From NCBI GenBank assembly GCA_025677815.1, contig JAIXMP010000037.1:310001-374000 (forward strand): a DNA stretch of 64,000 nt, written 5' to 3'. Position numbers and translations under genes: made by a program. The DNA is from Phascolomyces articulosus. Its lineage: Eukaryota; Mucoromycota; Mucoromycetes; Mucorales; Lichtheimiaceae. Under the pieces are notes generated by a model that saw nothing but the letters and a program-made list of their open reading frames with translations, did no database searches and was not told the origin of the DNA. Of the stretch, positions 1 to 64,000 are shown in pieces. Position 1 is the stretch's first letter. Each line of letters starts with the position of its first letter.

Positions 1-367
1 TCAGACCTGCAATGTTCCACACCGAAGATGAAATATATTCTTGATCTTTTTACTCTATTCATCCTATATATGTTAAATATGTAAACTATCGATTGATTAC
101 ATTTTGTATATTTAATATATAAAAGGTTGGGCTTTTTATTGTTAACTATATGTCATATCTAGTCAAAATCATAACTATTTTACTAATAAAATTTATCGTT
201 TTTATATATGTGGCTAAAACAAAGAAAAAAAAACCTAAAACATTTTCCCACCCCTTTTCTACTTCATCTCGTCCTTTCTCCAAATATAACTTCCTTTTGA
301 AGGAAAACAACATTTTTAAAATAATAAAAAATAAGGAAGTATATCATCATCATCATCATCGTTCTCA
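1..367. other. A+T-rich intergenic stretch, no gene seen
   Basis: This A+T-rich DNA lies downstream of the inositol oxygenase stop codon. Its only open frames are short and low-complexity (a run of His codons comes from a CAT microsatellite near 345-360). It probably holds the 3' UTR of the neighbouring gene. Nothing else can be supported. Confidence 0.5.
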
Positions 368-1496
368 TTACCATCGTATTTTAGGAGGAAAATAGTTAGC
401 TATCAATTCAGTATAAAACGGTTTAAGACTTTCAAGGTTCGCTGGTTCTTCGACTAAATTGGATCCCAAATCGTACTTGTTAAATAATTGGACCCATTTC
501 AACATTTCTTTATCATGATCATCCATAAGCCAAGTATATTCCCCTTCTGTATGCCATGGATAAAAGGAATGGAATCGTAAGATGGCCAATGCTTCTGGTG
601 GTAAATAATCCTTGCATACCATATACATGTATTCATCGTGACCAAAGCTGAGATGTATATTTCTTAATCCACAATGAGGTGTGTAAATACCATATTCTGT
701 GGAATATAATTCGTCATAGAAATCTGGATTATTGACAAAAAACTCGCGATAGACGATTTTATCTGCATATTTACATCCAACTGGAAATGTATCGCCCACT
801 ACCTAAATGGATATATCATGTTGTTGTTATATATTACAGATAGAATATTGAATGTCCATCAATGATGCATAAGGTGACGAAATTCACCCAAATAAATAAA
901 TAAAATAAAAGAACCAAACTTACGGTCCATTGTGGTTCTCCCATAAAATATAACATTTTTCCCAAATCATGAATCAATGCCGTTAAAATAAACCAATTAG
1001 GCTGACCATCACGTCGTGCCGTTTCTGCTGTTTGTAATGCATGGATTGCTTGAGATGTTTTTACATCTGGATCAGCATTATCCACTAATCCATCCATCAC
1101 TTCCAAAGCTTCCCATACAGAAAACCACCCATTATCCAATCGACAGTATCTTTCTTTCATGGCCATAACATGTTCCACTGTTTGATTTTCGTGGTTCTCT
1201 TTATAAAATTGTGGGATCGCAGGCATTTTTGTAATTGCTTTTTCATAGTTTCGGAATTGGGTATAGGAGACATTATTCTGTCGTTGGTGATGATTACCGT
1301 TATTCGTGTTTGTTGTATCTTCTAATAAAGTAGTCATTGTCGTTGTTGGTATTATCATGTTACTATTGCTGTCATAATAGTTCAATTCCTGTATCTTCTG
1401 TTGTTGTTCTGGTTGAGTGTTCATCATGTTGGTGTTTTTGTTATTATAACGATGGTTGTTGGTGGATTGTATATAATCGTCATACCTTCGTATCAT
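368..1496 (-). CDS. myo-inositol oxygenase
   Basis: Myo-inositol oxygenase is a cytosolic di-iron enzyme that cleaves myo-inositol with O2 to D-glucuronate. Two exons fit, 1496-924 and 802-368, joined by a GT-AG intron (donor GTAAGT); together they encode about 335 residues. The family's histidine/aspartate iron ligands are visible in order: HALQTAE, LIHDLGK (HD pair), then after the intron LSFGHDEYMY and RFHSFYPWH. The splice restores WTVVGDTFPVGC, a family hallmark. The protein ends in the typical FPPKIRW. The first ~90 residues are a low-complexity N/Q/T-rich extension that the catalytic core does not need; the start could therefore lie at a later Met. The family is usually about 280-310 residues, so the extension explains the extra length. 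Identification is secure from motif order; the exact start is inferred. Confidence 0.93.
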
Positions 1497-2627
1497 TTTT
1501 TTTGTTGTTCTGTAAAAATATATGGATAAATAAAAAGAGAAAGTTGAAGAAATACGGGAAGAAATGGAAAGAAAAAGAAAAAGAGAGTAAAGATTATAAT
1601 GTCAAAAACTTAGAACAGATCTTCATATAGTAAGTAAAAAAAAGATACCCCACATTCATATGCAATTAAACAAAGTTTTGGGATCGGCCGAGCCAATAGG
1701 AATAATTACGTAGAATATTTTACGAGAAACTATTCCTTTCAGGAATTTACTTTGATGGCTTTTGCTATAGATTCACACACCACATTGGTTTGGTCAATGT
1801 ACAAGTTTCTCTTATGGTAGTATAAATGTTCATTATTTTATTTGATACTATTCTGGTTAATAAAAATGCATTATATTTTTATCGTTTTTAATATTGTATA
1901 TATAATACGATGAGTGAAAATTCTTTAAGTCACCCCATTTTCCCAACAAATTAAACTTTTAGATCCTTATGCATATATCCAGTATAGTCGAATGTACCTG
2001 CTATCATGCTAACTTGTAACTATCTTTCTTCTTGCATTTCTCACGGTGCTTCTGATCGAGTATGATTAACACACCTTTTGATATATTAGATAATTGTATA
2101 AAAAGAAATAGCTAGACTTCAATAATTCACTGTTGATGTTGCCAGTCTAGATGAAAAAAAAAGATGAAGGATGGGAAAACGGAGTGGGTATCATTATAAT
2201 TATGTAGATATCTAATACACAGGATGTACTATTCGATGAGATAGTTTATTGACTGTATACATTTTAGTATGGTATTTATATATAAACAGTTTCGTTGTAT
2301 CCAACCAAGTATATGAAATACATTTGGTCAATAAGAGTTTATACTAATAATGTCAAAAAATAAAATGGCACTTATTTATTATATATATATATATAAGTTT
2401 CTGTCTTGAATAGAGCAGTTACCATGGCAACAACTCGGGTTTTTGACAGCGATAGTATAAGTAAAACTATGGTACCTCCTTAATCCATAGTTGTAACGAA
2501 GGCTTTTTCAAGACTCATGCAAAATCTGCGTTTCAACTTTTCAAACCAGAAAGGAAAGCTAATAAAAAAAATATTTCCATTTTGCTTTGACAACCTTTTT
2601 TTTAAAGCACAAATATAAAAAAAACCT
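1497..2627. other. divergent intergenic region between inositol oxygenase and helicase genes
   Basis: About 1.1 kb separates two divergently transcribed genes and must hold both promoters. No convincing ORF is present. The most distinct element is a palindromic X-box-like site at 2418-2431, listed separately. A short TA repeat lies near 2381-2395. Otherwise I see only A+T-rich sequence. Confidence 0.5.
2418..2431. promoter_or_regulatory. X-box (RFX-type) consensus site
   Basis: The sequence GTTACCATGGCAAC fits the RFX-family X-box (GTNRCC, short spacer, RGYAAC) with both half sites intact. It lies about 200 bp upstream of the helicase start codon. In yeast the RFX protein Crt1 binds such sites. 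That it is used here is an inference from the motif and its position. Confidence 0.45.
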
Positions 2628-5600
2628 ATGCCACCCAAAAAGCAAAACACAGGAAAAAAAGAAAATACAAAGAACAAACGTCAACGTTCGTTCAATAATG
2701 GTAGTGCTTCTACCGCTTTATCTGCAAAGAAACGTAAAGTTCAGCCACAACAGCCCAAGATCGAGTTTGAAGATTTAAACAATATTGATTCTTGGGATTG
2801 GAATGAAATAACCAGCGATTCCATGATCACTGATGATTTGGGTGGATTTTTGTGCCTGGAAGAAATAGACGACGTTCATATTGAATATGAAGGTGACGAT
2901 CAAAATGGCAAAGTGGCCAAATTTAAGGTAGAGTTGGATTTTTTTTTCTTTTCTGATCGTGCATTGTGATCTATTGTTGACACATAGGATTCGTATGAAC
3001 ATTGAAACAAATACACTTACTGTGTTCTTTATATATATAGCGTGTTAAAAAGTCAGACAGAAAATCTGGAAAACGTGCTGAACCCGATAGACCATTGGAA
3101 GTTGAAGAGATGAAGGGTTTTTATGATATTGATACATTCGATGAAAAGTTGGCTGCCGAGCATAAATTGAAGGAAGCAGATGAAGCATCTGAAGAGAATG
3201 AAACTTATGAAGCCATGGATGAAGATAATGATGATGATGGTATTGGAGAAGAACAAGTTAAAGAAAAACCAAAGAAACAAGCATCTGAAAAGGATAAGGC
3301 ACGAGACAAGAAAATGAAGAAATTGGAGCAATTAAAGAAACAAATGGAAAAGCTCGAGGCATCCTTAGAAGATGAAGATGGGGAAGAAGAAGAATCAGAA
3401 GAACAACCAAAAAAGATCAAAAAGGAGAAAAAGGCAAAGAAGGATCTGAAGGAGGAAAAGGAAAAGGAAAAGAAGAGCACTCGCCCTACTGTTGAAGATG
3501 TTGATCAAAGTGAGTTTTATTCATATTTATATATATTCATGCGTTTGTCAGTTACTAATATTATGGATGATGTTACAAAGGTGTCGATGTTACTGCATGG
3601 AAGTCGTTTAAATTAGTCAAGCCTATTGTTAATGCACTCAAATATAACAAATTTAGCGAACCCACTCCTATCCAGCGTGAAACCCTTCCATTAGCACTAG
3701 CAGGTCGTAATGTTATTGGTGCTGCTGAAACGGTAAGTTTACTGATTTATACAACAAGAAAAAGGATATTTAACTTAATATTGCTGTTGTTATAGGGTTC
3801 GGGTAAAACACTCGCATTTGGTATTCCCATGGTACAGTATATTGCCAAATCTCAAGGAAAATCGGATGGTTTGGCTGGTCTTGTGCTGACTCCTACAAGG
3901 GAATTGGCTATCCAGGTCAAAAACCATATTGAAAAAATTGGTACATTTGCAAATATCAAGGTACATTTGTTATATAGGATTATTTGGGAGTGATGGATCA
4001 TACTATCCATAATGATAGAAAGGTCTAATTTTTTATTCTTGATTTAATGATAGATGGCTGCTATTGTGGGTGGTATGTCTGTACAAAAGCAACAACGTCA
4101 ACTCAGAAACAAACCTGATATTATAGTTGCAACTCCAGGTCGTTTGTGGGAAGTCTTTTCTGGAGTATGTATTAAATCATTTGTTGTTTAAGATAAACAA
4201 AATCTCTGTCGGACAAGCCCAACTAATATATATATGATTTTTATGAATATTTTTTTATGTATAGAACGACACCTATATGGATATGTTAAAAGATATCAAA
4301 TTCTTAGTTTTGGATGAAGCTGATCGTATGCTCGAAAAGGGTCGTTTCGAAGAATTGACCAATATATTGGATATTTTATCAAATAAGAAGCAGTAAGTTT
4401 TTGGGAATTTAGTTGGTTATTTTGAATTGCTGACTTAGAGAGTGGTTAAAGAGAAAACCAACTGATATAAATTTGGATTAAATAGGGATACCACTGATTG
4501 GCCAGAAGAATCTGAAGATAGTAAAACTCGTATTGTTGATAAAGGTAAATACAAAAGACGAGAAAGAATAGATTGATGAAGAGGGTACGTTTTTTCAATA
4601 ACTATAATACTAAATGAGATGCAATGGATATATAGCTACTGGAGATTATCAAACATTCGTATTTACTGCTACATTGGGTAAAGCTATTCGATATAATATC
4701 AAGAGTAGAAAGAAACCAGGCAAAAATGCACCTGGATCCATGGGTAACTATTATGGTTTTTTTTATTGGATGATTTTTTGTAATATGATCAACGACTGTT
4801 TCCCACTCACATACACATACACATTGTCATATAGAGGACTTGTTGGAGAGATTAGAATTGATTGATAGAAACCCAGCACTTGTGGATATCACACCTGAAA
4901 ACGTGGTTGCCTCACGCTTAGTAGAAGCCAAAATCGATTGTCTCAAAAATGAAAAGGACCTTTATGTTTATTATTTCGTCACACGTTATCCAGGTCGTAC
5001 CATCGTTTTTGTCAACAGTATTGATGCTTTACGTCGATTGATACCCATATTTAAGTTACTTGGTATTGAAGTATTGGGTCTTCATGCACAAATGCAACAA
5101 AAGCAACGTTTGAAGAATCTTGATAGGTAAATTTTTGGGCAGACACAAGAGTTATCTTTTTTTTGGGAGAGGTTTGTTTTAACTCGTTCATATTTATAGA
5201 TTCAAGGCCAATAAGAATGCTGTTTTGATGGCATCTGATGTAGCTGCTCGTGGTTTGGATATTCCTTTGGTGGATCATGTCATTCATTATCAACTTCCAA
5301 GATCAGGAGAAATTTATGTTCATCGAAGTGGTCGTACAGCTCGTGCTAATCATGATGGTGTATCCCTATTACTTGTTGCTCCTGATGAATTAAAACTTTA
5401 CACAAAATTATACAAGACTTTGAAGAAGGGTGTTCAGTATCCTGATTTCCCCGTAGATGTTGGTATCCTCAATGAAATGAAATCACGAGTCCAACTTGCA
5501 ACTGAAATTGATAAACTCGAACATCAAGAACAAAAGGTAATGATATCCTATAGACATTCTATTTTCTTTTCCATACTATCAAAGTATTCTCATAATATTA

Positions 5601-6019
5601 ATTGTTTTTTCCCCTTTTGTTCATAGTCTTCGCACGATGAAAACTGGATGCGAAAGATGGCAGAAGAGATGGATGTTGAGTTTGATGAAGAAGAGCATAC
5701 AAAACCCAACAATAACGCTAGTAAAGTCAAGATACAAAATAAAAAGGCTGAGCTTAAGCATCTTTTATCTCAACCTATGCTTCCATTTGGTGTATCCCGA
5801 AAATATCTCACTGGTGGTGTTATCACAGATTTGGTGGATCGACTTATTGAGAATAATAAGGGTAAGTTACTCATAAAAAGAAAGATACCTATTGAAACTA
5901 TATTTTTTTATGATACTCATTTCTTTTCCTTTTCATATCATATAGAAAAAGATGTGCTTTTGCCTGCTCATGCACAGACAAAGGCTCTTGAAACTATTGC
6001 TGCTGGAAAAGCTACCTAA
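2628..6019 (+). CDS. MAK5: DEAD-box RNA helicase, Mak5/DDX24 type
   Basis: This is an ATP-dependent RNA helicase of the Mak5/DDX24 group, nucleolar proteins needed for 60S ribosome assembly. Twelve exons fit: 2628-2927, 3041-3509, 3581-3732, 3796-3960, 4054-4164, 4265-4392, 4486-4544, 4636-4743, 4835-5126, 5200-5536, 5627-5861 and 5946-6019. The N-terminal ~250 residues are Lys/Glu-rich and probably coiled. Helicase motifs follow in order: PTPIQRE (Q motif), AAETGSGKT (Walker A), [31 protein letters not shown] and HRSGRTAR. The charged insert between DEAD and FTATL and the C-terminal region are typical of DDX24/Mak5. The 3' end faces eL18, another large-subunit gene. The start of the eighth exon (4636 or 4649) is the least certain junction. 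Confidence 0.93.
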
Positions 6020-6319
6020 GATGATGATGCTTTCTCATGCACTTATTGTTAAAAAGTATAATTTTACGTATTAGATATTAATTAGACCTAAAGGATAACT
6101 CAAATAAAACAATTCCATACCACAAACACAGCTTTTTCAAATATATTGATTTATGTTGCTGGTTTTTTTTTTTGCATGAATGAACAAAGTACGCGTGAAG
6201 CATGCCCACTCTCTTTCTCCCTTTTTTTTTTTTTTTTTTGGAAGGTCAAACAATACGCAAACCCATTTCTCTCTCTTTTTATTAAAACAAAAAAACAAAA
6301 AAAAACCGACTCTGATCGT

Positions 6320-7293
6320 TTAAACCTTGAAACCACGGCTTTGACGCTTGCCACGAGCACGTTCGAACTTGCGACCCTTGGAACGAACATAGGGTTTCTT
6401 GTTCTTGTGAGGACCCATACCAAAGTGCTTGACAGCTTCACGGCTGTTCTTGGCACCACGGACCAAGACAGTGTTGGAACCTGTAGGAGCACGGAGAGCC
6501 AACTGATCCAAAGTAAGGATCTCACCACCAGCCTTCAAGATACGGGCCTTGGCAGTCTTGGTGACACGGAGAGCAGCGACGGAAAGCTTAGGTACTTCCA
6601 AAAGGCGCGAATCGTCAGTGACGGTACCGACAACAACCACAGTCTTGCCCTCCTTAGCGCTCTTGACCAAACGGGAAACAGTGACGGCAGGGCGGTTAGT
6701 ACGCGACATAAAGAGACGCTTCAACACAACCTTGTTGAAGTTGGCGTCAGTACGACGAGCCAAGAAACGGTAGAGCTAAAAAAAAAAAAGAATTAATTTC
6801 GTCCTTGTCTTTAGTATTGTACTCTTCACTCTTTTATATATGACCTTTACCTTGACCAACAAAGCTTGGTACACGTTCTCCGACTTGGGAGCAGTACGGT
6901 TAGTGTTCTTCACGTGGTGATGCTTAAGGTCAATACCCTACAGTTCCCAAGATAATCATGTTAGCATAATTCCCATTTTCTTTTTTGTTTCTTTTTTGCA
7001 TGTTGAATCGATTTATGAATGAATGCCTTTTTTTCGAGTGTTGAAAATTGACTGAATGGAAAAAAAAAGTTTCGACAAGCGGGAAAATTGAGTGTGCCAG
7101 CATCATTGAGTTTTTCTATGTGTGCCATATACCACGAATATCTAAGGATCTCCTTCCTCTCTCTCCCCCTTATTTTGTCAAATTGTATCTTTAATCCATC
7201 TATCTCATTCATCTACTCATCCATCCATTCGTTCATCGATTACATCCATTTCGATCATCCTTTTGTAATTTTTTGTCACCGATACGTTACCAT
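6320..7293 (-). CDS. RPL18: 60S ribosomal protein eL18
   Basis: Ribosomal protein eL18 is a structural protein of the cytosolic large subunit. Coding exons are 6775-6320 and 6937-6851; the splice gives the conserved [13 protein letters not shown]. The mature protein is about 181 residues, close to the usual 186-188. The exon at 6937 begins [10 protein letters not shown], exactly one Met short of the family N terminus, so the initiator must sit alone at the end of an upstream exon. The only ATG followed directly by GT in the upstream few hundred bases is at 7293-7291 (ATG then GTAACG), giving a 353-bp first intron and a first coding exon of three bases. The body is certain; the first exon is inferred. 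It is convergent with the Mak5-like gene, with 300 bp between the stop codons. Confidence 0.9.
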
Positions 7294-8817
7294 TTCGAAG
7301 GCAAGTTATTGAAGGGAGAGTAATAAGCTCACCAATGAAATTTCCTATTTGAGTATACCCTTCTCCCCCGCAACGAACGCACCAGCAATACCAAATGGTG
7401 ATACTCTCAGTCTATTACTTTATCAGCATCCTACATCTATTTCGTTTTATGGTATTATATCTACACTGTAATATATGTTAAAAAAAGATACTGTTGAGTG
7501 AGAGCATGGTTGTTCGTAAGCAGACCTGAATTGACTGAGATCCATCGTAGCAGCTGGAAGAAAGATATCAATGAGGACATGTTCTATTTTAAAGGGGATT
7601 ACTTCTTTTAAAATAAGTTTATATTGAAAAATGAATCATTTTCTATGTCTAAGTTCCCTAGCACCTTAGGAAGTGGTCCTGAAAACCATGATCTGCTGTC
7701 ATAGTGAAGGAAATTCGGATCTGGATAATAATGATTATGGAGAGACAAACACTTATTAGCCAAAGTCAACTCTAAATAACTCGGCCACCTATTCTTTTGA
7801 TATAATCTCGTCGCTAATTATGCAAAAATAAAGTAAATTCTTGTTACCAATAGGAGCATAGACATAGATGTTTATAATTTTTTATGTATATAAAAGATAT
7901 TACAGGTGAGTTTTAAGGGCCTTTTCAATAGTTATATGCGCTCCATCTTTGAGCACATTGAGAATTTTTTCTACAACACAAATAAAGTAAATAATAGATA
8001 TTAATAATACATACTAAAAATATTTGTAATGATAAGTGATGTGTTTATCAACTATATCCTAAGTATACCAACCATCGTGAAATTGTATAATTTGACGTGA
8101 AGGTGCCTTAAAGTAGGTACCTGTTGTTAGTGCAAGCTGTATAAAGGTAACAATAATGGACACTATACTAACTAGTAATGCCATATAATGTTTAACAACA
8201 ATGGCAGCGTAAAGATTCAAATGATTATTTAACAATTACGTTATTTTTTTTGCGAAAGGGATACACTCTAATTTGTTTGTCTGACTATAACATACTCGAG
8301 TTGTGATTATGAGATAAGAGCTTACTCATATCGAATAATTGTCACACATCGCATTTAAGACAATGTCTTTTCTGTTATTAGATCGAGGTTTTTAAACTTA
8401 TAATAGTTACCGGCAAAAGTGGAAATCTAACAAATGGCTTGTTCAACATAATAATTCCCATTGTTATCTATTGCTTATAATAATAATTTAGACTAATACT
8501 ATGCTAATAGCTTAAATTGTATATAAATATTCTCTGAGTCGATGTGCAAGTACTTTGTTTTCGTGGTAATGAATTATTACACTGAGTAAAGAATAGCTAA
8601 AAACACAAGCCAGCAGTAGTTTTCAAAGCCTATTATTATCGCAGAATTAAATAATTGAACATTAAGTAATTCAATTACTTTCGTAACGTTACTACAATAG
8701 CACACTGTACAGATAAGTCAGCTTGAAAGATGATGATCAATGAAAAGTTTGTGTTACCATGCCCTGTCGAATTTTAAAATGTCGCAAAATCACTGTTTTG
8801 TATCTGTCGACACTAAA
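7294..8817. other. divergent intergenic region between eL18 and lysyl-tRNA synthetase
   Basis: About 1.5 kb of A+T-rich DNA lies upstream of both the eL18 and lysyl-tRNA synthetase genes. I found no ORF with recognisable protein features, no tRNA-like cloverleaf with a GTTCRANNC arm, and no repeat of note. Two in-frame upstream ATGs at 8740 and 8779 precede the chosen synthetase start. Confidence 0.45.
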
Positions 8818-11058
8818 ATGGTTCTTAAAGCAACCAGTGTAAGTCTTCGTCGAGTAACAGCCACAACAACAACATCCACTCGTTATCAATTATTGCAATG
8901 GCATCGATCATTATTTTCAACAAGCACTCGTAAGTTTTTTTTTTTTTTTAAAAAAAAACCTGTGCCTAGATTTAGCCATAAAACGTTTTTTCTAACGATT
9001 TGAATCAAAATATAACTCGTGGCCCAGGTACATTAAAGCCACACGAACCTGAACAAGGTTCAGTAGATCCAACACGTTTTCAATACCCACGATTTGCACT
9101 TGATCGAGGACGACATGGTACTTGGAGTTCTGTCCATGATATTCGTCAGTCTACATTATCATTAGACAAGGGCCAAAAAGCAGACGGTACGATCGTGACT
9201 TTGACAGGTCGAATTCATTCCAAACGTGAATCAAGCGGCAAACTTGTCTTTTATGATGTTATACAAAACGGTGAACTTATTCAAGTGGTTGCTTCCAAAG
9301 GAAGATATGAAGGGAACTCATTTGTAGAAGCAAACCATGCTTTATGTCGAGGTGATATCGCTTGTAAGTATAGATATGAAAAAAATAAGGATGTGGAACG
9401 CGCTTTTTTTTTTTTGAATGACCCATCGTCAATGTATCAAAACTGAACCAATGTTATTATTATATAGCATTCACGGGTGTACCTGGTAAAACAAATCGTG
9501 GACAACCCGGTGTATTTGTCACTCGAGAAATGCGAGTACTGACACCTTGTCTCCGTGATATTCCCAAAGCGGGATTAAAGGATCCAGAAAAACGATTCCG
9601 TCAACGACATTTGGATATGCTTGTCAACCCTCACGTCTCTCAGACTTTACGAATCCGTGCTGAGGTAATTATCATTGTGGGGGTTTTATGATAATTAGAA
9701 TTCAAGTATGTGAATGAAATTGGATAACTGACCAGGAGTTTATCATTTTTTTTTAGATTATTCAATATATTCGAAGATTTTTGGAAGATCGAGGATTTTT
9801 AGAGGTAGAAACACCCGTATTGGCAGATAAAGCTGGTGGTGCAAGTGCAAGACCTTTTATGACACGTGCTCATGCTTTGGGTATGGACATGCAGCTTAGA
9901 ATTGCTCCCGAACTTTATCTTAAGGTAATATATAATAATATATCTCCACTCGGTGGGTTGAATAATAGCGTTAATACTGATCCTAGTTGTGGTTATTAGC
10001 AATTGGTGATTGGTGGCATGGATCGAGTCTATGAAATCGGAAAACAATTCCGAAATGAAGGTATTGATGCTGACCATAACCCAGAATTCACTACTTGTGA
10101 ATTCTATCAAGCTTATGGTAACTTGGAAGGTTTGATGAATGATACTGAATCCATGCTTCGAGGTATTAAAGAAAGAAAGAAAGAAAAAAAATATTATGTT
10201 TATTCTTTTGCGTCGGTTTCTTATTTTATTAATCTACGTTTTGTCCATTCCAGGTGTAGCCCAGAGTATGCATGATAAACACGAAACAAAAGTAATGTTT
10301 GATAAACCATTTCAACGTATTCATGTATTGGATCGATTGGAATCCGTTTTAAACTTACCACTCGGAGAGCTTTTGAAATATGAAGGTACATATATACTCA
10401 TTTCTATAAAAACCAGCCATTTAAAAAGCTAATTGTATATATTCTTATTTGATGATAGATCCAACGGATCAACTTGTTGCCATATGCCGAGAACATCGTG
10501 TTGGATTATCAGGACCCTTGACGATACCACGTATTCTTGACAAATTAATTTCTCATTTCATTGAACCCGAATGTAAACAACCTACCTTTTTATATAATCA
10601 CCCCATTGCATTAAGTCCACTTGCCAAAGGATCCATTGATGAAAAGGTATATCTATCAGTGAGGATATCTTATCTGTTTTTTTTTAATTGAGAGAAGGGA
10701 AAGAAATTAAAATAGTAAAATATATTGGATGTTATTTATATAGGGTCGAGCTATTGCCGCAAGATTTGAACTCTTTGTGGATGGTAAAGAACTCGTGAAT
10801 GCTTATGAAGAATTGAATGATCCAAATGAACAACGTATACGATTTGAACAGCAAATGCGAGAACGGCAACAGGGAGATATTGAGGCACCTATTCCTGATA
10901 CGGCCTTTTGTGATGCATTAGAATATGGATTACCGCCTACGGCAGGATGGGGTATGGGAATTGATCGTGTTGTACAAATTATTACAGGATCATCGCATAT
11001 TCGGGAAGTGCTGGCATTTCCCGTCATGCGTCCACTCTCTTCTTCTGAAAATACGTAA
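8818..11058 (+). CDS. MSK1: lysyl-tRNA synthetase, class II, probably mitochondrial
   Basis: This enzyme charges tRNA-Lys with lysine. Eight exons fit: 8818-8929, 9028-9363, 9468-9664, 9757-9924, 10000-10162, 10254-10385, 10459-10646 and 10744-11058. After the leader comes an OB-fold anticodon-binding domain, then the class II core: motif 2 [15 protein letters not shown] and motif 3 [11 protein letters not shown], followed by [12 protein letters not shown], the lysyl-type ending. The first ~37 residues ([14 protein letters not shown] and on) are basic, hydroxylated and free of acidic residues, as in a mitochondrial presequence. I chose the ATG at 8818 because its context (A at -3, G at +4) is good and it starts the leader directly; in-frame ATGs at 8740 and 8779 would lengthen it. 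The mitochondrial assignment is an inference. Confidence 0.92.
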
Positions 11059-11207
11059 TACGGAGTAAACAAAAGAAACAACCTATTTTATTTAAAAAAT
11101 AAAATAGTAACCCCTCCTCTCTATCCTCCCAAAATTATTTTAAAAAAGTAAATATAATATTTATATATTAGTACAATAATAACAGGAAACATTTGTTAAT
11201 GTTAAAA
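11059..11207. other. short convergent intergenic spacer
   Basis: Only 149 bp separate the stop codons of the synthetase (+) and the Hrq1-like helicase (-). The spacer is A+T-rich, with AATAAA-like words usable as polyadenylation signals on either strand. The two transcripts probably overlap at their 3' ends. Confidence 0.5.
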
Positions 11208-14200
11208 CTATGTCACAGCCTTTGAACTGCTATCATTCTTGTCACTTATAACATCATCATTTTTTCCTATTTCTTGGATATCCATTTCTAATAATGATCT
11301 GAGGATGATAAGAGCACCAGGTTTGGAACATAATATATTATGTTCAGAGCATGACGCAAGATGTACACCTAAAAAAGACATCAGTGTGTTATGACGATGA
11401 AGGATTATTCCTTTTAAAATGGAGCATCTTCAATAAATATATATATCTTACAGGAAGGACATCCGTCTTCACATTCACAGTGTTGGATTTGATCCACAGA
11501 CATTATGACCAAATCCCTAAAAAATTGATATGCTTGACGAACAATACCATTTGGTTGGGTTTCGTATAATGCAATCCTATAGTGAGTGTTACACTAACAT
11601 TAGATCTAGTACGAGGAATTTATTAATTACAGTTTTTTTTTTTTTACCTTGGTGGTCGTGAACGTGTTGCATGTGGACTTTTACATTCTGTTCGAACATC
11701 GACTGTCGTAGATGAAGTAAAGCTTGGTAATAATGATATCAAAACATGTGCTTATCATTAAAAAAAATTAAACATTAGTGAGACTATTCAATGATAGGCA
11801 ATGACTTGCCTAACTATGCTTCTTTTTACCTGCAGCATGAATGGATGCCATTTTATCAATGCCCAAGTCTTCTAATTTTGCCAAAGCCGTGGAATTTACA
11901 TCAGCCCAAATCCCAGTTGATTCTCGAACCACTGGATCCATATATACTTCCAAACTATCAATGATTCGACTACTTTTATCCAATTTGTAATATCCAAAAA
12001 CCACTGTTTCAACTACATGATGATAGTTGTTCAGTTTTGAATATAAATATAATTTTACATATACAAGTTCATTATGATCCCAAAAATATATTCCAAAAAA
12101 AAAACCAACTTACTTTGAACCTTGCCATAACCCACCGTGTTACGTCGATTCTTGGGAGAACCGATCGGTTTAGCCATTGATGTAGTTAACACATTGACAT
12201 TGGTATAATCACGTTGTCGTGTTGTCCAATTGACACGTGTCAGATGTACTTTTGCGTATCGTTTTTCAACATTTAATTCTTCTACAAGATACGGTTTGCC
12301 CTGATGGATAAAAATGGCACCTACATATATTAAGAAAATGTCCTTGTTCGTTACTGTCATACATATTTAGACGTTTTCTTGTAGCAAGAAACATAATTGG
12401 ATATATATTAATATCCCTAATAATATATAACATATACCTTCATAAATTTCAAATGCTGCGCGACTTGCTTCAATTTCTTCCAATACAATATTACGATTCG
12501 ATGTTACGTCAATCACTGTGTAAATTTCTTCGGTGATGTTTCGGATGTTGACAAATTGTGCAGGATAAGGACGAAACCGAGGATGCGGCCGATATTGCTA
12601 TATATTATTTACGTAAAGTATAATGGGTTATTACGAACGATAGTATACTATTTGATATAGGCAACATTCAACACGTGTGTAGGAGATTGGTATGTACACA
12701 TGGATGAATGTGTATGATTATATCATAATGTTCTCTGAAAAAAGAAAAGAAAATTACCTGATTACCGATGGATACGAAGTATTGTTCACAAATTTCTTTT
12801 ATTCTTGGACCAAAGTAAACTTGATCCTTCTCTGTATCGATAGGAAGTTCTTCAGCGGCACATTGAAGATGATTTTCAAGGACCAATACATTCTCTTCGA
12901 TTTCAAAGTGAATTTCATCCAATGGTTTTTCAAATAATTCTGTTGGGTGATGCTATATCATATATACATTGTCAATAGCTTTTAAGAAAAAGATTTATGT
13001 TCTCGGATTATTTCAATTCTCCACGTGGATAATGATCCTTTTTTCATCCAGAAAGAAAAAAAGAATGACTTACTGCATAGTACTGATCCATTGGATTTTG
13101 ATCTGTAATTACCATGGAAAGGGAATCGGCATTTCGTCGTCCTGCACGACCAGACTGTTGCCACTATAATTAAAAAATAAATGAGAAAAAATGCACATTA
13201 CATCAAAACCATAAAAAATAAAGTGTGTACATACCATGGCTGACGCAGACCATGGCATACCAACCATTAAAACCGCATCTATAAAAAGAAACATTATATG
13301 TTGCTCTCTCGTCATTAAATCATGGATATACAATGCTCCATAAAGGAACTAATAAAATCTATCTATCTATATATTTATAATTACCAAGTGATCCAATATC
13401 CACACCGAGTTCCAATGCATTCGTAGCGATGACACCCAATAATTCACCACTAAACATTTGACGTTCAATTTTACGGCGTTCATGAGGCATATATCCACCT
13501 CGATAAGACATGACCTTTTTTAACATGTCCAGTTTATTTTGTTTTTCCAAACTTTCTCGCAGATGTTTCATTAACATTTCACAGGTCTTTCGAACCTAAA
13601 AACATATAGAGTGAATATATCAATTGGCTGACCAATTACTTATCTTGTAGCCGCTCTCCTCTTCCCCTCAAAAAGAAAAAGAGGAGAAGGGGAGAGGGGA
13701 AAGGATAGTACTAATAGTAATAGTAATATAATTATAATTTTATTTAAAATTTACCTTGCAAAATGCAATTGTCCGTATATTATGTGAAAGCAAATATTCA
13801 AGAATATCTGCACCTTCGGCAACAGCACCTCTTCGATCAGAGTGCGGATCAGAAGGTTTTAATAAGGGCGGGTTCCATACAACAAATTCCTGTATAGACG
13901 ATATATATGTTGCATAGATCAGTTCAATTAAGAAGACTGTCCTATTACTTATTAAGAAGAATAGACCATTCTGTATAAGTACCTTTTTTCCACTTGGAGC
14001 ACCGTCCTCATCAATAAGCTTCACATTATCTACACCAAATACTAATTTCATATGCTATAGGTGATAGTGATGTCGTGTGGTTATATAAATTTTTATTAAT
14101 TCAATAGTTTCTTATCTGTTCGCAAAACTTTACTTTTACTCACACAGTATTATACCCCTGAACTTTTTTTTTTTTACTTTCTCTCTCCTCTCTCATTTTG

Positions 14201-16064
14201 TTTACTTGCATATTGTTTATTTACTTGCCTGATCTGGATGACGGATCGTCGCACTGCAGGAGATAAATTGAATCAAATCATTACCAAAATGATGACAGAG
14301 ACGTCTTAATCGTCTCATAATAAATGCCACGTTGGTTCCAAATAGTCCATTATAGATATGAAGTTCTAATTAATGATATAAAAAACAGGATTTGTATCAT
14401 TATTATTATTATTATTTCATCTATACAGGAATCCAACTTTTTTTCGAGTAAATAAAGAAAAGTAATTTATTACCATCCACCACTACAAACTTTAATGATA
14501 ACAAGAACCATTGCCACTGTTTTGCATTGGGAAGGATAGAATGATGAAGCATATCCGGATTTGTAAATATAACATTTGCTGTGCTTCGAATATGCATACG
14601 CTGATCGGATGGCGTATCACCATCAAAGGTGGCTATTTTGATATTGGATAATTTAGGACAGCTCTGTATGAATTCTTGTAAAGCTCTCATTTGATCTTGT
14701 GCTAACGCTTTGGTTGGAAATATATACATGGCACGACTTGATTTATCTTCAAGTAATTTTTCAAGAACAGGTATTTGATAGATTAAAGATTTGCCACTAT
14801 ATGGATAAGAGAGAGGGAAGGGGTGAGTAAGTGTTGTTTGAGGGGAGGGTGGGAGGAGAGACAGTGGAAAATAAAACCAAAATGAACACGTTTTTATAAT
14901 ATATATGTATATAAACTAATACCTAGCAGTAGAAGTGGCAACAATAACATGCTGATTCTTATTTCTTAATTCACGTATGGCTTCTGTTTGATGTGTATAA
15001 AGTTGTGTAATTCCTTTTCGTTCCAATGCTTGAGAAATTTCTTTTGCAATCGGTGGATCCAATTCACCTGATAGATATCGTCATCATTATTAATATATTC
15101 ATCTATCAGCTAGAACGATATTCAAATGAAAAAAAAAGGCAATCCCTGTCTTCGTTTTCCTTTCACTCCCTCCTATATCCAAATTACTTATTACTTGCCA
15201 AAACGCGCCATTTTTTCAGGAAAAGTGCGGTGACATGCTCCGTTGACCAACTGTCCAAGATAAAACTTTTGAACCTGCATCTGATGGATCATTTCATGCA
15301 TGGATCTTTCTTGAGAAAGATTTTCATCCTCAGGTTGTTGTCCTGGATCCACTTGCTGTTGATGGGCATTCTCTGGTGGTTGGGGAAGATATTGCTTTAA
15401 TTCATTCACAAGGTGAGTTTCAGGATCAAGTCCCTAATAAATGAAGCATAATAGAGTATCATTCACCATGAGTTTTTAAGAAACTTCTTCTCCTTCTTTC
15501 TGCTAAAAGCCTATTGCTTGGAGGGGGAGGGGGCAGGATATTTTAAGGGTGAAAGAAAGAAAAGAAAACCTTTTTACGACATGCAAGTATAAACTTGTTT
15601 AAACCTTGTTGAAAACGGTGATTTCGTGTATCTACTGTCTTTTTGATTTGATCCGGTTTCATATCCAACTTTTTAGTTGGATATTCCCAAGCATCACCTT
15701 TATTTTGTAAAGCCTCAGATTGTTTTTGACGCGCAACACGTTTACTAATCAACTTGCCAAATTGAATGATCCATTCCGTTGTCGCGTTGTTGTCGGATTC
15801 GTCCAATGTAAAAGCAATAAAGTCAGGTAAAATGACATTAATAGCTGCTAAATCATCCATGGTGACATTTGGAACAGCTGATTGAATGCGAGACCATGTC
15901 AAAACAGTTAAAAGACGTGCGTCACAGAATGCACAAAAGGTATTTAAACCAGAAAATACACATTGCAAACGTTCAAGTTTGGGTGGTAATTTTTCTACTT
16001 GTTGTTTCTTTGTCTTTTTTGTTTTCGTTGTTGGTTGTTCTTGTTTTCTTTTTATAGTTGACAT
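11208..16064 (-). CDS. HRQ1: Hrq1-type RecQ4-like DNA helicase
   Basis: Hrq1 is a fungal 3'-5' DNA helicase related to RECQL4 that acts in DNA interstrand crosslink repair and genome maintenance. The gene is split by many short introns. It starts at 16064 with a basic, Lys-rich N terminus. Helicase motifs appear in order: [19 protein letters not shown] (Walker A), [21 protein letters not shown] (motif II as DELH), [22 protein letters not shown] and QQSGRAGRR. The C-terminal DUF1998 region contains [25 protein letters not shown] and the four-Cys cluster [10 protein letters not shown]. The last exon ends at 11208, reading [18 protein letters not shown] before a short tail. That exon and the two before it are easy to miss because they sit in short frames. 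It is convergent with the synthetase gene. Confidence 0.92.
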
Positions 16065-16870
16065 ATTCGATTAATAATTATAAGCGCAGCATAAAAGTTG
16101 GAGGTAAAAATGTGAGTTAGAACTAGTTAGTTTTTGTAACTGGTGACAAAGTGTGACATAAATGTATGTGTCACCTTTACAAACAAATAAAAAGATCCAC
16201 ATAAACAGTTTACAGTGTACAGTGAAGATTGCATTATTAAATAAATATCAAGCCGAAAGCCGGTTCACATAATCTTGTTCTTCTCTTTTTTCTCACCAGT
16301 GACACCGTTACCATGTTATTTCTGTTACACTTTTACACTTTTACCCCTTCTATCCTTACCCCATTTATGATAGCATAAACAAATGCCCAACATCCTTATG
16401 ACTAAGTTACCCCACAACAAATAAAATCTCTTCATCCTCTTGTTTTTTACGGCGGGTTAAAAGGAGAATGATGATGGTGATGACATACACAAAACTGACA
16501 TAATAATGATATATTTATATCTATAAAGGAGGATATGAATGAAAAAGGAAAAGGCTCATTTACAAAAACTGTGTAATGTGTGGCAAGAGAGAGAGAGAGA
16601 GAAGGAAGGATAGAATGGAAGGAGCTTGGCCACGAGCAAGGAGGTGCAACGTGGAACAGATCCGAAAATAGCTCCTGCAGATGACCTTGACCATATCGAG
16701 CGAAAAAGTCACTTTTTTACCCTCTGAAAAAAACGTTTATATAAAGACCAGCTTTCACCTCTTTTTCTCTCTCTCTTTTTTTTTTTTAATTTCATTCATT
16801 ATCATCTTTTCATTCCATCATCATCTTCTCATATTCTTCATCCTTAAAAATTAATATCATCAACTTCAAC
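16065..16870. other. divergent promoter region, Hrq1-like / orphan small gene
   Basis: About 800 bp lies upstream of both the Hrq1-like gene and the small orphan gene. A TATA element (16738-16746) and a long CT-rich leader just before 16871 belong to the orphan gene. A GA microsatellite lies near 16586-16602. No ORF of interest is seen. Confidence 0.5.
16738..16746 (+). promoter_or_regulatory. TATA box of the 89-residue orphan gene
   Basis: TATATAAAG sits about 130 bp upstream of the ATG at 16871 and is followed by a strongly pyrimidine-rich leader, the arrangement of highly expressed fungal genes. Assignment rests on sequence and position only. Confidence 0.55.
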
Positions 16871-17140
16871 ATGGATTCATTCACTACTACTACTGCTACA
16901 CACCACGAAGAAGAAGCTTATTATTCTTATTCAATTCAAGATGGTGACCAAGTCCTTGAATCAGCTGTTCAATATCTTTCTGCAGCTTGTATTTCTCAAT
17001 GGCTTCAAAAGAGCCCAAATGCTACTGCAACCCTTTTCATGGATACTACTGACAAGATTGACGTTCCTGTGTATGCTTTACGACGAAGAAATGCTGTAGT
17101 GGCAGATCTTCCTGATGCTCCTTCCACTATCACTGCATAA
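16871..17140 (+). CDS. orphan 89-residue acidic protein
   Basis: I do not recognise this protein. It is an intronless frame of 89 codons that starts MDSFTTTTATHHEEEAYYS and ends in DAPSTITA. It has no signal peptide or membrane segment and no Cys pair suggesting metal binding. A mid-protein stretch, VLESAVQYLSAACISQWLQ, could form an amphipathic helix; it is followed by a segment of predicted strands ending in a basic patch, LRRR. Support for it being real comes from the strong promoter layout: TATATAAAG at 16738, CT-rich leader, a clean start context (AACATGG), and a long CT-rich 3' region. It may be a lineage-specific, abundantly expressed small protein; no function can be assigned. Confidence 0.72.
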   Translation: MDSFTTTTATHHEEEAYYSYSIQDGDQVLESAVQYLSAACISQWLQKSPNATATLFMDTTDKIDVPVYALRRRNAVVADLPDAPSTITA

Positions 17141-19060
17141 ATCATTTTTGTATCTCCTTTATTTGGGTTCTTCCGCGCCTCTTTTTAGTCACCATCATCA
17201 CTCGATAATATATATATCCTATCTCTTCTTTTCCATGAACCCAATCCTACTTTTCTGTTTGTCATATATCCTTCATTCCATCTCATCATTTTTTTTGTTC
17301 AACATCATCTATCAAAATACAGCATTTTATTATCTCTTTGTATAACTAGGGCAAAAAATTACAACCTTGATACAATAGTTCACCAAAAAGCCCTTCCCTC
17401 CCCCTTCTCCTCCTCTTTATCCAACGACCGCACTTTAGATTTATCATATTACATATTGTTCTTGCATTTCATAGCATCTTTTACCTGCATTTTTTCTTTT
17501 TTCTTTCTTTTTTATTAAAGGCATATTTTTATTATCATGACTAAGTTCACACACACATAAACAAATTATAGTTTTTGTTTTTATCACATGGCTTGGACTT
17601 TTTTCTTTTAAGTGTGTTATTGTAATACGATGTATGAGATGTATGTTATCATTTAAGACTTTTTGCACGACAGCAATCTTTTTAAGTTAATGCTTTTTTG
17701 TGTTCTCAGGTGATTTTCATATAATTAATAAAAAAAATGTGGACCCTCCTCCGCTCAGTATTTTTTAAGGAGCAACTTAATTTATTGCCAATATCTGTTT
17801 TTTTTTTGACGTACAATTCATTACATTATTATAATTATTATTCTACAATTAAAAAATAGGTATCTTATCATTGTAGTGTTATTACAATGTAGTACTGCAT
17901 CATATACGTACATATATTTGAAAAAAAAAGAAAGTATTACAATTCATTATTAAATGCGTGGTTAAAAACAATTAAAAAAACGTGCTTGTTCATATATATT
18001 CCTAGCCTAACTTCTACTTTTAATACAGGATATATATATATATATATATATCATAAAAATACTTGAGTACTACAATCAAATTCTACCTTTGATTAATTGA
18101 TTACCACTCATTCAAGATACATCCTGCTATTTATATATCATTGATCTCTTCCGGAAATCTTTTTGAAATAAATAATTGTATGGTGATGTTGTATCAATTT
18201 ACCCAGACATAAGGTGTGTCAGTGTATATGCCTGACCTTCATAACTAAAATGCCCATGTTTTAATTCAATGATATCTTAATATATTGTATTGTTTCGTTT
18301 GTACAACAATAATAGACAAAAACAGTTCCATCTATCCCACTACAACAATATGAAGAATGAAGGTTGCTGAACTGGTTTTTTTTATCCTTCCTTTTATAAA
18401 TATATATATCTTGTATCCAGTAACTCGAAAAATGTTCTGTACAAGTGAATTGGGGTTGTTTTCATTTTTATTACTGTCAAAACATGATTCCTACCATATA
18501 CAGTAATAAAAAGAATGCCCGTCAGCATAAGCTTAGCAGTATTCCAGACTTTCTTTACACAAGTCGTTGATGATGGTTCCTTTAATATATTAATAACAAG
18601 AATTATTTTATATCATTATTATTAGTTACCAAATAGATTCGTCCTATATATTGTGGGTCCTTCTTTTTCACCATGTTGACGATGGCTCGGGAACCATGAT
18701 ATAATATTTATCTTTTATGAATAAACATATTGCATTGTTAAAAAAGACCATCACCCAACAATAATATACATTACTATCATCGTCCACAGCAATAGAACAT
18801 TACACTGAGTATCAGTGTCATGAATATCACTATATGATGAAAAGTAGTTCATATTAAAAAACAATCATAAATAATATTGTCAATTAAACAAAAAAAAAAA
18901 GTAGAGAACAGTTGATATATTGAACCTTTTTGTTTCAAGTTGCTTTGGGAAAAAAAAAACCAATAGGCGGAATTTCTTCGTTCGTCTCTTGTTCTTTTCC
19001 CTTCTTTTTCAGAGTGAGAGACCAAACCAAAACTACCCACATTCAACAAAAACATCAATA
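17141..19060. other. long A+T-rich intergenic region
   Basis: About 1.9 kb between the orphan gene and the Med19 gene holds no protein frame with recognisable features. A perfect TA dinucleotide microsatellite lies near 18030-18052. The first few hundred bases are CT-rich and probably the 3' UTR of the orphan gene. Confidence 0.5.
18030..18052. repeat. TA dinucleotide microsatellite
   Basis: A run of about eleven TA units in intergenic DNA. No function is inferred. Confidence 0.7.
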
Positions 19061-20153
19061 ATGACGACGCCCAACAATAAACGATTGCTGGGCAGTCAAG
19101 ATTTATTAACGTATTATAACCTTATACCCATTTACGAAAAATATGTTCGACCGTATCCACCACCCGATCGTGCTTCAAAACTTGATCCAACACTACATTC
19201 CTACATTTCAGACTTGCCTGGTACATTCTTGTTCTTTTTCTTATGTTCCATCATTCGATTTAGATTTATAAAAAAAAACAGAGTTCAATCTATAAACGAT
19301 ATAAAGACATTATAATGAAATACGATCCATCCCTGGAAGAGAGAATAATGACATGGATTTTATATTATTATTACAGGGAAAAATGATATTGAACCAGACG
19401 GATTTCTATTCAATTTATTACGCGATCCGCAAATACCTGACCGTGGGCCTCCCATTACAAAACTCGATTCAGATGTATTAAAAGAAGCCTATGCTTTAAA
19501 ACCAGGACCTATACCCGGAGTGAGTTTTTCTCTTTTTTTTTATTTTTTTTTTTTTTACTTGTCTATCAAAATAAGAGGAGGTGCTATTTATAATTTCTGT
19601 GTGCTATTTGTTACTCATATAAAAGAGTTTGGCTTTTTTATATATATTTAGTTTGATGCATCAATATTGGGTACAGATGATGGTGCACCGTCATCAGGTG
19701 GTACTGGTCCATACCTTGGTACTGGTGGTGAAAAGGATATTTATGGCGCCTCAGCAGGTAAAAAACAGTCAAGTATGTGTAATGTTATATATGCTATAAA
19801 GAAAAAAAATATGAATTTGATAAATTGGTTTATATTGACATATGGTTTTCTCTTTTCTTATCATCCATAGGTGAAGGTGAAATTAGTGGTGAAAAGAAAC
19901 ATAAAAAGAAGGTAAGAATTATACATTTACTATTATTATGTCATCTTCCGCATTGGATCACTCCTCCCTCTGTTTCCTCTTTTTCTATATCTATCCTCCT
20001 ATAAAGAGAATCTTTGAACTGGAAAAATCTACAATTGTTTCTTTTATATAGAAAAAGAAACGAAAACATAGCCATGAACATGAAGAGGATGGTCATGGTC
20101 ACAGTGAACATAAGAAGAAGAAAAAGCGTAAAAAAGTGATTAATGTAGAATAG
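19061..20153 (+). CDS. MED19: Mediator complex subunit 19 (Med19/Rox3)
   Basis: Med19 is a head-module subunit of Mediator, which links transcription factors to RNA polymerase II in the nucleus. Five exons fit: 19061-19220, 19377-19519, 19652-19757, 19871-19911 and 20052-20153, about 183 residues. Features shared with the family, including human MED19, are DLLTYYNLIPIYEKYV near the N terminus, then YISDLPGK, then a FLFNLLRDPQIPDRGPPI segment ending in LKPGPIPG, and a very basic Lys/His tail with repeated KKHKKKKKKRKH. The fungal proteins are poorly conserved at sequence level, so the call rests on the order of these segments and on the length. The start is the first ATG after an A-rich leader (AATAATGA). 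Confidence 0.82.
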
Positions 20154-21058
20154 AATGCCCTTCGTTGTTGTTTTTTTTTTTACTCTTTTTTTCTCTCTCT
20201 TCTTCTCTCGTTGTGTCCCTCTTCCTTCGTTCCCTTAGTTTTCACTCCCACACAAACACATATACACTTATACATTCCATTAAGCTCTGGATGAAATTGT
20301 GGGGAAAAAAAGGATCAATGTTTATGTGCATATTGAAATGAAGTGGATGTTAAATGGATTTTTAATATTAATCAATCATAATAATCATAATAATAAAAAG
20401 ATAAATGGACACGTTCTTCATATTCTTGGATGGGTGAAAGAGGACAGATAAAATTATTTCTGAGAAAAAGAATTATGTCACTCAACAATGATGTCTTGAT
20501 ATTTTATATAAAGAAATGCTGGATTCAATAAACTGGTCTCTGTGTCTGAGAATAATACTTCATCCTGATAGTATAATAAAGAGTTTGAGGATATTTATAC
20601 AACCTCTTCTGTGCATATAACAAGGAGTTATTCATGTCCGTTGATCTGATAAACAATCAAATCGGTGCCTATGTCTTTACAAAGAATTATTTTGGGCTTA
20701 TTAGAAGAAGTTGTGTGTGTTTTGTATGTGTTCAATGTATCTACACAAAAACTAGAGTTAGCTACAATCAGCTGCTCTTTATCATTGGTTGAGCTACATT
20801 AGTATAATGTTAGTAACAGATATGAAGCGTGATGGTTTCATGATCCTAGCCAGATCAGACCTACTATTTGCAATGCGTATACCATTTTCTGTATGAAATA
20901 TAATTACATCAGACATTAATTGTTAGTTACCCGATTGATCACCAAATATGATAGAAGCACCATTTTTGAAGCATCATCGTGTGTAACAGCATGAAACACC
21001 AAATAATCCCTTTAGTGCACGGCCGTGTCAAGCGATTTTCTTTTCTTCCAAGACAAAC
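20154..21058. other. intergenic region, nothing recognised
   Basis: About 0.9 kb. The first ~200 bases are CT-rich and look like the Med19 3' UTR; the rest is A+T-rich with no coding frame, RNA gene or repeat that I can support. Confidence 0.45.
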
Positions 21059-22550
21059 ATGACTGGAGATATGTTACCAACAACGTTAATTCACGATTCC
21101 AGTAACCGTAATATTCAACCTAATGTTGAAAATATTATTGTGAAAAAAGAACCGGTTGAAGGTAATGTCTAGTTAGGTGCTAAGTGCTTTTGCTTTTTGA
21201 CATGAATCCTGTTTGCACCATTCAACTGAAGAAAAGAAATGAGATTCACCATTGGCTTTTTTTTGGAACTTCTGGTGAAGGTACAGATATCGCTGGAATA
21301 CACTTCAAGCTGGAAGAAGAATAGTGCGTGCCAGTATTACCTCACATGGCATCATCACATACAACTTTTAATAGTACCACTCCTTATAATCAACCTGAAA
21401 TGGATGACGTGGTAAATCAAGAAGAAGAAGTTATAAGTGCCAATGAAAATGGATCAGAACAGCAGGTTTCTCGGAATCCAACAACTTTGATAGGAACTCT
21501 TCAAAATGTCCTGATCTTAGAGTATGCAAGAACATCAGAGCGACGATGGAGGCGACCTGTTGTCATACCAGCTCAACAAGATAAAGATGCTGTATCTCCT
21601 TTTGAATCCATTCAATCCCATTCAGATTTAGGATGTTTCATCAAAGAAGAAGATGAAGAAGACAAAGAGGAGGAGGAGGGTAGTGATGCTAATGGGGTTC
21701 GATTAAGTGTTGGCAATTCTTCCATTACTGAGGAATCTTCTACTATTATAAGCGATGTATCTGGATCCGATTTTGAAGGTATGTAAGAGTGAATAAAAAG
21801 GTATAGATGCATTAATATGTCTGATTTCATTCCCAAAGAACTACAGTAGTAATAAAGGATACGGATTTTTCCCAATTAGGTTCTGGTATTTATACTAATT
21901 CATCGGAAGAAGGTTAAAGTTTTATGGAAAGTATGAGGCAGCATAGAATAAACACTCGATCCAAAAGAAGAAATGGACTGGCTGTAAATTATGGCCGTGA
22001 TACGTCTGCTATGGATATACAAGATTCAGAATCAACACCTATGACTACGCGTTCTTCATACTATAATAATGCTAGTAATGTATTAAAACTGTTAATGTTA
22101 TAATGCAAAGAATGAGAGTTGTTATCTATCGATTTATAATAACCATCATCTGATATAATTTCAGGGCGGGTTACAAGATCGAAATCAGCAGAAATGAAGC
22201 AATCCAAACAAGGTACTGTGTTAACACCCAATAAAGAACAGCCGAATTTATTAGGGTCAAAGCGTAAACGACAAGCACCGGCTTCATCGGATGGTAATAA
22301 AAATAGCAAATGCTGTATGTTATAATATAGTCGCTTTTGTACTAATCATTTCCAATCATATAGTGGACGAAGACAATAATAATAATAGCACCAGCAGTAA
22401 TGCAACCACAGGAGAGGCATCAAAACGTCATAAAAATGCAAAATATGTCTCATTATCAATTCAACAACAGCATAAAGGTTTAAAAGTTATATACTTTAAA
22501 AGGATTTATGAATATATAGTTTAACGGTGTCATTTTATTATTTAATATAG

Positions 22551-22844
22551 AACGATCTTATTGCCCTTACAAAGGATGTCATTACTCAGCAATTGCACTA
22601 GATGCTATCTACCGCCATATTCGAATGCATCACTTTCCCGGATTAGAAAAAACCTTAGGAAATGATAAAAATCACAAAACAACATTTGGAAAAATCATTG
22701 ACTACGACGGTAAAGTAAAAGACATTTCTCAAACCAGGGTTAAAGATCATGATGATGGCTTATTAATTCATGATGTTTTTATAGCAAACTCAAGAAATTT
22801 ATTAGATGAAGGAGATGCAATAATTGTGGAAAAACAAGTTTTAG
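22551..22844 (+). repeat. zinc-finger module 1 (finger and cap in one exon)
   Basis: The finger reads CPYKGC then YRHIRMHHFPGL, followed by GKIIDYDG. A linker of about 25 residues leads to the cap NSRNLLDEGDAIIVE. Unlike later copies, finger and cap share one exon. The exon is flanked by phase-1 introns. Confidence 0.8.
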
Positions 22845-22931
22845 GTAATATATATATGTATATATATAAATGACAAAATGTACACCCATTGTTTATTGAA
22901 AAAATTACCTTGGATTTGTGATATTTTGAAG

Positions 22932-23290
22932 GGCCACCATATTATTGTCCTTTTCGAGGATGTAACAAGATATCTAACCGCGAAAGAAAGCACATCTATA
23001 AACATATTAAAGAAAGACATGATCAAGGATTTTCTTTTTCTCGAAAAGGAGGATACGTGTTCAAGAATCGTCATGGACAAACTGTTGATTTTACAGGTAA
23101 AAAATAATCAATAGAAAAGGGAATATTTTGTATGGGCTTCTAAGAGTGAGAGTGAGAACAATTCATGATTTATCAGGCATATCATATTTTTGTCCATTAA
23201 TAAGTAAATACATCGATTTAGAGAATTCGAAAGATTTAGTTGCTGATGGAGATAAAATTGTACATGTCAGAAATCTCAAAAATAAAAAAG
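22932..23290 (+). repeat. zinc-finger module 2
   Basis: The finger exon 22932-23096 reads CPFRGC then YKHIKERH and ends GQTVDFTG. The cap exon 23222-23290 encodes ENSKDLVADGDKIVHV. Both exons are phase 1-1. Confidence 0.8.
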
Positions 23291-23379
23291 GTATATTTTT
23301 AAACTTCGAACACGTTTTATTGTTACGTTATCTTAATAAATCAATTAAAAAGGATGTAGGCTCTAACTAAAAAAATAAG

Positions 23380-23731
23380 TGTTATACTACTGTCCATATC
23401 AAGGATGTGATTATTCTCCAAGATTTTCAACTTCTGTTTATAGGCACATACGAGAAAAGCATTATCCAGCTTTCCCCAAATTCACAGTACCGGGAAAGAA
23501 GGTTTTTAAAACTACCACCAACCAAATTATCGATTTCACGGGTAAGCGCAAAGTAGAATGATTCAATGAGAAGATGATATACACACTGTATTTATTATAT
23601 TTGTTAACAAATAGAAACATCACTAATACGCTACTGGATTATTTTTTGATCAATTATTATCATTGTAGAAAATACGAGAAATTTGTTAAAGAGTGGAGAT
23701 CCATTATTAGTAGAAAACATAATAGCGTCAG
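23380..23731 (+). repeat. zinc-finger module 3
   Basis: The finger exon 23380-23541 reads CPYQGC then YRHIREKHYPAFPKF and ends NQIIDFTG. The cap exon 23669-23731 encodes ENTRNLLKSGDPLLVEN. Both exons are phase 1-1. Confidence 0.8.
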
Positions 23732-23835
23732 GTATGTCATTCTATTAAAACAAACAAATAGATATATGTTAGAGTATTCTTTTTTATACTTTATTTACAT
23801 TAATTGACATATATCATTTCAATGATAAATGATAG

Positions 23836-24141
23836 CAAAACGTTATTATTGTCCATATAGAGCTTGCTCTTTTGTAAGTAGATGCAAAAGATCCATGGTT
23901 ATAAAGCACATTCGAATGCGTCACTTTCCAGAACTACAACATATGTACATGGGTGGAAGAGTCACCATGAAAACTACTTCTGGAAAAATAATTGATTTTG
24001 CTGGTAATTAGAAAAGACACTTTGGAATATTAGGCTATTTTAACTCATATAGTAATACTAATAATTAAATATATATCCCAGAATCTTCAAAAAGTCTCTT
24101 AAGCGATGGAGAAGTTATCTTGGTGCATGTAAAGCAAGAGG
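23836..24141 (+). repeat. zinc-finger module 4
   Basis: The finger exon 23836-24003 reads CPYRAC then IKHIRMRHFPEL and ends SGKIIDFAG. The cap exon 24082-24141 encodes ESSKSLLSDGEVILVHV. Both exons are phase 1-1. Confidence 0.8.
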
Positions 24142-24250
24142 GTATAATTATAAAAATTAATTTCTCTGTTACGGATTTATGAAATCTGTTTATATTCATT
24201 TATAATAACTTATTGTTCGAAAACCCTTAATAAAAAAATGCTTTATTTAG

Positions 24251-24578
24251 GCCGCTTTTACTGCCCCTATCAAGATTGTACTTGTACAACAATTAGTTCT
24301 AAATCTCATATGTATCCTCATATTCGAAAACGACATTTTCCAGAGCTACCCAGCTTAGCATCACTGCTTAATCCCCTTATTTTAAAACGGTATTCGGACA
24401 AGTCATTGATTTTGGATGTAATGATATATATAAAAAGATTTAAAGTGCTAATCAGAGAAGAGGTGTTCTTTTACTTACTTTCCTTCCTTATCATTATGTC
24501 ATTATCTGTTGCTTATAGTAAAATCACAAAATCTATTGAAGGATGGCGATACAATTATAGTGGAAAGTGAAAATATAG
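24251..24578 (+). repeat. zinc-finger module 5, frameshifted
   Basis: The finger exon 24251-24417 reads CPYQDC then YPHIRKRHFPELP. The conserved tail then appears in another frame (VFGQVIDFG), showing a one-base loss or equivalent near 24383-24388 in a TTTTAAAA tract. The cap exon 24519-24578 is intact (SQNLLKDGDTIIVES). The exon length departs from the 1-1 phase rule by one base, in agreement. Confidence 0.72.
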
Positions 24579-24698
24579 GTATAAAAATATGAATAAGTTG
24601 TGGATTATATTATGCTAATCTTTTTTATGATCTATGTATACTTTCATCACCTGGTGTTATCATCAATGACATAAGACTTATATACAATTATTATCCAG

Positions 24699-24863
24699 GG
24701 CTTTCCTACTGTCCCTATAAAGACTGTACATATTCTGTAGGAATGTTACAGGTTATGTACTCCCATATTCGTACAGAACACTTTAAAAAATTACCAGACT
24801 GTTTGAATACTTCACCGGGGTTCTTATTAAAAACCTCCACAGGACAAGTAATTGATTTCAATG
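24699..24863 (+). repeat. zinc-finger module 6, cap missing
   Basis: The finger reads CPYKDC then YSHIRTEHFKKLP and ends GQVIDFNG. The usual strong donor is replaced by GTTCAA, and no cap exon is visible before module 7. If the donor is used, the reading frame into module 7 is kept. Confidence 0.72.
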
Positions 24864-25093
24864 GTTCAAACAATAGAATAAGATCTAATAATTGAGGGAC
24901 TTTCTACAGCCATAATATCCTATTTATTAACTTAGGGTTTCCTTTTTATCATATTGTATATTGGTATCAGGGTCACAGAAATTAATAAAAAGTAAATAGT
25001 AATAACAATTGCTACTTATTTCTACCGATAATTAACAACCAAATTAATGCAGTATTTGCCTCTTCTTTTTTTTCTGCCATTTTTAAAATTTAG

Positions 25094-25456
25094 AATTTTA
25101 CTGTCCATACAAAGGCTGCAATCATTGGTGGTCCGAAGCATCACGTCTTTATAGGCACTTTCGACAAAATAAGAAGCATGGAGTATGTTTTCCCAGCAAA
25201 ATCCAAGCAACGCCCTTAGGATTTACTTTTAAGACACCTTCAGGCAAAACTATACATTTTGATGATGGTTAGTATACTACTCTTCATGTATTTAAACAAA
25301 TGATTTCTTTTAATAGGAGTATAAATATCATTTTAAGTATAATAATTAATATAGCTATGTATTTGGAATTGTTATACTTTAGAAAGTTGCCGCAATTTGC
25401 TTTACGATGGGGAGACTATTAGTGTTGAAACTCCTCTTCCAAGAAGAAGAAAATGA
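25094..25456 (+). repeat. zinc-finger module 7, terminal
   Basis: The finger exon 25094-25267 reads CPYKGC then LYRHFRQNKKH, with a wider H-to-H gap than the other copies, and ends GKTIHFDD. The last exon 25383-25456 encodes the cap SCRNLLYDGETISVE, a basic tail PRRRK and the TGA stop. Confidence 0.75.
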
Positions 25457-27182
25457 TCAACATAATACACAACAGAAAAAAAATGGGTTCATGTAATATA
25501 TTGAGATCCCAACACACATATTTTATCAATAATAAACATAGTACATTTCCTGGGCTTTCCGTCACATAAACCCTTTCTTTTCTAAAAAGATAATATGGTG
25601 TATATAAAAGCAAAAAGAAAGAAATGAGCTAATATGATTATCACAAAAAATGCATTATTAGCCAAAACTATTGTTCTTCCTAATTATTTGGATTTGTGTT
25701 ATTATCATTTTTAGTACTCTTTTTTCTATATTGAAACATCTTCTTTCATGTATAAGTTGCAATGAATATCTTATATTTGTTGTTATGATCATCATCATCA
25801 GGAATCGGTTCGTAAACTCCTTCTTCATAACAATCCAATTCCAGTGATATTGTCCACAGTATAAGTTACTCATATTTTATTCACTTTTTGGCATTGAAAT
25901 TATCTGCGTAAAAATAGCATCCTTTACACCGCTCATTTAAATCTTGGGAACTATATTACATAATAAACATTAAAAACTTGGTTTGTAGTGAAATTCTTCT
26001 AAAAGCCATAATATTTATTAAAATGTTACTTGAAAATGGTACTTTTCTTCATACAGATAATCTCGTTCGAATTGAGTAGCAATAACTGCTATATAGTAAA
26101 TAAAAAAGAGGGAGAATAATAGTTTATATTCAATTATTCTTAGTAGCGAAGTATGTATTCCCATTACCATGAATGATGAACATCTTGGCCTGAAAATATA
26201 GACTTTGACAATAATTAAGAACAATTAATACATAATACTCTCAATTATAATATGCTACTACATTAGCATGAGTGAATCATTGAATAATTAAATAATACTA
26301 TTATCATTGTGAGATGCATATGTAAAAAAGCTTATTATTTATTCTCGATTAAAGGAAGCATAGTGATAATAACTACATAATATATACGCAGCACACTGGG
26401 AAATTCACACCATAACACAAAAAAAGTCGATGAAAAGATGCATACGTAGGATACTTTTTTTTATGAATTAAACATATTCTAATCTCAAAATTACACGGAG
26501 ACGATATTGAATATCGACAGTTGGTGCAAGAGGTGCTATTAAGTATTTACTGCTTTTATTTTTATTTGCTATTGTGCTCTTCTTTAGAGCCTTTCTTCAC
26601 CCATCGATAATTTCTTGAATAAATACTATCTTCAACTATGATGAAATATCAAAAGAGTATGTAAACTTTATCCGTATCCATCCTTCTTTTATGTTATATA
26701 GTTCATTATCTCCAATTTGCTCTTAACCGTTATAATAAAGCAGGTACATATATCGAGAAGGCATCGGTAAATCCAAAATCCCATATTGGAACATATATTT
26801 TTTTTCACACTGAATCCAAAAACGACTAAAAAGGAGATTTCATTTTCTCGTTCCGAGGTATCATCACAAGCAACAAATAGTTCTTTCTGTCTATATGTCA
26901 ATATTCACAACTAATAACATTTTACTTTTAAAAAATGACTCATGATATTGTTTAAGCAATGGGGGATAGGTTGCATGTAATGACTGTGTAGAAGGTAAAA
27001 AAAATGATGGTGCTGCATAAATAAACTCAAATTCATATTTATATATTCTGAGGTAAAGTGCGCGGACAAGACGGAGCAGTATATAATAATAATATTAATA
27101 CATACACGAAAAGTAATCGGAAATAAGAATCGATACATATGCTATAAATATAATAAATGTCTTTGCTGAAAGTGTGCATATA
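25457..27182. other. intergenic region between zinc-finger gene and transposon
   Basis: About 1.7 kb of A+T-rich DNA with only short unremarkable frames on both strands. I see no further finger module and no repeat shared with the transposon ends. Confidence 0.45.
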
Positions 27183-27345
27183 CATCGGAATCTTTGTCTT
27201 TGCCTGTATTTACATTTAAATGCATTTAATTGTATTTAAAGGGTTCAAAGGTAATACAGGTAACCCCCCAGCTTTATTAACATTTAAATGTACACTAATA
27301 TAAATTTAAATGCCTTTAAATACCTTTAAATGCATTTAAAATATA
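27183..27345. repeat. left terminal and subterminal repeats of the Plavaka-like element
   Basis: The terminal CATCGGAA is followed by CTTTGTCTTTGCC and then at least five copies of an imperfect ATTTAAATGCATTTAAA motif (variants with ACCTTT, GCCTTT). The right end has the same motif family inverted. Confidence 0.75.
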
Positions 27346-27501
27346 TTGCCGTAGAGCAAGATTTTTTTTTTTTTTTTGCAGTATATTTAACCATCCAGTT
27401 AAATTCATTTTACTACTATTTTGCCTATACAAAATAACTCTTATTTTATTGTAATATATAATTGATCTTTATTCTTGAAAATAATAATAATAATAACAAT
27501 A

Positions 27502-29581
27502 TCAAACAATCATTTCATAATCTCCTACAGCATCGTAAAGTCTTAATTCTCTATCAGCTTCCATATCCGCATCATTATCATCTTGTACACGGTTTTGCAA
27601 TTTATGAATTGTATCGGTATAGTGGCTGGATATTGAATCCCAATCAATAAATTGTGTTTTAGTTGTTCGTCGAAGAAGGTAGTCAAGGTAAATTTTGTTC
27701 CAATGAGTACCTATTGCAAGATTCGTCTCTTTATTTGTTGCTTGAGCATGTCCACTTCGGGTCGACATATGAAAATATATCTATAATAAAAATCCTATAT
27801 ATTAGCATACTATTCGCAGATTGTTCAAACAAGACAAACGCAGATGCTACCATGGTAAATGTTAAACAAATCAAAGCTGGTGGTATTGGGTCAGGGGTTG
27901 GTGCCACCCGTGCTCCCCCTCTACCATTGATGTTGAAAAAAACTTCATTCAAAATCCTTGGTATGCACTCGTTTCTGAACATCTCACCATGTCCAGTATA
28001 ACCAGCTTTGGCAAAACTAAATATATGTGGATAATAAAACCAGTCGCCTATCATTAGTTACCTATTATCGTTTTACAATAGAGGAAACTCCAAAATTGCG
28101 CACCGAAACAAATCCAAAAGGTAAAGGTACTGTTTTTTGCTCCCACTTATTCTAAAGTCATGGGGAAGCAGAGTAGTAGCAAATTTGTACTTCTGCATTC
28201 TTGTATCCACTTGGCGACGTGCTGATGTTCTTCTTGCTGTAAGAACATTCCGAAACTTGATGTAGGTATATAAACAGATATTTTAATATTCGCTTCTCTC
28301 CCCCTAAATATTCCATCATTGTGGGTCAGGAGCAAAAAAAAAAAAATGATATCACGATTACCTCAGATCTAATTAGTCCAGATGATTCGTATTTAAACCG
28401 TTCAAAATCGAGTTCTTCTGAAGTAATTTCGATAGCAAGTTTGTCACTAACAGCATTGGATTCTGCAGTGTCAGGGAAAGCATTAACCGTATAGCAATAC
28501 ATTGCCACACCCTTCTCAAACCTATCCCACTGCTCACCATGATCCATATCAAATGATAATATCCGGGTTTGTTTGCTAGTTTATAATTGTTTAAAAAAGA
28601 AAGACAACATAAAACATAAAAATAATTTCTGAAAAAGATTAAAGAACATTATATATATAAATAATAAATTAGGTGCTATCACTACCTGTAAGGGACAATA
28701 TGAGAATAGTTCAAATTATATGGTGGTCTGTTTTCTACTGGAGAATCTTCTTCATGTTGACCATAGCGACGTGGTGACGAACCTTCTAATATCGATGAAC
28801 CACTTGAATTTGTGGGATGTGATATCATTTATATGAATATATATTTATACGTTAGTCGTTTTAAGTGAAATAAAAGGGATGTTAATATGCTACCTAGATT
28901 GATTCATTGTACGTAAACTAAAGTAATTATCTTCATTCATATAAACTTTGAATAGTATAAATATAAAATACTAATAAACCTGTCATATTGAATACATACA
29001 TTTCGTTGTTTGATGAATCACTATCACTTGCATTGCATTGATTTTGGACGGGAAAATTCAATCTAAGATCTTGTAAAAGTGTATGCGTCAAAGCTGATTC
29101 AGCCTGGTTTGCTGATTGTGAAACTTGAATTGTACCAGCAATCAAGTCTTGATTACTTGGAGAAGGGGTATCTTGGGGAGTAATGCTTGATCTGCTACTA
29201 GTTCTTGACCCATATTAAAAACACGATCCATTACTGTTACTGACTATATGACTAACAAAAAAAAGCGATATGGTCAATTGGTCTATGTCAACTTACCTTG
29301 ATTGCCGTTCTGGTAAAATATTCGAAGTAATTGATTCAATCTGATTTTCAACATTCGAATTATTTCTTGATCTTGCTGCGGAAATTGACATGAGTACTAC
29401 ATGTTAGCACTTTTAGGTGATTTATGATTCATTAAGTACAATTTATGTTACCAGCAACATGCGATCGTGTCAGCCGTCTATTGTGTTGAATGCCTCGGGG
29501 TTGATCTAATATATTTTCTCTTTCTCGAGCAATAGGGTCTCTTCTTCGACGGTATTTTTTAGATTGTCTACCACATGCCAT
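27502..29581 (-). CDS. transposon accessory protein, DUF6532-like
   Basis: This is the second gene of the Plavaka-like element, divergent from the transposase with 216 bp between the start codons. It starts at 29581 with a basic segment, MACGRQSKKYRRRRD, then a Ser/Asn/Gln-rich linker spread over several small exons. A more conserved C-terminal half follows: GYTGHGEMFRNECIPRILN, then PIPPALICLTFTMVASAF, then THWNKIYLDYLL near 27.7 kb. This layout (a helix, a P-x-P-x-x-L-x-x-x-T segment, and a Y-x-x-Y helix) resembles the DUF6532 proteins common in mushroom genomes; that link is from memory and only moderate. The function of the family is unknown to me. Exon borders between 28.1 and 28.9 kb are not fully resolved. 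Confidence 0.6.
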
Positions 29582-29666
29582 TATAAAAGAAAAAATGGAT
29601 AACTTTTTAATAACTATGCGTGCGGATTTGACTTTATAAGGTTTTCCAGGTCTTGATATCCCTTTA

Positions 29667-29696
29667 TGGCAGGCGTTGCTATGGCAACGCCTGCCA
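29667..29696. promoter_or_regulatory. 30-bp palindrome with X-box-like core in the divergent promoter
   Basis: Two 13-base arms, TGGCAGGCGTTGC and its exact complement, surround a 4-base spacer (TATG). The centre, GTTGCTATGGCAAC, closely matches an RFX X-box. It lies between the divergent start codons at 29581 and 29798 and may control both genes, or bind a transposon protein. Confidence 0.6.
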
Positions 29697-29797
29697 GAAT
29701 AGGTAAATGCGCAGTGTCCTCCAGCTTTTAAGTTACTTTTATGTGTTAACGAAGTATATTTGCTTAGCCTGTCAAAAACAAAAAGCGCAGCACACCA

Positions 29798-32700
29798 ATG
29801 ACGATTCAACCAGAAATATATTGTCCATGGGCAAATGAATGCGGCAAGCCTAACCCTTTTACAAGTCTTTTTGCCTACGAACAGCATCATAGAATAAAGC
29901 ATAGAGATAAACAGATGCCAAGTCTTCGGAATCCACAACCAGAACAACAAAATGAATCTTCCTCAATTCAAGGCAATCAAGATGGTGATGATAATGCAAG
30001 TTTTTTTTCTCTCAATTCATTTTCCCAATGCATTCAATGTTACATGTAATAATTTAAACTTTTTACAATTCTGGAAAACTAGATTCCTGACCCCTATAGT
30101 GATAATGAGAGTATGGAAACACCTGTACAAACAGCCCAAGAAACTAGACAACAGCCATCCATAGAAACTCTAGTTGAAAAAGGTATATATTTAAAACTTA
30201 AGAACTTATCCAAAACGAATTTATTATAAAAAGTTATTGTTATATAGAACCTGTGGGAGTTGCACCCGATTTTGTTCCTGAAGACAACACAAATCTAGGG
30301 TTGGGAAATGGAACTCTGAATGAAATAGAGCGGGAGCTTGGATTATGGGCTTTTAAAAATGAAGTCTCTAACAGTTCATATGCCAGGTATTAGTCACATT
30401 ACAGTGTTTGTTTTAAAATCCCACTAGTTAATTATTGTAATATTCATAATTATATAAAGTCTTGTCAGTTTAATAAACAAGGGTCTTGCTAAAGCACACT
30501 TGTCAAAAGAACCTTACTCTTTGTCAACTACATCCATTGAAATCTTAAAAACAAGGTTGGAAGATGACGCAAACACAACAATGCAATTGGTATGTAAATA
30601 TGTTCTCAATGTATAATATATATTTATTTTAATTCTCTGGTAATAAATTACTTATAAAAAATTAGCCATTTGCAAATACACGTGTCTATTTGGAAGATAT
30701 TGAAGGCATTCAAACTGACTGGCACCAAGAAATTACTGATGTTGTGGGGGAGATTCATTTTAGTTATCGCAATATAAAAGATGTATGCCAGGCAATATTT
30801 TCGCATCCTATTTTCTGGAAAGTTATGATTAACAAGCCTAGTGTGCATCGTCAAAATGGCGAGAGAGTGTTTCTTGATATTGATTCAGGGGAACATTGGG
30901 AAGAGATGCAGGTAAAATAACTTATAAAAACATTTGTCTTCTCAACAATAATTTAGAATGTAGAATCTATGGCTATATGAAATCTTTATTTTTCTCTTTA
31001 GTTAAAATTCCCTGGTAATATTATTCTTAATATACTTTTGGGATCTGACCAAACGATTGTGGCTGGAAATGGAAGACATAAAGCATGGCCAATATATTTA
31101 AAGCTTGGTATTATTATAAAACTCCCTCAAAAATTGATGGGTATACATGGATAATGATTAAAAAAATAGAAAAATAAATAAAAGATATTAAGAGGCTAAT
31201 ATTCACATATGTATAGGAAATGTTCCAATGAAGTTTAGAAACAGCGAAAAACACCATGCTTCAAGAGTACTTGCTTATTTACCTGTGGTTAATTGGAAAG
31301 AAGGAGTCAACCCACCTACTTGGTTAGCAACTGCTCGTGTTGCTATTTTCCATCACTGTCTTTCTCTTATACTGGCCCCATTCCGATCAGAAAATGAAAG
31401 GTATATTAAATTCGACAGTAATCTAACAAATTTATGCGTTATATTAGATCAATAGTTGTTATTTATTATTATTGGTTTTCATTTCGTATTTTAGTGTGCA
31501 GCCATTTTTGTTACAAGGCCCTTATAACAGAATTTATCCCTGTATTCCAATTTTGTCATGCTACATCGCAGATCTTCCAGAACAGTAAGTAGTAATGAAA
31601 TAAATAAAGCAACTTATAGTAGCAACCATTATGTTTAGTATAAAATATATAACTAAAATAAATAACAGACGAATGATTGCTATAGTTAAAAATGGACAAA
31701 CAAAATTTTCATGTCCACGGTGTCTTTTACCAACTGCTCACTTTCATCTCCCATATCAACCGGAAAATGTGCAAAATAATGGAGTTATTTTACGGTCCAA
31801 GGAATTTATGGAGGCGATTTACAAGCATGGCAAAACAATGTTAAATAATGGTCAATCAGTAACAGCATTGTGCAGAGCGTATTCAACGCATATTGTCGAA
31901 GTAAAAGTTGTCTTTGTCTATGCATTTTTTGTATATATAGATATATTGTATTTCAGTCTCCCAAAGATTTCATATCGATATACTTTAGAACGCTTTTTGG
32001 AGAATACCTTTATTTGATGAAGTTTCTAATTTTTTGGTTGTGGATTGTTTACATCAACTTGGAGGTGTATATCAACATCTTGCTGAATGTGTTGAAAAGA
32101 TTGTTAAAGCATTGCCGCATGGAAATGAGAAGTTGAAAAAAATTAACAAGAGGTTATTTTCAATGTTAACAAAGTATGAATGGTGAATGAATTATACTGA
32201 TTAGTGATTTGATGCATTATAAAATATAATATATAGAGCTTCGCTTATCACCGCATTTAAAGAACTACGATCATTTAAAACTGGTTATATATTGAGTGCA
32301 TTGAAGAATCCCACATACACCGAAATGAAGAGCCATATGAGCGTTAGTACTTTTCGTAATATTTGAAATTATTGCATTTTATAATTGATTATTGCTGTTG
32401 GATGTATAAAGTCACAATATATGGTATTTAATAATTTATTATGTACACACTAGATTCTGTTATCCTGCGTTCATGATTTTATTCCATTGCAAGCTTCTTT
32501 GTGTCTTCGAAAATTTATCGATTTTTTTTACTTAGCAACGCGAAATATACACACTGAAAGTTCACTGAAAGAAATGCATTATACGTTGGAAGAGTATAAT
32601 TCTTTGTGCCCAATATTTCAATCTTATTCTCGAGTAAGAATTAAATATCAGTTATATTATAGATTGTATATCATGATTTTAATAGTATATTATTTTATAG

Positions 32701-33984
32701 CTGATAATATTCTCAATTTTTTCGTTTAGTCTAAATTACGATTTCCTAAGCACCACATGCTCTGGAAATACCACAGTGACATTCGTAAATTTGGTGTAGT
32801 TTCTGGATATAGTACCTGTCAAACCGAATATCAGCATAAAGTAGACGCAAAATCTCCTGGTAGAAGAGTAAATTTTCACAAATATAAAATGACGAAGCAG
32901 GTACCTCTATAGGCTAGTTTAATATTATAAACATGATGAATAATCTATGCCAGCGAAGTTTCTAAGTAACTTTTCTTTTGAATGAAAATTAGATGTCATC
33001 ATTTGTATATTATAGAGATCTTTTATTTGACGAATATTGGTATACCATGATGAGTGCACCTACTTCTGAAACTATAAGTTTACCAAATATTCATCCAACA
33101 ATTGCGGATAGAAGGCTATATTCTACTTTGGAGAGAGGGAAGCCATTATTATTTTCCACTATCCAAGATAAATATCCAAACTATCCAAGTATCATACCAC
33201 TTATTCGATGTTGTTTGCATACTATTGCGAAAGGACCGAATCAAACCTGCAGTTTGGGAAATATGCCGCACCTTGCCAAGTATGAGGTAGCTTTTTTTAT
33301 ATTATTTTGCTTACACGGTCTGATATTGGACCAAAATCTATATATAATTTTAATATACGAATTTCAAACAAAACATTGAAATTTTAGGCTCAAGTTTATA
33401 GAAGTCTCGCGCTTAATGGAGCGTACGTTAATGGAGAACGCTATAAAAAAATTTTGTACGCACATCCAGATTTTTACGGTGGATCACGATTTGATTATGC
33501 ATTGTTCGAGGATGGATCAGTTTCAAAATTACTTCTTTTTTTTACTGTGAAGCCCAAGGTCACCCCAGAATATCCTAATCTACCAAATTCGATAGACTTA
33601 TGCCTCGTGGAAAGATATACTATAATCGATCAGCCTCATCCAAGTGGTTTTCAAGTTGTCACTGAGAGTGAAAACATGCAGGTATACGATCGTTATCAAG
33701 TATGCCGTGTTAGTGACATCATTGATACGTTACATGTCGTACCTGATTTTTCTACTGCATTGAATGATAATGAGAATTCTCGTATTTTTGAAAGATACCT
33801 TGTCAATAACGATACACACCCATTGATAGATAGAAAAGGAATATTGAAAGAAGTTGAAGATCTAGTGATGTGGGGCCATTTGGAACCATCATCTTCTGAT
33901 GAAGATGAAAATGAAGAAGGGTTATATAGTGATGATAATTACAGTGATGAAGGGTATTCAGAAACAGAGGATTATGAAAACTAG
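29798..33984 (+). CDS. Plavaka-type transposase
   Basis: This is the transposase of the CACTA-related Plavaka family. It is split by many short introns; I see no stop or frameshift that splicing does not remove. The N terminus has a C2H2 finger (YCPWANEC, later HHRIKH). The core carries the family signature SDQTIVAGNG, AWPIYLKLGN, then KHHASRVLAYLPVVNWKE, IADLPEQ and a Cys pair CPRCLLP. DCLHQLGGVYQHL around 32.05 kb corresponds to the family's D-x-L-H-Q-L. FPKHHMLWKYHSDIRKFG, near 32.75 kb, and a C-terminal RFDYALFEDG segment also match. The last ~60 residues are highly acidic. The donor of exon 1, near 29999, is weak and remains uncertain. The gene looks able to encode a full transposase. 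Confidence 0.86.
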
Positions 33985-34199
33985 CATTATTTTTTAAAAA
34001 ACCGTTAAAGAATTGAATAAAATTAGCAAGCAAGTTGTTAATTCATATTATCCACTTGGTTTTGGTTTTAAACTTTCCTTAATTATACTCTATACATTAT
34101 CAAAATTATAAGCATCATATTTGTAGTTCATCTACTTCAATGAAAAATATATACATGATGTAATATATCAGAAAACATTTTAATACATATTTTCTAACT

Positions 34200-34313
34200 C
34201 AAGAAACTTTATATACCTTTAAAGGCAAATAAAGACAAATAAAGGTTAAAAAGGCAAATACAACATACAACTAAAATTTAAATGCATTTAAAGGTAAAAC
34301 CAAACTTCCGATG
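34200..34313. repeat. right terminal and subterminal repeats of the Plavaka-like element
   Basis: The end TTCCGATG at 34306-34313 is the complement of the left terminal CATCGGAA. Inward lie TTTAAATGCATTTAAAGG and several AAAGGCAAA or AAAGACAAA words, inverted relative to those at the left end. Confidence 0.75.
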
Positions 34314-36930
34314 TAGATTTAGTCTGATAAAGAAACTGGTTTTGGTACAAGGATGATGTATAGTCTACTACAGATTAATAAAATCATTCTGGCTGTTTAT
34401 TGTTGATTGAGCATGGTATGAAATAATATACAATAGGTACCTTATTAGTGAAATGAATCAAAATAAAGAGTAACTATTGTTTGTATACTTAAGCATAGTG
34501 ATCTTTCATTATCATATATTGCTTAGTCTAATGATGGTGCTGAAAACCATTAATAAGTTTGTATCTCATATATTTTTAAAATGTGAAATCAATTCATCAT
34601 TCTTAACATATACCCAATGTTTGCTTTAGTGTTGCTAGGCTGATAAATATTTGAGGAAATAAATAATAAATATAATTATAATCAATTCAATATTGTATGG
34701 TATTATAACTAGTATGTTGCTTTTTATTATTATTATTATTAATGCGTGCTACTGGTTCTAGTATAATATGATAGTGGATAAATGCCAACATCGTCATCGT
34801 CACCATATGAAACATGGCTTAGTAACAAATAGCTGCTTCTTGTAAAAAAAAAAAATAACCACAACCACAACCACAAGAATGATGTATATGTGAATATCTT
34901 CTTGTTCTGGTAATAATGTGTTTTGATTTATATATCTGAGTATAGCTAAAAGTACCACTCAGAAAAAAAAGAGAGATTTAAACCATGGTGATATTAAGCT
35001 TTTCGGATCTATCATTTTTGTTTTAATGAATAAGGATATTGTTGTTTCTTCGAATTCCAAATAATCACTGTCACCCACAGGACTTGTGCTTTGTATACTT
35101 CTTGTGATAGGCAAGAATCAAAAACTTCTCTCATCCTACAATTTTGGAAATGGCTATATATCATTCCTTGGAATGTGAATAAAATTGGTAATCTGATAAA
35201 GGTGCTGACAACCCGTGGGCAAAGAGCAAGAAAAAAAATGACACTTTAAATATGTGTGAGTGTGAATGTGAGTGTTGTGTGTTTTTTTAACAAGAATAGC
35301 ATGAAAGTCAATGATTTTCTTTTTTGTATGTGTTTGTGCGTCTAATGAAGAAAGGATTGAGTCGGGCAAGAAGGTGAAAAATCGTAACAGTTACTTATTT
35401 TGGTTGAACTCTATTTTCACACTTACTCATAAATTGAATTGTGGTGGGAATACATGTAGTACTATAAAGACGACGACATGGGATAAACGAAGTCATTCTA
35501 TTGCAATAAGTGGTGAATGTTGTATATATATGATAATAAAGGAAAAAGTCTGGAGGATGAGCTGATGGACTTGAATTACCTGATAATTGGAATTGTCCGA
35601 GATAATGGATATATTGATTCCGCCCTATTTGAGGATACTAAGAGTGATGCAGAACCAAACATAAGAAGAGTGATCCATTATAAAACTTCTTATTCTTATG
35701 CATAGATGTAACTGACAGCCTGGTTTGTACTGATTTAAGAAAAAAAAAATGTTTTTCTTTTTTTTTTTTGTTTTCGCCAGGGACGAAGTATTCGTGTCAT
35801 CGTAGCCGTAATTAACTTTAAAAATAATGGATCTCGATAAGATAAAGTGCAAGTCTGGCCAGTGTATATCCCATTCCCTCGGAATTTTAGGGTTGACAAA
35901 GTATGAGTATAACTTACATTTAAAATACTAAACATAGGAATATAATAAAAAGAGAGTGAAAAAAAAAAGCTTGGCTTTCATGATAAGAGTAGCAGAATGA
36001 AATGTTCCCTTAAGAGTAAAATTGTATTAGGTGAAAAATTTAATGGCGTGGGATATCATTCCATTTGAATAAAGCCCTGAAATTATTTATTATACTACCA
36101 TGAAATTAGAGAAAAAAGCGTGGGCGTATTCTGATGTAAGCGTTCCACATAGATACTTCCAATAATGGTATTCTGACCGAATTTATATAATTACATGTAA
36201 TGGGGTTTCATATAGAATAGAAAGAACTGGAGTTACAGAGGAGGAGAAAACGGGACAGGATCACCCTTTTGCCCTTGGGCTTCAGTCTCCTACCTAACAG
36301 TAAGAATTTCATTGGATGAACCGAGATATATCAATCACTAATTGCAGACCGGTTCAATAATATTCGCGCGTGGTACCAAAACTTAAACAAAAATGGATGG
36401 GGAACAAAGAACAAACGTATTTTTTTTTGTTACTATCTCTTTTTATTGTATTTTTAAATTTTTTAAGCTGTCAACGTTATAACTTTTTTTTTCTGAAAAT
36501 AACTACTATAGGAAAAATTATACGATTCAAAAAAAAAAAACCTACTAAAACGTTCTTTTTGTTTTAAGCTATCAACTATTAAGAATAGTTTCTATTCATT
36601 CCCACCCAATACTTTCATGGATCATTTTTCCCATTTTGTGAAAAAAAAATCGTCCTCATCCTGGTTGCGTGGGTAAAAAAGTAAGAATGTGAGTAAATTA
36701 TTTATTTATTTTATTTCATACGTTTTAAGAAAAATTGCGGGGAAAAGGCATCATGTTGTACACACAAGCAAGCAAATTTCAAGATTTAGAATAAGAATTA
36801 TAATGCAACCAGTGGCAACCTTGTCCGATATACGGTATGCCATAGGTTATACTCTCAAAAAAAAACCTCCATTGCCACTTTTTTTTTCTTAATATGTAAA
36901 TCTTGGGAAGTATTTTTTAAATGTTTTTTA

Positions 36931-36938
36931 TATAAAAG
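36931..36938 (+). promoter_or_regulatory. TATA box of the Gpr1/Fun34-like gene
   Basis: TATAAAAG lies about 150 bp upstream of the start codon at 37082. Between them are an A/C-rich leader and a TAC repeat. Position and sequence are the only support. Confidence 0.5.
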
Positions 36939-36982
36939 GGCTAAGATCTATCAACAAAAGAAATCGTAGCAAAACATCAAAT

Positions 36983-37010
36983 AACTACTACTACTACTAC
37001 TACTACTACT
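36983..37010. repeat. TAC trinucleotide microsatellite in a 5' leader
   Basis: About nine ACT/TAC units lie between the TATA box at 36931 and the start codon at 37082, probably within the transcribed leader. Confidence 0.65.
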
Positions 37011-37081
37011 CTATATATACATCTTTGTAAATTTATTTATTCTTTTTATATACGTAACTCTACTTTTTTATAAATATCGAA

Positions 37082-37922
37082 ATGTCTGCCATTGATCAAA
37101 AACCCCAAGTTGAACTTCATGAAGCTGTTGCAGTTGATATGACCGCTTCTTCTGATAAGCATTATTCTTCATCATCCTCTTCTGGGCATAATAAACAAGC
37201 AGTACAACCTCCTGCACATGCTTTCCCACCACCTGGAAAAGCCAATCCTCTTGCTATTGGTTTCTCTGCTTTCTCTCTTTGTTCATTTGTATTTGGTCTT
37301 TATAATTCCGGACTTATCACCGATCTTCCTCAAGTCGCTGTAGGTGTTTCTGTTGGTGTAGGTGGTCTTGGTCAGCTTTATGCTAGTATTGCCTGTTTCA
37401 TTATGGGCGAAACTTTCCCTGCTGTTACCTTCTTCACATACTCTGGTTTCTTTTTTGCTTTCGGTATTATGTTCAGTCTTCCTTCTGGTTTTATTGAAGC
37501 CGCTACAGCTGGTGGTTCGATTGATCCTTTGAACAGATGTATGGCTTTGATTCAAGCTGCTTTTGCTATTTGTTCTTTCTTTTACTTTTTGGGTACTCTC
37601 CGTCAACCTTATTTAATTCAAGCTATCTTGCTTTGTGTGTTCTTGACTTTTTTGACTGGTTCAATTGGTCAATTCACCGATGTTCATGGTTTGATTGTTG
37701 CTTCTGGGTGGTTCTCATTTGCAGTGGCTGCTTTTGCATGGGTAAGTTGCATTTTATATTTTGGAGGAAGAGGAGAAGGGGTGGGGAAGAGATATAGTAA
37801 GACCCATATATTATGCTAGATATTGAATGATAAACTAATGTTTCTTTGTATTTCCTTAGTATGTTATGTGTGCAATGCTTTACACGCCCGAAAACACTTG
37901 GATCAGATTACCAGTTTTCTAA
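37082..37922 (+). CDS. Gpr1/Fun34/YaaH family (acetate/monocarboxylate) transporter
   Basis: This is a six-helix membrane protein of the AceTr family, whose fungal members (Ato1/Ady2) move acetate, and in some cases succinate or ammonium, across the plasma membrane. Two exons fit, 37082-37741 and 37860-37922, giving 240 residues. A Ser/His-rich cytosolic N terminus of ~50 residues is followed by ANPLAIGFSAFSL, a variant of the family signature NPAPLGL, and hydrophobic segments. FTYSGFFFAFG and the ending SGWFSFAVAAFAWYVMCAM are also typical. The signature differs from the usual one (no second Pro), so substrate choice may differ. It has a TATA box at 36931. Confidence 0.88.
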
Positions 37923-38367
37923 ACAGCAGTAATATAACACCAAAGTTATTATTGTATAATACACACACACATATATCCCCTTTATCCAATATTTTTTAGT
38001 ACTATTATTATTAACTAACAGCAACAAGTCAGGACAAATTGTTGTATGATATTTTATTTGTATGTTTGTAAATTAATGCTCTATTATGAAACCTACTACT
38101 ACTACTTAAAGTTACTCTACTTATATTATTATTAGCAATATTATGTTATAAATAAAAATTCCTCTGTGAGAAAAAAAGGCTATTATTATTGATTGTGCTC
38201 GATGATTAGCATCTTGAGGAGAAAGTACTCGGATTGTTTCATGGAAATATGAAAGGTACCACAGCAACCAAATGACTGATCCAAGGAGTGCAAAGATCTT
38301 TTTTATTTTTAGAAACAGAATTGGAATGAATTTTTTTTCATCATGCCAATTCATGACGCGAAATTCA

Positions 38368-38384
38368 AAACGCGCAGCGCGTTT
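38368..38384. promoter_or_regulatory. GC-rich palindrome upstream of TDP1 (E2F/MCB-like)
   Basis: AAACGCGC, A, GCGCGTTT form a perfect 17-bp palindrome about 50-65 bp upstream of the TDP1 start. A GACGCGAAATT word (38356-38366), which contains TTTCGCGTC on the other strand, sits just before it. Such CGCG words resemble E2F or MBF sites of S-phase genes. Function is inferred. Confidence 0.45.
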
Positions 38385-38400
38385 GTTGTCACTTGGTAAC
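38385..38400. promoter_or_regulatory. degenerate X-box-like site upstream of TDP1
   Basis: GTTGTC, a four-base spacer, then GGTAAC resembles an RFX X-box with one mismatch in the left half and a slightly long spacer. It lies about 33 bp before the TDP1 ATG. Low confidence alone. Confidence 0.3.
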
Positions 38401-38432
38401 ACTGTTTCCATTCGAACCCCTCTTTTTTGACA

Positions 38433-40817
38433 ATGAACGATGACAATGATAGTAGCGATGACGAACAAATGCGGCTAGCCATTGCCTTATCTCTTCAAAA
38501 AGGTTTGTATTATTAAAAATTTATCTACTCACTACTTTTTTTTTTGGCACGTACAAAAAGTATATTATTCAACATAAAAAATTAGATCAAACCAAAACAC
38601 AACCACAACCATCACAACAATCCAATTCAAATTATATCGATTTAACTGAACGTTTTGACGATGAGCAACGAGAGAATGACGATTTACGGAAAGCTATAGC
38701 AATGTCTCTTGGTAAACCTGTGGAGAAACTTACTGCGAGAGAAGTATTGCTCGGTCAATCTTCCAGTTCTACAAAACGTCCATTCCCTAGCGACAAGACA
38801 TCCTCTTCTTCTAATGTTGAAAGACCTTTAAAAATACCAACACTTCCTGGACCCACACGTTATTGGGATGGTGTAGTTAAGCTTACTTATGTTACTGGAT
38901 TTACTGGACCCAACTTTATTCGCTTCGAAGATATTGTTCAACGCGTAAGAAAATGAAATAACAAAAAGAAAAGAGACCAAGTTGTTTATTTTTTTTCTTA
39001 CAATTTTCTTTAATATAGAACGGCGTAAAAAAAGCTGTACTCACAGCCATGGTGGTTAGTACGGATTGGATAGAACAGCAATTTCCTGCAAGTGCTAATA
39101 TTTGTATTGTACTTCATGGTCGTCCTGTAAGTTGATAAAATAAGATTTAATTCGGACACAAGCAGCATCAATTGGGAGAAATAATAAAAAAACATATCCT
39201 TATTATATATATATCGCTAGGCAATGTCACGTCAAATGTCATCCAATCGTATATTCATCATGCCTCCAATGAAGGATGACAAATTCGGTGTTTTTCATCC
39301 CAAACTCATGTTATTAGTTCATGAATCTTCGTTAAGGGTGGTGATTGGTTCAGCCAATTTGGTAAATATTTTTTATACTATCAAAATCCAATTTCCTAGA
39401 CACATATTGAATGATAAAAATATTTAGGAACCCTATGATTATAAAGACCTTGAAAATGTTGTGTTTATACAAGATTTTCCGTTGCTCAAAACAAAACCGT
39501 TGGATTCAAAAACACAACTGAAACCCTTCGCACGAGAAATTTACGATTTATTGGGACATATGCAAGTACCCTCTTCAGTACAAGCAGAGCTTTTCAAATA
39601 TGACTTTTCCCGCGCCAAAGCCCATATTGTTGCATCTGTTTCAGGTGTTTTTGAAGGCGATCAATATAGCAGATATGGTCACGCTCGACTTGCAAAAGTA
39701 ATAAAGGAGCTAGGCGCGGCGGATCCAAATCGTCCCCCGCAAGTAGAAATGCAAGTAAGTTATCGTGGAGTGAAAGAGAAACTGGGTGGAAAAGGTGGGG
39801 AACAATGATCCCGCATTTAACCTTTGTCTAATAATGAGTGTATATTTCAGACGTCATCCTTAGGTGGTCTAAATGTTTCTTATTTGAATGAATTATATCG
39901 GTCATTTTCAGGCATTGAACCTTATGCAAATGGTAGTAAGCCTCCACGACAAACAAAATCAGGTACACTTCCTCCGATTGATGTTATATACCCTACGACA
40001 GATACAGTGAACGATAGTAGACTTGGACCACCGGTATGTTTTTATATGATTTGAAGAAGACAGTTGGAAGTAATATATTTTGAAGATTCTCTGGAGAAAA
40101 GTGTATGACTTATTTCATTTATATGGTTAAACAGGGTGCCAGCACGATATGTTTAAATACGAGTTCATGGAGAAAACCAACGTTTCCAAAACAAGTAATG
40201 TGTGATGCTATCAGTCACCGACCAGGAACATTGATGCATTCCAAAGTATATATATATAGGAGTTTATAAATGGATTAGTAATAAGGAATAGGGATAAGAA
40301 TATGAGATCCATTGGATGGATGCATGTTGATCTTCCCTTTTTTTTAGTATATCGTCACAACTTTAAAATCCAACAAAACGACACCGTCATCTTCATCCTC
40401 ATCTAAAAGTGATGATACTACAGCAACAAATAACAAAGAATTAAAAGGATGGGTTTACTGTGGGTAGGTTAAATCATCCTTATTCATTGTAACCATTATT
40501 ACGAAGAAAAGAAAATGGTTAATTTATTTTTTCATTGACATAATCTAGGAGCCACAATGCAACCATGGCAGCATGGGGCAAGTTATCGATCTCGAAAGAC
40601 ACCAAAAAACCAAAAATGGCTATCAAGTAAGTATGTGGATGACGACTTTGTTTTATATTTTTTTCTGCATATCTAATCATATTTTATGGATAGCAATTGG
40701 GAATTGGGTGTTGTTATTCCATTATACGAAGATTCGGATATTCCGGTCACATACCGGCGACCTCCTCCTCGATACAAGCCATCTCAAAATGCATGGACGC
40801 AGGATATGAGTTGGTGA
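38433..40817 (+). CDS. TDP1: tyrosyl-DNA phosphodiesterase 1 with UIM/SIM N terminus
   Basis: TDP1 hydrolyses the bond between a topoisomerase I tyrosine and DNA 3' ends, in the nucleus. The gene has about ten exons; the first is 38433-38502 and the last codons are at 40800-40817. Both HKD-type catalytic motifs are visible: VFHPKLMLLVH followed by VVIGSANL (first, with N), and LMHSKYIVT followed by VYCGSHNATMAAWG (second, split by introns). YVTGFTGPNFIRFEDIV near the start of the core and ASVSGVFEG are also family features. The N terminus holds two ubiquitin-interacting-motif-like helices, DEQMRLAIALSLQ and ENDDLRKAIAMSLG, with a SUMO-interaction-like YIDLT between them. The length and core order match fungal TDP1. 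The UIM and SIM calls are by consensus only. Confidence 0.9.
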
Positions 40818-43800
40818 CCATGTTATTTCATGATATGGATCGTTGATGAAAATTATAGATATATGTATACCTCAATGGCTGACTGTTAATTTGTATAGTG
40901 GTATTTGAAATAAAAAGATGGTGAGGATGGAGCAGAAATATGGAATTAAGCGTCTTGGGAATATATATTGAGAATAATATATAGTTCACTACTACATGAT
41001 GGTTACCATACTAGGTTTTTTAATTATTTAATTATTGACCCATGATGATTCTTAACTTCAATATCTTAAATCTTCTACTTCTGCTCTTGTATTATCATCC
41101 AAATCGGAAGTATTAATGCTGGAGGGTATAATACACAATGGGGAAATCTATATACTATATGGTAAGGGGTGTATGGGGATAGGATACTATAAATCACGGC
41201 TGTATACGTAATAATCATTCTTTTAAAGAAAAGTAAAAAATAAAGATGAAATACCCTATCTTCGTCATTATGAATAACCTTTCAATACCCTTTGGCTGTA
41301 GGGCAATCTCCCATTTTCCGTTTGAAGTTGTATCACAAATTCACACGTAAAATGAATAAAAGTAATAATGTGCTGCTAAAACCAAACAAGCATTATTTCA
41401 TTTTCCTTGTTTTTCTTTGGTTTGCTCCTATTTACATGAATATAATGCGACACCTCCTGTCGTTAACAGTAGCATATGAAAATACTAATGCCTAATGAAT
41501 ATATTTTAATGTTGCTATATATTTATTTAGTGTATTTATTACTTGTGTATACATAACGAAACATAAAATGATTCCTTATTCTACTATTGAATGAGGTATT
41601 AAACTTCTTTCACTATATTTTTTTCTACTTCATGTGTTTGAAATCAGTATATACAAAGGTATTTAACTATGTAAAATGATGTTTATACGATACGAATTAC
41701 AAAAAAAAATCCTGAAAAATAAAACCAAGAATTTGTTATTCCTGTATTAAAAATCACCAATTGTCAGTCTCTTATCGTCTGGTTCACTCATCATTATGAA
41801 GATAGCAGCATTATGAAAGCAATAATACCTCGTGTACTGTGACTACAAGGTAGAAGATTAACATAGTAGTACTCCACCAGATTTTTCAAATTAGGCTACA
41901 ACAGTTACTATGGGTGTAACCCAGCACTTTTTTCATGAATCTGCTTGTTTTGTTAAAAAGAGGCGCATAATTATATTCTAATTTTCGCAACCACGGCATG
42001 TATACTAAAATAAGATTCGTCATCCAAAACCAAACTTATCGAGCGAGAGAGAAAAATAAGGCATCGATTACAAATATATTTTTTATTACATGTTTCCAAG
42101 TATGACAAAATCAGCAAATCCCTGATGTGTGGGGAAAGATAGTAATAATGCGTGATAATCTGCAGGCAATTAAATAACCAACTGTTTAATACCTAGATTT
42201 TTAAACACTAAATATTCTTTATGTAACAGCAGTTTATTTGATACACGCGTATACTACATTAACATGATGATAGATCACAATATTCATACACGCACTAGTA
42301 AATAAAATGTATACTTTTTCATATTAAAGGACCCTCCTGTGCCAGTCAAAAGCAGAGAAAGGAAGAGAAAAAAAAGAGCGCGCAAGAGGCTTTTCACACA
42401 ACCGGGAAGAATTTTTAACGTAAATAGTAGGGTGGGATAGCAGGTCATATGATTAATTTCACTTTCCAATGTCTAGAAAAAAAAAGTATTCAACTTTCCG
42501 AGACCAAAAAATTCTGCGATTGGATCAGAATTTATCCCGTATGTACTGCACGAATCCGTAGATCTTTGAAAAAAATTACAAAGAACTTAAACTTAAATTT
42601 CTTTGTCATATCGATATTATCATTTATTTATGTATTATATTGAACACAAAATTATCTTCAGATACTAATGATACTTAAGAGGGTGCATTGTGTAGCAGAT
42701 ATAAATACCTTATGGCTACTTATGTAATCAAACAAATACTACTACAGTCGGATCAGACTATATGAAGAAGTAAACACTAAACCTCGACTACAATTAGACT
42801 AAACTTTTTGATTATTTTATGCAGCAAAGATTAAGATTGTCATTTACATATGTAATCTAACATACCGTGCGAATTTGCACACGCAATCAAGAAATACGAT
42901 CTCCAACTAACAGCTTACCACGCCAGTTTTCCGAAATAGTTACTTGTTGAGAAATACTAGATCACAGGACTTAATCAAAATGGCATCACCAAATATTACG
43001 GCCTCCACCGAACCAGGCATTATGACATTAACATCGATAATTCATAGGAAAACCAGTGGCGCAACGATAACATTGGGATATATACTTTGTTATTCTTGAC
43101 AATATAATGACTTGGTATTTAAGCAGAAGTCAATAATATATATATATATCTTGGTAAATGACAATGACACTGCTCAAGACAAGGTAATATAGTAAAGTGT
43201 CTTTTTTCGTCAAATATGATAAAAAACACTCTTTTAATTTCGGATTATGGTTTCCGAAGTATATAAACACATGATAACAAGCTTAATCTTCTAAAACTTG
43301 TCCCACATAATTGGGCTGCTTTGTAGAAAAATAGCTTTAAAATCCATAGCACCAACGACAGTATGAGTCTAACATATTACTATATCATAACATTACTGCA
43401 ACTATACATCTTGTGATTTTTATTATATACAATATTTTGATTATGAGATGTTGATGAATTATGTTACCGAATACCATTTAAATATCACCATATATCGATA
43501 AACGTAATACGTTTGTTTTTCTAATAAAAAGTAAAATTTTATATGTATAATAATGATTTATAGCTTGTTAATTTATCCCGCCATACATAGAATCTAAATC
43601 AGGCATTCTCAGCATCTCCAGACTATTCCTTCTTTCTGTCAGACAAGTATAATGACTTGAACCTTCAAAAAAAAAAATAGAAAGCCAGGATTCCGTCTAA
43701 ATATGATGTATTACATATATATTAAATGGTGATATCTACTTTTTTTGTGGGAGAAGGCGAATAATACATTGGAAAGTTCTGATATGGTGCTACAACAAAA

Positions 43801-44121
43801 CACATTTTTAAAAGTGATTTGGACAACACATGATGATGTAATATATCACATATAGAAAATATAGAGCTGGGTTTTTGACCATATTCTCCAATATTTATGT
43901 GTCCAGTAATTCTATTTAATATATACTGCATCCATGAACATACCACACACTTTTAAAACTTGAGAAATAATATCAGAAAAGGTGGGAAAAGTATAAATAA
44001 GGAAGATTACACCAGATGTCTTATATTCTCTCTTTCTCTTCTTTGACTTTATCATCGTCAAGCTTTTCATTTCTTTTCTAGTTTAATTATTGGTCCATCT
44101 TTCTTCTCGAGTAGTATTACA
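40818..44121. other. long A+T-rich intergenic region
   Basis: About 3.3 kb without a gene I can support. Small frames on both strands lack conserved motifs and splice partners. The last 130 bases hold a TATA box (43992-43999) and a CT-rich leader belonging to the MFS gene at 44122. Confidence 0.45.
43992..43999 (+). promoter_or_regulatory. TATA box of the first MFS permease
   Basis: TATAAATA lies about 130 bp before the ATG at 44122 and is followed by a TTCTCTCTTTCTC-type pyrimidine tract typical of fungal initiation regions. Confidence 0.5.
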
Positions 44122-46310
44122 ATGGATTCCATGACCAAGGGTAGTGATCAAGGCTCTTCATCCGATGCCAAATTCAGTTCTTCGTCTGCTCCTTTAGATC
44201 CACAGAAAGAAAGCGCTCCATACATTGATCCCATTATTGAAAAACGTTTGGTACGGAAGCTCGATCTTAGAATGTTACTCTGGTCATTTATTGCATATTT
44301 TGCAAACTTATTGGATCGAAACAATCTGCGTAAGATTTAGTTATAAATTTATTATTTAATTAATATTTGTTGAAATATACTCCTAGCAGTAGTCCAAGGA
44401 TTTTAATAATGATTAATTGTATGATTTAATAGAAAATGCCTTTACTATGGGTATGAAAGATGATTTAGACTTGAATAACGTTGCCTATAACTGGGCAACC
44501 ACGATGTTCTTTATTGGTTATGTTGTGTATGTATTAACTCATAATTTTATTATTATTATTATATATATATATAAATGAAGACGCATGACTGAATGGCATT
44601 GGCCTAATATATGATATGCTTTTCTTTTAATAGATTACAAATTCCTGGTAATATTATTATTACCAAATTTTCGCCAAGGTTGTTACTTCCATCCGTGGTC
44701 ATTACTTGGGGTGCTGTAGTAAGCTTTATGGCATTGATTAATGACTACAAGGCACTCTGGGGTCTTCGTTTATGTCTTGGTCTTGCAGAGGTATTAAAAT
44801 TACGTATTACCATATGGTGTTGCTGTATTTTTAAATTTTTATAATTAAGCAACTCTATCGAATTAATACTCTCGTCATTTTTTAGGCTGCATTTTATCCT
44901 GGTATGATTTTTTTATTAGGGAGCTGGTATACTTCTGAGGAGTTAGGAAAACGTACCATGTTTTTTGCAACTGGAAATCAAGTTTCTGGTGCCTTTGGTG
45001 GATTAATTGCTGGTGGTAAGCTTAAGTTACTTGGAGCGTGTCAAGTGAACAAAACTTTGGATTTGAATAAACCTAAAAAATAGAGGAAATACAGGAATTG
45101 CAGATTCAATGCATGGAGCTGGTGGTCTTCCAGCATGGAAATGGTTATTCATCATTGAAGGATTAATTGGCGTGGTTGTTGGAATAATGGGCTATTTTCT
45201 TTTACCAAACTTTCCACACAATACAAAATGGCTTACGGAGGAAGAATGTAAACTTGCGGTTTCAAGAGTTCAAGATCAAGGCAAACAAGTTATTTCCAAA
45301 GCATATTCGTGGAGAACGTATGTATTTAATTATATAGTCATTGAAATAATAGAAATATTTAAATGTATAAGCAAATTTTATATTATATAATCAATTCAAT
45401 GCTTACCACTTTTATTGCTGCCGATGCCATTTACTTTATATGAATGATTTTTTTTAGTGTGGCTAATGTTATGGCAACACCTTACTCGTGGCTTATGATT
45501 ATCAACTTTGCATGTATTTATATTGGAAACAACATGTCTCTCAACTTTGCCATTATTTTACGTGAGATGGGCTATGAAGTAGCCTTTTCAAACTATATGA
45601 ACACCCCGGCTTATATCTTTGGTGCTATTCTTGCGGTCTCCATTGGTTGGTCTTCTGACAAAAGAGGAGACCGTGCTTTCCATATTGCGGGTACACAGCT
45701 ATGGGTTGGTATTTGGTTTTTGGTCCTTGCTGTTGTAAATCACGGAGCCAATCCTGCAGCACTTGTATTTATTGGTACATATGCAATTACCGCCAATATA
45801 TCAATGACAGCACTTTGCCTTGCTTGGTCCAATGAGATATACAAAAAAGATCATAATACACGCGCTGTGGCTATTGCTTTTATAAATGCAGTAGGCAACC
45901 TGGCTCCTAATTTTGTTAATGTCAGGGCTTGGGTATGTAGTATACATTATAGTTTATATATATTTACAATAGTAATAGTGATTAAATATGCTTTTTTTTT
46001 ATTCTAGGTTGTGTCAGATGCTCCTGAATTCTGTAAGTTAACAGTATATAGTGATGCTATGTAGAAACATTTAAAAATGAAAAGGGATATTTTAAAGGAA
46101 GATGACGAAAAAGAGATTCATAAAAACTGGGAAATTATCTAACTTTTTTTATAAGGGCTCGGAAAAATTACTTCCATGGGAATGAGTTTTGCTTCCGTAT
46201 TACTTACCATTCTTATTTGGTACTTGGTTCGAATCGAATTTATGTTACCAAAGGCTACAGAGGAGAAAAAGAAAGATCAAGAAGAAATCGAAGGAAGCAA
46301 CAATGCCTAA
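44122..46310 (+). CDS. MFS permease, anion:cation symporter (Dal5/Tna1-like) family, copy 1
   Basis: This major-facilitator permease resembles the fungal Dal5/Tna1 group, which imports organic anions such as allantoate or nicotinate at the plasma membrane. Early exons are 44122-44329, 44433-44526, 44634-44790 and 44886-45015; later ones begin at 45095, 45459 or so, 46008 and 46157. After a Ser-rich cytosolic N terminus come the family marks LDRNNLQNAF (usually DRTNIGNA), YVVLQIPGNIIITK, and LPAWKWLFIIEG. Hydrophobic helices follow, with LAWSNEIYKKDHNTRAVA and NAVGNLAPN near the second half. The substrate cannot be told. It is a close paralogue of the minus-strand gene at 51812-54018, with the same exon pattern. 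Confidence 0.88.
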
Positions 46311-47503
46311 TTTTAAGATGGGGCAAAGTAAACAAATTGATATGCAGTATAAAATAAAGTGTACATGTAATTTCTTTTTATTTAGAAGCTCTTCTTCCGA
46401 ATAGATCTGACCCATCATGTATTTTTATTTAATTGTTTTATAAATATTTATACTCTTACATTTTTACTATTTCTATACGTACTTTGTATAGCTATATGAT
46501 ATATAAATAATAATTATTGGGTAAGTGGTTTTTCGGATTGCTATCATATTCACTGGTATGTCCTCTAAAAATGTATGAGATATGATGTTAAATCCCTTTA
46601 TGTAGCAATAAGTAGTCCTGTGGAATACTGGTAAAATAATAATTCATTACATATATATTATCGAATGGATTGTTGGAATTTTTCACAGTTACCCATTTTT
46701 ACATACTCATGGATCAAACAAACCAAAAATCTTGACTGCATGATGTGAGTACGTAGTGTCTGCAATTATATTTTATACCAGAAATTCCGATAGCTTTACT
46801 TGGTGAATATCATAGGAATATTATCCATGCGGCGCTTGCTCCGATGGGAAGGTGGGAGTAGAAAACCTAGTAGTGTACAGTGCTATGCTGCACAGACTTT
46901 CTAAAAAGCCACAGCATCCATCTGTTGTTGCCATTTATAGCAGAGGACTAGCCATTATCTTGGGAGATGTGCATCTTTGTTTTACATGTATACTTAGTTG
47001 TTGTATTGATCCTGCAGCAAATTTATTATAAATAATACAGCCGATAATATTTTTTTTATAAATTATTACAAATTATATACTTATTGTTTAGTAGTCTATA
47101 CATTGGAAAAAAAAAGATACTGAAAAGGGTTTTTTTACTATGGGAGAAACATGGTCAGAAACAAACCATCTAAACCGGAAAAGATGTAAAGCAAATGGTA
47201 TAATACCAGGAATGATAGTAATAATTCATAGTTGGATAAATCAAGGATTACATCGACTTCGCGTATATGCACTACCGGGGAGCTCATCAATATAGTATAG
47301 AGAAAAGGTTTACCCACTAGGCGGAATAGGTCTTGGAATTATCTGGGATTCTTAGTAATACAGCACTAGACCCTACCAGCCCAGCCAATGCGAGCCTCTC
47401 AACCAAGTATTTTTCCCACCTGTTCGCTTTTATACCGCTACCCCGCTCGCGTTACCCTTGAACCCTTATTTTTTTTCTTTCTTTCGTCAACCATAAAAAA
47501 GTC
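46311..47503. other. intergenic region
   Basis: About 1.2 kb of A+T-rich DNA between the MFS gene and the dehydrogenase. The last ~100 bases (47400-47503) are less A+T-rich, with CT tracts and CCCGCTCGCG-like sequence, and probably hold the dehydrogenase promoter. No other feature is supported. Confidence 0.45.
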
Positions 47504-48635
47504 ATGTCACTCAAGTGGGGAATCATTGGAACTGGAAGCATTGCACATACCTTTGCCATTGGTTTAAAAGCTGCTAAAAAGGGAGAGTTGGTGGCTATTG
47601 GAAGCCGAGCTAAAGAAACCGCTGTCAAGTTTGGTTCTCAATATGGAGTACCTGAAGACAAGTGCTACGCTACCTATGCTGACCTTTTGAAGGACCCTTC
47701 AGTAGACGTTGTCTACATTTCTACTCCTCATCCCCAACATTGCGAAGTTGCCATTCAAACTGTTCAGGCCAAGAAGCATGCTCTTGTTGAAAAACCTTTT
47801 GCAATGAACGAGGAAGAAGCGACGCGTATTCTTGCAGCAGCCAAGGAAAACGACGTGTTCTTGATGGAAGCTTATATGTATCGATGCCATCCACAAACAC
47901 GAAAAATTGTTGAATTGATCCAAACTGGAGCTATTGGACAAGTCAAGGTGATTCGTGCCAACTTTGCCTTTAATGGTTTCCCCTTAGGTTCCGACTCTCG
48001 ATTGTGGAGAAATGAGTTGGGTGGCGGTGCGATCTTGGATATTGGTGGATGTAGGCTATTTTTTTGTAACTTTTTTTGTTGGATACATGTGTGTGAATAT
48101 ATGATTATATGTGAACTCAAGTGATACAAAATACAATGGTATAGATCCCATGTCGTTTGCGCGTTTAATTGCTGGTGTTGCTAATAACCAAGGTTTCGCT
48201 AATCCAACTGAAATCAAGGCAGTTGGACACATTCAACCTGATACCAAAGTGGACGAATGGACTATTGCATCTTTATCCTTTGATGATAAGATTTCTGCAC
48301 AACTTTTCACGGGTATTTTCGCTGACACAGATAGTAGTGTGACAGTCCTTGGTAGCAAAGGATCGATTACTGCACCCAACCTATGGAGACCTGATTTACC
48401 TGCAATGGCTGCTATGAAGATTGAATTGACAGAATATGGTAAAGAACCAGAACAAGTTCCTTTTGATCTCCCTGAACCTAATCTTTATGCAATCGAGGCA
48501 GATGCTGTTGCAGATGCTATTTCCCAAGGTGAAAAACAATGCAAGTATATGACCTGGGAAGACAGTATGGGTCAAATCCGTGCCGTTGACAAATGGCGTA
48601 AAGAAATTGGTTTGGTTTATCCTTCTGATAATTAA
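47504..48635 (+). CDS. Gfo/Idh/MocA oxidoreductase, dihydrodiol / D-xylose dehydrogenase-like
   Basis: This NADP-dependent dehydrogenase belongs to the Gfo/Idh/MocA family and is closest in pattern to trans-1,2-dihydrobenzene-1,2-diol dehydrogenase and fungal D-xylose dehydrogenase. Two exons, 47504-48050 and 48145-48635, give 345 residues. The Rossmann motif GIIGTGSIAHTFA is at the N terminus. VEKPFAMNEEEA holds the EKP motif with the Lys thought to position substrate. FLMEAYMYRCHPQ is also typical of this subgroup. The splice creates DIGGYPMSFARLI, matching the family's DxGxYP. The exact substrate cannot be decided from sequence; aldoses or diols are both possible. Confidence 0.87.
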
Positions 48636-49079
48636 GTGTGTAATCATCCTTTTGTATCTTTTCCCATTTCTCTTAAAAACTATTGTTGCTTGATCCGCCT
48701 TTTCCCCCTTAGCTTTAATAAATGACACACTATATCTAACCTCGAATTTCTCTTTCATCATATCCCCAAATAAAAATGGTAATCCATTGACTATGTTGGA
48801 AATATAATACTGGGTAACACTTTCTTTGTAAATGATGGTAAAGGGATAATTGGGTCATGGTACATTAGATTGGAATTATCGAAGGCGTCACACTTGCTGG
48901 GTTACTGTTAATTACATTTCTTTCTCTATACTGCATTTGATGACTCATAATAACTTGTCATGACAAACACAAAACGGAACACTTCTTGAGGCAATATATC
49001 GTCGGTATTGGTATTGCTGTCATTTTCAAACCTGATCCTTTCTTCTTTATACTTCTTTCCTTTTGATTCATATTTCACC
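48636..49079. other. short intergenic region
   Basis: About 440 bp between the dehydrogenase and eIF2B delta genes, both plus strand. The last 60 bases are CT-rich, probably the leader of the downstream gene. Nothing else is recognised. Confidence 0.45.
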
Positions 49080-51575
49080 ATGTCCAAAAAATATCAATTG
49101 TTTCAAACGTAAGTCCGTCTGTCTTCATACCTAAGAAGCAGTGTTTGTATATTTTATGCCAAATTGAATCGTACAAGAAAAAATTTAAAAGTAACTCCGT
49201 TTCTGGTTTTTTTTTTTTTGTGTTGTTAAAAAAACAAGTCGTCGTCAAAAGTCAAACCCTCACCAAACGCGTTTTACAAACATGGACCCAACTGCGAACA
49301 AATCTTCGGTAAAAAAAAAATAAACCATTCTATTGTTATATTAACCATATTCATTTCTGAACGAACAAGAAGCTAAAATAAATATAAATGATAGCCACTT
49401 CTTGTCCCAGGAGCGGTAGCAGCCCAAAAGCCAGTAGCAGGCTCACCCATGGGCTCGTCCTACGAAAATCAATGGCTTGCACCCGAGGAAAAGCAACGAG
49501 GCACATCGCCAGCCAATAGTCGTACAGGTAGTGATGCCAAATCAAGTAGAGCCAGTAGTGATTCAGGTAGTCCACAAATCACACAACAAAATCCAAATCA
49601 ATCACAACAGCAACCACGACCTACACCACCTCGTAAATCACAAAAGGACATGACAAAGGCTGAACGTCGTGCTCTTCAAGAACAACAAAGATTGGAAAAG
49701 CAAGGTCGAATTGCAGCTGGTTTACCAAAGTCTGCTAAAAAGGCAGCCGAGTTGGAATCAACAAATAAAAAAACTCAACAGCAACAACAGCAGCAACAAC
49801 AGCAGCAACAATCTTCTGGTAACGGTGATGATAAACAAAAGAAAAAAGCTAGAGCACCAAAGACAGATCAAAACCAAGTCCCTTGGTTGATGCATTTGGA
49901 TTCTCCAAAGAGACCTGAAACCAGCGGTAATAAGGACTTACACCCTGCAGTCTTAGCATTGGGCTTGTATTTCTCAGAACATAAAATTGTTGGTTCAAAT
50001 GCCAGATGTGTTGCAATGTTGGAAACTTTCTCAAAGGTATGTACATTAATGAATGTTTTTTGAGGGAGTAAGGGGATTTATGTAAAATACTGTGTGGATG
50101 AAAGACATTTTAAAATTGTGGATAGGATTTTAGGATCATTCGACCTATGTAACTAACCAATTATTAATATTGAATGTGGAATACCATAGGTTATTGAAGA
50201 ACATCGACCCCCAGCTGATGCTACATTCGCACGAAACATTCAAAAACACCTCGATCCACACATTGCTTATCTTTTGGGAACCCGACCAATGTCATTGAGT
50301 ATGCGTGAATGTATTAGATGGTTAAAGAAGGAGATTTCAGATATTGTAGAAGAAGATCCACCGCTTTCAGATGAAGAGGTAAAAAAAAAAATGAAATTAT
50401 AGGAAATAGAATTCGGGATAGAAAAGCTATGCTGACGATGGTACTGGACTCTTTGCTTTTGTATATATGATAGGCACGAAGTAGACTTATTGAAGCCATT
50501 GAACATTTCATCCGAGAACGTATCACTATGGCTGATCAATTGATCGTTCAAAATGGACTGCAAAAGATTCAAGATGGAGAAGTTATTTTGACATATGGAA
50601 AATCATCCGTTGTTGAGAATTTATTATTGGAAACAAAGAAGAAAGGAATTGATTTTAGAGTTATTGTTGTTGACAGTCGTCCTTTGTTTGAAGGTATATA
50701 GATATAATATTTCTATTTCTCTGGAATTTTTTTTTTTTCGAATGAACAAGAAAGGACAATGTTATATTAAAAATATTGGGTCTTTCATTCTTGTTTGCTA
50801 ATACTGATTTATTTTTAATAGGAAAACATCTTTTACGACGGTTAGCAGCAGCTGGAATTGATTGTTCTTACTTTTTGTTGTCCAGTGTCTATGTTGCGTT
50901 ACGTTCTGTAACCAAGGTGATTATGGGTGCACATGCATTACTTAACAATGGTGCTGTCTATTCCAGAGTTGGAACAGCTATGGTTGCTATGGCTGCTCGA
51001 GATAAACAAATCCCTGTTATGATTTGTTGTGAAACATACAAGTTTGTAAACCGTACACAAGTAGATTCTCTCGTTTTAAACGAAATTGGTATGTTTATGG
51101 TGTAAAAAGAGATGATGAACTTGAGTTTCCATTTAAAACTTACATATCCCTTCGTCGATAATGTTTTCTTTTATAGGAAACCCTGATGAGCTTGTCGATA
51201 CTAAACCAGTGTTCAATTCTTGTCATCAAACCCATCCTACACCAAACGAATCAGCATTATCTTCCTGGCGTGAGCAACCTAATTTAAGATTACTCAACTT
51301 ATTATATGATGTAACACCATCAAAATACATTACACTTGTTGTAACAGAAGTTGGTTTAATTCCTTGTACATCTGCACCAGTTGTAAGTTATTCTTTCCGT
51401 TTGATAAAGTATCAACATGAAATTTCTAGATGTCTAATGTTTTGTTTTTGTTTCAAATATAGATTTGGCGTGAGTACAAGTAAGTATATGAACAACTAAA
51501 TGGTACATTGATACGCAGTTGGCTTTTTACTGATTTTTTTTTTTTAGTGAGGAATTTGGAAAACGAACAAAATAG
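49080..51575 (+). CDS. GCD2: translation initiation factor eIF2B subunit delta
   Basis: eIF2B delta is a regulatory subunit of the eIF2 guanine-nucleotide exchange factor, which recycles eIF2 in the cytosol and senses its phosphorylation. The conserved part starts near 49920: HPAVLALGLYFSEHKIVGSN, then LTYGKSSVVE, FRVIVVDSRPLFEG, VTKVIMGAHALLNNGAVYSR, and near the end DVTPSKYITLVVTEVG with IPCTSAPV. The last exon (from 51548) completes IWREYNEEFGKRTK. The N-terminal third is low complexity, with a CAA/CAG repeat (49778-49811) giving a poly-Gln run before a Lys-rich stretch. The start is uncertain: an ATG at 49080 with small exons 49080-49108 and 49239-49308 joined at 49431 keeps the frame; ATGs at 49281 and 49449 are alternatives. 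Confidence 0.88.
49778..49811 (+). repeat. CAA/CAG repeat coding poly-Gln in eIF2B delta
   Basis: An uninterrupted run of about twelve Gln codons, mixing CAA and CAG, lies in the disordered N-terminal region. It is a likely site of length variation. Confidence 0.8.
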
Positions 51576-51811
51576 TAAAATAATAGTAATAATAATAAAA
51601 AAGCTGTTTAATTTACGTGTAATATTTGTACATATATACGCTTTGTGGAATTTCATGCAGAGATAGGGATTATATGGATCAACTTTGTATCTGGCTAAAA
51701 GTAAACGACAAGCGCTAGGAAGAAAGATTGGATAATATTGGGAAGGTATGATATGAAATAATATTGGTTGATAGGTAGATTTTTTTAGATGAATACAAAG
51801 GGTTTAGTATT

Positions 51812-54018
51812 TTATGCTTTGGAGCAAGTTTCAGCTTCTTCGAGGTCTTTAATCCCCTTTTTCTCGACAGTTTGGGGAAGCATAAATTCGATGCGTAATA
51901 AAAATGCAATGAAGAGTGTGAAGAACACAGCCCCGAAAGACATCCCCATAGATGTCATTTTACCGTTGACTATAATAAAAATATATTCCATTGTCAGCAA
52001 ATGGATGATCTACTACATGAAGTTTTTTTTATCATACACCTCATACTCATACAAATAATATAAAAAAGAAGGAATAAAAACTTACAAAATGCAGGTGAAT
52101 CACTTACAACCCAACTACGTAGATTAATGAAGTTAGGTGCAAGGTTACCAACGGCGTTAATAAATGCGATAGCAACTGCACGAGAATTGTGATCAGCGTG
52201 ATAAATTTCGGTAACCTTTTTTAAAAAGAAAAAAGAAAAAGACTACAGTTAGTGAGTGCTACAAAGAAATATAATCTCAAATGCAATACTCACCCAAGCC
52301 AAGCATAGAGCGGGTAAAGAGATATTAGCTGCAATAGCGTATACACCGACGAAAAGTAATGCAGGAGGGTTATTACCGTGACCCACGACACCCAAAATAA
52401 GATACCAAACGCCGACCCATAATTCAGTAATGGCAACGTGCCAGACACGATCTCCGGTTTTATCTGATGACCAAGCAATACATATAGCGGCAATGGCACC
52501 AAACAAGTAGGCAGGTGTATTCATATAATTGCTAAAGGCTACTTCATAACCCATATCTCGCAAAATAATAGCGAAATTGAGGGAAATTTGGTTTCCAATG
52601 TAAATACATGAAAAATTAAGTACTTGAAGCCAAGCATAAGGGGTTGCCAACACATTGGTAATGCTGTATAATTAAGAATAAACAAAAATATGTTCATGAA
52701 AATTATTTCGTAACGGATCATCATTGTTAACGTTGATTCTCTATTATACTATAAATTATGTTACGTACGTTTTAAAGTTGAATGTTGCTGACTTGACCTT
52801 GCTACCTTGAAGTTCAATTCTTCGGACTGCTGTTTGACGTTCTTCTTCAGTGAGCCAGTAAGTTTTATGATGTGGGAAATTTGGGAGCAACATGTAGCCG
52901 AAGAGACCAATAACCACACCAACTAATCCTTCAATGATGAATAACCATTTCCATGCTGGAAGACCACCAGCTCCATCCATATGATCAGCAATACCTAATT
53001 AAACGGTTAGGTGAAAGTGTTATCTTAATTTCAATTATTTAATTAAGGATAATCTTTGTTTATACTTACCACCAGCAATTAAACCGCCGAATGCACCAGA
53101 AACTTGATTTCCAGTAGTAAACATCATCATACGTTTTCCAAGTTCTTTTTTGGTATACCAGCTACCCAACAAAAATATCATACCAGGATAAAATGCGGCC
53201 TATATACAAGAAAAGAGAACAAATATTACAACATATTAATAAAAAAGAGATTTGAAGAATAATTGATCATGCACGTCGTATCTGTTAGCATAGTATGGAC
53301 TTTTGATATATTTACCTCAACTAAACCCATCAACAACCGACAACCCCAAAGTGCTTGGTGAGTTTTAACAAGAGACATGAAGCACACGATAGTGCCCCAT
53401 GCAATAACTACAGATGGTAAAAACCATCGAGGCAAAAGTCTTGTAATTATCATGTTGCTAGGAATTTGTAATCTATAAATAAGAAATAACATGTCAGTAT
53501 TATTATTAATCAGTAGCCTTTAATTTTTACATAAAAAAAGTAAATTATGAGTTATTACATACACAACATAACCGATAAAGAACATAGTTATACTCCAATT
53601 GTAAGCTACGTTATCCAAGTCCAAATCAACTTTCATACCCATAGTAAAAGCATTTTCTATTAGATATTAACAACAGCAGCGATATATGATGTAAAATTAG
53701 TAATTTGTATATCACTAGACATGCTTTAAATGAAGTAAATATATGTCATTTATAGTTAAATAGAACATATTACTCACGAAGATTGTTTCGATCAAGAAGA
53801 TTAGCAAAGTAAGCAAAGAAAGACCAAATGAGCATATGCGTATCGAGTTTACGTACAAGTTTTCGTTCCAAGATTGGATCAACACCATTTGTAGTATCTG
53901 GACTATTTTCAGAAGAGTCCCTTTCTTGAGATACTGCATCAACATGATTAATCACTGGTTTATCACCTTCAGCTTCTTCAGATTCCCTGCTGGAGCTAAT
54001 TATACTTTGTGGGGCCAT
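51812..54018 (-). CDS. MFS permease, anion:cation symporter (Dal5/Tna1-like) family, copy 2
   Basis: This is a paralogue of the permease at 44122-46310, in opposite orientation. It starts at 54018 with MAPQSIISSS and an acidic cytosolic N terminus. The same marks follow: LLDRNNL at the end of exon 1, YVVLQIPSNMIITR across a splice, AAFYPGMIFLLGSWYTK, LPAWKWLFIIEGLVG, YEVAFSNYMNTPAYLFG and NAVGNLAPNF. The C terminus ends in FMLPQTVEKKG and a short acidic tail. Introns fall at the same places as in copy 1. Substrate unknown. A TATA element sits at 54117-54126. Confidence 0.88.
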
Positions 54019-55734
54019 ATTATTTATTGATCTAATTGTAGGGAATTATAATTAATTGATGAAGAAGAAAAAAAAAGAGGTAATGAGAAATATGAGGAAA
54101 AAGAAAAATTTGAAAGCCTTTATATATCTTATTTCATCAAGATCCTAATTGAATGCATAGGGACAAATTACTCTGAAAAAAGGAGATTGAACCTTCATCA
54201 TCCATTGTTCTAGCTACTAGCATTAGAGCTGCTATTACTAAGTTTGTGTGTGTGAGAGAGTTATCTGTTATATGAAAAAGCAATCTTCCCCACACTCAGA
54301 TATTTGCTAGAAACCTATCTGCTATTATCAAAAATGATCTATCTCCTTCTCCCACCCAAAAGCAATGGTAGGACGGATGACAAGATATTCGATTAGTTTA
54401 GATGTAAAACTTGGTTGGTGTATATCCAAAACTAATTTTACACTTTCGTGTAAAATGTATTATCAACAGGGTAATTCTGCAACCTTAATCAATGACCGAT
54501 GACGCGAGTTTAACTTCGAATAACATACGATATATGTTGTTTATTAACGATATAACATGATATAAATTATTGTATATTTTATATGCTATATAACATTCAT
54601 TCTTTTCTATTTTATTATCATATATATATTAATCAAGAATTAAAGCTGTCCATAGTTTCTCTGGTTTGAAGAAGTATGGATATACATTTAGACATATTAT
54701 TATGTGTGACAAGTACGAGATGAATCCAATACAAACATGGAATTAATTCTTCTTAGAAAAAATACAACAGGATGGTACAAAAAAAATTTGCAGTTGTTAC
54801 GCTTTTGTTTTAAAAACTGTTCCTGATAAAAATCCCACGACAGTTTTCTTAAAAAAAGAACACTAAATAATTTTTTAGATAAGGCTAAAAGACAACATAA
54901 TCTCCCAATTAGATCCAACTTGTTGTAATAAGTTAGCATCATCGTCGTTGGGTTGAACAATTTGGTGGAACAAACATAAATATAGCTTATATCAACTCTG
55001 TTGACACGGTCGTGTGTAAGTTCTCACGCGCATAAACGCTCACATACACATTTGCATATGAGTGAAAACGTCAAAAATTTGCATCATTTAAAGGAAAAAT
55101 AAGAAGTAACAGGATGTGGGGGTTGGTAATTCTCCATATGAAAACTAAAAATGAGTATTAATTCGTTCAATCCACGAGTGTCTTAAAGATATATAGTATG
55201 CTTTTTTTTTATCAATGCCACTCAGTGATGAAATATTAGGGATTTATTGTACAATACATATTCAAAGTTACTCCAATTTTTGCTTTCATGTAATCAGAAG
55301 GATCGTATCTAACTCATCATCTCTCCTTTTAATCAGTAAACCCTTGGGAGAAAAAAAGGGCTCAGTTACCAACAATTTAATTTATTTGGGTCTTGGATTG
55401 TAGTTACTATTTTTTTGTTTTGTTTTGTATGTGTTGGGATTATTTTACTCACGATTATTATAACATCCAATCGCAGAATTTTCCACTAAACAGACCAAGT
55501 CGCATTTATGATGTAGGGATCAAGTGATCCAAAATGCACAAGCACTTCTTTAAGAATTTATCTTGTATTACAGATCTCCGCCTTTTACCATTCCAGCGTG
55601 TGAATTACCCTTCGCGGGAAATTTTGCCCAAGTTGGTTTGACGTTCGAAATTCCCATAAAATCGGAACACTGTGACCGATGTTTTTTTATTTCATATGAG
55701 TAGTAAGGCAAAAAGCACCTTAGGCTTCTGAGTT
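54019..55734. other. intergenic region between MFS gene and KDZ transposon
   Basis: About 1.7 kb of A+T-rich DNA. The part next to 54018 is the promoter of the minus-strand permease. No coding frame with recognisable features is present. Confidence 0.45.
54117..54126 (-). promoter_or_regulatory. TATA box of the second MFS permease
   Basis: On the minus strand this reads TATATAAAGG, about 100 bp upstream of the start codon at 54018, similar in placement to the TATA box of the paralogue. Confidence 0.5.
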
Positions 55735-55836
55735 ACGCACCAAATTGGGCTCAGAAAGGCGCTTAGGATACCAATCTGCTAAGAATTCACTGCTTAAAAA
55801 TGCACTGTTGATGAAGTCTTAACTTTCATAGCCCGC
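55735..55836 (+). repeat. left terminal inverted repeat of the KDZ element
   Basis: It starts ACGCACCAAATTGGGCTC and ends TTTCATAGCCCGC. It is the inverted match of 62176-62277 over 102 bases with one mismatch (G versus A at the 73rd base). Confidence 0.9.
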
Positions 55837-56122
55837 CCAACCTGTGGTTAATTTTTTGATTTGCAACTATTAAACTAAACTTCCATGTATGCTACTAATG
55901 ACTGTAATATATAATAAAACAATTACATTTAGAAAAATATATAGGGTATGAAGCAGGGATAGTTATATAAACATACATATTAAAAGACAAACTACATATA
56001 AAAAATGTATAAAATGCATAAAAAAGACTAAAATAAACATAAGCAAGTGCAAGTACAGGAAAAAAAATAAAAGGGCATACGAATAATAAATAATGTATAT
56101 ACATGAGCATAGGGATCCCTAT

Positions 56123-59100
56123 TTAAAAACATATATCAGCATTAACATCAACATTTTCTTCGTTCTCTTCTTCATCATCCTTCTCCTCCTCATTCTCAAT
56201 TTCTTCGTATAAACGGTCCACTGCAACCCTATCTACTTGAACATCATCCTGGCTCTCGGTTTCGTCAGCTCCACTATCTTCATCATTGATATTATCCTCA
56301 TCTTCAGTTCCTTCATTATAATTATTTACACCTTCCAAATTATCATCGACACCATCAAAAGCTTCATATAAATGTGTCTCACCAGGGATAACAAAAGATT
56401 CACCTCGGTTATAATGATAACCATATGCTCTCAAGTAAAAGTCTTCAGCATCTAATAAACGGTAGTATAATAAAACCTTCGTTCCTTCTTGCCTATGGAA
56501 TTTTTTTACGGCTGTTTCCAATGCCTGACACTGCCGCATCGCATATCTTTTTACACGGATTTCTTCAATCTAAATAATCAAAGGTTAGTTTATACATTGA
56601 CTATACCTATTATATACCAAGTATATAATACTAAACAATATGAAATATACAGTACCTTAATTATATCTATTTCTTCTTGAGCACGTTTTTTATTCATATG
56701 CTCTCGAAGCACGCGAAATGTAACTGTGTCAACTTCGAAGTCCCAGAAATCACTTTTCAAGTTACAAATATCTTTGTAACTGCGAACATCTTCATATCTT
56801 TCAAGTTTTTTACAGATATCATTATATCTCTTTAAAATGGGCATAGCAGTAGTTCTGACATTGGTAATTGATGATTTGAGTTTCTTGCTAGCTTTATGGC
56901 CTATAATAATATATAATTTAATTTCACAAATCTATCCTTTTATATTCCCATTACGTGATGAAGAGCAAGTGATATTAGCGTACCAAGTTTCGTAGTATGA
57001 TATAACTGGTCCTGTAGCAACGTTCTGCCAACAATTACAGCTTTAAGGTGAGCTTTTTCTTTCTCAAGTAAGCGTTCTTGACCCATTCGATAATAATTCT
57101 TGTAATTTTCAGAACCATCTCCCCAACGTATTTCTATAATTCCATCAGCCTTAAGAGCTCGCTCCAAGCTTTCAACTATGTTCGTTTTTTGTTGGCTAAA
57201 GGTTTTATAATGTAAACAAGATGCGGATCATTTTTTTAAGTAATACACAAACCAAATCAAATGGCATTATCTTTAATAGAATTACTAACTATTAAATATT
57301 ATTTATGGCCAGGAATACATACCTAGTTTGATTTTTATAAAAATTATGCAGTTCGTTTGCATACTGTATTTTTCTTGCCTCTTCGCTTATTGCTGTATTT
57401 GTATTACTGCCGGGATCAAAGGTTACTTCTTTGACGAATTCCTCCCATTTTTCCTTTAATTTTTTACCATTATCTGTAAGAAGAGATGGATCATATGCGC
57501 CAATAATTTTATTTGCATCTTCAATCATTTTCTTAGCCTTCAACCATCGTCGCCGTATTGTGTTAGCTAATGATCATTATATTATAATTATTATATAAAC
57601 AAGTAGAAAGTTAAATAATATCATTATCTTAAATATATTCATATTTATAATAAAAAAAATTGATATCTTACGAATATTAAACAAATGTTTTTTGTTATAA
57701 TGTGTAATTGCATGTGATAAAGTCAGCATACGTCTTTCAGCAGACATTTGTCTGGTGATACTGACAAATTTCCCTAGATAGGACCATACCTATGGATTTT
57801 AATTAGTATGTATTATTAATTTGAAAGTGAAACAATATATTTTTATATAATAATGAACAATATAGGTACCCTTTCGCATTGTTCACCATCAACAAGGCCC
57901 ATATATTCGATAAATCGAGGATTGTTATAAACCTTTTAAATTTTAAATAAATAAAAAAAGATTTAATTTTTAACTTTCTAACAACAGCGTATGATGATTA
58001 AGCAATTTGCTAACTAAAAAATGATTATAATAGGTACTTGGCAGCTCATGGAATGACCAATTGAGTGGAATACTCCTATAGCCGTCTTCGATCCGGATCT
58101 TTTTAGTTCAGGAAAATATACCTATATATATATATATGAAAAAAAAGCGGCAAGCAGTTCGGAACACATAAGAAACTATTATATTATATTAAGAGCAACA
58201 ACTAATATTTAAAGTAGCAAATTAATATATAAAGTTGATTCATACAGAAAGCGCGTGTTTGAATCTACAAGCAATATCATAGTAAACATGTATTTTATTG
58301 ACGTATTTTTCGGTCATGACTTTGACTAATGCCAGAGGATATTTAAATCTTGTAAATATAAAGTAGCAGGAAATCATTATTAGTATCGGTATCCCATGTA
58401 CCCATGTATATAAATAAATAATATACTTGTTTTAGTCTAATTAACATAATATTTATACAACATATTATAAAAGTAAAACTGTGTATATATTTTGTAAATA
58501 CCCTTCTCCAGATTGATACATAGTTGTGAATTCCAAGGCAATATCGTGTTTACAAACGCATCCGACAACACCAGTTTCATGGAAACGAGGCTTATTGATA
58601 GCTTGTAAGCTTTTATTTGCAACATCGAAATTACTTGTGCATACGATATCGTCATCATTATTTGATGGCATTTGTGTTTCCACGACGTTTTCACCAAAAG
58701 CGTTTTGATATTCATCCGCTTTAAAATACAATGAGCAAGAAGCTTTTTCTTTATCTTGCTCATTTCTTTTTAGCCGACGTAGTTGCTGATTCCCATCAAT
58801 GGCAACTGACATATAGGACCCCTATTAATATATAAATAGCAGTTATATATAATAAGTAGGGGCATTTTCTTACTTTTATAATATAATAGCACAAATAATT
58901 GAAAAACCAAGTTATTGTATTTCTAGCTTCCACCTTGTTTTCCTCTGCTGCATCTCTTTTTGTTGGACACGCAGGGCACGCCGATCTCTCTTCCTGGGGG
59001 ATTTCATTCAATTCGTATTGTAGTAACTGTTGATCGACTGTCTCTACTATTTTTTCATAAACAAAGAAGACATTTCCAAGGGCCTTCCTCAAAGTATCAG

Positions 59101-60304
59101 ATTTAATTATCTATTGTTGTGATAATTCATATTCAATTATAGAGATAAGTATTTTTATGAGTATTAGAAGATATTGAATTATTATTTGACAATGATTTGA
59201 TAATAAGAACCTTGGATTTATGTAAAGTGGTAAAAGCAAAAGAAAATGCTTGACATGATAATTGGCCCTCGGCACGTAGCAATGAATACCATTCAATAAG
59301 TGGCAAATGAAATGCAATCTTTGGTTCAAAGGGAGAGGAGGTAATAAGAGAGTGGCGTAGAAGTGTAACTGGAATCTCTTCACACTTACAGCATGTGAAG
59401 CTGATTTTTTTGACTCCTGTTTTTAATATGTCATATTTAAAACGGTAAATAACGACGTAATATTAAACAGTAAAATGAATTTTTATAACGTTATTATATA
59501 TAATAGGTATAGTGAAAACGAATAATACACTCTTACCCGTGTAAAAAAAGCAAATAATATCTCTTTTGTACGCTTCTTTTTCACGACATTCACAAAATTT
59601 TAAAGCAGCAGTTACCGGCTCTACTAAATCTGTACACTTAGGTCCTCCATCATTATAGCAATTTTTAAATTGCTTTTGGAGATCCTCGAGCAACTCATTC
59701 CATTTTTTTTCTGTTTCCTTTGATCTTTCTGCGTAAGATTTAGAATTTTGCTGAGGGTGTTGGACACGGATATCAGGGATAACAGAACCATGTGGACGAA
59801 CAACTTCTGCATCTTCAGAAGAATCATTGGGTGCAACAATGCGATTGTGAGGAATTGCTAAAGATACAGTAACCACACAGTGCATTAATAATTATACTTA
59901 TTCTTGATATGTATTATTTTACTTATTCAAGTGCCATTACCGTTTGGAGATTGATAAGTATCACTTATTATATTTCTATTTTGCCCAATATTGCCTATGG
60001 TGCTTTCTTCTATTATATAATTTATAATAATACTCATAAATATAATAGTTTATTAAAATGCAGCAAGTCTTCTTAATACAATAATACCAATAGTATTTCT
60101 GTCCAATCTTGGTCTTTTTAAATTCCTGGTATCGTGCTGGTCAGGTTGCTCACTGTCTTCACGCTCGCTTACTATACCATTCCCCTGTTGTTGTTGTTGT
60201 TGTTGTTGTTGTGGCTGTTGATTACGCTGATTAGATTCAATGGATGATGGAGGGCGTTCTGGCTGTTTCCGTCTACGAACGATTGTACGTCCTTGTTTAC
60301 CCAT
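56123..60304 (-). CDS. KDZ-superfamily transposase
   Basis: This is a transposase of the Kyakuja-Dileera-Zisupton superfamily. It starts at 60304 (MGKQGRTIVRRRKQPERP) with a basic, Gln-rich N terminus. Two Cys-rich segments follow: FCECREKEAY and CCKCEEIPVTLLRHSL, the latter leading into SSPFEPKIAFHLPLIEW. Then come a CPACP motif, the first catalytic segment VAIDGNQQLRRLKR, HETGVVGCVCKHDIAL, YYDIACRFKHAL, FHSIGHSMSCQV and GLVDGEQCERVWSYLG, which together give the family's acidic residues. The C-terminal ~90 residues are strongly acidic. A poly-Gln run is encoded at 60187-60213. Many short introns fit GT-AG with frame kept, and I see no disabling mutation, although not every junction was checked. 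Confidence 0.88.
60187..60213 (-). repeat. poly-Gln codon run in the KDZ transposase N terminus
   Basis: A run of about nine CAA codons (TTG on the plus strand) lies just after the basic N terminus, in a region without conserved motifs. Confidence 0.7.
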
Positions 60305-60637
60305 AGTAGAAGTAGTATATAAAAAATAAATAAATGCCGAAGACAGAGAAAGAGAGTGTAAAAAAAGATAAAGTAACTTCAAGTATTTCTGTATAAATTA
60401 ATTTAGTTTTGATAATTTCTGCTAATACAATGTATTGCTATTATCATTGTCATTGTAGCTTCACGTTGTTATTCAGTGAAATAAGCAAGTATCCTCGTGC
60501 AAAATTGTTTGAATAATACTATACTTTATAACTTCATCCCTTTATTCCCAATATTAGATATATACCAATAACTTATTTCTATAATGATTTAATTATAATT
60601 GGAAAAAAAAAACATTTTTAATTTATTAACGTAATCA

Positions 60638-62098
60638 TCACCCATCGTTATTATTGTTGGTAACTGGGCTCGCAGATTCGTCTTGTACTATATACGTATA
60701 AATATAGTATTCATATTAATAACTATAATGTATAGTCTAAATAATTTAATTCAACTAACCATGGTCGGCAATCTTAATAATTCTAACTTTCTTATGTTCA
60801 TTAGCTACATCAATGCTGTCATTAACTGCTGTTTCGAGCTTTTGAAACATGTCGTTACTAAGCTTCTGTGGATTTACAGCTATTGCATTGTCGACCCCAA
60901 AATCAAAGCCCACAATCTCCACACCGTCGGTTTTATTAACATAGCTTACGATATCACTTCCATCACCTTTACATCCAACAATCGTCCGTTTAAATTTCTT
61001 CCAGGAAAACCGTGTCCAGTCGGTTTTCTGGCCGGCGGCTTCTACTAAAAAAATACAAGATACCATGCAATCAATGAACTCACGTCAATTTAACCACATA
61101 TATACATAATTATGATATTCACACATTTCTTTCTTAAAGTAATTTGATACAGAAGCTCTTCTTTTTTGTGAGGGCCTCACGTATCCCACAGAAGATGCTT
61201 GATTCCTATCTTCATCCCCACCCTCCTCCTCCATTGAATTCACATTCTCCTCGATATCTGATATGTAAAATATGATATGATATAATTTTAAACAAAATTT
61301 ATTGCCCAATTACTAGTTAATTCACAAATATTTATTTCTAATATATGAATATAAAAACCATAAACACACCTGGATCTCTCAGGATAGAATCTTTCGAGAA
61401 TTCTACAATAACGTTGAATATAATAATATAGCAATGTTTACCTAACTTTATAGTTTTCAGCGTGTTCAATAACCATACGTACCTTTACATCCTTTCACAA
61501 ACTCGTCAATTCCACCCATTTTTCTTATGGAATAATCCGAAGATTCTATATACTTCATCTAGTTAGTATCCAACTTATCCATATATAATCCATAAAATAA
61601 CTTACTGGTTGTACTTCGAGCTACTTCAGCTTGCCAATCCTCTTCGCGTTGAGGAGATATTAACAATGTAATATCAAAATCAAACAATTTTGTCATCATG
61701 TCCACCCGAGAAACAATATCCTTCATCCATTTTTCTATAATTTCTTTCCTCTTTTCCTCGCATGTAGGAGCTACTGGATTGTTGATGATTGCTAGCTTTT
61801 TATCCAATTTTTCCATCAATGCTTTATCTTCTTTAACTTTCTTATATGCCGTTGAAATCTCCTTATCAGTCGCACCTGAAATGGGATCCGAAACCTGAAT
61901 CAAAGCACTCCATTCTAAACAGACTAATAAGCACATTCATTATCATATAGATTCAAAATTATATTCGTCCTAACCTCTGCGTTCTTCGTCAGTACCCTTA
62001 AACACAAGATGTATAAATAAATTCCAAGGGCTTAACTTTCTAAAGGGCTTTGGAGTAATAGGACGATGTTGGTCGGTAGATGCAGTAGTAGATTCCAT
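60638..62098 (-). CDS. KDZ element accessory protein
   Basis: This is the second gene of the KDZ element, upstream of the transposase on the same strand with 333 bp between. It starts at 62098 (MESTTASTDQHRPITPKPF) and ends at 60638 in a small last exon. Exons in between lie near 61.9-61.6, 61.55-61.49, 61.26-61.1 and 61.05-60.76 kb. The N-terminal KLSPWNLFIHLVF, a W-x-x-L segment, and a charged helix with DKEISTAYKKVKEDKALMEK recall the three-helix pattern of an HMG box, but the match is weak. The C-terminal domain has FSWKKFKRTIVGCKGDGSDI and FDFGVDNAIAVNP. I do not recognise it further. It could be a DNA-binding partner of the transposase. Borders near 61.4 kb are unresolved. Confidence 0.58.
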
Positions 62099-62175
62099 AG
62101 TGCAATAATTAAAAAAAAAAAAAAAGTAGGAAAAGTAACTGTTTTGTGGTCCTGCGGCGTGTCGCCAGTCATTAA

Positions 62176-62277
62176 GCGGGCTATGAAAGTTAAGACTTCA
62201 TCAATAGTGCATTTTTAAGCAGTGAATTCTTAGCAGATTGGTATCCTAAGCGCCTTTCTGAGCCCAATTTGGTGCGT
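62176..62277 (-). repeat. right terminal inverted repeat of the KDZ element
   Basis: Inverted copy of 55735-55836; it ends TTTGGTGCGT on the plus strand. See the left repeat for the comparison. Confidence 0.9.
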
Positions 62278-62669
62278 GATTCGTGCGCCTGGGGTGGCAA
62301 AAAGATGTAAATGCGGTGATAAAAAAAGAATTTTTTCCGAACTTGTGAATATAAAAGTAATAGGGCTATTATGAGATTAACATTATATATAATAATAAAA
62401 TACTCTCAATAATGTATAAATATGATGGTTACAGTTGAAACAACTAGTTTTGGGTGCTTGCAATGATAAGGTGATGCTGTTGATTATATTCAATATTTTT
62501 GTCAAGCATCATTGGCAACGTGCATGGCTATTGATGGCTACTATCAGTAACCCTTCTTATACATAAAGAGCAAGGGTGAGAATATCCAAATAAGGTATTT
62601 CTTTTACCTATAATGACATAAACAACTTCTTTTTCATATTTTAATATTGCTGCTATTTATATCAGGTTC

Positions 62670-63895
62670 GTACCCATGTCCATGCCAACAAGGTCATTTT
62701 AATTCAGCATGTGTAGACGTAGAAAAAAATGATTCAGTATCAACCCAACGATACATCAGGTAATATTCGCAAGGGTACTATTTTTTTATCCATGTATGGT
62801 CATCAGACACAAGCTATAGATGCTTACGAAGCAGGTCACGCCTATCTTGAGGATGGCAAAAACGCGCCCTCTCCTGATCAAATACTTGCAAGTCGACTTT
62901 TTAATGGAAAAACAGACGCTGTGACAAAAAATGGAATCAAAATGATATTTTTTATCAAGACTTCCAGGCTAATGTGCTTATGGTATCATCGTGGTTGGAA
63001 AAGCGTGAAAAGATTGTATGTTTGGTCATGTCAAGAGTCTTGCACCAAGAATCACTTCATTGTAGTAAAATGTGGAAGACCATTTAGTGGATAAGAGTAA
63101 TGAAGATCTACAGTTGATGGGCGTTGTTCGACAATTACACATTACATCCAGAATACCCGCAGCAAAGCAGCAAGATTAGTTTTCTTAAATCACATGAAAA
63201 AATCGTCCCAAAAAGATTGTCGATTACATTAACAGATAAAATTATATGATGATAAAAATAATTGACAAAAATAGAGCCCAAGTACCCTCTCTATTTTACC
63301 CCTTGTAATGAAGAATCGCGAAACCTCTAAACGCCTTTACGCCAATGAAGAAGAGTATGAAGCATTTTATTCAGAATATCTTCATGGTCCACTTCAGCGA
63401 CTGAAGACATTGACCTCTTGGCTATATCCTGGAATATAAGAAATCATGTTTCAATTAATACCTAAATCAGCTGCATTGACATTTTTTGGATTAACGGATG
63501 TATACAACATGAATTAAGTTTGCAATAAGTTAACGACCATGCCTCCACCTATCATGGTTGGAATGACTGCGACAACAGTATCTTACTATCATGGATTTTT
63601 AACGCAATTATTTCAAAGATATGCCCAAATATATATTACGTCACAAGTACTAGTATCATCAGTTGAATTTATTGGATTCATCAACTGCATAGATATTGCC
63701 TAGGAATTACTTGATATAGTTGGAAATATAAAGACATTAACTGATATTTGTCTAAAGGCACTGGACAATGTCTCAACTAGTGGGATCAAGCACTTTCTCA
63801 ACAAACTTAAAGATCAATTAAAGGTTGCTAATCTCGCATATATGCTGTGGGTACTGTTGTGTCTCCTGGGGCTCATCATTGTTTGGTTTATCTAG
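62670..63895 (+). pseudogene. broken coding region of unknown identity
   Basis: Pieces of plausible protein lie in shifting frames, with stops between. Around 62670-62760 reads PCPCQQGHFNSACVDVEKND; 62763-62930 reads GNIRKGTIFLSMYGHQTQ and on; 62940-63090 reads WNQNDIFYQDFQANVLM in another frame; 63310-63440 reads ETSKRLYANEEEYEAFYSEY; 63540-63890 reads MPPPIMVGMTATTVSYYHGF and ends in a hydrophobic helix, LWVLLCLLGLIIVWFI. The composition of these pieces differs from the random A+T-rich frames nearby, and the end looks like a tail-anchored or membrane segment. I do not recognise a family. It could be one decayed gene, two gene relics, or a multi-exon gene whose introns I cannot place. Confidence 0.3.
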
Positions 63896-64000
63896 AATAG
63901 GATGAGTTGGAAAATCTATTAGATCAAGGCATCTGAGCATTCATTGAAAGGATGGTAGTAAATAAGAAAAGAAGGTTATCCAAATTAGTGATAAAAAACT
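63896..64000. other. window end, nothing recognised
   Basis: About 100 bases of A+T-rich DNA after the last stop of the broken coding region. Confidence 0.3.

Follow-up and report, generated by a model that had tools for sequence, protein, structure and literature searches.

The stretch of Phascolomyces articulosus DNA analysed here (64,000 nucleotides; hereafter the window) carries one member of a family that we interpret, with a probability of roughly 0.6, as lineage-specific multi-module DNA-binding proteins diversifying by module copying, the window gene being one old and perhaps partly decayed copy. Each module of 75–80 residues comprises a C2H2 finger followed by a β-rich tail, with one intron dividing it between a finger exon and a short ‘cap’ exon. 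Phase 1 prevails among the introns that flank the two exons, so that the two-exon unit could be duplicated or lost in tandem with the frame kept. After some duplications, residues at the start of the helix and in the finger-tail linker have changed and the remaining module has changed little; the intron has stayed near identical where DNA was compared (one copy, on contig C22), the second case, from Zychaea, being at the protein level only.

Because one N-terminal exon is basic, the fingers are of the C2H2 type and much of the variation lies at contact positions, we infer that the proteins are nuclear, that a short stretch of DNA is most likely read by each finger, and that the tail may space or stabilise the finger. 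Arrays would then gain new specificities as a module is copied and its contact residues altered. The sequence-only reading had suggested that this may be a DNA-binding architecture, of which the C2H2 fingers are borne out and the binding itself is putative. If true, early-diverging fungi would have evolved a route of their own to new zinc-finger readers, one that is modular and frame-safe.

The window array and its gene model

The assembly searched comprises 47.4 Mb in 110 contigs, and the window sits in contig C42 (413,035 bases). Both a genome search with finger 3 and a finger profile recovered each of the seven C2H2 finger exons proposed from the sequence alone, F1–F7, which span 22551–25267 (Table 1). 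The proposed array bounds are exact, the first base of F1 marking one end and the stop codon of the last cap the other. Usable cap exons number six, after F1–F5 and F7. The seven finger-plus-cap units originally proposed are not all complete: F6 has no intact cap, the 230-base gap holding a short degenerate cap-like stretch recognised by eye, and F5 carries a frame break. The ligands C, C, H and H are kept in all seven fingers, with an unusual H-x6-H spacing in F7. The two motifs described earlier are loose: the G-x-I-I-D-F tail is exact in only one of seven fingers (F4), and the N-L-L-x-D-G-[DE] cap at only two of seven places (C5 and C7).

Table 1. Exons of the window array and of its N-terminal part, in window positions
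Feature	Description	Position	Strand	Evidence and remarks
N1	possible first coding exon, acidic	21346..21778	+	ATG 21346, phase-1 donor GTATGT; no Pfam match; alternative start 21924
N2	possible exon, phase 1-1	21847..21912	+	donor GTTAAA
N3	basic exon, KRKR stretch, putatively nuclear-localisation-like, phase 1-1	22165..22293	+	
N4	linker exon, phase 1-1	22364..22477	+	
F1	C2H2 finger exon	22551..22709	+	finger profile E 9.2e-14
C1	cap (tail) exon, NLLDEGD	22785..22844	+	cap profile; P0001 has identical residues
F2	finger exon	22932..23096	+	finger profile E 6.2e-19
C2	cap exon, DLVADGD	23222..23290	+	cap profile
F3	finger exon	23380..23541	+	finger profile E 1.1e-21
C3	cap exon, NLLKSGD	23669..23731	+	cap profile
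F4	finger exon	23836..24003	+	finger profile E 8.2e-19
C4	cap exon, SLLSDGE	24082..24141	+	cap profile
F5	finger exon, frame broken, 167 nt	24251..24417	+	finger profile E 2.6e-11
C5	cap exon, NLLKDGD	24519..24578	+	cap profile
F6	finger exon	24699..24863	+	finger profile E 6.9e-16
Cap 6	possible remnant, degenerate	24971..25000	+	by eye; no profile match
F7	finger exon, H-x6-H	25094..25267	+	finger profile E 4.5e-13
C7	last cap exon, NLLYDGE, basic PRRRK then stop codon	25383..25456	+	cap profile

The gene was modelled with 17 exons from the start at 21346 implied by the sequence-only reading, every exon being entered in phase 1. Each of the 16 introns is GT...AG, and 15 are phase 1 as assembled. 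The earlier count of sixteen phase-1 introns thus loses one, and the N-terminal exons are uncertain, an alternative reading beginning at ATG 21924. The introns within the array arose by copying from each other, so the sixteen do not represent sixteen independent events. Among the internal array exons (F1–F7 and C1–C5), length is a multiple of three in 11 of 12, the exception being F5, where the finger lies in one frame and the conserved G-x-x-I-D-F half in another. A deposited hypothetical protein of P. articulosus, P0001 (BDA99DRAFT_227427, 333 aa), gives a 100% match to the window gene; its residues agree with the model across the eight junctions from F1/C1 to C4/F5.

The best identity of a window finger to any other, inside or outside the array, is 39–48% (six of the seven fingers compared), which argues that the array is old and not a fresh expansion. 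It is quite possible, if short of probable, that the window gene is a pseudogene or has been shortened, making at most about five modules of a decaying array, a reading compatible with the family explanation above. P0001 stops inside F5, whose length of 167 nt breaks the frame, and cap 6 is absent; against this, no damage is seen in the remaining exons, the splice sites, the ligands or the last cap. The F5 break is either a mutation or an assembly error, and the latter may apply because short homopolymers adjoin it.

Several further features lie nearby. Downstream of the array, the minus strand at 27734–28057 gives a DUF6532 match of 25.4 bits (cut-off 24). Two inverted pairs of about 69% identity (44424–45281/52805–53665 and 45465–45827/52294–52656) enclose a GFO_IDH_MocA-type ORF at 47462–48121, and a 102-base inverted repeat of 99% identity lies at 55735–55836/62176–62277. 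Elsewhere on the contig, aligning C42:153174–154085 with its own reverse complement gives a 93% match in 922 columns; this long inverted repeat lies close to a lone degenerate finger.

The finger-tail module and its distribution

Predicted models give a module of 75–80 residues in which a C2H2 finger is joined to a β-rich tail. Finger and cap, first described as a two-part pair, are by these models a single module with one intron inside it rather than separate domains. Fingers commonly show the pattern C-x4-C-x12-H-x4-H, and Y-C-P-Y and H-I-R are conserved in them; a ββα finger is seen in the predicted models of the relatives P0002 and P0013, and successive fingers stand about 50 residues apart with no TGEKP-type linker. 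This finger-tail unit allows one to ask whether the tail alters finger spacing on DNA.

Pfam models, zf-C2H2 (PF00096) included, all stayed below cut-off in the seven fingers of the window, in P0001 and in the other pieces of the window gene scanned. The model zf-C2H2_aberr (PF17017) scored 22.9 bits on P0001, below its cut-off of 27, and 28.8 bits on P0011, a sum of weak pieces in which no single stretch passes. No NCBIfam score came near cut-off in window modules 1–4, and no Rfam score exceeded it. The finger part does match solved C2H2 fingers (best E 2.7e-5, profile positions 2–23 of 75). In the mostly open-access literature, as represented by titles and the beginnings of abstracts, no paper describes a finger-plus-tail family; the fungal transcription-factor review PMC5415576 falls within that body of work. 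The earlier proposal that the unit is undescribed is therefore supported as far as tested, no curated family having been found.

Nor does the unit stand alone: it occurs in 24 stretches of the P. articulosus genome and in three other genera. Searching the genome with finger 3 returned hits across many contigs, 58 at E ≤ 10, all seven window fingers among them; at E ≤ 1, two further queries yielded 45 and 42. Within the 24 stretches fetched, the finger profile has 70 matches (E < 1e-3) and the cap profile 36 (E < 0.1), counts that are lower bounds for the family and include some partial exons. At least two fingers are carried by 19 of the 24 stretches; finger and cap matches co-occur in 19 of 24, more than expected by chance, and usually alternate, each finger being followed by a cap. 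In some copies the last cap leads directly into a stop codon, and at C56:1241431 a cap and the next finger share one open frame without an intron. Sequence search with a cap alone, a query too short to be informative, returned one match (cap exon C3).

Intron phase is mostly uniform across these copies. Of 60 full-length finger exons, 54 have a phase-1 finger-to-cap donor, which in one of them is preceded by a stop; the remainder are phase 2 (one), phase 0 (one) or without a donor found (four). Cap acceptors are phase 1 in 30 of the 34 scorable caps (36 in total); in the other four the AG lies three bases past the scoring limit and is phase 1 by eye. The cap-to-finger side was scored by a crude nearest-site rule and is noisy, with phase 1 at 42 of 63 finger acceptors (nine other, 12 none) and at 17 of 36 cap donors (eight other, 11 none). 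Finger and cap exons are thus both mostly of class 1-1.

Relatives were found in Fennellomyces (P0002, with eight units, and P0011–P0013), Zychaea (P0003, P0006 and P0009, with P0010 containing a finger start only) and Circinella (P0004 and P0007); P0005 and P0014 are family proteins of P. articulosus, which belongs to the Mucorales. All four genera are Lichtheimiaceae. Among the matches shown by protein searches that need shared five-residue words and similar lengths, no relative lay outside this family of fungi, P0008 aside; P0008 was rejected as a member because, although its YCPY fingers are similar, no tail could be seen by eye. On these sequence comparisons the family is most likely lineage-specific. 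The C56 array corresponds one-to-one to Circinella P0004, a sign of constraint on that copy.

Module duplication and divergence

A paralogue on contig C22 demonstrates that arrays can grow through duplication of modules: there, positions 136600–138000 hold three tandem copies (A, B and C) of a finger-plus-cap unit of about 465 bp, 89–92% alike. Together with the phase counts, these two-exon tandem copies uphold the proposal that class 1-1 exons allowed the arrays to grow by exon duplication.

Between copies B and C, 27 of 144 finger-exon sites differ against 3 of 161 intron sites (Fisher 3.6e-7), and 10 of the 27 fall in codons 11–19. The A–C comparison is alike (24 of 144 against 3 of 159), and A–B is less marked (11 of 153 against 2 of 158, p 0.01). 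These changes cluster around the recognition-helix positions and the finger-tail linker; we take the changed residues 11–16 and 19 to be helix positions −3 to +3 and +6 in canonical numbering, with the first His at +7. Synonymous change is high too in B–C (dS 0.18, dN 0.22), so gene conversion could explain the contrast between finger exon and intron.

Unit 1 of the Zychaea proteins P0006 and P0009, compared at the protein level only, shows 11 residue differences, all within residues 9–19 or 31–42, with 0 of 55 elsewhere, by residue classes that were drawn after the alignments were seen. Other recent copies behave differently. With classes likewise drawn after inspection, neither C22 A–B (2 of 11 helix-region residues changed against 2 of 28 elsewhere) nor unit 2 of the Zychaea pair (3 of 11 against 4 of 30) has a significant excess, and by eye the recent copy shared by contigs C24 and C34 has no helix excess. 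Diversification was sought in recent copies as they were noticed and not in a pre-fixed set. The C24/C34 pair is itself a dispersed segmental copy (C24:433960–435214 and C34:1769514–1770842, 88–90%) with one finger, whose frame is broken in C34. Positions 9 (3.74 bits) and 24 (3.60 bits), which lie outside the canonical contacts, vary as much as the helix contact positions, and high entropy at finger positions can equally reflect a lack of constraint.

Such observations bear on a more conservative reading, that of an ordinary C2H2 family with modest lineage-specific expansion and with relaxed constraint in place of diversifying selection, whose recognition positions are nothing special. C2H2 fingers are common in this genome (at least 94 PF00096 matches), the finger part resembles solved fingers, and several recent pairs are without a helix excess. 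We nevertheless regard this reading as unlikely: Pfam zinc-finger models stay below cut-off in the window fingers and P0001, no family is assigned to the tail, the C56 array has kept its one-to-one correspondence with Circinella, and at C22 conservation is far stronger in the intron than in the finger exon. With recent tandem copies (C22) and a conserved array (C56) in one genome, what drives contact-residue change is directly testable.

Alternative functions and comparison with known systems

Alternatively, the modules could bind protein or RNA, for instance as an interaction module of ubiquitin-like arrangement in which the variable helix faces a protein partner. β-Grasp domains such as ubiquitin have the order ββ-α-ββ-turn-β, and the predicted module has the same order of elements. 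Foldseek places poly-ubiquitin, ISG15 and SUMO beside zinc fingers among its weak matches, and PF25327 (UBL_ZFAND1) scores 30.1 bits on Fennellomyces P0002 (cut-off 27). That score is, however, a sum of weak pieces in which no single stretch passes, and Foldseek returned no match at E ≤ 0.001 in the structure libraries, where a fold that is not listed is possible. Sequence comparison lends no support to homology of the tail with ubiquitin, hhalign giving a probability of 0.7–0.9% in another register against six ubiquitin-family domains of this genome, with 8 of 200 column shuffles scoring equally high. In addition, the module differs from ubiquitin-like domains in having zinc ligands. We consider this function rather improbable.

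Carriage of the arrays by transposable elements is highly improbable: the copies are dispersed, one as a C24/C34 segmental copy, and the inverted repeat at C42:153174–154085 lies near one stretch, but none of ten family proteins reached a transposase-type cut-off (Transpos_assoc on P0014 scored 18.3 bits against 27.7), and of 16 other window ORFs the five over a Pfam-type cut-off are four host-type genes (MIOX, DEAD helicase, GPR1/FUN34/yaaH and GFO_IDH_MocA) and one DUF6532.

Among the nearest known systems is the zinc-finger family zf-C2H2_aberr, which the new family resembles through weak profile matches, P0011 being over the cut-off; it differs in that P0011 has no single passing stretch and P0001 falls below. 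Classical Krüppel-type arrays share the C2H2 ligands, the ββα finger, variable positions at the helix start and tandem growth. TGEKP is the classical linker of their fingers. Unlike these arrays, the new family is without that linker, commonly has C-x4-C-x12-H-x4-H with Y-C-P-Y and H-I-R, adds a tail of about 45 residues, and has one intron within and one between modules.

KRAB zinc-finger genes undergo copy change and fast change of contact residues, and in both PRDM9 and KRAB genes the fingers lie together in one exon. No KRAB or PR/SET domain was detected at E ≤ 0.1 in ten family proteins scanned, several of whose gene models look partial. Tentatively, and at well under even odds, the family might be a fungal counterpart of these fast-evolving vertebrate systems, in which phase-1 exon-pair copying and contact-residue change would alter the set of DNA readers, mobile elements being one possible target, with a tail of a new kind and a module that is perhaps zinc-stabilised and β-grasp-like. 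Array copy change with fast change of finger contact residues is described for PRDM9 (PMC8925151). Some copies of the new family share both traits with PRDM9 and KRAB zinc-finger genes, whereas its module, unlike theirs, is built from two class 1-1 exons.
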